From contig NC_087384.1 of assembly GCF_963675165.1 (NCBI RefSeq), positions 4,147,182 through 4,211,181 of the forward strand: 64,000 nt of DNA, read 5' to 3'. A program made the position numbers and the translations under genes. The notes below the pieces were generated by a model. That model did not search any database. It was not told the DNA's origin and saw nothing but the letters and a program-made list of their open reading frames with translations. Positions 1 through 64,000 of the stretch are shown piece after piece (position 1 is the stretch's first letter; each line of letters starts with the position of its first letter). Source of the DNA: Halichondria panicea. Its lineage: Eukaryota; Porifera; Demospongiae; Suberitida; Halichondriidae.

Positions 1-53
1 TTAACAAACAACCATCTGCCCCACCAACAGGTTATCAAGTGTGGATGAATCCA
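1..53 (+). CDS. possible 3' part of an internal exon, gene cut by window edge
   Basis: An open frame starting at base 3 reads as a proline-, serine- and glutamine-containing stretch ending in tryptophan-methionine-asparagine-proline. It is followed directly by a good donor (GTGAGT at 54). No family can be assigned from 17 residues, and no next exon in a compatible phase was found before the death-domain gene. It could belong to that gene or to one outside the window. Confidence 0.25.
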
Positions 54-252
54 GTGAGTCCCTATAATTATAATAATAGAGAGATATACCACACTAATGT
101 TTTGATAAATACAATACATTTAGTCTGCAGAGCTGCGTCCCTCTATAAAAAGGCCGTGTTTATCAGCTGCGATTGAGGAGGAAGAAAGTAAGCTGTAGTT
201 TTCTTGAATAGCTCTGCATGATTGTATCTTTGATTATATAGAGACGAAGAGA

Positions 253-686
253 ATGAAACTTGAGAAGCTACCACTATCTACTGACACTGACATGGATGGA
301 TTGGATTCCATCTCCCAAGAATGTATGAGTCGAGCTATTATATTAAAGTTGTTGCTACAGTTTTATTAATGTATCTTAATTATGTAGGTCTACGTGAGCC
401 TATGAATTTCAAGACACTTTTGGATCTTCTGTGGGATTTGATACCCAAGTGGGAACAGTTGGGTGTGAGTCTGCTCATCGATAAGACTACACTGGATTGC
501 ATCAAGTTAAAGCATCCGCAAGACCCTAGTGGCTGTTTTATTGAAATACTAACCAAATGGCTTCAGCAAGACATGTCTTCTCCTCCTCTAAGAACTCTTT
601 ACTTGGCATTAAGATCTCCATCAATGATAGAATGTTCTAGAAAAATTACTGCATTGACACTGACCTCAAGATTTATTAGAAAGTAA
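253..686 (+). CDS. small death-domain protein, two exons
   Basis: Exon 1 is 253-322 and exon 2 is 388-686; the 65-bp intron begins GTATGAGT and ends in TAG. The join is phase 1 and gives about 122 residues. After a short acidic N-terminus, residues ~28-100 look like a death domain: a leucine-rich first helix, the WEQLG segment, a TLDCI helix, a CFIEILTKWLQQ helix and a final LYLALRSPSM helix. Death domains act as homotypic adaptors in apoptotic and innate signalling. No second domain is visible, so it would be a single-domain adaptor or one exon group of a larger protein. The basic, threonine-rich tail is unassigned. The start at 253 was chosen because it reads into exon 2 without a stop; the fold call rests on the hydrophobic pattern. 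Confidence 0.55.
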
Positions 687-1067
687 GCTTCATAAATAAT
701 TAACTGTCCCCCAGAAATCATTATACCATTGATGAATACTCGACTGACTAAAGTTGTAACAATTGTGACGGAAAGAGACAAATGTGCACGAAACAAACGC
801 AATCAGGATTCATGGTTGCATAACCGCACCAACGATGCCCCTCAGTGACCATCTCTTCTTAGCTTCTCAATGTATATATTAACAAGAAGGGCTCTAATCC
901 AGCTTTTATAGGATGTGGTGACTATATAATTATAGGGCCTATAGTTAGATCTATAATACTCAGCCGATATGATTTTTGTACATTAGAAATACATTACAGC
1001 TCTATATAGCCTGAAACAAAGTCAGTATGATCTGATGTTAGTTATTATACAGTGCCACAAGCAGTTT

Positions 1068-1151
1068 TAGTCTCGCGCAGCCAGCCCCAGATGTTTTCTA
1101 TTTGAACGCTAGGTCGATAACCAATTTTTAATCGGGGTTGGTGCGAGACTA
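1068..1151. mobile_element. short Mutator-like MITE, 9-bp target duplication
   Basis: The ends are inverted repeats beginning TAGTCTCGC on both strands, followed by imperfect matching through a run of Cs. The element is 84 bp and is flanked by an exact 9-bp direct repeat, AAGCAGTTT, at 1059-1067 and 1152-1160. A 9-bp duplication fits Mutator-type transposition. There is no coding capacity. Confidence 0.75.
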
Positions 1152-1376
1152 AAGCAGTTTATTAAGCCGAGGCGCGCCACGGGTTATAGTATAGTCGGTC
1201 AGTCTGTCTTGCATGCATGTGTGTCTGTCTGTATATTCTGAGTCTACTCACCTGGATGCGATATAGCACTGTGTTTATGCCATGGATAACCTCAACACAA
1301 CGTAGTAGTTTTAAATTTGAAATTAATGTTAAAGCTTCATTGTCGAATAAAAGCGAGCAAAAGCTAAGTATAAAGT

Positions 1377-1408
1377 ATAGATACTATAAATTAATTTATA
1401 GTATCTAT
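1377..1408. repeat. perfect 32-bp palindrome
   Basis: Bases 1377-1408 equal their own reverse complement, with the centre at AATT. It is AT-rich and lies in a spacer. It could form a cruciform or be the remains of a foldback element; no function is shown. Confidence 0.7.
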
Positions 1409-1574
1409 GAGCTAAGAAGCTCTAACCTGCACGTTGGCCCATAGATTAACACGCAGCTTTGACTCGAGGCTGTAGACTCACTAAACTTTTTTTTTCCTAA
1501 ATAATTTTTCATGTAAAGGTTAGACGGTATAAAGCTAGACAAAATAAAAGGAAAAATAATGGCAAAAATAATTA

Positions 1575-3300
1575 CTATGTTGCTGAGTTCAGTTGATTTG
1601 CAGTTCTGACATAGCCAGATCCATAGGGGGCGGTGTCTTCATGGCTTGACCAACGCTTGAGCGGGCACCACGAATGCACTGGATTGCTGATTTTAGTCCA
1701 TTTCATTGCAAGTAGGGAGGCAAGTCTTTTGTAAAAAACGGTTGCTTCAACTGCAAGACCTCCGGTGGCAGAGAGAACGAGTGGGGTGAATGAGGCATTC
1801 TCAATTTCTCTTATCCTTTCTTTGCTCGTACGCACGTTTTTTTATTAATTCATGTTTGCGGTAGCAGGCTGTAAGGTTGGAGTGAGAATTGGAGGGGGCA
1901 AAAGGGTTGAATACTCTGACATCTAGATATGTTTTTGGAAGCGTCCTCCCCAGAACCCATTTGCAGCGACGTCCAGTCTTGCACCTGGCTGAGAATTAGA
2001 TGTAGCACCTCTGAGCGCTTCTCCAGTGATAGGTTGCAGCTCTGGTTCAATACTAACGTTGCTGCACACCTCATGCGGTTAGGAGGTTAGCAGTCAAGTC
2101 CCTGATTTCATTATGCCTTAGTGAGGGGAAGCCACCCTTAGGGCAGGAGAGGACGTGTTCTACACAGAACTTGGCTCCACAACCACACGATAGCGGGGTG
2201 CGGGTGGGCTGCCAGTTGTACCTAAGAGCTAGAGCATCATGGAATGCTCCCTTGTGTAGCGCAAAGCTGTATTCTTCTATGGGCAGCGAAGTGAGCCAAG
2301 ATGAGGCCCCTTTCTCTTGGGCAAGGGTCATAGAGCGCTTTTGCGAGTGTGTTAGGGATTCACTCAGGTGTTCCGATAACTGTTTGGAATGTTCTCTTCT
2401 CTGAGTGTGCACCTCCAATTTTGCCTTCAGCTGGTGGTCTATTATCTCTGCTGAGTACTGTAGTGAGGGTCTTGCTATAGAATTGCCTCGGTCAGGGGCG
2501 CGGTTATTTTGGTGGAGGAGAGAAACTAAGTGTCAGTGGAGACGGTGGGGTTGGCCAATGCGATGCCACCAAGTCTGGCAGGCAGAGCCAGGAGGTTACG
2601 CTCGATGTCGTTTGGGGGTGGTCTGCCTGTGAGTGCAGGGATCAATTTGGTTCTTATAACTGCTTCCAGAGGGCTTAGGCAATGGCCTAGATTCGGCATT
2701 GTACGAGTGAGATATGACCATTTGCTGCTCATTCCGTGGGTAAACGCAGCATGAGCAGCGTGTGGTTGGCTTTGGGCAATGATTGACAGGAGCTCGAGTT
2801 CGTCAGCCCAGCCCTGAACCTTGTCAGCCACAAATGACTGCATATAGTCTTTAGTACCGAGGGCTGCTCCAAGGTAGGGTCTGTCTTCTGAGGTGACGTT
2901 CACTGCTGTGCCTGCGAAAGCTATTGTTGCAGAATCAAGACAATTCACCTTCGAGAGAAGCCAGGTTTTGCTCGGGTTGGGGAAGTAGCTGAATTTGGGG
3001 CCTATGATATCCCACCATAGACGTAGACTGTTGATTGTCCGAGACCCTGAAGCATCATCTGCATACCAGACTTGATTGATGTCGTTTACATTTTCTTTTA
3101 ATTTGTTGATCAAGGGAACCGTTGCCAGGGCGTACATGGGCATCGCCAATGGGTCTCCTTGAGTGGTTTCTTCCTGACTGATAAGAGTATGTGTCCCCAT
3201 CAACGAACAACTCAGACGGAGCCCTGTAGGTGTTAATGAGGACTGTTGCGAGGGAGGGGCAGAGTCTCACTAAACTTCAATTTAACGCCGAGGGTTTGAA
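1575..3300 (-). mobile_element. dead non-LTR-type retrotransposon relic (reverse transcriptase plus C-terminal nuclease region)
   Basis: Read on the minus strand, 3203-2526 carries reverse transcriptase motifs: TQGDPLAMPMYALA and the catalytic WYADDASG. 2418-2071 continues with a cysteine-histidine cluster (CGCGAKFCVEHVLSC, then GGF and RHNEIRD). 1835-1575 resembles the end of the same protein (ASFTPLVLSATGG, FYKRLASLLAMKW). This layout, RT then a Cys/His motif then a likely restriction-enzyme-like nuclease, belongs to a family I recognise from cnidarian and sponge genomes. The copy is broken: the frame changes near 3200 between LINTYRAPSELFVDG and the QGDP segment, stops lie between 2526 and 2418, and frames shift again near 2075 and 1840. 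The N-terminal half of RT is absent beyond ~3300, as expected of 5' truncation. Confidence 0.8.
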
Positions 3301-3335
3301 CTTCAGTGCTCTAGTTGTCGTAGTAGATTGTGGCC

Positions 3336-3386
3336 TAGCCTCCTTCACAAGGCCTCCATCTTCAGTGCGGCCTAGGATCGAAGATA
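3336..3386 (-). mobile_element. 51-bp Mutator-like MITE, exact 9-bp target duplication
   Basis: The element runs from TAGCCTCCTTCACA to a decayed right end (GATCGAAGATA) and is flanked on both sides by the exact 9-mer ATTGTGGCC (3327-3335 and 3387-3395). Its sequence is a reverse-orientation relative of the 43-bp element at 46308-46350, sharing the GTGCGGCCTRGGATCGA core, which supports a common family. It is far too short to encode anything. Confidence 0.8.
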
Positions 3387-3428
3387 ATTGTGGCCATGCA
3401 TGCATGGTCAAAGGTAGTCTCATGGATC

Positions 3429-3454
3429 AGCCCCCTCCTTCTCAGGAGGGGGCT
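3429..3454. repeat. GC-rich hairpin
   Basis: Two 11-bp arms (AGCCCCCTCCT and its complement) flank a 4-base loop. It stands out in AT-rich surroundings. It may be part of a decayed inverted-repeat element; no target duplication was seen. Confidence 0.55.
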
Positions 3455-3723
3455 AGGTCAAAGGAATTTAGGCCCGAGATCACATCTTCTACAAGGGCTA
3501 ATAAATCTCTGAATAAATCTGTTTGTGGCACAATTTTCCATGTAATATATATAACTACTTCGTTGTCTTGCAAAACAACCAGGAGTGCATGAATACACGT
3601 TCACACCACTCCTGACTGAACCACAACATGCCTTAGTGAGTGTGTCCCTATAAAAGCAATGATTTGAAGTTTTGGGTGGGGGTCGGCTCAGGTCATCAAA
3701 TGTCACTTTGCCCCAGTGTAATA

Positions 3724-3885
3724 CCGTGAAAATTTTGAGGGGCTTCCAAGAATAATAATTTGTTCTTTAATTAGCTATAATGTTTAAAGGGGGGGTGGCT
3801 TCCAGTAAGCAGTACCCACGAGTCAACAAAATGCTTTTAGAGGCCATTCCGCTTAAGTGCCTCGAAAATTTCGCCCTATATATGG
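3724..3885. mobile_element. decayed CCGTAT-type MITE
   Basis: The left end CCGTGAAAATTTTGAGGGGCTT and the internal TTTTAGAGGCCATTCC and TAAGTGCCTCGAAAATTTCG blocks match the element at 50662-50879. The right end is degraded (CTATATATGG). The TA flanks fit a Tc1/mariner-type insertion. Confidence 0.6.
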
Positions 3886-4204
3886 TATGCCATAACACTG
3901 GCACGCGGGTCTTAATGTTATACTTATTGTCCACTACATCGCATATCAGAATTTATGGCAGTAAACCTCCGAGGACGAGAGGGCGAAGCCCCAAGGTCAA
4001 GAACAGTTAGATCTATCGTTTAAATGACCAAATTTAAGTGGTAGTACCCATTAAATAGAGATCTATGTATAAACGGTGTAATGTCAACTCAAAACGTTAG
4101 AAAATGGAGTGTGCAATATATACAAGTGATGAAAAACTAAGTTTGTGCAACCAGCGAAAAAATTAATATAAACATTTTAACACAACAAATCAAATGAGTA
4201 TCTC

Positions 4205-7200
4205 CTAGGTAGTATCAAGACGAATGGTTCTTATTTTCTTGTTATCGATGAGCACACAGGCTGCTTCGTTGGTAGAACCACAATAGTGAGAAGACGAAAA
4301 AACAGTGAGCAGACGACCACGCTGTTGTATCTGAAAACCAGCTGCCTTGCACTCGTGGGCTCGTATCACATGAGAGAGTCTGTTCCTCTTCAGAAAATCT
4401 TCTAGAGCATCGGAACTACATAGGAAAGACTAATTTATTCTCTCTATCAAATACATGAACGTATAAATACAAGCAGCTTCTCATAAAATAAATTATATTT
4501 ATTTATAGCACCATGCAGGTTTGTTTGAATGGTTCTATGAGTAGCAAAGGGTAGTTGGGCAATGAGTGTCTCTAAGACCGGTCAAGAAGTTATGGCACAC
4601 ATCTACATCATGTATTATACTGTACGTAGATGGTCATACAGGCATGCAGATACACGCGACAAATACATTAGTAAAATTCTGACAATGCCAGTTTTACAGA
4701 CAGAACTCCGAGTATGCACCTGAACATGTGAGCAGTCCCCCTGGCAAAATTGTCAATGAACCCCTTGTTTTCACCGAGATGTACCTCTATAGCAGGGTCA
4801 ATCTCATCACTCCTGCAACCAACAGACTCTCAATTCGACACCACACAATGTTCGTATTCCATACAAAAGGCTACATGTACATGTATGCAAGGCATGCGTA
4901 CCTGATGGGGTCATTCCACATGATGTCCCAGGCCAGGTCGCTCTGGCCCATAGGGTTGGGCAGGTTAGCAGGCACATCGTTGATGGCAGAGATGTACTCC
5001 CTCCCAGGGGATGGGAACGGTATGCCGCCATGGACACAGAACACCTGGGGGCAGACAAACTATCTAACTACAGTCTACAAACTTTAACAATTTACAAGAC
5101 AAAATAATGTACGCATGCTAGCTTCCTAGTCCTCCCCAACATAATATATACCTTGCGGTCAACGACAGCTGCAATAGGCATGTAGTCAAAGGCCTTGTTG
5201 GTTGCCTCCCACACTTCAGCCCCCAGGTCAGCTCCAAACTTCTCCAGACACTCTTCCTTGTAAGAGAACGTCTCTTGAACCTCACGAATTTCATGGTTCC
5301 CTATGTAAGATGGAAGGAAACGTTATCAATTGATCCTCCAAACAAGGTTTTATTGATCATCTTGTTAGTATAACGAGTAGATATGTAAAAATTAATGTAT
5401 CTGGCCACAATTGGGGTGGCGTTGTGAGTGAGATTGATGATGTGTGCATTTCCAGTAGTATTTCTATAGTATTGTACAGTGACAGTAACATAACGCACAG
5501 CACAACACCTACACATGTACCTCTAATGAGTAGGAACTTGGAGGGCATAAGAAGCTTTTGTGCCAGGAGGTAGGCCACCACCTCAAATCCATGAGGACCT
5601 CTGTCCACGTAGTCACCTAGAAACAGGAACGTGGCCGGAGTGAGAATGGGACCCATCCGCCATAGTACTTTTTCGAAGCACACAAGATCGTGAAAGTTCC
5701 CGTGAATGTCACCAAGGACGTAACAAGGGGAAGCAACTTCAAGCAGTCGAGATTCACTCTGAAATATGTCAGCTGCTCTGGTGCAAATCTGTATGAAACA
5801 CTTGGCAACAGATAACATGTCAACAGCACCCCAGGAGAAAGCAGCTTTTGGTTGACCTCGCCCATTGTCTTTGAGAGCATGCTCAAAGTAGCGGAGACCA
5901 GACAGCATCTCATTGGATTTGGATTGCTTCAAGGAGAAAGTTAGAAATTCGCATCAACGTACGCTATATTAACAACGCTATATTAACAACGCTATATTAA
6001 CAACGCTATATTAACAACGCTATATTAACAGTATAATAATAATTACTGTATGTTATACTTGTACTTAGTAATTAACACATGACATTGTATACAGGCAGAC
6101 CAGCAGCCTCCTACAATTTAGAAGCCCTTATACAACTAAGCCAAAACTTAGCTACCACATCACAAATAAGTGTATCGTAAAACTAATGAAGCATACAAAG
6201 ACCTGCAACTCCCTCACCTTATCGAAGGCATTGATAGAGGGCAGTCTGTCGAATCCTGGTCTATCCAAGGCATCTAAACTCCCAGAGATGGCCTCAGTGC
6301 CCATCAGGTCCCACAATGTGGACACATCACTCAAAGCTCCACTACGACGGACCTTCACAAAGTGTGTTGCAATGGTGATATCATCACCATCATCATCTGA
6401 AAGGTCGTCCATATTGTCATCGCTGACAGACGAGGAAAGCTTCCCACTGTTGTCACCACTATTGGACACATCTTCACTCTCAGACTTGCTGTTCAGTTGC
6501 GGCAAAGAAGCTGTGTAGGCGGAATGGGTTGCCTGACAGTTTTTCTATACGGAACTACAATGATTGTATTGTATGCACGACAAACTGCTATTTTTAGAGT
6601 AAGCTGTGCAACTGCACAACTAAATAGCCCCACGCCCACTTCCACTCTTCATTATTGATAGGTCGCTCAGAGTCAGAGGGCCTGGTATCGACTGCTTGCA
6701 CATTAAATAACCATTGGTGAGATTGTTAATATGCTTGTCTCAAAGACTAAGCCATGCATATTCTAGATCTACTACTGTAACAGTGATCTATATAGTTCAC
6801 TATAGAGAGAAGCTAGATCACTGGTTCTGTAGAGCTCGCACAAGCTTATCCCTTTACCACTTCCATCCTCTGTCTCACACCCTGCAAATTGAACCTTCAA
6901 CAGTGTGGCCGAACGGAATGGAAGGTGAAAAAGTAAACCCGGAGGTCTTAAAGCCTTATAAGAGAAAAGAACTGCGATTTGAAATGCAGTCAAATACACA
7001 CACCATATACTTTGTATCAATATTCTCTGTTTCTCTAGCTGGAGCTCTGTGTATGTGATATGGCAATATGAAATTGTGTTCTTTGTTTACGTAAAATGTT
7101 CAGTTTTATGGTCCTTTGCGCACAGTCAGCAGTAGGCTTTTACAAGAGGCGCGTAGCGTTGTAGGCCAAATGTGAAAGATATAACAATTATACTCTCTTG

Positions 7201-10200
7201 ATCAGGTATAACTTACTTGTGTCCATATCTTCTGCTTCATCCTTTATATCAGGTAAGTTAAAGGGTCTCTTCTTAGAGGTAAAAGACGGGCTCACTGGCT
7301 CTGCCATGGTTCGAAGAGGAGAGAGAGCGCGCTGGATAGGGGGAGAGGAGAGACGGAAGAGAACAGAGGTCCCTCGGAACTTTAATTGGCCCACCACCCT
7401 CAGGAACTCATCCAGAGATAGAGTCTCACTCAAGGACACTCCGAAGTGACTGCATAGTTGAGAGAACAGTTAGAGATACATGTACATGTACATGAAATAA
7501 TGTCCACAAGAGACGCTTTCAAGACAATCCTGAGAATGTCCTCACAACTGAGGATATCCCAACAATACTGTTGTAAGACAAGATTTATTCAACTGCATGT
7601 TTGGTTCCACAAATGTATGTACAAACAGTGCATGTACTATTATAACTACTATACACTCGCCTCCAGTTGTCCTTTGCCAGCTTCTCCCAATCTCCCTCCT
7701 TAATGTTGTGTTTCTTCAATCTCACTATGTCCGCTAACATTCTCCTGGAGGTAAGGTTAGCACTCAACCGCAAAATATATGTAGAAAGACATGCACTTTG
7801 ACTTACTACAGCCCTAGGAATGTGATCTAGGGCTGTGTGATGTACGTGCAGTGTACAATATCTCAAGCACAATTATTTGCATAAAAACGTAAGAGTATTC
7901 ACGAGCATAACTCAACTGGGGGAATTTATTCCTAATGGACAATGATATGTACAAGGATATGATTGTACTTGTCACAACAGATGCACCATCTAATAATTAT
8001 ACGCACAAACTCACTGGAAGTCCTGATAATTGAGTCTCTCGAGGCCAGATGTGTTGTAAAACTTAAAGATGTACTGGCAGCGAAACTGTGCACAGAGGTC
8101 ACCATGCACTGTGCGGGGGTCCATCGCTGCTAACCCCACACGGAACTCAGACAGAGATAGTCCAGACTCTACTGGAGGCACTTGCATGGCTCTGCAAAGG
8201 GGAGGAAGATTGTAAAAAGTGCAACGGTATGTAAAACGGCAGTAAAGTCTTACCGTAAACTAGCACATATTCCTTGAAATGTCGTTGAGTATAATATTTG
8301 TACAGAAATATTTAAACAATGAAAAGGCTACAGTATGCACGTGCATACACAAAACTACATATTAACCAATCCAGCCTCAATTAAAGGTAAGTAGAGTGCT
8401 ACACTAGCTTGAATGTACAAATCTTACTTAAAGCATTGAAGGCAGTGCTCAGAGTTGTAGCCCAATTTCGACATGATAGCAGTAAACTGCTCCAGGTTCA
8501 GTTTCCCACCAGGAGAATCACAATGCTCTTGAAACAGCTTCTCTATCTGCTCAGACTCTGAGGAAATACAATCAGAGTAATCTCAGTGACCACCAAGTCA
8601 GTCACCTCACTTGTTGGTCACCATCACAGTACTAAACATGCTTACATTACATGTACAAAGATTTGGAAACTATTTAGTACCATATTCTACTGAGATTACG
8701 CCCACATCTGAAATTACGGCTGACCCCTCCAAGCTTTTGAGCGAAAGTTCCTGGGCTAATTTGCTTCAAGAATACGCTCACTAGGAAGTGAGGCAATCTT
8801 GAGTAGTTGTCAATAGCAGTTTATTGTGTCAGCCGGTTAGCTCTGAAGACTAGATTTGGCCAATAATTATTGCTCCTGTTTGCATAGGACAATGACAATC
8901 TTCTCTGAATCTCTATTCACGTGACAAGGAGGAACCTTCTGACGCGCAGACTCACTGAACTTGTATACTTTTTATACCTAGCTACTTTACCCATGCATTA
9001 CAACTGTTGTATATATTGATGTATTAAGCGCTCGGACTGACAAAAAATACTTAAGTTAATGAGTGGGCGTAATTTCGAGGCAAAAACCTGGGTGGGTGTA
9101 ATATTATTGAGCCAAAACTGCAGTTTTCGAAATTAAGCCTATCCCACCTGTAGCTGCAGTGTAACATGCAATTAGGGTGAGTGTAATTTCGGTAGAATAC
9201 GGTAATTACTTTGAGGCAAATCCAAAGAAAAACATGGGCGTTGGTGATTGGGCTTATTTTGAGAGCTAACTTTGAGTGCTCGCAACTGTAGTTGGGATCG
9301 TCCAATTGTGGCAAAAACTTCATTCACATACATAATTATATGACTGTACTATATACGTACATACAGTAGGACAGAAAAAAGTTATCCTGCCTCAAGTAAG
9401 GGTGTGTACAAGCACACCTCTACCACAATAGCTTCTGTATGCTGGCACACAAACAAGAACATTCTCGATGTACAGCTTGCGAACAAGAACTGACCAAATA
9501 TTCCGTATCCAGCTTGTGTGAGCATCTGTTCCTCCAGTGAAGTACCTCTGTTGAACTGAGGCCTTAGGTTCTTGAGTGAACCCTCACTCCTCCCGTCTCC
9601 CTCTGTCCCTTCCAGAACACCAGTCGGACACAGGTTACCAATGGCAACTGAAAAATACCAATAAGCTACATGTAAGGAACAGTTACACACCACTATATTG
9701 TTTTACATGCACTAGATAGCCTCAGCATAACTGCAAAACATGGCCAATGATCAGACACATGCATGAGCAATGTTATTACTTATGGTCAATGTACAAACGT
9801 ATAGTATTTATGTATCACTCAGTCAGCCAGGCATAAGGCTTAGAACCACACTTAGCTACAGTATTATCATGACATGAATTATGTTCTTGACTCACTAACC
9901 TCCAGATTCAACCTTCTTTATAAGTTTCACAATACTGAAGTTGGGTAGTTGCTTGGCTTGATGTGGTGTGAACCATTTTATCTTGACCTTGGGGACCTCA
10001 GGAAAGCTGCCTCGACCAGGCCTCTGCTCAGCATAGTATGTCACTGTACATTTCCTAAGGCCATTGCAGTTGCGGTGCTGAATGTTCACAATGCCAAGGA
10101 TCTCGGCATCAATGCACACAACCTGTAAGTGAAAAGCGACAATAGGTTTGATTTCAATACACAATTTTAAAGACCTCTTTCAGACATGTCTGTGCAGCAC

Positions 10201-10327
10201 TGTGAAAGTTTTCATCCTCTCCAAGCTTGCTGGAGGGCAGATACAGTTTAGAAGATTCTTCTACAAACAAGTATCCACTCTTTCCTTTGATGATCAATTG
10301 GCTCTGATCTCCTAGTCCTACATCCAT
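4205..10327 (-). CDS. Nudix-like / EF-hand-like / PPP-family protein phosphatase, 13 exons
   Basis: Exons: 10327-10163, 10122-9900, 9647-9495, 8557-8428, 8191-8015, 7744-7661, 7449-7217, 6510-6218, 5926-5521, 5300-5152, 5044-4902, 4812-4720, 4415-4205. All phases close, giving about 819 residues. Residues ~20-125 resemble a Nudix fold: the 23-residue Nudix-box spacing is kept ([13 protein letters not shown]) but the catalytic RE and EE become TC and EV, so hydrolase activity is doubtful. Residues ~180-310 hold degenerate EF-hand-like segments lacking most calcium ligands. ~400-450 is acidic and serine-rich. ~500-819 is a PPP phosphatase with GDIHGN, GDYVDRG, RGNHE, HGG, RAHE and SSSHYCG, so metal ligands and catalytic histidine are kept. 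The first in-frame ATG is used; an upstream exon is possible. Intron 6 appears to be GC-AG. Confidence 0.85.
5958..6030. repeat. tandem repeat, 14-bp unit, about five copies
   Basis: The unit AACGCTATATTAAC repeats about five times with little change. It lies in the intron between the acidic linker exon (6510-6218) and the first catalytic exon (5926-5521) of the phosphatase gene. It ends about 30 bp upstream of that exon's acceptor side. Confidence 0.85.
8680..9202. mobile_element. CCGTAT-type MITE, 523 bp, in a phosphatase intron
   Basis: The left end CCATATTCTACTGAGATTAC and the right end, read in reverse complement as CCGTATTCTACCGAAATTAC, form an inverted repeat of about 25 bp, bounded by TA on both sides. 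Internal copies of the 'AATTACGCCCAC' theme also occur. It lies between phosphatase exons 9495 and 8557. No transposase frame is present. Confidence 0.6.
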
Positions 10328-10506
10328 TGAGGTTGGAGTTAGATATAGAGTGTCTATACACGGATATTTCAGCAAAACTCTCTAGCTAGCTAGCTCTGAG
10401 ATATGAAAGATGCCTAAAAAATTAATGTAGGTCAAAGGTGATAATTTACAGTGAATTATCACCTTTGAACTCAGGCTGAGCCCTGCTGATTCAATAAAAA
10501 CTAAAA
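10328..10506. promoter_or_regulatory. divergent promoter with palindromic DR1-like sites
   Basis: Only about 180 bp separates the phosphatase ATG (minus) from the CARD gene ATG (plus). Inside, 10432-10446 and 10454-10468 are perfect 15-bp inverted arms (TCAAAGGTGATAATT) around a 7-base loop. The left arm with its flank gives AGGTCA-A-AGGTGA (10429-10441), a DR1-type nuclear receptor site, and the right arm with its flank gives AGTTCA-A-AGGTGA on the other strand. DR1 is the site type bound by HNF4/RXR receptors, and sponges carry NR2A-class receptors. Binding here is inference. Confidence 0.5.
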
Positions 10507-12906
10507 ATGGCCTCATCACTCGAACTCGATCAATATCTTGGGTTTTACAGAGAAGCTTTAGCTAATCATGAAGATCATATTTTAGATACACTCAAAGGAA
10601 TGGTGTGGATCAATAAGCTAACTAGATTGAAACCAAAAGCTCTCACTCAAGACGAGTTAAAGAGCATCACGACACATTACGATGGTAATTTTGCTGCTCA
10701 AGCCAAAGGAATTATCACTTTAATCAGAGAGAAGGACACCTTAGATTGTTACATAGGACTCAGTAGGGCTCTCTGTGATTCGACGAAATTCAAAACCAAC
10801 GAGGTGTTCCCGTTTATGGCTGATTTGAAACGAACTGGGAGACATCCCCCAATTGAAAGAGTTGTAGGAGTTGCAGCAGGTTAGTAGACATAGGTGGATA
10901 GTTGCACTGTCAATTTATTAACGTACGCATAATGATCGTACACGTTCATAAGCCCACAAAACAATATAAAGTCATAAATAGGGGGGATATCTCTTCCCCA
11001 TTATATACCTAGATACGTAGAATTAGTGTATTAGATCAAGATGGAATTTGCACAGGTTTACTCTATCTTTGTGTTTGTGCAGGAGGAAAACATACTCAAC
11101 AAATACCCAATGCTAACATTCTCTGGCTAATTCAGTCCAGAGAAGACTTTGACAAAATCCCCTCTCTACTTACATGTATGTCACATGATCCCAGTAACAT
11201 AACAAGAATTTGCAACTTCTTGGTAAAGGTATGTACATTACAACAGAAGGCGTCTCCATTACTATTATACATGCAACCGCTGTGCTGTAATTATGTTCTC
11301 GATAGCCTATGGTTAATAGTGGACTTAGCTTTATCTTGTGTCCTGTTGGCTATCACACTTGTGTTGCATTTACAAATAACTTACACGTGAGTGATGGCCA
11401 TTGTGGGACAAGCATGTTGCATTATGAATCGTATACCATGTTACTATCAATATACAATGTACTTAAGCCCTTGCTATAAGCTGGTAGATGGCTGTTGTAT
11501 ATTCTTCTTTTTTCCAGACTGTCTCTATCAAAGTGGAGGTTTGTCCAGGAAGCTCAGAGTGCATTGATGTAGCTATAAACCTTGCCTGTCCACCTGAAGC
11601 TGAACCCATTTCCGGACCCAGTTGTAAAGCTTTTCTTTCAAGACTCAGTCCTCAACCTCGTCTAGTTCTTCTGACAGCTGCTGGTACACCTATAGGACGT
11701 GACCCTCATGGTGACTTGGTGGTGGTGATGCGAGGAGAGCCCACCACCATCTGTGCTGAAGTGGAGCACGTCACAGCATTGTGGAGACTTGATAGAGGAC
11801 ACAAACATAAAGAAGCGGTGAGTACTCCTCTCTGTTAGTGCATGCACGTTCAGGGACTCATACCGTAGTGCTAGAAATAATTAGTTTGGCCAATTTTAGG
11901 CTCGATCCGAAAACATTATGCCTGCAATCAACCTTTCCTCGATTAAAAGCCGCGATTTCATGTATAATTATAGTTGCTTACATTATAGTTTGTATCGCGC
12001 GTACATTCCTATAGCACTACAGTCTACCTACTACAGTCTACCTACTACCCTCATTCTATAATTATGTGATTTCTCTTGCACTGCCATCACAGTGCATGTC
12101 ATTTAATTTGTTTTGTTTGTAGAGCAGTATAAAAAGCCATTTTGTCGTTATTTTCTGTATAATAGTAAACTCTCATTAATTAATTCACCGGCAGTGCAGC
12201 TTGGCCGAAATATAGTGTGGTGGCTGCATTTCAGAAAATATCTGCAGCGAAAAATGGCCCTGCCTCGAATCTAAGGACTAATTTTGCAGTTCTGTTTCGA
12301 AGACAATGAAACATTATGCTCTCTATATTTAAGTAATCCAATTTTTTTTCTGCCAAACCACATGCACCCAAAACGTACGTCATCTAGCCGTAATAAATTA
12401 CATGTATACGGAATAGCGAGTGGCCGCATTTCAGGGTGAGTTTTTGCAGTAAACATCGATAGCTTAGCTATAGCTAGCAATCCGTGCCAAACCAAATGAC
12501 CAGCATATATCGAGGCCATTCTTCAGGGAGCCTGAATATAATAATATAGCGAGGGTCTACTGTAATTGATAATTATAGGTGGCTTGCTATTCATTCATTT
12601 GCTGCAGTACATATATATTATTATTTATATACAACGTTATAATTAAGCAATAGTGTTCTATAATAACAGCTGTATAAAATGTTTTCTTTACAGAACACCT
12701 GCATCACTTTTGGAAGAGCCACAAGCAAGCCCTCTCATGATGACCCTGACGTTGTGGTGAGCTCAAAAGAGGTTGTCAGTTTCTACAATGAAGCTGACAA
12801 ATTGAACATTGCTACCCTAGCTGTTGCATATCGAGACAATCACAGAAGTTATTTAGAGTATTGCAGCAAACTTGTTCACTACTTCTCTAAAAAGTTTCTC
12901 GAGTAA
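10507..12906 (+). CDS. CARD-domain protein, four exons, 343 residues
   Basis: Exons: 10507-10879, 11083-11228, 11518-11817, 12694-12906; all phases agree and the stop is TAA. Residues ~5-110 show a CARD-like six-helix pattern: the WINKLTRLKPKALTQDEL helix pair, then NFAAQAKGIITLIREKDTLD and YIGLSRALCDST, which match the CARD themes 'L-x-E-E' and 'A-x-x-L-L-x-x-L-x-x-K'. The other ~230 residues match no domain I recognise. One segment (LWLIQSREDFDKIPSLL) and a beta-rich exon (SIKVEVCPGSSECIDVAINLACP) suggest a folded module. CARDs recruit caspases or kinases by homotypic contact, so an adaptor or sensor role is inferred. It shares a promoter with the phosphatase gene. Confidence 0.7.
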
Positions 12907-13586
12907 TTTTTAACTTGTATATACTATTGACATTGACTCTGGCCTGCATGGTTATTTTGGTGTTCACGAGTTAAATAATTTATTACATGCACATGCACCT
13001 CGTATGCATGGTACTCGCATGCACTAAATAATTAATAAGCACATACATGCATGCACACTGTTATTAATAATACTGTTGTGGCTTCTAGCTAGTGTAAGTG
13101 GTGATATGTAACTATATAATTATAGGCTATAGTCTTTAACAGTAAAATGGGGAGAAGGTTATACATAAGGTTAGGGGATCATTAGGTTATAGGTTTAATT
13201 TAGCCGTTATAATTGCAGCCATTTATTGCATACATAGCAGCAAAAGACATAATTGATTAATTACGGTAACCCATAATTATATGGAGTGTTTTCACGGTAC
13301 ACTACAGTACTCCAAACCACATCCTCATCCTTAACCTAAACTTGGTCACAATTAAATGTCCCCAAAATAATATTCCCCCACATAATAACAGGAGACACTA
13401 CAAGTTGTCTAACAACAATAAAATCATGCTCGCCGAACAGAATGGAGAATTTTATGAATTACAAAAGTGGTAAAAATAATAAGTGTACACAATTCATACA
13501 CAGCTAAATGTATTCCGGCTACCAAGTGTCTGTCACAACACACCACAAATCACGCAGTCTATCAAGGTCACTCAAAGGCACCACTG

Positions 13587-16500
13587 TCACGACACAACAC
13601 TGTCTGAAGAATTACTCTGTTGACTCTCCTCCATTTCAACAATTCTCATCTGTAATGGGTATGTAGGGCTGGTAACAAACATTGCTCGTACACACAAATC
13701 TGAATCATTTTTATTGCTCAATACAAAGATCTATAATTATACGATTGTTTTACTACATGACTGTACATTATGTACTGTATTACTAGAATGTTTTTGCGAG
13801 CACCAAACATAATATCTGCGAGTTTTGATCCATTTGAAAAATCGTAAAACCTAAATTAGTACTGGTAATTACACACGATCCTTGAGAACGTAGATCGCAA
13901 AGGGTACGTCTGCTGTTTTTCACCAGCAAAATATTTCATGGACACAGGCTTTTAAAATATATATAAATATGTGGCTTATATGTGGCTTTACATGTATTAT
14001 AGCCTAAGTACATGTAGCTCTTTCGTAGGCATCTTGAGAAATGAAGGTCTGTATACTGACTGTTGCAAATGCACACAATTAGTTTACTGTAACTTTACTG
14101 GAAGCGATCTGGGTGCCCAATAAGAGCAGTAATTATAGGAAGTGGAGTCGTACACAAGTACGCCACTACTGTACATCACTATTATTGAAGAACTCACTTG
14201 AAGAGACTGAGAGAGTTCAACAAAGTCCTTCTGTGTCTCAGCTGTTCGATCTAGCTGGTTTTTTAACAAAGATACTTGTCTTGTTAGCTCAACAACATGC
14301 TTGTCCTTGGATTCCTGCACATAGCAAACATACATGTACATGTACAAACACATTACGATAGTGTCGAATTAGTGAGAGAATATATTTATGCAGCTATTAA
14401 AACAATTAACAGACACATCAACACTTTGACACAATTGACACACATGACTGTACATAACTGATAATTGCCAGTCCATTCATCACTGTTAGTACACTCTTTA
14501 CAGACTCCCTCACTTTTTCTGCGTGTAGCTTCTCTATCTCCCTCTGCTGCTGCTGAATGAAGGCAGTTGACTTCTCCTGGATGGAGAGCTTGCTGCTTAC
14601 AGCATCATTCTTGGCCCTTCTCTCAGCCTCTATGTCGACCTTCAAACTCTGCAAACCATCTAGACAGGAAAGGAATGGGAGACTAGAAGTGAGAATGGTA
14701 ATTTGCAGATTACAGTGTGTCAGACTGATCGGCTATATGCTGTAGATTGATGCTACGCTTAACTAGTGCCATTTATGAGTCTCAGAGCTCAGAGCATAAA
14801 AATCTTCTCTTTGTTAAAGTTTTGAGACGCACACAACAACTTTTATTCCAAGCAACTGTACCAGAATCTCCATAATTCACTCACCATTTTCCCTCATGGA
14901 GCTGGCAAGCTGTGAGGTGAGCTCTGAAGTGAGACTCTGTTTTTGCCGTGTCTCAATCTGTAGCTGCTCTTTGACCAGTGTCAGCTGTGAACACAAGTCT
15001 TCCTCTGTGCTCTGTAATAGGATTGATGGTATATGAAAATTAACTAAAAATGACACACGTGCACTACATATACATGCATGCACACTATGTAAAATAGGGA
15101 CAACCCCTTTCAATGTCCTAACTCGTAGACACCCTAGGAACAGATATTTATTTTAGCTTCTCAGAATACAATTTGAATGCCATAGATGGAAAACCGAGAA
15201 GCTGAAGTGTTTAGGGGAGAAGCTTCCCCTGCCCCTCCGAATGCCATTTAGTTATAGATGGAAAACCGGGAAGCTGAAGTGTTTGGGGGAGAAGCTTCCC
15301 CCTGCCCCTCCCCCCCCCCATTGGATAGAACCCCGATTGTATAAAGCTTCTGTCTATCTCAATTATACATGTATGACATCGTACTTCGATCATGTACCTG
15401 TAGACGAGCCTGTGCTGCTGACAGATGGCTCTTGATGGCCTTCACGCTCGTCTCAGCCTCTTTGCGGGCCTGTATAGTAGAGATACATGTACATATACAT
15501 ACATGTAAATGTGCATGTGAAGTAACTGCTGTACACACGCATACAATGTAAAACTGCCAACCCTCATAAAAAAACAGTACTACCATAGCTCTGTGTACAT
15601 GTATGTAGAGTTACAAAGACAAACGCCTAAAACATGGCCATACACGTGTCTCACCGCTTTCTCTTTGCTGAAGGAGTGTTGGTAGTCCAACATTTGTTGA
15701 GACTGCAATACTTTGAGACAGTCGTACTCCTCTCTCGCTGACTCTAATTGTCTGTATGACTCTCTTTTGTCTTCAGTCAACCGAGCTATCTCTAACTGAG
15801 TGTCGTGCTTCAGCTCCGTGAAGTTATCCTTGCGTCGTCTCACCTCCTGTCGAACTTTCTTGTCAGTCTCACGAAATGTCTCCATCTGTTAGAGTGTGTG
15901 AGGGGAAAGAGTGTTGAATGGAGCGAGATTGTGACAGAGTGTATTCATGTTCATGCTCGGATATAATTACATTGTGTATGATACCTAAGATTACTACAAG
16001 TACACGCACGCAGGTACACTGTTAGTAGCTTTCATAACAAGACTTATTATAATGCAAGGCTTAATTATTACTCACGGCCTAGAGACAAGACAACTTAATT
16101 AGAAGTATAAGGTTGAAGAGTTTGTTAATGAGCAACCCCTTTCGGCCAAACAATCAATAATTCAATAATAATGGTACTTAACATAATTAGAGTGAACCTA
16201 CTATGACTCCAACATAATATTATAACATAAGTATGTAAACAAACTTTTGCTCCGATCTGATTCACATCTTCCTGCATAGATCTCCTCAGCTTCTTCTGGG
16301 TGTCTCTCTCTCTCATAATACCAGCCTGGTGAGAGGAGAACGAAACCGGTGAACTTTAAATTGCATAATTATACAACTGTTTATGTTGCCTACATGGGTC
16401 TTCATGACCTCAAATCAGAGGCAAAGTCTCGCCTGCTTTTGTAAAACACACGTACTTGCACATTGTTCAGAATTACTATACCTTTAGTTTCTCTGTCTCT

Positions 16501-19500
16501 GCCCTGAGTCTGTCTATATCTCTCTCCTTCCCATCCAGCTCCTCCAGCATCTGATTCTGTACCCTCTGTAACTGACTCTCGTAGCTTCGACACGCCTTAT
16601 TTTGACGATCCAGCTCACTACAAAGCTTCTTATTCTGGGAGAGAAATTGGAATCATATAATACGCATGTATATACCGTATAGCAGGTATATTTTGAGGAT
16701 ATGAATGTTCATGGTTTTTGCGAATTGATCATAATAATTATTATACCGCGAACATTTATAACCACGAATTTTATATTGCATGCATGCATGCATGCTGCAA
16801 AAAGGCTGCTATTCCACAAAAAAAGTAAATCTGCGAAAACCTTCCAAAGGCATTTCCGCAAAAATTTATACCCTTGAAATATACCCGCTATACGGTAGCT
16901 CTCAGACGTACTCCTATAATATGTATATGCATACAATGTGCTACTACAGTTGTTAACGGAACAAAGTCTCTGTGCAATAAAACGTCCAAACAAAGGACAC
17001 CATGCACTTATATGTACAGTGACAATAGCACGCATTTGTCTGTTGTGGAGAGGCCGCCCGTTGTAGGGAAATAAATGTAAGTAGAGTGGCCCATACTTCG
17101 AGGTTTTTTTGTCGGAGTTTCCACAGTAATGCTACTTGTACGTACATGTAGATTGGTCTATTGCCCCAGGCACACACACCACAAGTACTCGCTCCCTACC
17201 TCATCCTGTAGTGCTGTGAGCCTCGTCTCCAGACCACCCCCTCCGCCAGCCTCGGGTGACAGCCTGCCTGACAACTGCTCCAACGTGGGCAAGGAGGAGG
17301 ACCTACATGTATGTGTACAGGAACAATAAGGTGGAACATGACACATGCCACGAAAATACAGTACACAATGACATTCATGTACAGTACTAATGTACATGTA
17401 TGCGGTGCCTGCATGGAGAATCATTGTACATTTTTATTAGCGATGACATACAGATGTACATGTACACAATGTATATACAAGTTTATGTACAAGTAACAGC
17501 TAGCTACTGTAACTTACAGTGTAAACGCATAATGCAGCATTTGTTTAATACTACTGACAAGGCTTTGTAAATCGATTACCAACTACATGCTCAGCCTGCT
17601 GCTCTGTTGCATACACACTTCTGTACATGTGCATGTATGAATGCACACCATGTAGTGTGCTAGAAACATACATTCGTCTCTGCAGCGGTCCAGGTCCAGG
17701 TGGAATGGGATTTTCCTCCCCCATAGAGGACTGGGACCTCTTGTGCAAGCGAGGGATCGTGAGTGATTTAACCCTCTCATCATCCACACCCACACCACCA
17801 CCCAGACCAGCTCCACTTCGAGTCTCTTCACTGGAAGAACTGTGAACACTCTCCTTCCTGTGAAGAACGAATTGAAAAGCATTAAACATTAAACTCTAAA
17901 ACATGTGAGATTTCCGCCACTTATGCTATGCCTAGGAGTGAAGCTTTTTCTCTGAGAACATACACTAATCCAATATAATAGGCATACACAGTAAATTGAC
18001 ACACTACATGTAGAAATTTATACCTGTTAGCAGCAGTGAGCCTCTCCACTTGTTCGGACAGATTGTAAATTTCCTGCTTGAGACGATCTTGAGCAACCAT
18101 AAAGTGCTGGTTCGCTAGTTCCCATGTCTTTTTGAGAGCTGTGTACTCATTCTTCAACGCATTGTGCTGATCACTCTCTGTTTTGTACTTGTCCTTATCT
18201 GGTGATTAAAGAGTAGGTAAACATTAGCGAGTTAAAATGTACTTTCACGTTCTGTGAAAAATGGCGATTAAGTTATGTACATGTACCTCAGTACATTATA
18301 ATTATTTCAAAAGTGGATACTTTTAGCTCAAGTTGTGGACAGTCAAAACAGCTCACAAGGATAAAACTATTCAGAAAATTGAATGAGTGCAGGACGTGAG
18401 TGATTGTGTACATGTATAGCGACCCAACACTCACATTTCCCCATGTCTTGAGTGAGCATGAGTATCTCCTGGTGAGTGAGAGTCTTCTGAGCCACTAAAG
18501 CCTCTGTGTGCATTTCGAGGTCCTGCCTTGCCGAGCGCTCCAGTGTCAGCTGGGCCTGCAGCTGTGTCACCTGTGAGAGGGCAGAGAGTGAGATATTGAG
18601 ACAGGCGTCTGTCTAGAAGTACATTACATAATAAAATCAAGCCATAAAATAAACATTGGCTAGCTATACTCACAGGGTCATTTTCTGTTGAAGAGAGTGT
18701 GGTGGCAGGTGTGTCAAACTCAATGAGAGGAGGTGTGGCATCAATGGGTGTGGCCTGTGTTTTGTAACGAGCCAGTTGCTCTTTAGCTTCACTCAGCTCC
18801 ACTTTCAACACGTCTATCTCCTATGTAGCAGATGACACAAATGAGCTAAACACACTGTACATGTGTGTAACACAAAGCAACCTCAAAGGATAATTATTAG
18901 GAAACAAAAATGTAAGTGAGCGACAGACACACACACACAGACTGACAGACTACTGTAACCGATGCCGCCTACGCGCCTCGGGTTAATAATGCATGAATGC
19001 ACATAATCTGAAATCATAATTATGCAGTTACTGTACGGTAGAGAAAGGAACACTGTACACAATAATGGGGAAATAGATAATTGAGTAGTAAGAAGGAAAC
19101 ACGTAACAGCTGTACACAGTGTATGTGCACAAAATTAAAGCATATGGAAATTCTATGCAATATTGACACAGTTGTTTACGTCAAGCTTGTGAAACATTCC
19201 AGGACTACAATAATAAATGGCAACTGAAACTGATGTCAATGCTGGAAGTAAACACATAGTAACATGTACACATGTAGCTCACCTCCTCCAGGGGAACCAC
19301 TACTGACCTCAGGACCTTGACATCCATGGCAGCCTACAGTTGGCATGGAAACAACAATGTACAGTGTACAGTTATAATAAACACACAATATATCATTATG
19401 AAGAAATCAATGTGAAAAGATTCTTAAAAGTTCAGCAAAGCTAGCTTACGTTTGGCAGGGTCAGCTAATAATACCTCACACGTACGTACTATGCATGTAG

Positions 19501-21274
19501 CTTACATATACTTATTGTGCACACCCTGTTAAACTTAAAGGCAGTAGCCAAAATACACTTCCAGGTTGTGTTTCTAACACAGCAACAAGAATTAGAACTG
19601 TTTGTGCTAAAGCATATCTTGTATGGGCTCCAGTGAACAAACAAACATGTGACTGACTGTGAAGTATCAACAACTCCCGAGAATGTACATGTAGGAAGTC
19701 AACACAGGCATGGCTATAATTAGTTCTAGCTTCAATTAATTAAATTGTCTCAGGCAGTAGTATCAGTTACCGGTACGCTGATTATAATATGCATAGTTGT
19801 GTACGCCTGTGAATAGGATGTACAATAGAGATAATGAGAGACGATGAAATTTACGTACAATGTACATGTACTACATGCATATTGTATTCTACAAAATGTA
19901 TGTAATAGTAGCATTATTTGTAAGATGCTTTTTAGGTACAGGCTGGTTTTCCCCAATACATACATATTGCACAAGTAAACCTATATGAACATGCATGTAC
20001 TTTTGCCATGTCAAAGTCGAGGTTCTCAGCGTCAGGACTTTGAGAAGGTGTGTGCCTGATAGGTGTGGTCTCATTCTGTCGTAAAGCGAGGTTGGTGGGT
20101 GACTGAGTGTATTGTGGGGCGGGGAACGACTTTAGTCTTTGTATCTCTGCTAACAGACCATCTCTGTCTCTCTTCCAACCATCTCTCTCCTGACTAAACG
20201 CTGCAGACTGGTCCTGACTTTGAACTAAGAAAATTAATGCCGTGTATACATGATTGTATATACATGTATGAGTACCAGTAGCATACAATGACATAATTAC
20301 ATGTATGAACATGATGCAACGTACATCTATTTAAAAAATCAGGGGGTGGTAAAGGCCCAAGCCAAGCTGACTCTACATCCTACCACATAAAATACAGTCA
20401 TAACACAACACAACACAACACTTAATCTATATACAGTGCATGTACAGTAGCTAGTTCGTTTGTTTAATCGCACATGGCGATATCCATAAACATGTAATTA
20501 TGTTGCCGTACATTCTAAACTGTACAGACTCCTTACATCCTACGTACTGTACACAGTGATACATACAATTGGTATTCTGATCATAGATACTGTACACTGT
20601 ATCGATGGTCTGATTAAGACATAATACCAATTAAGCTGCACACACAGCCCCTCCAAAACACTCGTCAGCTCACCAGTCATGATCTGCCTTAGAGAGGCTA
20701 TCTCTTCTTCGTATTTGACACGATCAACATCAAAATCTTCCCTGGCCTGTTTCGTACTCATCTTGGCAACAACTCTCACATTATTAACCTCCTCGTCCTT
20801 AGCCATCAGCTGTGTACTAATCTCTCGTATTTCTGTGTTGTACCTCTCAATAGTGTTAGCAAGTAATGTTCTCTCAGACTCCACTTCAACTAACTTGTCC
20901 ATAAACTTCTTGCGCTGTTTTCCGAACTCTTCTTGGGTTTCACTCTTCTCTTTCTGCAGCTTGCCACACAACTGCTCCAAGTGTTGCACCTTGAGTTTGA
21001 GGGGGTCAGTAGACATTCTGACCCCCTGAGTAGGGGGGTTATAAACCGAGTGAAGTGCAGAGTGTTGGTTATGTAGCGATTCCACAATAGGAGGTGTGGG
21101 GGTTACCGGACGAGTCCTCTCGGTAGTAGTAGAATGAGGGAATGAAAATCCTCCTGAGGAGGACAGTTGTGGAGAATTGAAGTCTATGAGCGAAAGTTGT
21201 GAAGGAGTGTCTTCAAGGGTGGAGGGGGGCAGGACAGGGTATGAGAGTAGTGAAGGGTCATCATGGTCACTCAT
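13587..21274 (-). CDS. RABEP1: rabaptin (Rab GTPase-binding effector), 16 exons, 874 residues
   Basis: Exons: 21274-20674, 20224-20001, 19333-19283, 18820-18674, 18570-18435, 18198-18024, 17857-17672, 17302-17200, 16634-16482, 16325-16245, 15885-15655, 15469-15398, 15011-14885, 14659-14502, 14314-14198, 13649-13587. Length (874) is close to the human protein (862). Diagnostic segments are the N-terminal coil ending YEEEIASLRQIM, the KRSQSSMG linker (~exon 7), and the C-terminal coil with QKDFVELSQSLQ. Nearly all the rest is heptad coiled coil broken by serine/proline linkers. Rabaptins bind Rab4 and Rab5 and pair with Rabex-5 on early endosomes. The C-terminus after SQSLQ is only 20 residues and serine-rich, and lacks the extra vertebrate helix. 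It cannot be assigned to RABEP1 rather than RABEP2. It is convergent with the CARD gene. Confidence 0.85.
13775..13943. mobile_element. MITE of the TTTGCTGGTGAAAA family
   Basis: The left edge CTGTATTACTAGAATGTTTT is a CCGTATTACTAGAATA-type end. The interior (ACACACGATCCTTG, GATCGCAAAGGGT, TTTTTCACCAGCAAAATAT) matches the elements at 40070-40245 and, reversed, 59512-59704. It lies in the last intron of rabaptin. The right end is poorly kept. Confidence 0.55.
15184..15310. repeat. two-copy direct repeat, about 70 bp
   Basis: Both copies contain GATGGAAAACCG, AGAAGCTGAAGTGTTT and GGGAGAAGCTTCCCC followed by CTGCCCCTCC. The second copy is extended by a C-run. The repeat lies in a rabaptin intron and resembles a decayed fragment near 27400-27450. 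Confidence 0.7.
16675..16895. mobile_element. CCGTATAGC MITE, 221 bp, TA duplication
   Basis: The ends CCGTATAGCAGGTATATTT and, in reverse complement, CCGTATAGCGGGTATATTT are nearly identical inverted repeats flanked by TA. The element is in a rabaptin intron and includes a short GCAT tandem. It has no coding capacity. Confidence 0.75.
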
Positions 21275-22153
21275 CTATTGGTTTGGGGGAGGGGTTAACA
21301 CAGCCATGTACATGTACATGTAATTTGTACTGTGGTCATGCATGCATTGTACTAACAATGGGGTTTGCCAACTTAATTATGTATGCAATGTAGATGATGG
21401 TTATCTTGGAACCTAAGTAAGCAGGTGTACACACTTCATGCAAATACTACAATCATGTATCCAAAATATTTTTTGTGTCGAGTGCATACATTTTTTGGGG
21501 TGGTCCTTTCGTAAAGTGACACCTACAACTCAAACTCGAATCTAGTCGGCTGTTTTTTGCCATAGATAAGGTGTTGTCAAGAACAATTATTGCATCACAT
21601 TGTTGCATGCATGCAGGCCCCAGTGTTTTGCCATCACAAGACGTACGCCTGCGTTGCAACTCAACCTATTTACAAAGTGCCACACCCACCAATCATTAAT
21701 TTTATGCCTCCTTCATTTCAACAGTATTTAGAGTATTGTGCATATGTACAATGTAATACATGCATGGACAAAGTGCATTTATAATTGGCTGCATACCACC
21801 CTAGAGGAGTGATCCTCTCATATAAAGTAGGGTACTTAATGATAAACAGATACAGATATACAGGTATAGTATTTCCAATTATTAGCATGGTTTGAATCTC
21901 GTGTTCATTTCCACCTACCTTTTATACTGACTTACTAACTCCAACAAGCATATATTATATATACACAAGTAGAACCCAGGACAGCTGAACAGCTAGCTAT
22001 AGTACGATGTCGAGGCACTTGCCTGTACACTCATGGTAAATTACTGACCTTTCTTTTTGAATTTTATCTTCTTTCGTTAAATTAGAGGTAAATGATAATC
22101 ACAAACACCCACACACATAATAAAAGTAGTGATTATATACACAGCATGCAAAG
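21275..22153. other. spacer between rabaptin 5' end and spinster 3' end
   Basis: Both neighbours are on the minus strand, so this should hold the rabaptin promoter and spinster 3' UTR. A TACATGTACATGTA run lies at 21306-21322. I see no gene, and no polyadenylation signal I would defend. Confidence 0.5.
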
Positions 22154-24644
22154 TTAAATGGACTTGTAGTCTACAGACACAATGTCTTTATCTTTAATTG
22201 CATCTGCCAAGAGTTCTTTGCGCTCATCAAAATCATCTGCTGCGTCAGGAGGAACATAGTCGACATGGGCAGACTTTTGCACTGAATGGTTTGCCTTGCT
22301 ATTGAATATCTCAACAGCCTGTGTGTATGTGGGGAGGGGGGGGGGGGGGGGGGCAAAAGTGGAGTGTGGTAAATGACAATTTTTGAGCTGTAAGATGTGT
22401 ATGAACAGTATTCGAAAGAAGTATCTTTACGCAGCGTAAAAATGGGGACACAGAAAGTGAGACCAGAGATCTGATTCTGTGCATATATACATGTACATGT
22501 AATTATAAAACTACAGTGCATTACCGGTGGTGGCCACACCTACACATTGACTAGTTTCCTCACCTTCCTGTCAGCCTCGACAGTTAAAGTGGAAGCAAGG
22601 AAGGCCCCTCCTCCTAGCACACAGACGAAGGCTGTAATGAGCAGGCCAAACTCCAGACTGATTGCCTTACCATGTTGCACACCCTGCACTGGTCCGATCA
22701 CAGCAAAAATGCTATCAGAGATCTGCATCATTGTGGAAACTAATTCACATACGTACAGTCAATCAATAATTATTGGTAGCACACTTTTACGGTCTGAGAA
22801 ACAAACAGGATTCTCAAATCCATAGGCATTTTACAGTACATTTGTACATGCTCTACAACTACAGCTAGTAAATACACTGTATACTCACTGCTCCACAGAT
22901 GAGTGGACTGACAGCATCCCCCAGCAGGTGGGACATCAGGATCTGCACAGCTTCAGCAGTGGACCGTCTACCAGCCCTAATCGTGTACTGCAGATAAGAG
23001 TATAATAATTATCACAATTTAAACTTACAGTGCGTATATGTATAATCTTAGCTACCATATAGGGCGAAATTTATGAGGCGCTTAAAATAATGGCCTCTAA
23101 AGCTGAATTAATTTCATGCTATTTGGTCAAATGACATTGTGTCTTCCGTTAGTTTAGGATTTCGTCGACCTAACTTGTCATTGAGCTAGCCCTTGAAAGG
23201 ATTTGGCATAGGGAAATCTATGATATTATCACGGTATGTACGGGGGGGGGGGGCTGATGGTATGTACTGTCTTAGTATTTTGGTGTCCATATGGTACTGT
23301 ACAAGGCTTACCAGTAAGATAGCTGCCACAGGAGCCCAGTTTAAACACAGGAAAAACTCCGCAACGAATACAAACACCTGGAAAGTAAACAGCCATGTGA
23401 TGTTCTGTGCTGTGCATGTTTGTATAATACTAGTTCATAGGGTTTCTATGATTGCATGATGACAATTAAAGTCTATACGATGCATGACATCTGGGAGAAT
23501 AACAGTGCATGCATGCACTTGCAAGTAATCAAGGGCTTTTAGAAACCTACACAAAGCAGTACCGTAGAAGCTCGAATGCCAAATAATGGAGGGCAGTACA
23601 TACAACACAGTGACAATACATGTGCACACATGCTGTCGCAATCAATGCAGCTACATGCACTGTAATGAATATCCTCACCCATCCAAGATAGAGGATCTTG
23701 TACTGAGCAACGACGAGAGCGAGGAACAGGAAAGGAGTGCCTAACATCATGCCCAGACTACACACAATGGCGTCAGCTTTCCTCGTTTTCTTCCCCAGTT
23801 TTTTGGAGAGCTCTGAGCCACACAGTGTCCCAGCAATACCAGCTACTACCGTGATGCCTCCAAAGATGAGAGCAGCACTGCAGCAATGAGAACAAGAACA
23901 AAGAGACTCAGTTAACCTTGAAGATGCATGAGTTCATTTAAATGCAAGATATTAATTTAAGAGCATATTTCACTCTACTTTCTTCAATGTACTGTGTGTA
24001 AATGTATACATGTACATGTATAATTATAAAGATGAAAGGATGCATCGAGTTTAAATCATTAATGTACAATGTACATGTATATAATAACAAATTTCCAAGA
24101 AGAGTAAAGAGTAAGAGATCAATTCCTAGAATGAAACCAAACACAACTTTTCCCCATACCTAAAGCTGCACGCTGTGATGACAGCCGGTATACACTGTTA
24201 CAGTAACTAGTATAGCCACATATTGCATGAGTGCAACTGCAGGAAAACTTAAGTATGTTGAACAATGTGTCCATGCAATAACATGTAAGACGATTACAGT
24301 ACCAAAATATTAATGGTTACAATTACATGTATGTCAGAGCTACATGTAGTAACTGTCACATGTACGTACTTGTCAATAGCATACATGCATGGATGTAATC
24401 CCATATACTTGACATATTGTACAGCAAATCACAAGTTCAATGAATAGTTATGTAGATAGAAGCATTAATTAGCTGACAATGGAACCTCACAATTGGCTCA
24501 CTCACGTGCTCTTTTCGTATTGCTTATCTGCACCCAATACAACGTAAGAGACCCGGTAGATGTAGAGTGGAGCCCACTGTGCCAGCGCTCCAGTGGTAAA
24601 GGTCACTGCAGAGAACCCAATGGTGGTGAGCAGGAATGTTGGTC

Positions 24645-24676
<32 letters not shown>

Positions 24677-26506
24677 GAGGGGGGGAGTTAAAACAAAGTG
24701 TGGGTGGGTGTACAGGAACATGTATTAGTGACGCAAGTGCAAGTCATTGACAGAAGTGCATTGTAATTGTAGCCAGACATAAACGTAACCAAGGGTGTTA
24801 AAATCATTTGCCGGACGTTTCACTGGAATTTGAAAACTAGCAACTGGTATGTCGGAGGAGGTCTGTCAGGGTCAAAAATACTTGCGTACTGCAGACTTGA
24901 CTTTTAGACCCAATGCGTTAGTAATTAACATGCATGACCCACATTAAAAAATTAAATTTCCTGCATAAAGACTTTGAAGCATAATTATAAGCTCTAACTT
25001 TATTGAAGGCTATTAGTTAACCGCTTGTCAGCACTGCAACAGTTGATGAACATTGGTCTAAAAAGTCAAAGGTCATACATAACCTCACTCAAGTTGTACC
25101 CAGTTGATACTTAGAAACCACTCAATTCTACTGTAACAGCTGCCACTGCTAAAACATCACGGGTACAATTAAGAACTACGTGGGGTACCCATTAAAAAAA
25201 ACTGCTAAAAAACAGATCATGTACGTGACATGATGCATGGTACACAATCGTAGATGTACTTACGTGGTGAGACAATACCAGATGTCCTTTAAGTAAGCAG
25301 TTATTCCTGTTTCCCCTTGGACCCCCTTGCCTGTCCTCTGACCTTCACTATGTCCTCTTTTAGGCTCCACTAGAACAAACAGCACCAGTAACACAGCTAT
25401 CACGCCTAGACCAGGGGTCACCTGGGGATCAGAGGTACAAATGTTACATTGCACCAGTAACACAGCTATCACGACTAGACCAGGGGTCACCTGGGGATCA
25501 GAGGTACAAATGTTACATTGCACCAGTAACACAGCTATCACGACTAGACAAGGGGTCATCTGGGGATCAGAGGTACAAATGTTACATTGTACCAGTAACA
25601 CAGCTATCACAACTAGACCAGGGGTCATCTGGGGATCAGAGGTACAAATGTTACAGTAACACAGTTATCACCCCTAATCTAGAGAACTGTGAAAAGTATT
25701 AGTGTACTAAAATGTAGGCTCTTGTATACGAAATTACTTATCTAAAATTGGTACATTAGGTTGATGTAAAGCACATTTGAGAACTACAAACCAAGAACAT
25801 AGAAAAGCTATCCCAGCATACTATTAGAATGACTAACAGACTAATAGACAGGAAGAGATGTACTAGCATGAGTAGTGGCACTCAATTAAGACTCTGGGCT
25901 AAAATATCTAGCCACTAGGAAACTATCTTCATTTCGATAACAAGAAACTATGAAACCAGTATTTGGAGGTGCTAGTTTCAACTCCATTCAGGATCCAGGG
26001 AACTGACCACCACTGTGTCAGTGTGGCCCTAGGCAGACACACAGACTGGCAGTGGAATACAATGCACCACAATAGGCGTGGGAAATCCCTTTTCGATGAG
26101 AATAGCCATCCTCCTTGTGTACAGTCATCTATATGTACATGTAGCTTGCGTGTACTGTACTTTACAGCAGGCTCCAGATTAGAGGGACCAAACTGTGCAT
26201 ATCTTACGTACGTACATCCAACAGTGACTTAAATGTACATGTAATTAAGTAATATCCACAATTGCAGTTGTGTGTACATTGCACACATCATGACATGCAG
26301 TCAACCTAGATACATGCAAGTTAAAAAGAGCTACAAGTGCGAGTGGTGATCGAGTCATGCAATAACCTACATACCCTGAGGGCCCATCTCCATGGGACTG
26401 CTTGATTGGTGTACATACGTATGAGTTGAGTAAGCTCAGCGCCAATGATGTAGCCAAATGCACTGCAAGTGAAGTAAAGGATAAAAACAACAATCATCAT
26501 CAGTAG

Positions 26507-26575
<69 letters not shown>

Positions 26576-29204
26576 TGAGTTAGAGAATGAAGTGTGTACG
26601 TACACCTGAATCCTGAATCTACGAAGTGCTGTTAATATACACGTAAATTATAATTATAGACTAATAATACTTATAATACAGTGCAGAGTAACTACCGTAC
26701 TGTACGTCTATGTTAATTCATGCATAGAAGCAATTTTCCTAGGCAGCATTTGCTACATGTACATGGGTGTACCAAAGCTTCACCATCCCAACATAAAATA
26801 CTTGAGAAAATAATTTCTTGGACTCTGCAAGAATATTCCACAATGTGTATTCCCCCCCCCCCCCCACCACCATCGCCCACAAAATCTCCATTAGCAGGCA
26901 AGAGGGTGAAAATGAGAGGACAGAGGGGTTGGCCACTACAAGTCACTGATGTGATCATAAAGGATACACAAAAACCACACACATGCACTTCCACCATAGC
27001 TATGCTTCCACATATAATTATGTAATTATTCTAACAACAATGTAACTACTACTATAAATAGATGATAGCCATTTGACGAATTAGTAATTAACGCTGAATT
27101 ATGTTCGTACTATTATTATGAATCTTCTAAATTTATAAATGAAATATACTTTTGAGAGTATGCTAAGCAAGCTAGCTCTTTTTTTCATCTATATATACAT
27201 GTATCTGACTCTTAAAACTCATATTTATACATCTTTTAACACATTATTGTGCTCGCAAATCCGCCAAATTTAGTACCCTAAAAACGGGGGAAATCTACAA
27301 TTACTACCCGTCTATAATAGGTATTATTGCTGCCAGGAGTACATTAAGATCTTAAAGTACTCCTGCTGCTGCTGCTCAATGGAATTAATGCCACTGTGCA
27401 GGGTTTCATCTAGTGGGGGTGGGGGAAGATTCCCTCCCAAATGCTCAGCTTCTTCCGAATAATGACATATCACTAACGAAACTGTACAAACATTAATCAA
27501 CTACCGTATAACTGGAAAAGTTGGTGAGTGATATAATTTGGCAATATGGCAAATTTAAACCGCCAAATTAAAGTTATCCGGTGGACACATCATTTGCTGT
27601 AGTAGCTAGCTACACCTGAGACACCAAATTAAAATCGTTAATTCGGTTCAAATGGCTTATTCGCTAAATTTTACAGTTATACATGATATAGTCCAACTAC
27701 ATGTGAGCAATCATTTCATTTAGTATAGGGATGTGGTCAACAGAAATGAGCGTGGATCAACACCCTTTCCGGCATGCTATCACACACACTATATTCATTC
27801 CCTCCCTAACTATGGATCCTGATGAAACCCAGACATTGTGGTCCATGTGAAGCATAATTATAAAATTAAGGATCAAAGGATCAAAGGGGTTCTAATTAGT
27901 ATAGCTGCCTGGAACTCATTCCCTTCTTTAAACATTTGTTCTATCAATAGTAATTAACCAACCTCCGCTATAGGGACATGGTTCATTATGCACAACTGAA
28001 TTGGATTGAATATTAACAGATTAGACATACATCGATCATATTAACTAAGTAACTACTACATGTACATGGTATGCACTGCAACATAACTTTACTTGTCCAC
28101 TGTAATGACTGACCTTCCTAGGGGCATGGCCAGATAAAATATTGAGAGTATTCTGAGTCTGCTCTCGACTGGAAACAGGTCGGCCAGGATGGTAGGGGCA
28201 ATAGTAGCATAGCTGGCCTCGCCCACACCCACAAACAGTCGTGTACCAAACAGCATCCAATAATTCTATAGTAGAGATTGTGCGCATTATACGACAGTGA
28301 CCACTATAGACGAAATTATTTGTCCCAAAATTACTACATGCTGCATAGAACAGTCATGCACTTAATATATATTGCAAGGTCTAGCTGTACTTTGGTAAAT
28401 AAATGCATATCACCCAGGAGTGCATGAATAAGACACGCAAACAGTTGTTTATGCAAGGGGATTGACAGTCATTCAACTGTACTACATGTACTTGAACAGC
28501 TGGTCATTACATCAATCTATTTATAGAAACAGGGAATTTTCAAGTCATAATACTGGTCCTATCCTTCACACAACTGTATACAAAATGTATGTAAACACAC
28601 CGTTGTGCAATTACTATTCAACATAAATCTATAGAATGGACACCCAGTAGTGGACATACATGCACAAAATACACGCTGAACACACAGCTGTCACTAACTT
28701 AAAATTGTGCTCACCACTGAAAACGATCCCAATAGGGTGAAGGCGGACCACAGCAAGATGCCAACACTCATGATGTACTTGCGTGCGTACCTATCACCCA
28801 GATAACCAAATAATGGTGCGAGGAGCATGTAGCTTCCAATGAAGGCAGTCTGAAGCAGCCCTCCTTGCCAGTCCTCAATTGCCTCTGGCTTGCCATTAAT
28901 TTTGAAACCATTTGCTGTCGTGTCTTCCAGTGAAGTCAGGATCCCTGTTTAATAGTGGGTGCATTTATAGTGACAGTCAGATATCATGTATATCCCATGC
29001 ACATAGATTCATGATTTATTTATGGATCATGTGACTAAAAATTCTGCAGTACCTGCAATTGTGTACCTGTCCATGTAATTCAGGAAGTTAATGGCAGTAA
29101 GAATAGCCACAGCGAACACTTTGTTGAATGTGCTTCTGCTACACATGCCCATGCCTTTGCTTCTGTAATAGACTTGGAGATTTTCAAGTTCTTTACCAAG
29201 TTGT
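22154..29204 (-). CDS. SPNS1: spinster-type MFS transporter (SPNS family), 11 exons
   Basis: Exons: 29204-29053, 28944-28715, 28265-28114, 26462-26375, 25421-25264, 24643-24506, 23877-23679, 23377-23312, 22987-22889, 22722-22564, 22318-22154. About 535 residues are recovered, matching the ~530 of SPNS1. Hallmarks are the TM1 motif INFLNYMDRYTIAG, GLLQTAFIGSYMLLAPLFGYLGDRYARK, VGVGEASYATIAPTILADLF and WALR-VTPGLGVIAVLLV before VEPKRG. Twelve membrane spans are expected. Spinsters export lysolipids from lysosomes (SPNS1) or sphingosine phosphate from cells (SPNS2); the sequence alone does not choose. The first exon shown opens in phase 2, so an upstream 5' exon is probable, though an internal ATG (GMGMCSR) could also serve. 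Exon 5 is preceded by a minisatellite. Confidence 0.85.
22331..22353. repeat. poly-G run
   Basis: Four Gs, an A, then 18 Gs lie in the last intron of spinster, just upstream of the final exon's acceptor on the minus strand, where they form the C-rich polypyrimidine tract. Confidence 0.9.
24646..24676. repeat. TG microsatellite
   Basis: About 15 TG units lie directly upstream (minus-strand sense) of the spinster exon 24643-24506, so the CA tract sits at its splice acceptor. Confidence 0.9.
25383..25671 (-). repeat. 69-bp minisatellite copying a splice acceptor and exon start
   Basis: Copies begin at 25383, 25452, 25521 and 25590, exactly 69 bp apart, with a decayed fifth near 25650. On the minus strand each carries GATCCCCAG followed by the codons for TPGLVVIAVLLV, that is, the acceptor and first codons of spinster exon 25421-25264. 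The unit is a multiple of three, and there are no stops through the first three extra copies. Only the copy next to the exon keeps the family-typical VTPGLGVIAVLLVLFVLVEP. Confidence 0.9.
26508..26577. repeat. compound microsatellite, TG then TGCG
   Basis: About 17 TG units run into about nine GCGT units, in the spinster intron upstream of exon 26462-26375. Confidence 0.9.
27504..27682. mobile_element. decayed CCGTAT-type MITE
   Basis: The left end CCGTATAACTGGAAAAGTTGG is preceded by TA. The right end in reverse complement reads CATGTATAACTGTAAAATTTAG. Paired internal motifs (TTTGGC..AAAT, CGCCAAATTAAA) support an inverted-repeat element in a spinster intron. Confidence 0.4.
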
Positions 29205-29639
29205 CTACAATTAATTAATTTTAAAATTACTTTGAGTTTACACATATTTTTTATAATTAGATAGATCAGCAGACTGAATTAATCTCACTTCCGGTCAATT
29301 AGCACTGTCACGCCTTTTATGTGGTATTTTTCTTTGTGCGTGTGCCCGGTGGCGTGTAGGACCAGTAAAGTAAATGTAGTTAATTACACAACCACCTCTG
29401 GCTGGCCTAAGTAAACCTAGAGGTTCTTAAATATATTGTTTGCCAGACACAGCCATTCATTCTATCTGTAAACTGACAAGTCAAGCTAGCAATCGTGGTA
29501 AGGATATAGTTTTGTCTATTTGCTGTCAGCAAAAAAATACAGCAAATGTACAGTGCAGTAGATCTATATTTAATTTAGCTACACGTACTTATCCTCTGGC
29601 TCTGCATCTTGCAGATTCGCTGAGCAGAATTCAAGCATA
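29205..29639. promoter_or_regulatory. divergent promoter between spinster and ITPRID-like gene
   Basis: The two genes point away from each other across about 435 bp, which must contain both start regions. A consensus ETS site is visible on the minus strand (CCGGAAGTGA, around 29286-29295), close to where spinster transcription should begin. No TATA box was identified with confidence. Confidence 0.4.
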
Positions 29640-32600
29640 ATGGTGTCCATCAGTAGCTGCAGTGTTGGTGAGTGTTGTGCATGCTATAGATTTAAATGTC
29701 TAGTGTATGTAATTTCACACCTAAAGTGCAGACGATCGTTACTTGTGCGAACCTTAAGATCTGCAATATAGTTGTGCTGTGTAAATTATGTAGAATGGGC
29801 AGTAGAATAGTAGGTACAGTATGTTATCTCCTTTTCACCTTATGCGTAAAGAACATAACTTATTCACACCTCCAATTTTATTGATTAACCTGGAGGTCAC
29901 TAGATACATGCAGCCTTTAAAAATGAATTTCATGGCTGACCTTATCAATGTAATGCACCCAGTAAAAAAGGGACTAACACATGTACATTTTCAAGGTGTG
30001 AGCACAGGGAGGATATTTAAAAGTGATATTTTTTTGCACTGATAGTTTGAGTTACTTGTGTATTTACAAGCGTGTTGTACGTTGCAGACTTTCCTGAGGT
30101 TCTGTCAAATCCCGGATTTGGAAGCTCCAGCAGTTTCCACACAAATGAGGTAAATAATTTTCAATTCCACTGTTCATTCCTAGATTTCCACAGTGTCACA
30201 TGCCTCAGCTTTGTGTTGACGTACATGTTTATGCTCATGTATGCACTTAGCTTATTCTGTACTCTCAATTGTAAGCCTAGGCTGATGTACTATTCATTAG
30301 ATCACCCAACCACGACTGTTGCTAAATACGTTCCTTGTAAGGGTTTCGTAATTCTTGATTGTGAGGTAATTACATATGTGCAATGTACTAGATCTGTAAT
30401 TGTAACTTATTATTCTCTCCCAATGCCTTTTGGCACTCTGTTGCCTAGTAACCTGGTTTTCAGGAAACCAATATACCCCTAAAGCTTCCATGCAAATTAC
30501 TACTCTTAGATCAGCACTATCTAGGATCAGTAAAAGTATCTGTTGTAAAAAAAACCAATCATTCTGTGTTAGGCAATATATCGGCAATATTCTTTCCTTC
30601 CTTTCAACACTTTCTGATTCACTGATAAACATTGTTGACATTCGGACTTTTGGTACATTGTACAATTATCACATAATGTAAAGTGTTCTAATGGTGTTTG
30701 TGGCCTCTGAAGGTAAATAGAAGCCTGCACCTGTGGCCCTATTCAGCTTCTCAAACCAAAGTATCACCTGCTGTTGTTATTGCCACCCTTTGCGCTCTTC
30801 CCTAGTGGACTTGTATTGTATGACTTTTGTTGAGGAGTACAGTACCTAGTTCAGGGTACTATGTGATGTAGGATTCGTTTATTGAACATTACATGCATCT
30901 GCTTGCCACCCACTGATTTAGAGAATTATATAACCTGTGTGCTATTATATTGTAATATTCATATGTGCTTATAAATTTAGACCTAAACATTTTTTTAATT
31001 GTACGTACTGATTTTTTACTGTCACAGAATCATCATCGTGATGGTGAGATATGAATTTTACAAATGCTGAAAACTCATTGTTCCACCTCCCCTCACACGC
31101 ACATACAGTACTCTGGCAGTAGTGACACGGATGACTTCATTCGTGAAGTAGCAGAGCGTCACAATATTTCGTACAGCCTACTGAACAAAACCCATAGTGA
31201 GGACGAGATTTCCGACCCGTTTTCTCTTAGTTCCAGTCATCACAGCCTGCTCATTGTTGAATCAGACCTAGAGAAAGACGGCTCCTGTTCTCCTGAGGAC
31301 TTGGACTCTCCTGCCGACACTAAAGAGAAAGAACCAAGGAACAGTTACACTCTCTCATCTTGTGCCGTAACTTTATCCCCTCCCATTGGAAACGGGTTCA
31401 TTATGGCAACGGAGCGAGATATGGAGGACTTTGTACAGAGTGGTGTAAATATTATTCTCCCAGACGAGGAGGCTCATCTTAATAGTAATGGCTCTACACT
31501 GAGGTCACTGCACAGTTTCAAGAGGCAGGGAGCATTGCTTGAGAGTACAGAGGATACAGAACTAAATTGTCTGACACCCACCAATATGATGAGTAACTCT
31601 GAGGGCATGTCTTTGTCCACCACACCCACTCCCCAAGTGGATGTTAAGACTGACGGAGAGGTATCGCCAGGTTAGTCACACCCTGATACCTGTGTTGTAT
31701 TTGTTTCTTACACATGACTGACTGTGTATAGCACTTCTTGATTGTCTGCACACATACATGTGTACAAGCTCTAGTTGATCTCATCCACTCTGGCATACGT
31801 AGTTGCTAATATTTTGAGTGCTTCGAGCAAATGTTCTGCATAGATCAAATGTCAGCTACATTATACAGATGTTGGTTGCACCTGCCATGTGTGCATTGCC
31901 TGGAGCAGCTATTGCATACCACGCTGCTCCCTACTAATTGAGCAACTACTACGTATAATTATAGTGCTTTTGTTACGTGTACCTCCCACTTAGAAATGTA
32001 GTTTTGTCCCTATAAGAATTAAGTGATTCATTCTTTGCTTTTTACTATTCGTAGATGTGTCCACATACGATGATCTGGAGATTCTCATTGGTGAGTACTA
32101 CTTTGTATGTCTGTTGTGGCTAGCAGACGTTTGAGTGCACATACTCGCTTTCAGTTTGTATATGGTAATAGTTTATATGTAAGCATGCATGACTATTCGG
32201 ACGACTATTTAGTAGTTGACAGCTTTTGAATATTGCTCTTCTTAGTTGTGCATTCCGTTACTAACATTCTGCTCCGTATTTGGAGATTTCAATTTGTGTT
32301 GTACGTGTGACAAGCTTATCACGCCAGTACAATGACAGCTACTGCTATAATAATAGTATACATTGTCTTTCTTACAGATGAGATTATGTGTGGTGAGGGA
32401 GGGTCCACTGGTCTTAAGATCCCCGTCCCTACAAGGAGACATTCCAACTGGTGAGTCTACTTATTCTTTCACGTGGGTGTAGGACTACAAAAATAATTAT
32501 ACTTACAGTCATCCAGATAGACACTTGCATAACATGTGCATGCACTCCATCTATCCATATTGCTGACCTTTATTGAGCTTGTGGGGTGCAGGGAAGAGTC

Positions 32601-35600
32601 CAATTAATTTTCCAGTGGCAGTATATATATTGATCCTGGAATGGCTTTTTGTGTATTAGTTGTGATAGATCTAAAAACACTACAGAGACCTGACAGAGAC
32701 AATTAAACCTTCATATGTGGTCAACAGAAAACTATTTTACACTACTCAATAGTAGCTAGTCCAACCAAGACAAACAGTATAGTGACTGTTTTAGCTGACA
32801 TATGCTGTTGCTGGGACTATGTGGAACTGACTGCATGGAGCTCTTACAATGTACATGCACTTACATACATGACTCGTGCTGACTCACAGTGACCTCAACT
32901 GTCAATACAGTATCAGTTTACACTTGTCCAGCTATAATTTTATAACCTGTCTGTATTTACTGTACTGTTGAAATGTACATATAAAATTTTATGAATTATG
33001 TAAACTGGTATGGTACTGCAATATACCTCCATGTCTCCCAATTATTTTAGTGTTTTCTCAGAATGTCGATATGCCCTATGCCTGGAATTATACGCCTCCC
33101 CCTGTTATGTACTTGTTCATAATAACCACCGCTAGCACTTCTGTAGCACTTATAGGTTGGCATAGGGACATACAAGTATGGGGTGACCAAGTGAAACAAT
33201 TGTAGTGCTGCATATGTGACTGTTGTAAGGTATTGTAGTCTTGAGTAGGCTAGCTGTGACTGTCTGTGTTAGACTTTGATCTTCAATTGATGTTTACCTA
33301 GGTGTCTGATGTCTGAATGTTAGATGTTTTTCTTGTACAATATAATGATAGGGGTCACTTATATCTGAGTGTAGTCACGGGTGTATGTGGGTTATTTAGA
33401 GAGACCCTGGTACACCTGTGTAACTAGATGTACTTGTAGCTCCTTAATGATATCTGTATTATTATACATGCGCTAGCAAGTTAATCGTGCATGTAATAGC
33501 GACAATGACAAGGACACCTGACACTCTATTGACGTACCTACCCCCAAGTCTAGTCTACTTGTACATTAATATATACAAACTAACAGAACAAAACTCTTCA
33601 CACATACTATATACTATACATGGCTACAGAATTCCACATTGTTTCAGTAAAGATTTGCACTCAAACATTATCTCACTCTTTTGGACAATACACTTTTGAT
33701 ACAGACGAATAGACCGATTAGTGAAGCTAGACAATTAATTCTAATGCAGCCACAAATTAGCAGCTAAATACGTACAGTATACACATAAATGTACAAGAAT
33801 ATTTAAAATACACGCAAGCAGGAGATTATCCAATCTGAAACAGACAGCAAAACAGTTAAAATTCACAGACAGCAAAACAGTTAGTATGTGTCTGTATGTA
33901 TTTCATAATGCATGTTTGTTTTAGTGGATTTCTCTGTGTATATGCAGTGACCCTGCCTCGAGGGAGGTGGTTTCTCTTGTCCCTCTCTACCAGAGACGAA
34001 CCAGCGTCACCGTTGCACCCCTCCTAGCTGCCACTCCCTTCACGCTCATCCCACCGTCCGAAGACACTCGTAAATTAAGCGATCCTGCTGTATGTCTTCG
34101 AAAAGAACGAGTAAAAAATTCATATATGTACATGACCAAACAAAAGCGTTGTCTCTCTGACTCTGAGGCTCCAAACATCTCGACAGACGATGATGATTGT
34201 AAGAGCGAAGAATGCGAATCTTCAGCACTTGATTCCGGTTTTCATGATTCCCGATTCCAAGATGGCTCCAGTGTTAACTATCCACCATCCTCTCGTATGT
34301 CATTAGATAATTTATCCGATGATTTTATGGAACCACCATTAGTAAGCCCCAGCAAGATAAGAAGACCGACCCCATTCTCACCTTTCTGTCCGGCTACTCC
34401 CGATCGCGGCAACACCGTGATGTGGCCATGGGACGATACTAGTCAGCTAGGTGGTCAGGCTAACTCAGGACTGATCACCCAACCTAAACGTTCTCTCGGC
34501 AGACAAAGTCAGAGCAGTGTGGCTACCAGCAGTGAAGGCGTATCAATCAGCTCTTTCTGGGAGTCACAGATGTCTCAAATTTCTGCACTCGATATTCTTT
34601 CAAGTCTTGGCTTTGATGATTATGATAGTTCACAACTTATCCCCGATCGATTCATCCCAAAAGATGTCGAACACGTTAAACCATCCCTGATGAGGTCAAT
34701 GTCATTCGATGAAGATGAGCTGTTGTACGCTAGCAGAGCACCGTCCATTAGTACCATGTCCGAATCAAGTGTGTCCTCGTCTCAGCCTGTCCATCGCCCA
34801 CTCACTACTAGCACACGCGACCTCCCTCTCGGAGCAACTGCCGAAAATTTCTTTGTCCCCAGCTCTCCACCTCCTCAACCAGCACAGACCACTCCAGTTG
34901 ACAAGCAACCATTAAAAAGCAACCCACCCGCCGCTACTAGTTTCATGTATTACACAGTTTTGGAGACAGTGCCTGAAGAGACAGCTAGTGATCTTTCGCC
35001 CTCACCTAGATGGCTTTCTCCAAGAGTCTCAGTTGACCACTCTGTCATTATGGACCTCTTCGAGAACAAACTAGGCTCTAATCTCAAGGTCCGTAAGCGA
35101 TCTCTTCCTACTCAACGTGAGGGCTACAGATGGAGTATCGGCAGTCAAGTGGACAGCGAAACAGGGGAGAGTATTCACGTCTCTGTCACATCCTACGATG
35201 ATGAAATGGCTCTGGAGAAAGAAAGAGAAAAAGAGGAATCAAGTGTGCCAATACCAGTGGAGGACTTCACTCATCCAAGGAGAGCTAGAAGAAAGGGTGT
35301 GTACGTGCCTCCAGCATCTGTCCTAACTTGGCTCAATTCACAACAACCCATTTCTGAAGAGGAAATAATTAGCCCAGAAGAGCTTCCATGGCCATTTAAT
35401 GAGCAGGCAAAGCTAAGAGTCAGTTTGTCAGAGATACAACTTGAGCGAAAAGAGAGTGAAAGTCGAGAGAACTCACTACTAGCACCTAATGACATGTATC
35501 GTGAACCTTCCCCTAAATTACTTCTTGCTGAAGAACCATTACTCAAAATTCTCGATTCGCATAGTCGTAGTTCATCTGTGGAGCCGCATGGTAGACTCAG

Positions 35601-38600
35601 TGTGAGTAGCATCGGGTCTATTGACCTGGAGCGAAGTTGCTCACCTGATGACTGTTCGAGGACATGTGAAACCAATCTCGTTCCCCCCTCTTTCAAACGC
35701 AGGTCTCGATCTCTCTCCCCAATTGTACCTCCTCGGGAAGATGCCATCAGGAAAGCAACTGGCAAAGTTTCACAAGACGATATCCAGTAAGTTTCGGATT
35801 AGCAACCTAATGATATAATTATTGTAACCGTGTGTCTGAGTAGTACGTACGAGATGTAATTAGGCTTGCATTTTAACGTTAAGATTGAGTATAATAATAT
35901 ACCTTCCTTTTTATGAATGTCAGTTCCACTGTCAGTTGTAGTCGTAGAAAAACAGAAGCCCAACAAATTTTACATGTACATTATTATTATTGATGTATAG
36001 CTATACCCAGTGGGCCCGGCCCAATGGTTGTCTCTGTTTTTGCCAGATTTTCCTACTGCCCTATAACTACTGTGACCAATGTGCTAGATATGTTATTATG
36101 TGTTTTCCTTTATGCAGGTTGGGCACAGCTGCTCGTGGTCTAGAGTCGCGTCATGAGTACGTGCGTGTGGTGATACATGATGTAAGTCGGTCAATAATGC
36201 ACACGTGTACACATTGGGTGTGGATAAATAAGTCTATATATGGGCCTAACCATTAAGCAGCAATTTGCTGTAAAATTGTGTGAAGTGTTGGGTGTATGTA
36301 CTGTGTGCATATAACGTCATCTCTTTGAAGTTTGAAACTGTGTGCTTGTAGTAGTTGCTTTTGATGTGTCAATTAGTATACACAGTACAGTGTGTATATG
36401 TAATGTATTCTATTAACCTTTGGATTGTGATATTCGATTTTGTATCGGCTAGTACTTACCCACCAATTGCTTTTATCATATCCAGGACAAAGACTACAAA
36501 GCTGAATGTCAGTGGCTGAGCTCTGAACTGAATTCCCTCAAGGCTCATGCTAACGCAACCGAAACTACGCTTCGAGCCAAAGTTGATACACTGTACTCGA
36601 AATTTTCTTCTTCTGAACGAATGCTGACTCGGCAAACAGCTGTTCATCAAGAGTTACATCAGGTGCCACCCGTCGTATGACGTACTCTACAATCTATAAC
36701 ACTGCACTTAACCAGCACTCTTATACTCTTTTCTGTTTGACCTATTCATATCTATGTGTGTGTCTCTTCATAATCATGTCACTCAATCTTTTTGAATAAT
36801 CAATTTCCAATCGTGCTTGTATAAACGACAATGTGCATGTACAATGTAGATTTAAAATTTTATTATTTCTGCCAGCCCACACAAGTGGGCCTGGCTAATG
36901 AATGTGTTTAGTGAACCCACACTAAAGGCGCTCAGGAAATTCCCACAGGAAGCTGGTGATAGCGAGATCAATGAGCTGTGTATGAATACATTTAGGTACT
37001 GTACTGGCTTCTGGGGTACGGGTGTCGTGTTACAGGATGCTGTAATTAATTTTGTTTCTACCTCTCGTGACCCCCGTCCCTCTCAAATCCAAATCACCCT
37101 CTACAGGAGCTAGAGAGCGTAAAGCGACAATTACGAGAGACGAAGGAATCCCACGAAGCAACAGTGGTCTCCCTGAGGGATGAAGCCAGACAGGTGCACA
37201 TTCGAGAGCAGCTGCAGTTTAAGGACGACCTTTTAAAGGTCAGTCATACAATAATTATAAAAAGTACGTGAACCCGACATGTAAGTCACATCTGTGGTGG
37301 TTGCTACGCGTTGTTTAATTCCAATTGCTGAATGCAATATATAATTATGTGACAGACAGTGGTTGCGTGCATGTGGTGTTATTGCTGCCCACTCATTCAC
37401 CTTAGGAGCTATAGATATTTGACCACATGTTATAAAACACTTTACTAGTTTGTTGGTCCTAAAGGAAGTTTGGAAACATTATCTATTAGTAAATGTTGCA
37501 TCTTTTTTATGGGGAAGAAGTTGATAGCCCAGGAAGTGAGTTTCATAGGTTAAGAAATTCAATGGATGCTTTGAATACCGTTTGTCCATTGACCACCCAC
37601 GTAACAGGTGTCTAGCAACTAGCTAGGGTAATTTATAGCATCATTTAATTTGCAAATGCTTTCCCGTCCAACCCTAATACTTTCAATTAGACAAAACCCA
37701 GCACATTGTACGATGTACAACACTGCACTGGCTGAACCGTGTATTCATTGCATTCGCAGTCCTATGCTATACACAGTGACACACACACTCATATAATTAT
37801 AATAACGTAGGAGAAGGCATTAGCAACCTCAAACGCCCAAGATAAATACACTCAAGAGCTTAATGATCTGACGAAAGCCCTCCAAGCAAAGACAACTAAA
37901 CTCGAACAGATGTCAGCACGCTTAACTGAGAGAACTCAAGCCTCATCTACTCTGGCTGGTCAGCTGATGCAGGCTAGGATGGAGGGAGGGGATAGGGAGG
38001 CCCGGTTCAGAGCAGAGCTGGAAGAAGAGAGGGACAAACTGATTAAGGTACACTGTATATATTGTATCGTATTTGGTTTATATAATAGTATCCACATGCA
38101 TGTACAGCCCTTTATCGTCACCATAAGTAAACATAATCGATCTAGCCTCGTTCTCACGCCCACTTCCCAAGAATACCTTTTATTGTGCCCCTACATACAT
38201 TTTAAGAGTCAGTCCAATCCCAATTTGTGGAAGTATGTTTTCTACATTGTGCCACCCCAGCTGCAAACTTAATCAGATGAGTGGATGTGACATTGCAATC
38301 CGGCCCATGCAGCCGACATGCAGGCCCAAATGTATATGTACAAGTAGGGCTGTGTCTTTATTAGGAGTACATGTAAAATGCATTGTCACATGCAGTATAG
38401 AGATTGTGGCATAATTCATAAGTATGTACAAGTCATGCATGTACTATAATAGTACATGCATGACTTGCCTCACTATCGATATCCCCACTGCACTGTTCTC
38501 AGATCACTGAGCTCCATCGCTTAAAATCCGTTCCGCAAATGGACAAAGAGAAAACTTCGAAGGCCCTTGCACTAAAAATGAAACAGGTAAATGTATGTAC

Positions 38601-39308
38601 AAGTATTGTAATTATATTATTCACGAATAGGACCTCGGGCTGCCAGCTAAACTAATCAACAGTCGATCAGCAATGTGATTATCCATGCATGTAACGTATA
38701 GCCTTAATTATATCATTATGCAGTGGATTACTTCTTGAGAGTATTAGATTTCTCGTGTCATGAAGCAAAGTGTTTTTGATTAGGATCTAGAGGTTTCTTT
38801 GAAGAGAGAGTGCTCACAGGATAATGAGGACCATCCTAGTCAGCAGTCAACTCCTCAGGGTGCAGATCTAGTGGCAACAATGAAAAAACAACTCAAGGTG
38901 AGTTAAATTGATAGTAACTGGAACATGTACCTTCAACGATATCCACTCCTTTAAATTTGTCACCTAGCTATAATAATAGCATAATGATAAGGCTATGTTG
39001 AGACTATAAAAACATGTGCATCATTTAATATGAAGTCTGCATGTACACTGTACACTAACGACTATACTGAAACAATTCACACACTAACATACATGCTCTA
39101 GACACAGCAACGTGTGAAGGAGAGAGTCCAGAGTCTGTATGAGGACAAGTGTCAAGAGGTGAAAACCCTGCAAGGAAAGATGAAACAACTTGCAAAGGTA
39201 ACGTGTTTTTCACAACAATAGTAACGCAAAATTGATGATCCCCTATACATTTTGTAGGAGCATCTGCTTTTGGAGAGGATGCTGCAGCAGGACAAACAAA
39301 CCACCTAG
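29640..39308 (+). CDS. ITPRID/KRAP-like protein (possible IP3-receptor-interacting), 14 exons, 1184 residues
   Basis: Exons: 29640-29667, 30088-30149, 31109-31670, 32055-32090, 32378-32450, 33948-35786, 36118-36181, 36486-36662, 37107-37238, 37811-38047, 38503-38586, 38784-38897, 39102-39197, 39258-39308; all phases close. Residues 1-860 are mostly disordered, serine/proline-rich and acidic (ALDSGFHDS near 310). About 465-490 reads DILSSLGFDDYDSSQLIPDRF, resembling the KRAP/TESPA1 IP3-receptor-binding core (LGF, acidic gap, IPxRF). Residues ~870-1184 are coiled coil, as in vertebrate ITPRID2 (~1260 residues). KRAP proteins tether and license IP3 receptors near actin. The assignment rests on the short motif plus overall layout; another large coiled-coil scaffold is the alternative. 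The 1.8-kb exon 33948-35786 is by far the longest. Confidence 0.6.
38429..38467. repeat. perfect 39-base hairpin
   Basis: Nineteen-base arms (CAAGTCATGCATGTACTAT and its complement) flank one base. It lies in an intron just upstream of exon 38503-38586. Confidence 0.8.
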
Positions 39309-39459
39309 ACCTAAGGCTATGACTCATAAAACTTTGACAGTGACCACCTAGACAATCCATAATAATGTCATAATTCATTTTAATATCACACGACCTTTAC
39401 CGTATTAAATAATTCTAATTAACGCAACATGTGTGTGTTGCCATGGATGCAAAGAACAA

Positions 39460-42390
39460 ATGGCTTCTTTGAGTAGAACTGGGGAGGACAGCAGTGCTAG
39501 TGCTAGTGCTAGTGAGCCACAGTGCATCAACTGGTCTGTTGAAAAAGTGGCAGAGTGGATAGAAAGTCTGGGATTCAAGGAATACAAGGTATGAAACTTT
39601 CCAGCACTTAATTACATAGGATTTGGAGGCTCTGTCCTAGATCCTATGCCCCGTCCGGAAATTGCTATTTACCTGAAATGTCCCGGGTTTTCAAGGTTGC
39701 TGCTCCTGAGCTGGGATAATACAGTCCAGCTTTGGCTTGAAAGCTTAAATCATGAGTTTCTTGCTCTATGCTGTCCATTTATCGCTACGATAAAAACATT
39801 GGTTAGAAAAGAGGTCCAGGATGATCATACTGAGCATGCGCAGAAAGCAACCACTAATAACAAATCTCCACCACTGTCTCCTAATTTTTTTGTCCCGAAC
39901 ATTTTTTCTTTAGAGGTTGGCACCTATGTAATTATTACTTAACACAATTGCAATGTACTCTGTGATCTAGCTATAGCGCTAACCATGAGTGCATATTCAT
40001 GCACTCCTGCGCTATCAAGTCACGTTAATTTTGTTTCCAAGTTATATTTGTTCAAATCATTCATTTAAACATTTGCGAATTTTGCGAGGGTTGATCAATT
40101 CGCAACAATAAAATCCGCAAAACCTACTAGTAAGTACACACGATCCTTGCCAGAACGCAATAGTTAGATCGCAAAGGGTCAAATTTTCTGCTGATTTGGC
40201 TCATTCGCAAAGGTTTTTCACCAGCAAAATATTCTAGTAATACGGTATGTAATTGATGCTCAAGTCATTAATTTTGTTTCAGGCTGTACAATCTTGATTG
40301 ATGTTCAAATAATTTTCAAGTCATCGTACAATTAATATTCTGTCAAGTCATTGTCTTATAATCATACGACTGTTATTGTCTTTTGTGCCATGTACAGCCT
40401 CGTTCCCAGCCTCGTTGTGTCTAAAATAACGCTAGGTAGAAAAATCGACCTGGGACCGAGGCTAGTACTGTACATTATTGTATTATACGTATGTGCATTT
40501 GAACTCAACATCTATACATGCTTTATTTGGTAGGGATGTATTCTCTCGAATGCTGTTTCTGGTCGCAGACTGATCTGGGTTGATGCATCCACTCTGCCTA
40601 GAATGGGGATCACTAACTGGAAGCACATTCAGGTACCTCTTTGCCATTCTATAATGGGAAATTTTATTACCTAGCTAGTTGCAATGGAACTGACTAACGT
40701 CACGTCACTCAGCCCTTGTTAGATCAATTGTCTGACAGATTGGCATAATCCTGAGCTGCTCTGCCCTCACTTCTTTGCTTGTTTCTAGCTATTATACTTT
40801 GCATTGCAGTTGTTGCCCGGTACTTGACAACAATTATACTGCAAACTGATCCCTCGGTGCACATGCGCAAGCGAGGTATACGGTAGTGTGTTTGTGTGTG
40901 TGTCTGTCTCCGGTCTGTCTGTGTAGACTGCTACAGCTGCTCGAGAATCAATGAAGTTCAAGTAAAAGTTTCTATAGGCTTCTAGTATTGTTTTCTTGGA
41001 TTTTACAATTCATGGATTTCAAAATAATGCTTTGTTCTCGAGTTATGCCTAGTTTTGCTTACTTGGAATGTCATTGCAGCCTTTTCAGAAGAGTGTGTAC
41101 TAGAGGACTTAGCTATCAGTAGTTGCAAGGCTCTGCTAGCTGACCGATAATGCAGCCATTAATTTTAGACTTTTGGCATCGATCGTTTAACAACAATCAT
41201 AGTCGATCCTTACCCACTCCTTGAGTTTCCTTGTGATTCTGGATTTTCCCCGCATGCAGTAAAATGAACCATGATATAATGTGTCACAGGCTCAGCTAGT
41301 GTGTATAAAACTTTATGTTGTGTAGCTTTGGCACCTCCAATGAGGCATCAGCACCCGCGGTGCTTTCATTTTACAAGTATCAATTAATTTTCACACGCAT
41401 GGCTGTATACGTTGAGATCAAATTCGAGTCCTATACTATAATATTATTATACCCGGTATTTTAATGAAGCGCCAGAGTGCCACAGTTTAAATCGTTTTCG
41501 GTGGTTATTTTACCAAAATAATTAGAACTCGCAGAAGTTCCCCTTGTTACATGTATCACTTTTAGTTAATGTATGAGCACTACAGCCCTCAAACTACATT
41601 CGATTCGCCAATATCTGGCAGGGACCGAGAAATAAGGAGAGAAGGGGGTGCCTAAGCCCCCCCTCAAATTTAATTTCAGTGCTGCTAGCTAGCTAGCTAC
41701 GCTTACTGTCTAATTGCAGCATGCAGTAGAAGAACTTTCGTTATGTGTACCGTATAGCGGGTAAGTTTCGTGGGGTAAAAAATTCGTTCAACTCGAGAAA
41801 TGGTAGTTTTCGTGAGTAAAAATTTCGTTTAGTCTCGTGGCTGCACGGCATTCCTACGTTCAGATAAGCCACGCCTACGATAAAATTTCGTGGAGGTCAG
41901 CCTGCCCACGAAAATAACGAATATTTTACCCCACGAAAATTACCCGCTATACGGTAATTGATCATGAAGGCCTCCAGTAAACAACGGTGATAAAAATTAA
42001 ATAATAATTGAATAGCCCTCCCCCTCCAATTAAAATTGCTTTTTCTCTGCCCCTGTGAGCTGTGAAATGATTTGTTGCGTGGGAAATATTAATTCGTATA
42101 AGTATTGCACTGTGGTTATAAATAAATACTCACTAGCTTTGATGTGCACTAAGTGGGTAACCATGCAATTAATTATTTGCAGTGCTTCATAATTGCACAC
42201 AACACAGTATAATGTGATTCTCCTGCAGTTTATTTCTTGCAAGGTGCGTGAGCTATTGGCTGTGGAGGAGCCATACTGGAACAAGTCAATCACTTTGCCA
42301 TACCGTTGTGAGATGGGTACGTTCCTGGAGAAGAAAAGTTTCACTGGACAGAGATCACAAAAACTGAAATTCACTGCCAGAACTTCTTAA
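39460..42390 (+). CDS. SAM-domain protein, SAMD15-like, three exons, 129 residues
   Basis: Exons: 39460-39588, 40534-40632, 42229-42390; all joins are phase 0. After a short serine/alanine-rich leader (three AGTGCT repeats in DNA), residues ~24-95 form a SAM domain: NWSVEKVAEWIESLGFKEYK, then LIWVDASTLPRMGITNWKHI, then VRELLAVEEPYWNKSI. The continuation SITLPYR and FLEKKS resembles the tail of SAMD15. SAM domains polymerise or bind other SAMs, and the SAMD15 role is not well defined. The gene starts only 150 bp after the ITPRID-like stop. Both introns are loaded with MITEs. The start at 39460 gives the open frame; two nearby upstream ATGs (39443, 39447) are out of frame. Confidence 0.7.
40070..40245. 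mobile_element. MITE of the TTTGCTGGTGAAAA family
   Basis: The right edge is TTTTCACCAGCAAAATATTC followed by TAGTAATACGG and TA. The interior shares ACACACGATCCTTGCCAGAACGC and GATCGCAAAGGGTCAAATTT with copies at 13775 and 59512. It is in SAMD15-like intron 1. The left end is indistinct. Confidence 0.6.
40396..40464. mobile_element. probable Mutator-like MITE, about 69 bp
   Basis: The left end AGCCTCGTTCCCAG and the right end CTGGGACCGAGGCTA are inverted repeats of the TAGCCTCG family. The flanking 9-mers GCCATGTAC and GTACTGTAC agree at only 6 of 9, so the target duplication is decayed or misplaced. Confidence 0.5.
41750..41954. mobile_element. CCGTATAGCGGGTAA MITE, 205 bp, TA duplication
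   Basis: The terminal inverted repeats are about 31 bp and nearly identical; the left one starts CCGTATAGCGGGTAAGTTTC. TA flanks both ends. It lies in SAMD15-like intron 2 and is the best-preserved member of the CCGTAT group in the window. Confidence 0.85.
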
Positions 42391-42604
42391 CAGATTGTTG
42401 CAATTGTCTTGTTATACATTTATATTTTGTATGTGGTGATGATTTGTTTACTCTAATATAGTTCTGTGGTGAATTAGTGGGAGCTCAGACATGATTTAGA
42501 GTAAACAACTTTCAATTAAAGCCCACTAATTTGTCGGGTACAGGTGCATGTGTGATCTGATAGCATAATTATTATTAATTGAGAGACAAAGTCTAGAGCT
42601 TGAA

Positions 42605-48788
<6,184 letters not shown>

Positions 48789-49458
48789 GATCACTTCAAT
48801 TTCTCTAAGACGCCATCGTTATTATAGGACTGATACTTATCATGTCTATCGTAATACCCTAATGAAAGTTTTCAATTTGAGTGCTATATACAATCATCGA
48901 TCATTAATTATCACTATAAACTTATAACAAAACACAGATCTCACACAGCATTGTAATTATGATTGTATACAATGCCATGACCATACAATTATTATTATGT
49001 ACATGTACATTGAAGTAGTGGCAATGGATGCATGGTACTATAACTATACTTGTGCTCGTTGCGCCTGCATATAATATTTGAAGATCACATAATCAGTTAA
49101 TTGGGAATCTTTTTGGTGCATGGCGCCTTTATTAGGATTTCCTATAATTATAATTATGCACAAATGAAAGACATGCATGCACAATAATTATGTGATGTCT
49201 TGAACATTCATGCCTACATTTGCAGGACATCAGTAACTCAATATAGACTATATATCAGGTGTTAGTTGTAAACTGTGTCTACTGTACTTTATGTATAACA
49301 GCTGTATTCTATATTTATCTACTCTTCTAAAATTTCCTTGAGTTATCGTTTTTGTATAAATACGTACCTGTGTATGTTTATCATGAATCAGAGTTCTTTA
49401 TTATTTATTCAAGTCCATCCATGATATCACACACAACAGGTATTATATAACTATTGTA

Positions 49459-49526
49459 TGATCAGAAGCCGCGGCGCTACTAAATGCTTCTAGAGGAGGC
49501 TACTATTTAAGAGCGGCCTCTGATCA
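49459..49526. repeat. 68-bp foldback element
   Basis: Fourteen-base ends TGATCAGAAGCCGC and GCGGCCTCTGATCA are inverted repeats with one mismatch. No target duplication was found. The interior contains a GGAGGCTA motif as in the Mutator-like family. Confidence 0.6.
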
Positions 49527-50661
49527 ATACATTTGTTGCCCAGTGAGTGGGCAGATCAAAGCAATCCAGTGCTCTGTATATTGCACTGCATTATATAATG
49601 GCATAATGCACTGGGATTATATGCACTTGCACTGTGTGTAAATGCAGTAGATTTTGAGAAAGAAATCTACTTTTGAGACCTAAGAATTTGAGACCTGTAA
49701 GAAAATCAACTATAATTCACTAAAATTCCACTCAAAACACTTATTAGGGAAAAAATTGACGAATTTGACGTCATTGGGCAACAAGTTAGTTATTTCACTC
49801 GTGCTGGGCAATAACTAATACATAATGGTAAGGTACTTATAGCATTGTGGGAAAATAACTTGACCATGTGCATGCATGTCGCGTATATAGGTTTAGAAAT
49901 AGGTCACACGTATATACAGGTAGGTCATGCAGGAATAGTTTGTGGGATGGAATTCGGGGGAAAGAATAATAATTATCGAATCAGTATATAAAAATAACTG
50001 TTGTATATACCCCTTTCCCGTTCAATCGCACAATCTGGAACAACCTGGAACAGTTCCGTCACTTTAGTTCTTTAGTTTCTGCATCTGATCCCAACCCACC
50101 AAATTAGCTTGATGTTATCGCCACCCCCAATGAAGTGGCTATGGCTTGTAGAGATGGGCGTGGGTCAATGGCTGTGCACAAACTAACCATCGATTTTATG
50201 CCTTGCTGCTGCCTCGATGGAAGTATGTGTGGCCTTTAAAAGCTGCACTTTGGTCAACTAAGCTGCTTAGCAAGCATGTAGACTATTGTAGAGCTTGTGT
50301 CCACTTGTGAAGTGCCTGTGTACACAAATGGCTTGCTGCTTCCTCTTCGAAAATATTCTATGGCTACCAAGATAGTCCAGAGGGTCTACCAATGGATACT
50401 ACTCAGTCCTACATGCTGTATAGCTTGTTTTAAACTTTTTTTTTTTTTTTTAAGTGTCCTAATTGAACAGCTCAGCACAACTTCAAAGGATAATCGCATT
50501 CATGATACTATCCAATCTGCCACAGAATCCAATATCATGCAACATTCACAAGTTGATAGCACGCTCCCTCCCAGATTGTTGTTGTAAAATTTACAACAAT
50601 TTGAACAGTAAAGGGATACAGTGGAACACCAGAACATTTCTCTGTTACAATAAGATATATA

Positions 50662-50879
50662 CCGTATAGCGCAAAATTTTTGAGGGGCTTAATGAGCAAT
50701 CCTACACAAAAATGTTAAGCCCACGAAAATTATTCTTTAATTAGAATTATGTGCTATAACAATTAAAGGTGCATGTGGCTTCCGGTAAAACAGTCAACCC
50801 ACAAAATGTACTCATAACATATTGCTTTTAGAGGCCATTCCACGAACTTTAAGTGCCTCGAAAATTTCGCGCTATACGG
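50662..50879. mobile_element. CCGTATAGCGC MITE, 218 bp, TA duplication
   Basis: The left end CCGTATAGCGCAAAATTT and the right end (reverse complement CCGTATAGCGCGAAATTT) are inverted repeats flanked by TA. The interior matches the decayed copy at 3724-3885. Confidence 0.85.
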
Positions 50880-51700
50880 TATAATTATAGAACCTAGAGT
50901 GTTTCGTTCCCAAAACAACCAGTTTAAACGAATGATCACGATACTCAACTTTAAAACCATCAAACTTTCCACTCTACAACGGCAAACACACGTGACTCAA
51001 AATCACACACCGCAAGCCAGCTGCAACATATGTGGACAGTGACACAAGCATGCAACTCTGAAACAGCTACTCGGAAAAATAGTTTAAATCACCAACTTCT
51101 TCAGATTGTATCTTGAAGACAATGCCGTATAGACTATATGTCTTGTATATGCCTTACTAAACTCACCCCCTTCCTAGTATAATATACTATAGAACCTGGA
51201 CGAGGGCATGAGAAAGAGTAATAATGTTTCCAACAGTCCAAACATAACTCAGACACAATTTATAGTTAGGTTTCGGCTTATAGCTGCATGTATAGTTAGC
51301 CAGCCTGAGGGAATGTAGTGGTTGACTAATAAGCACCGAGGCACAGCCGAGTACTTTCGGTTCACTTTGTGCACATTTAAGAAATGGTAAAATGCAAAGA
51401 ATTGTGGAAGATCGCATAAAATTACATCTATAGTTCATTAAGGTTATAGCTGGAAGTGAAACTGATACTGAAATTTTATTATGACAAACTTTACAGAGCA
51501 AACATATAACAATTGATCAGATAAGCAAGCGAGAAGAAGATGCCAAACAATGCACACTGTACTGCATGTGACAGTCAATGTATACTATAACAATAATTAT
51601 AATTATATGGTGCATACAGACAGTGTCCATATATAAGCATTTGAATTTTAACAGATAGGGCATAGCAAATTCAAAAAGCTGAAATTGAGCTATATCGGTA

Positions 51701-53524
51701 ATGGCAACTGTAAATCTACCAACAGAAACTACAAGATTGCTCCGTCTTCAGGCTGTTTCAAGGTATCGTTCTCTGACAAAATTACTGCTGAAAAGTGTAT
51801 GTGTTTGGTCTCCATCTGTGACCCTAATATTAGCTTGGACTTTTGTAGTTGGTGGCATATTTGAAGGGGCCAACAGTGCTACACGTGTTTCCATCAAAGG
51901 AGTAGAAGACAGTGCAATAATTATAAACAGGCCCCTATACTTATTGATTGGAGTATACGGCCTTCTTGCTATAGCCAATGTGTTTTACCCCCTGGGTGGT
52001 CTGCTAGCAGATGTATGGTGTGGGCGATATCGAATGATTGTAACCAGTCTCTTTTTTCTTTGGTTGTGTCTGGCCCTCATGACTGTAGTGGCAATAGTGC
52101 ATGTATCAACCAATGGAACCACTACAACAATCGTTGACGGAATTATTTTTGTTCTGTCATTTGTGATGTATGTGCCAGCTTTTGCGGGATATGCTTCGAA
52201 CATAGTTCAATTCGGATTCGACCAGCTTCATGACGAGCCTAGTCAGTCACTGGGAATGTTTGTGCACTGGCTTACTTGGGCAGAAAATTTGGGAATCACT
52301 TCAGTTCGCATATTCAATACAGTGGTGCAATGCACAGAGGGAGACAAGAGCATAGGACAAACAATGCGTGTAGCCCTTTACTTTTCTCCGACGGCTTTCC
52401 TAATAATTCTTTCAGTTTTACTAGTGATTACTCCATTTACTCGCCGCTACTTTTACATAGAGTATATTCACAAGAACCCATACAAACTGATTATCAATAT
52501 TCTGAACTTTACCCGAAAAAACAAATATCCAGTGCGTGCACCAAGTGCATTTGTGTACACTTACCACAGAAAGCCATCGAGAATTGATTATGCCAAAGAG
52601 GTCTATGGTGGTCCATTCACTAACTCCGATGTAGATGATGTTAAAACATTTCTACGTGTCCTACTTGTGCTATTTGCCCTAGGGCCTATTTATATAATCA
52701 ACGCTTCAACTTCACCCACACTATTCACTCTCTTTGAACTTCATACCGGCATGGCAACCGCAGTTAATAACTCCACTTGCACAGCAAGATGGATTCTCTT
52801 GGAAAGTGGATGTCTTTCTAATTTCCTCACACTCATCTTTACACCTGTGTATATCTGGATAGTATATTCTGTGATGCGAAACAGGGTACCGAAAATTCTT
52901 ACCCGAATAGGCATATCAGCTGTCCTGTTTATACTGCCTGCAGCTAGTATGCTAGTGATTGATCTGATAGGACACGTCACGAGGCATAACAATGGAGAGA
53001 AGAATACGACCTGCTTGTTTTTTCAAAAAAGAGATGACATTGACTCTTTGCACATGAGCTGGTGGGTACAAATAATACCAAATCTTTTATTGGACATTGC
53101 CCCTACAATTTTTCGAGCTACAATTCTTGAATTCATATCAGCTCAGGGACCACACACAATGAAAGGTGTACTTGTCGGCCTACTATATGCAATCAGAGGA
53201 TTCTACCAACTTATAAGTGCTGCCTTCGTATATCCATTTAGTGTTTATTCGTGGAAAAATATTGCTCAGGTATCTCCCATTTTCAGTTGTGAATTGGGCT
53301 ACTTCTTGGTGACAATAGGATTAGCTCTGGTGGGTGTGATTTGTTTCATAGTCAGTGCCTGTAGGTACAAGTACAGAGTACGTGGAGAGGAAGGGTTTTC
53401 CCAGAGTGACGTGGAGGAGGTATTTGAGCGACGAATCAGACAAGAGCAAGAGTACCTCAGTGAATTCAGTTCGCAGGAGCTGTCAGCTTACCAAGAGGAG
53501 GATGTGGCTACCAACGAAGACTGA
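51701..53524 (+). CDS. POT-like MFS transporter, copy 1, intronless, 607 residues
   Basis: A single open frame with about 12 hydrophobic spans. The GGLLADVWCGRYR loop after the second span and the NIVQFGFDQLHDEPSQS segment leading into a conserved HWLTWAENLG match the proton-coupled oligopeptide transporter family (POT/SLC15). The E-x-x-E-R motif of typical first helices is not present: TM1 reads AWTFVVGGIFEGAN. Proton coupling may differ, and the substrate is unknown. The cytosolic tail (YKYRVRGEEGFSQSDVEEVF) is acidic and almost the same in copy 2. The start is fixed by alignment with copy 2. Unlike its neighbours it has no introns, suggesting an expanded or retro-derived family. Confidence 0.75.
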   Translation: MATVNLPTETTRLLRLQAVSRYRSLTKLLLKSVCVWSPSVTLILAWTFVVGGIFEGANSATRVSIKGVEDSAIIINRPLYLLIGVYGLLAIANVFYPLGGLLADVWCGRYRMIVTSLFFLWLCLALMTVVAIVHVSTNGTTTTIVDGIIFVLSFVMYVPAFAGYASNIVQFGFDQLHDEPSQSLGMFVHWLTWAENLGITSVRIFNTVVQCTEGDKSIGQTMRVALYFSPTAFLIILSVLLVITPFTRRYFYIEYIHKNPYKLIINILNFTRKNKYPVRAPSAFVYTYHRKPSRIDYAKEVYGGPFTNSDVDDVKTFLRVLLVLFALGPIYIINASTSPTLFTLFELHTGMATAVNNSTCTARWILLESGCLSNFLTLIFTPVYIWIVYSVMRNRVPKILTRIGISAVLFILPAASMLVIDLIGHVTRHNNGEKNTTCLFFQKRDDIDSLHMSWWVQIIPNLLLDIAPTIFRATILEFISAQGPHTMKGVLVGLLYAIRGFYQLISAAFVYPFSVYSWKNIAQVSPIFSCELGYFLVTIGLALVGVICFIVSACRYKYRVRGEEGFSQSDVEEVFERRIRQEQEYLSEFSSQELSAYQEEDVATNED

Positions 53525-54210
53525 ATTCAGGAGGCCACAAGAAACGAATTATCATTTATATAGTGACACATGTATAAATTTAGACTTCTTATATATTATC
53601 ACAGGTATTCTTATAGCACTGAAAAAATCCAGGAGGTACATGTATCTAGATTCCTCAACATTCAAAGTAGGCTCGTTTCAACGTCGAGTTTTCTTTATTT
53701 GTAACGCTAAGTCAAAAGAGAAAAATCGGCCTTGGAACAAGAAATATACGATTTGATTTTTGAACTATACCTGCATGAAAATACAGACTCATTTTTACAA
53801 TACATAATTTATTGTACTTGATGCAGAGTTGTTAATCTACCTTAATTATGTCCAGCTCAGCATGCAAGAATACTACAGAATTCTAATACTTGTTGCCAGG
53901 CTGCTTTATGACCCGTGTGCATGCTATAAAGGCAGAGCGGCTACAATCAATGCAATCATGCCTTTCGTATTGTGGTTGAATCGTGGCTAGCATGTAATGT
54001 AAACTATAATTCAGTTATCTATAGCATTATACTTTAACCCTGATTTACATGCATGCATGTATGCAATTAGTCAAACTCAAAAGAGTTGAAAGTTTTGATA
54101 CATTACGAAACAGATACAATGTAGTAATTCCCTCGTTCTATATAAGCAACTGTTTGCAACACACAGTGACTTTACTTAGTAGAGAATACCGAAAACTTAA
54201 CTTCAGATGC
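53525..54210. other. spacer between POT copies
   Basis: About 690 bp, containing the 3' UTR of copy 1 and the promoter of copy 2. The frame of copy 2 stays open upstream to 54049, but those 54 codons have no match in copy 1 and are taken as untranslated. No other feature was seen. Confidence 0.5.
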
Positions 54211-56043
54211 ATGGCTACTGTAAATAGACTACCATCAGAAACTACAAAATTGCTACACCTTCAGACTGTTTCAAGGTATAGACTAACTCCCTCTAGATCT
54301 AAACTGTCGCTCAAAAGTGTGTGCAAATGGTCTCCAGCTGTGGGTCTAATATTTGCTTGGACTTTCGTGATTGGTGTCATGTACAAAGGGGCTGACATTG
54401 TCACACGTGTTATCACCGAAGGACTGGAAGACATTGGAGTATTAAAAATAAACAGTACGGTGGACTTATTAATCGCAATTTATGGTTTGCTTGCTATAGT
54501 CAACATGTTCTACCCCCTGGGTGGACTGCTGGCAGACGTATGGTGTGGACGGTATCGAATGGTTGCCACCAGTATATTTTTTCTTTGGTTGTGTCTGGCC
54601 CTTGTGACTGTGTTCGCAATAGTGCATGTATCAACCAATGGAACCACTACAAAAATCGTTCAAGTAGTTTTCCTTGCTCTGTCATTTGTCATGTTTATAC
54701 CAGCTTATGCAGGTTACACATCAAACATAGTTCAACTAGGGTTCGATCAGCTTCATGACGAGCCTAGTCAGTCACTGGGAATGTTTGTGCACTGGCTCAC
54801 TTGGGCAGAGAATTTGGGAATCACTTTAGTTCGCATCTTCAATACAGTGGTGCAATGCACAGAGGGAGACAAGAGCATAGGACAAACAATGCGTGTAGCC
54901 TTTTATTTATGTCCGACGGCTTTCCTAATAATTTTCTCAGTCGTATTAGTGATTACTTTGCTCACCCACCGCTACTTTTACAAGGAGCAAATTCACAAGA
55001 ACCCATACAAGCTAATCCTCAATATTCTGAACTTTACTCGAAAAAACAAATATCCAGTACGTGCACCGAGTGCATTTGTGTACACTTATCACAGAAAGCC
55101 ATCAAGAATTGATTATGCCAAAGAGGTCTATGGTGGTCCATTCACTAACTCCGATGTAGATGATGTTAAAACATTTCTTCGTGTCCTACTTGTACTATTT
55201 GCCCTAGGTCCTATTAATATAATCTATACTTCAACTTCATACACACTATTCCCTCTCTTTGAACTTCACACCGGCATGGCAATAGCCTCTAGTAACTCCA
55301 CCTGCACAGCAAGATGGATTCTCTTGGAAAGTGGGTCTCTTTCTAATTTGATCACACAGATTTTTATGCCCGTTTACATCTGGGTAGTGTATACTGTGAT
55401 GCGAAACAGGGTACCCAAGATTCTCACCCGAATAGGCATATCGGCCGTTTTCTATACACTGTCTGTGGCTAGCATGTTAGTGATTGATCTGATAGGACAT
55501 GTCACAAGGTATATTAATGAAGAACAGAATACCATCTGCTTGTTTTTTCAAAAGAGAGATGACATTGACTCTTTGCACATGAGCTGGTGGGTACAAATAA
55601 TACCAAATCTTTTATTGGACATTGCCCCTATTATTTTGCTAGCCACAACTCTTGAATTCATATCAGCTCAGGGACCACACACAATGAAAGGTGTACTTGT
55701 CGGCCTACTATATGCAATCAGAGGATTCTACCAACTTATCAGTGCTGCCTTCGTATATCCATTTAGTGTCTATTCATGGAGAAAAATTGCTCAGGAGTCT
55801 ACCATTGTTAGTTGCGAATTTGGTTACTTCTTGGTGACGCTGGCATTAGCTCTGGGAGGTGTGGTTTGTTTCGTAGTCAGTGCCTGCAGGTACAAGTATA
55901 GAGTACGTGGAGAGGAAGGGTTTTCCCAGAGTGACGTGGAGGAGGTATTTGAGCGACGAATCAGGCAAGAACAGGAGTACCTGAGGGCATTCAGTCAACT
56001 GGAGCTGTCAGCTTCTTGTCAGGAAGAGGAGATGGCAGACTGA
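54211..56043 (+). CDS. POT-like MFS transporter, copy 2, intronless, 610 residues
   Basis: Tandem paralogue of 51701-53524, same strand, 690 bp downstream. The start is set at 54211 because MATVN-LPSETTKLL aligns with the copy 1 start; an upstream ATG at 54049 opens the same frame but is not supported by the paralogue. It shares the GGLLADVWCGRYR loop, the FDQLHDEPSQSLGMFVHW block and the acidic tail. Some blocks (for example 55590-55740 against 53063-53215) are almost identical in DNA while others, such as TM1 and the loop before NSTCTARW, differ clearly. That mosaic suggests gene conversion. It probably shares the unknown substrate class of copy 1. Confidence 0.75.
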   Translation: MATVNRLPSETTKLLHLQTVSRYRLTPSRSKLSLKSVCKWSPAVGLIFAWTFVIGVMYKGADIVTRVITEGLEDIGVLKINSTVDLLIAIYGLLAIVNMFYPLGGLLADVWCGRYRMVATSIFFLWLCLALVTVFAIVHVSTNGTTTKIVQVVFLALSFVMFIPAYAGYTSNIVQLGFDQLHDEPSQSLGMFVHWLTWAENLGITLVRIFNTVVQCTEGDKSIGQTMRVAFYLCPTAFLIIFSVVLVITLLTHRYFYKEQIHKNPYKLILNILNFTRKNKYPVRAPSAFVYTYHRKPSRIDYAKEVYGGPFTNSDVDDVKTFLRVLLVLFALGPINIIYTSTSYTLFPLFELHTGMAIASSNSTCTARWILLESGSLSNLITQIFMPVYIWVVYTVMRNRVPKILTRIGISAVFYTLSVASMLVIDLIGHVTRYINEEQNTICLFFQKRDDIDSLHMSWWVQIIPNLLLDIAPIILLATTLEFISAQGPHTMKGVLVGLLYAIRGFYQLISAAFVYPFSVYSWRKIAQESTIVSCEFGYFLVTLALALGGVVCFVVSACRYKYRVRGEEGFSQSDVEEVFERRIRQEQEYLRAFSQLELSASCQEEEMAD

Positions 56044-57054
56044 TGGTGCATATGGTCAAGGATCATATTACTATGACATGTAGATTAAACAGCTACATAA
56101 TTATAGATATACTTCTAGAACACTTTTAATTTAGTACAGTACTTTATACTTGTAGCTCTATCTCTCCATTTATATGCATAATTCATAAGGCCTGAGACGA
56201 CTATAGATCTATTGTGCTTTCTATTACTGATTAGATTTCCGCTATTAGGATGTGATTGCCTAGCAACGTATCTGGTGGTCTCAGAGGGGTGAGCATTATT
56301 CCTGCCAAGTAACATCAAAGTATGATGGCCACATGACTTAAATAGAATGCCAAAGGACTTGGGATCTAGTATCAGTTTTCGAAGTATGGCCCGCGGGATA
56401 ATTAATCACCAGTTTTTCCATCAGGCCTAAAACTATGGCAATTAATGCCTGTATTATTCTCATCACTGTTATAAAGGTGCCCATTATGTTACCAAAATCA
56501 TGTTAGCATAATCTACCAACCCCTACACTCGACAATGTATCTCGTGGATCTCCATAGGAGTGCTTTAACATACAGGGTTAATATTTAGATGATTAAAGCA
56601 TAGTCATAACTATCAAATGTCATTTGGCATGCAGGAAAATAAAACGGAAGTAGTAGTATAACCTGATCTACTCCAGCCGGTCGCATGCTGTCTCTGTGAC
56701 ATTGCTCAAATTACAATGAGAACGAGAACCTTGTAAGTTACAACAACTGTCAGAAGGGGAGAACTATAGCACTACACCTCACTCGAACCATGCCAATTAT
56801 TATTCAACAACCAACTGACCAATTTCTTCACATCCTTTTTGGTTTTGGACCAACCATGCACTTTTCCCAACAAAATGTTCTTTGCGCTCTCTTGTTATAG
56901 CTTGGCTGAATCAATCCTATAGTATAGTAACTACCGCCACAATTAACGGCGCGCAGAAGCTTTGTTAGCCATGCTTGCGATAGGACACGTTCAACACGCG
57001 CAAAGGAACCATGCAACATTCTAAATAATATTTTTACTGAATGGCCGGCCATCG
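56044..57054. other. spacer, likely promoter at its right end
   Basis: No gene is supported from 56044 to ~56900. The last ~110 bp before 57055 is locally GC-richer (GGCGCGCAGAAG, GGCCGGCC), as expected of a promoter for the small gene at 57055. Confidence 0.4.
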
Positions 57055-57568
57055 ATGCACAGTGCAGCTGAGTTGGATTTGGTCCTAGAGCTACTCAATG
57101 AATCCACTAGCACAAGGTATATAATACGTTAGAATGCGGACAGGGATTCATTGACCTTTGACCTTGTGCAGACTGACCTAAAATAATTTGGCGGTCTGTG
57201 TTGAACATGCCTATTGCGAGTGCAGCTAACCAGGAAAATGTTTGCGTGAAACACTCTGCGTTATAGGGTGTGGCTAAAACTACAAAGGATTATTTTTATA
57301 GTCAGCATGCTCATTACCTGTCTTGACTGCTCTACAATGTGCTGTACATAGAAATGGTGAAATTGATCACTTTTAATGTTGATTGATAAAAAGTCAAGAG
57401 AATCTTGCTCTAAAAGGTCAACTAAGCAACGCAGCCACTATCACTAAACAAATAAATGCTATACAAGAAGGAATAGCTCTTACTATGAAGTCGTGGGAGG
57501 TCAAGGCCCGTGGTGTCTCTAAAAGTATACTAAAGCAGTTTGAAGGACTATACTGCAAACGTTTATGA
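57055..57568 (+). CDS. possible small helical protein, two exons, 78 residues
   Basis: Exon 1 is 57055-57116 and exon 2 is 57394-57568. The phase-2 join gives one open frame ending TGA. The protein is mostly helical: AAELDLVLELLNESTS, then LALKGQLSNAATITKQINAI and GIALTMKSWEVKARGVSKSI. I do not recognise the family. In favour: a start codon in good context, a GTATAT donor, consistent phase and protein-like composition. Against: the acceptor (GATAAAAAG) has a weak pyrimidine tract and no homologue is known to me. The intron contains a perfect DR1 site. Confidence 0.4.
57152..57164. promoter_or_regulatory. perfect DR1 nuclear receptor site
   Basis: TGACCT-T-TGACCT is an exact direct repeat of the AGGTCA half-site with one-base spacing (read on the minus strand). 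It lies 36 bp into the intron of the small gene. DR1 sites bind HNF4 and RXR-type receptors; occupancy is not shown. Confidence 0.45.
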
Positions 57569-57925
57569 TTAGTACAGCTTATCCATAGCATGAAACCATA
57601 CTATATAGCACTTAGATACATAATAACCAAGTCAAGCAATGTCCTTTGCTGTTTCGGCTTCACAGCAGGGAAAGAGAAAAGTTGACATGGAGTATTTCAA
57701 GCTAAACTCAACAAAAAGTAAAAACAGAGTAAAGACAACGGACTTAGAGCTTGTCAGTGGTGTAAACTTACTTCTCTAGAGTACCTCCCAGCTCCTGAGT
57801 GATTGCTAGTGGATAGGAGAGCTAGAAACAGTTGAAATATTCGCGAGCGCGAAATCATAACGCGGAGTGTTTCACCTGTTCACACAGGGCGGCCTGGTCG
57901 TTTCCAATCCCTTTCCTGTTCAATC

Positions 57926-58132
57926 TAGCCTCCTTCGCAGGCCTTCCTTTTTCAGTTTTGTTTGTCACAATGTTAACACCATATGGGAATAATTTTGAGG
58001 AGCAAAGAAAGAAAAAAGGAAGCCACTAAGAAGGTTCGTTCTTTCTTTCTTTGTTCCTCCAATTATTAACGTATTTTATCTTATTGACCGTGTGACAAAG
58101 AACAGAAAAAGGAGAGGCTGCGAAGGAGGCTA
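57926..58132. mobile_element. Mutator-like MITE, 207 bp, about 42-bp inverted repeats
   Basis: Inverted repeats begin TAGCCTCCTTCGCAG on both strands and continue for about 42 bp to TTTGTCACA with few mismatches. The exact 9-mer TGTTCAATC flanks both sides (57917-57925 and 58133-58141). This is the best evidence in the window for the family's structure. Confidence 0.9.
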
Positions 58133-58183
58133 TGTTCAATCTGTGAGCTAACAAAGTTTTCACGCGTGGTTATTCTGGCGGGA

Positions 58184-58403
58184 GCTGATGGCGGGTGACC
58201 CTTCTCGGCCACCATACACATGTCGTTCAACATGCCCGAAAAAACTTGGATGATCATAGCTCGTAGACTATTCATGCACTATACCATTTACCTTTGTAGT
58301 ACATGTACTTATGCATGAGCCGTGGTGATGGTGGCGGTCGCAGTGAAACGTGGTAACCACCTCGCGGTAGCGATGGCGTGTGACCCTATCGGCCACCATA
58401 AGG
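58184..58403. repeat. duplicated 33-bp block
   Basis: GATGGCGGGTGACCCTTCTC plus GGCCACCATA at 58184-58215 recurs as GATGGCGTGTGACCCTATC plus GGCCACCATA at 58370-58403, in the same orientation about 186 bp apart. Confidence 0.6.
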
Positions 58404-58804
58404 AAGCGAAGCCTGAGTAAATGAAAGCATCATTTGACACGTTTGTGTCACTATGGAAAGTTTACGGGATTATCACGTACAATGGCCTTTGCATGCATTT
58501 TATATACTACATTGTGTAGAAGGTTATGCATGGGCAATCCTACTTTAACCCCCCCCCCTTTATGGGACAAGATTTCTTCTCAAGGTTGTCCCCAACAAAC
58601 TTAAATCCAATCGGTGAAAGTAGGAATTGATGTTGGTGGGAACCGGTGAAAGTCCGACTTGATCGAGGGTAATTTATATTAATTGTTAGCCTATCTCTGC
58701 TCTCACAAGATCATCTGCTATCACCTCATTATAATCATCGACAGATGTAATGGGACTAAACCTGGATGACTATACCAGTACATGTATAATTATACATACA
58801 GTCG

Positions 58805-59020
58805 TCAGATGATAAGCTCGCTCAGAGGGAAATCCTGTTTGGTCAGGGAGTAGTCCGTATCGGTGGCAGTTTGGGATGGTGTGTCAGTGATTGATACTGT
58901 GATAGTGATATGAGTATTGCTAAATGATAAACATTTGACCGATAAATCCGCGGTGCATGGATTTGGGGATTCTCTCAACCAACTCACCCTGCCACTCCTG
59001 CACTTCAACGTTATAGTCTT
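58805..59020 (-). CDS. doubtful terminal exon
   Basis: On the minus strand, after AAGTGCAG (a usable acceptor), an open frame reads SGRVSWLRESPNPCTADLSV, then ITITVSITDTPSQTATDTD, and stops at 58805. The composition is protein-like (beta-strand and threonine-rich), but no upstream exon or homologue was found. Confidence 0.2.
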   Translation of the reverse strand, partial: KTITLKCRSGRVSWLRESPNPCTADLSVKCLSFSNTHITITVSITDTPSQTATDTDYSLTKQDFPLSELII

Positions 59021-59337
59021 ATGAAATACCTCTTACAGTATTCAGCGATCCTTTGTGGGAGTCTCGAGAGGCACAAGTGGCTGCAGATATCCGAAAACCT
59101 TGGAATTAAAGAATTAATACCGGTACATGTGTTAAAAATGTGTTGAGTCATGTAATCTGTGATGACAATATCAGATTCTGCGGTTCTTGAGTTCCATGTT
59201 CATTACAAGATGACATAAACAGCACTCTGCATGGACTAACTATCGGTGATGTCTGCTCTTCAATATAGTGCAAATAAGGATTTAGTCATGTTCATCTGCC
59301 ACCTATAATTAAGTCTTCTTCATCTCATTCCTTGATT

Positions 59338-59374
59338 GGGTTACCCAAGATTCACACCCCAATAGGCATATTGG
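59338..59374 (+). pseudogene. short relic of a third POT-like copy
   Basis: Bases GGGTTACCCAAGATTC, then ACACCCCAATAGGCATATTGG, match 55409-55444 of copy 2 (GGGTACCCAAGATTC, then TCACCCGAATAGGCATATCGG) with about five differences. The flanks do not align, so this is a fragment only. Confidence 0.55.
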
Positions 59375-59511
59375 TATACTATAGTATATAAAACTAGCAA
59401 AATTACTAATTGTAGGGTAGGCTCCCATACACAAAAGGCAATATGCAAGAATGGCTGTCATACTAGATGGAGCACAAAGCACAGAAGCACGTACACCGCA
59501 TTACTAATAAG

Positions 59512-59704
59512 TTTGCTGGTGAAACACCTTAATTGCGAATGAGCCAAATCAGCAGAAAAATTGCTACCCTTTTTTCGATCTAACTATTGCGCTTCTGGCA
59601 AGGATCGTGTGTATAGATTTTACAATTTTATTTGCAATTGCAAAGTGATCAAAATTAACACTTGCATAATTATGTTTGACTCGCAAAACATTCTAGTAAT
59701 ACGG
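59512..59704. mobile_element. MITE of the TTTGCTGGTGAAAA family, reverse copy
   Basis: It starts TTTGCTGGTGAAACACC. The interior matches 40070-40245 in reverse complement (GCGAATGAGCCAAATCAGCA, GATCTAACTATTGCG, GGCAAGGATCGTGTGT). The right edge is ATTCTAGTAATACGG followed by TA. Confidence 0.6.
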
Positions 59705-59858
59705 TAGTGATCATCGGTAATGCACAACATAAGAGTGTAAAGAATAATGACACGTAATGACTAACTAATTCATTCAACGTATATACATAGCACAAAGGCA
59801 TAATTTGATATAGTATGCATGTGTGTTCATGAGCTTGCATTTGCTTTTTAGTGTATAG

Positions 59859-60923
59859 TTATGAAGTAGTCGGCTTTGCTCGACGATGGAAGATCAATTT
59901 TCGATACTTTTGTAATACGTCCTGTCTAAAAAGGAAAGCAATACAAATTGTTACTCCTTGAAAGCTGTTTAGTAAAACGACAGTCCTTGTGAACCAAATG
60001 TTTATGAAAGCGTACTTGAAAATGGCACACATCCATGTTATTCCACTGGCAAAGAAGACAGTAATGACAAAACGTGTGTATTGTGCATTTGTTTGCTTGT
60101 TTGAATGCTTTCTGCTGCAAGAAAAAGCATGTGATCTGATCACTAGAGTAACAAGAATAGTAAACATAACCAGGTTGAAGAGCATGGAAATCGAGAATGG
60201 AATGTCGACAAAAATAATCTCTGATATGAGATGGTTTATCCAACAGGCGGTAGGATAACGCGCATATCCAACCCATTCGCTTGTATTGTCAACAATTATT
60301 GCTGCTGTTACGATCGATAATGGAACTCCCCAACCAAACACTAATAGTGCAGGAACTCGTCCGTATCGACAGTTCAGAGACTCTTTCTTCAGTTTACAAG
60401 CATTATTGAAGCAATAAACTGTATCTAACATTGTGACTGACATGAGCATAAATTGTGACAGCAGGAAAAAATGTAGCAACACTGATACAATGTAGCACAC
60501 TTTTGAGTTTGTCAATTGTCCCAATATTACCACTGTTAGATCGAATCCACAATTAGCCAGGCAAAAGTTAATTACCAGCACATGAAAAGAAGTGCAGATA
60601 GTTCGAAACATACATATTGATATTATCACAAAAGCGTCACCGACAATTGACAGACTGCATCCCACCGCTAGTAAAATTCGAAAGAGCTTTGTATCATCAT
60701 AGTTAGGCACACAACCTTGGGGCTCCCCCATCTCATTATAGCACACCACTTGCATCGTCTCGTTACTGTCGGAGGTCCATCTTTCTGGATCACTCAAGTT
60801 AGTTATTGGCACTAGCGACAATCCATTCGAACATGTCAGTTCAGTGCATGCTTGTCCATTGCATAAAGACCTGCTTACGATGATTTGTAGAATAACTATC
60901 TGCAGAATACTAGCTATGGGCAT
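59859..60923 (-). CDS. adhesion-type (class B) 7TM receptor, intronless, 354 residues
   Basis: A single frame starting MPIASILQIVILQIIVS, a likely signal peptide, followed by a short cysteine-containing ectodomain (~20-80) with N-glycosylation sites (NLSD, SNET). Seven hydrophobic segments lie at about 83-110, 115-137, 145-172, 190-212, 235-262, 278-302 and 305-325. Class B/adhesion hallmarks are FGWGVPLSIV in TM4, ACWIN in the second outer loop, and NSFQGVTICIAFLF in TM7. No GAIN domain or GPS cleavage site fits in 80 residues, so it looks like a methuselah- or secretin-style short receptor. The tail is short and basic. Ligand and G protein are unknown. The lack of introns again contrasts with most neighbours. 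Confidence 0.75.
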   Translation of the reverse strand: MPIASILQIVILQIIVSRSLCNGQACTELTCSNGLSLVPITNLSDPERWTSDSNETMQVVCYNEMGEPQGCVPNYDDTKLFRILLAVGCSLSIVGDAFVIISICMFRTICTSFHVLVINFCLANCGFDLTVVILGQLTNSKVCYIVSVLLHFFLLSQFMLMSVTMLDTVYCFNNACKLKKESLNCRYGRVPALLVFGWGVPLSIVTAAIIVDNTSEWVGYARYPTACWINHLISEIIFVDIPFSISMLFNLVMFTILVTLVIRSHAFSCSRKHSNKQTNAQYTRFVITVFFASGITWMCAIFKYAFINIWFTRTVVLLNSFQGVTICIAFLFRQDVLQKYRKLIFHRRAKPTTS

Positions 60924-63900
60924 TTTGATGTTAAGATAATAATAATATTATACTACCTTGCAACTTGGTTTATATTGACAAGCATTCCACATTGCACACT
61001 TACTAGGCGTGTGATAGTTTTCCCATGGCATGCAATTTTTGGTTAATATGTACGAGTAAGTTAATAGTTATTGTGTAGGAGTGAATTAAGTGATATGACA
61101 CTGATTGAGGTATTATAATTCTAACAGTAAACAAGTTTACGGCAAACAGACGTCATGAATCAAGGACGTGTGGTTATGTAAACTATTTTCCTCGGGACTC
61201 TTTTTTCAGATTTTTGTGCTCTCACATCATTCTTACTTCACTATTTTTGTCATGAAAATGATTATTAATCATTACCTAAGAAGTTAATGACCACCTTCGG
61301 ATGTCAATTACTCAATGACTCATGTCATGCATATCTATATTATGACACTAGATCTTTATACAAAGAGTGGCATTGTGCAATTTGAGGGGTCACAGCTATA
61401 GGTGTCTGTTAGACACTGTTTACTAGTAAGCATTTTAGATCATAGCAACCAGTTTCTAGCCAATCAGATTTGAATGTTCTTTGCTACATGATTGTCTAAG
61501 TGTTGTCTAAGTGAATTACATGATTGTCTAAGTAAGTACATGGTTTTCTAAGTTGGATAGAACACTTCCTCTAACCAATCAGATTGCAGTATTTATGGCA
61601 AACATGATCTATGTAACTCCTCCAGCATAAACAGTCCAGATCCCTCGCGAAGAACGAAGTTATGAATTGGCCCAGTTCCTGTTTTATTTGAACATGCTGA
61701 GAGTAAAAAAGAAATCGAGACGAAGAGAAAAAAGTTAATGAATATAGACGTTTAAGTATGTATGGTACCTGGAAATAGGGCCAAGAACTACAAATGCAAC
61801 ATTTTTTGAAAACGGATGCTCGAGACTCACTGCTAGCAAAACCTCTTTCTCAGGTTGCATGTATTATACGCTTTGCTTCACTCAAGATTTCTTATACTAA
61901 GTCTTCATGACAACTTTCATTCCTTACCAGCATTATTATTATAGGACAACTATTTGATTGGATGCATAAAGACATAGGACGACTGTTTCATTGAAAGACA
62001 TAGGCCAACTCGTAGCATCAAAGGGGGTTATTGCACTAGTACTTACAATAGCTAGGATTGGCCGAGGAATGCACCAGTAAGTAAGGAGAGAGAGCCATAC
62101 GTCAAACCGCTGAACAGACAGCATTTGCATCACTACTTTACAAACATTGTTTTGATGCTTAAGACTTTGAATGTGTTCCCCCTGAAATACTCATAATCAC
62201 TTGTTATGTTTGTTAATGGTCCTGCATGTATGCAACATTTGCACATGAATGAAATATACACTTGTTTCAAAGGGTATCCATTAATTGTTGTTGTTACAGT
62301 ATAACATCACTTCGTTAGACAGATATGTACTGTGACAACTATATACAGCATGCCACGAATATTATTTTACTTCCAAAACTGCTAATAAAAGGGAGAGAGT
62401 ATCGAACGAAGCAATACCTTGGATCAGGAAAGTAAAGTGACTTCCTGCTTGGTAACTGACCAATCCGAGCACCTGGAGCTGCCACTTGGCTCAAGGCAGC
62501 AATGTTATTGCCAAATTGGCTGTACACGTACATGTTTCAGTCAGGAAGTTACGTTACGTTCTGATGCAAAGTATGCATAATTATGTTCGATACTCTCTCG
62601 CTAGCTCTTCTTGAAATTATAACAATACATAAATGACCGTGCATGCTAAAAATATATACATATTGTACGTACTTCTTCATTGCATACACTATAATATAGC
62701 TTGTTTTGCATGTACTACACATCATTAACTTGCATAATAGACCTGTGAATAAAGTTGTGATGGATGACATACTACTCTCTCCCACTCGCTTGTTTGATAC
62801 TTTTTGGTGATTACCCCACATAACAAACGTTTTTGTGGGACTAGGAATATAGTTGGTTTCAGCCACTTTAGTACCCTCGCTACGCTCGGGATACTAAATC
62901 AGTGCCTTTGGGCTTCTAAATCCCGTAGACCCCTCCAAAACAGTGTCTAACTCGTTTAGATATTAGTGCGCATGCGCAAACCGCTTGACTACAATACAAT
63001 TACTTGACAACGGAATACTAGGTATACTAAGTAAATTTGCAGGTATACTAAGTCCCATAGTATACCTGCTCTGAGGCACTTTTCCCATGTACTTCCCATG
63101 TACTTCCCATGTAGATCTTATCAACTAGTGTCTAATCAATAATTATACTACTGCACTGGAATTTGTACAGTAAAGCAGTGCATGCTATTACATACCACAT
63201 CTGTAGCAATAACTGTACGTTGTTAAGCTGTAGTTGCATGATGTTAAGCCACGATTACAAAGGGGCTATTTTTAAACAGCGCCAAGCTAAGAGCGCAGCG
63301 AAAACTGATCATAATAATCAGCACTCAATTATAGCATGGCTACTATAACAATTAAGCACTGTTTACAGCACCCGGCTTTGCCTCATGCAATTAGAGGGCT
63401 TTGCCATTGCAACTTTGCCGAGTCTCAAAGACTAGTTATCTACACATGTTCTGAATAGGAAAAAGCAGACGGTGATGTACTTCTTTGAGCAGGTTTATTG
63501 TATGTACATGTATATTATCAGTTATCGTGATGATTTATTTTATTTTACAGACGTTAGAAGCAGTTCTGCATGTATGTTCACAATAAAGGAATGATGCATG
63601 CAGAAGAGGTACAACAGACGCGGTGCAGCTCTGAAATTAGCAATTACATTCACAATCACGTGTCACAGTTAGCATCAATTTGGACACCCTGAGAGCTCTC
63701 ATGCATAGGGTGGAAACCATTTCCATTGTTTCCGTGGTGCTGTGATTATTGTCGAGTTAGCAAACAATAATGTGTGTAGCTACAAAATGCTCAGTACAGG
63801 GACCACATGCTTGAGAATTAATAACAGGCTAGCTACTTAGAAGTGCATGATTTGCCTGTTGTTTAGTTACGAAATCGCTAATTTCCAGACTGCACAGTGC

Positions 63901-64000
63901 CTGTGAGTGTAGTACCTCCTCTGATTCAATCCCATATTGCACGAGTAACGGTGCTATTAATTATACTAATTGGCTGTAATCACTGTAATGCCAGTAATGG
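60924..64000. other. gene-poor end of window
   Basis: No coding region is supported on either strand. Repetitive features include direct repeats of TACATGATTGTCTAAGT near 61490-61550, an inverted repeat around 62865-62900 (TTTAGTACCC and GGGATACTAAA), repeated GGTATACTAAG near 63020-63060, and a three-copy CTTCCCATGTA repeat at 63082-63115. The first ~150 bp should hold the receptor promoter. Confidence 0.45.

Follow-up and report, generated by a model that had tools for sequence, protein, structure and literature searches.

The locus on the minus strand between positions 10327 and 4205 of a 64,000-nucleotide stretch of the Halichondria panicea genome (the window) raises the question of whether a PPP phosphatase, a set of EF-hand-like units and a degenerate Nudix domain are encoded on one chain, or whether this arrangement results from wrongly joined exons or from a chance resemblance at the N-terminus. 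Translation of this strand bears out the original prediction that 13 exons join in phase into one protein, with a single stop codon located at its end (Table 1). The predicted length of 819 residues is not retained: the model chosen here gives 815, and the four additional residues belong to an alternative donor of exon 1, at which ATT is followed by GTGTAT. The two exon 1 donors both score poorly (-2.8 and -3.6) on a hand-written donor matrix, and the 815-residue form fits the Nudix profile described below at 10.3 bits versus 6.4 bits for the 819-residue form. Eleven of the 12 introns are GT-AG. Intron 6 (window 7450-7660, minus strand) is GC-AG, its donor reading GAG before the junction and GCGAGT after it; splicing at the GT that lies 4 bases downstream would cause a frameshift. 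We infer that exons 1-13 lie on a single transcript, and consider it reasonably probable that they constitute one gene, in which a C-terminal PPP domain stands behind a pseudo-Nudix domain (approximately residues 8-125), four degenerate EF-like units (176-335) and an acidic linker. Small corrections aside, the original observation is confirmed, and the interpretation attached to it is supported in part.

Table 1. Exons of the phosphatase gene and the repeat in its third intron (window coordinates).
Feature	Position	Strand	Content
Exon 1	10175..10327	-	Start codon, first Nudix-like part, most of the Nudix-like box; residues 1-51
Exon 2	9900..10122	-	Second Nudix-like part; residues 52-125
Exon 3	9495..9647	-	Linker; about residues 126-177
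Exon 4	8428..8557	-	EF-hand-like unit 1, LNLEQF at 196
Exon 5	8015..8191	-	EF-hand-like units 2 and 3, LSLSEF at 231 and LNYQDF at 273
Exon 6	7661..7744	-	Between EF-hand-like units 3 and 4; GC-AG intron next
Exon 7	7217..7449	-	EF-hand-like unit 4, LSLDEF at 317; linker begins
Exon 8	6218..6510	-	Acidic, serine-rich linker
Exon 9	5521..5926	-	Start of PPP domain, GDIHG and GDYVDRG
Exon 10	5152..5300	-	PPP, GNHE; Gly codon split over the exon 9-10 join
Exon 11	4902..5044	-	PPP, HGG
Exon 12	4720..4812	-	PPP
Exon 13	4205..4415	-	PPP, RAHEC and HYCGST, stop codon
Dispersed repeat in intron 3	8680..9220	.	Genome-wide match rows

The claim of a complete PPP domain is upheld, as every catalytic motif of the set GDxHG, GDxVDRG, GNHE, HGG and RxHE is present and in order (GDIHG at residue 554, GDYVDRG at 586, GNHE at 618, HGG at 672 within a VHGG at 671, and RAHE at 764) and the C-terminal domain matches Pfam Metallophos with an E-value of 6.2e-31. 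The phosphatase domain is probably working. A Pfam match to SAM_EPH at 749-764 (E = 0.0086) is below the cut-off and falls inside the PPP domain, and was taken as chance; a search of PHROGs returned a single row (E = 0.3).

With a threshold of E = 0.001 the protein has 93 distinct matching sequences in the PDB, and the following comparisons rest on the best 60 of these 93. Among them, the best single-stretch match is BSU1 (9tp7, 179 bits), with a second BSU1 entry at 173 bits (9tp8), while the best single stretch outside BSU1 is that of calcineurin 9chu, at 157 bits; another calcineurin entry, 9b9g, tops the ranking only via the sum of two stretches (150 + 58 bits). The BSU1/BSL (PPKL) phosphatases also share with the query a cysteine after RAHE (C768 of the query, in RAHEC) and another in YCG (C791, in HYCG). 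We equate C768 and C791 with sites 6 and 8, a placement on the query that is our own reading. Table 2 of PMC10214084 covers eight PPP types, and BSU1 is the single one among them with cysteine at both site 6 and site 8. At the positions of the tree alignment that would correspond to toxin sites 2 and 3, the Met and Tyr of BSU1 are replaced in the query by Thr and Lys. As differences from the kelch phosphatases of this group, Pfam finds no kelch in the query, and a small PPP tree does not group the two: the query is on a long branch, and BSU1 groups with PP1 (0.872) and not with the query. This tree was built from partial paralogues (72-246 residues each) that were assembled out of tblastn pieces with an E-value limit of 0.1, or 0.3 for one locus, with stop-containing pieces dropped and labels assigned by eye, and it settles nothing on the BSU1 relationship. 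The PDB matches and paired cysteines support a PPP domain nearest to BSU1, and the query itself is at most a candidate BSU1.

The same genome carries a second divergent PPP (L179, G000:C10:6610000-6613200), of which one exon (99 residues) is nearest to calcineurin, at 92 bits in a single stretch versus 75 for PP2A, and in which an insertion follows RGNHE. A search of the whole protein against its own genome at E up to 10 gave 29 rows, 13 of them its own exons; since the 16 others are confined to residues 520-801, this search detected neither the Nudix-like nor the EF-like region a second time in the genome.

Between the N-terminal region and the phosphatase, residues 176-335 comprise four EF-hand-like units from which most calcium ligands have been lost, much as had been proposed from the sequence alone; a Pfam match below cut-off, readings of the loops and a fourfold pattern all support this description. 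The Pfam match is to EF-hand_6 at 259-283, with an E-value of 0.00059 for a 234-residue piece and 0.022 for the full chain, both under the curated cut-off. The pattern [LIVM]xxx[DEQN]F, which represents EF loop positions 8, 12 and 13, is found at 196, 231, 273 and 317 and nowhere else in the protein, all four sites lying within 196-322, and shuffles of residues 176-335 reached four occurrences in 36 of 20,000 trials. It may be that calcium is still bound by these units and acts as a switch for the enzyme, and both their number and the acid found at loop position 12 in three of the four (Q, E, D and E in units 1-4, by eye) would favor a calcium-regulated phosphatase. However, positions 1, 3 and 5 read C-S-G, V-P-E, N-S-L and G-S-S, again by eye, and the canonical ligand set at positions 1, 3, 5 and 12 is complete in no unit. 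Conventional calcium binding is unlikely, and we regard calcium control of the phosphatase as improbable. The linker that follows is acidic and serine-rich, with 18 Asp+Glu, 6 Lys+Arg and 17 Ser in the 86 residues from 385 to 470.

The N-terminal region requires more discussion. The Nudix box is as originally described, with its 23-residue spacing at residues 33-55, the first glutamate kept (E39), the RE pair replaced by T47-C48, the EE pair by E51-V52, and S33 and C54 in place of the glycines. Only E39 and E51 therefore remain as consensus in the catalytic box G-x5-E-x7-R-E-U-x-E-E-x-G-U, and because S33, T47, C48, V52 and C54 replace G, R, E, E and G, this would not be a typical Nudix hydrolase, if it is Nudix at all. 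Searches with residues 1-139 at a threshold of E = 10 gave no Nudix hit in Pfam, in NCBIfam or, by phmmer, in the PDB. A Pfam search of the joined protein, which had been suggested as a check, recovered the phosphatase as Metallophos and the middle region as a sub-cut-off EF-hand_6, and no Nudix domain. It is thus conceivable that the N-terminus is a non-Nudix segment of some other fold, with a box picked out by eye and a chance match to the later strands of a Nudix profile; the silence of the libraries would agree with this, as would the fact that the Nudix hypothesis was itself chosen by eye out of many families.

A more sensitive comparison was made with a custom profile of 65 bacterial Nudix segments, which were kept after a redundancy cut from 69 full-box segments originating from 88 loci. 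Residues 1-139 score 10.3 bits against this profile (E = 2.5e-5 for one test, with filters off), and the full 815-residue chain only 6.0 bits. Scaled to the 24,736 models of Pfam, the single-test E-value becomes approximately 0.6, which fits the silence of that library. Several observations stand against a chance match. Query and profile align collinearly from profile position 41 to 125; no shuffle of residues 1-139 reached 10.3 bits in 3,000 trials and then in 20,000; and six models built from random half-sets agree, with E-values of 3.5e-7 to 1.1e-4 and none of 20,000 shuffles reaching the score of each. Nor does any of 1,074 overlapping E. coli windows, taken from four chromosome stretches, reach this score, the best being 6.4 bits. 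By hhalign, the local score is 29.3 with a probability of 67 (23 in global mode), compared with local scores of at most 19.0 in 200 shuffles and at most 23.8 in 150 of 283 E. coli decoys. Both the decoys and the 1,074 windows were cut from open frames of at least 200 residues, annotated or not. A first negative set, of whose 353 windows 19 equalled or exceeded the score of the query (top score 65 bits), had been drawn with a loose filter from the window itself as well as from loci chosen because they contain Nudix genes; we regarded it as contaminated, and for that reason replaced it with the E. coli chromosome windows. The profile itself recovers seven of nine Pfam-NUDIX loci of the same genome at 32 to 50 bits and misses two (L007, L009 at 4.4 bits), and of 17 later windows of the query protein the 12 reported all score -1.6 or less.

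It is exon 2 that carries the signal, chiefly in the part beyond the box. Taken by itself, exon 2 scores 8.4 bits, which 1 of 5,000 shuffles reached, and residues 1-125 score 10.7 bits, again reached by 1 of 5,000. Exon 1 alone, with box residues 33-51, scores -2.0 bits, a value reached by 1,475 of 5,000 shuffles, and this distribution of the signal speaks for a non-Nudix segment. Swapping the order of the two exons lowers the score from 10.7 to 6.5 bits, which speaks against one. The claim of a degenerate Nudix domain has therefore fared unevenly: it stands in tests with our own profile and their controls, while the region lies below detection by Pfam and NCBIfam and its first exon is silent when taken alone. 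On balance of these comparisons we think it quite likely that the N-terminal region has a Nudix fold, and a degenerate Nudix domain at the N-terminus is likely, not proven; an unrelated fold with a chance match seems unlikely, if worth keeping in mind.

A different objection is that exons 1-3 form a separate small gene, that the phosphatase begins at exon 4 or later, and that the fusion is an artefact of joining. Intron 3 is the longest intron (937 bases), the frame of exon 3 is open past its donor as far as 9382, and the coding scores of exons 1 and 2 are modest. With codon usage trained on exons 4-13, exons 1, 2 and 3 score 0.098, 0.075 and 0.209, compared with 88 intron windows that average -0.133 and reach 0.156 at most; exons 1 and 2 are not beyond this null, since both are below the highest intron window. 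The same training nevertheless selects the right frame for all three of these exons, and in a leave-one-out analysis of codon usage each of the 13 exons scores best in its own frame. Phases also agree over the exon 3-4 join, and over half of intron 3 is occupied by a dispersed repeat of approximately 540 bases, so the length of this intron needs no second gene. We consider two separate genes an improbable explanation, and continue with the reading of one gene. Elsewhere in the genome this repeat yields at least 44 match rows at 66-93% identity, based on the scoring of 40 among 178 candidates, and some rows are fragments of a single copy; it has weak inverted repeats, and looks like a non-autonomous transposon.

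Two other features are present nearby in the window. On the minus strand at 2071-3266 there are open frames with a reverse-transcriptase-like stretch, WYADDASG; a Pfam search with the frame at 2529-3266 returned nothing at a threshold of E = 0.1. On the plus strand, an open frame at 10507-10884, with one Pfam row below cut-off, is head to head with the phosphatase gene, their start codons being 180 bases apart, and a promoter region common to both is possible.

The combination of EF-hands and a PPP domain is not in itself new. The PPEF/RdgC phosphatases, like the query, have both in one chain. In PPEF the EF-hands are C-terminal to the PPP domain; the query differs in that its EF-like units (196-322) precede the PPP motifs (554-767 of 815), and its chain ends 48 residues past RAHE. 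A closer comparison is found in section 8 of PMC8249667, which describes kelch-less, EF-hand-bearing Bsu1 phosphatases from Thecamonas, Monosiga, Salpingoeca, Basidiobolus and Nannochloropsis, that is, from two choanoflagellates, Thecamonas, a fungus and a stramenopile. Within the literature searched, EF-hand phosphatases of the Bsu1 type are described in this one survey only. They combine EF-hands with PPP in one chain, as the query does with its EF-hand-like units, and because the PPP domain of the query is nearest to the BSU1 type, the query is probably a relative of these phosphatases. The comparison is by description only, and that section mentions no Nudix domain and leaves the domain order unstated. 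The original statement that no characterised PPP phosphatase has this order must accordingly be narrowed, since section 8 of PMC8249667 already reports EF-hands with PPP; its Nudix part stands, in that we found no Nudix-PPP fusion in the literature searched (titles and abstract openings among the papers listed, with subscription journals mostly outside), and a search for literature combining Nudix, EF-hand and PPP phosphatase gave no match. An EF-hand PPP of Bsu1 type is thus already known, and the Nudix part is newly noticed. In the relevant part of the TriTryp phosphatome, some kinetoplastid PPPs are also described as resembling BSU1 types (PMC2175518). Ilborin, a sponge EF-hand protein, was set aside, as the section describing it (PMC8864356) gives it a TIM barrel and no phosphatase domain. 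Queries with exons 9, 2 and 13 found no relatives in viral contigs, nor did exon 9 in genome contigs; the collections searched are viral or prokaryotic, and absence there consequently says nothing about animals.

The closest working parallel lies outside the phosphatases, in CCAR1 and CCAR2/DBC1. According to PMC4287135, the Nudix domain of these proteins is catalytically inactive and stands ahead of an EF-hand that probably does not bind calcium, and in PMC10474295 the Nudix domain of CCAR2 binds NAD+, which controls its binding of PARP1. They would share with the query this pair of an inactive Nudix domain and an EF-hand, and differ from it in being without a phosphatase. Pfam DBC1 (PF14443) is absent among the matches of the query at E up to 10, and searching the genome with the DBC1 family gave no signal, though none came from its 14 controls either. 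Two further proteins with Nudix domains, KRIT1 and NUDT16L1 (SDOS/TIRR), are not known to have a phosphatase or EF-hand. Their likeness to the query would be in a Nudix domain without hydrolase activity that is thought or shown to bind partners, according to the relevant portions of PMC7729028 for KRIT1 and PMC6294507 for NUDT16L1. More generally, non-catalytic Nudix domains are described in the main text of PMC5389931 as typically occurring in multidomain proteins and binding small molecules or protein domains; calcineurin, EF-hand and protein phosphatase have zero occurrences in that main text.

Among the phosphatases, the pertinent part of PMC10214084 has the accessory domains of PP5, PPEF and Bsu1 sharing in regulation. 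By analogy, we suggest that the pseudo-Nudix domain of the query would not hydrolyse a substrate, that it and the EF-like units may bind proteins or ligands, and that the modules, once bound, could place the phosphatase or hold it back, with calcium presumably not the main signal. A bolder speculation is that a nucleotide or similar ligand (e.g. NAD+, ADP-ribose or Ap4A) occupies the pseudo-Nudix domain and that its binding lifts or imposes inhibition by way of a calcium-blind EF lobe; we consider this specific version doubtful. Such a metabolite sensor, were it to exist, would tie the dephosphorylation of proteins to nucleotide state inside a single polypeptide.

Should both the Nudix fold and the single transcript hold, this sponge would have a PPP phosphatase that retains two inactivated domains, presumably for binding. 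EF-hand phosphatases of the Bsu1 type could then carry an extra domain that is missed by standard profile libraries, and the pair of inactive Nudix domain and inactive EF-hand known from CCAR1/DBC1 would recur in a phosphatase.
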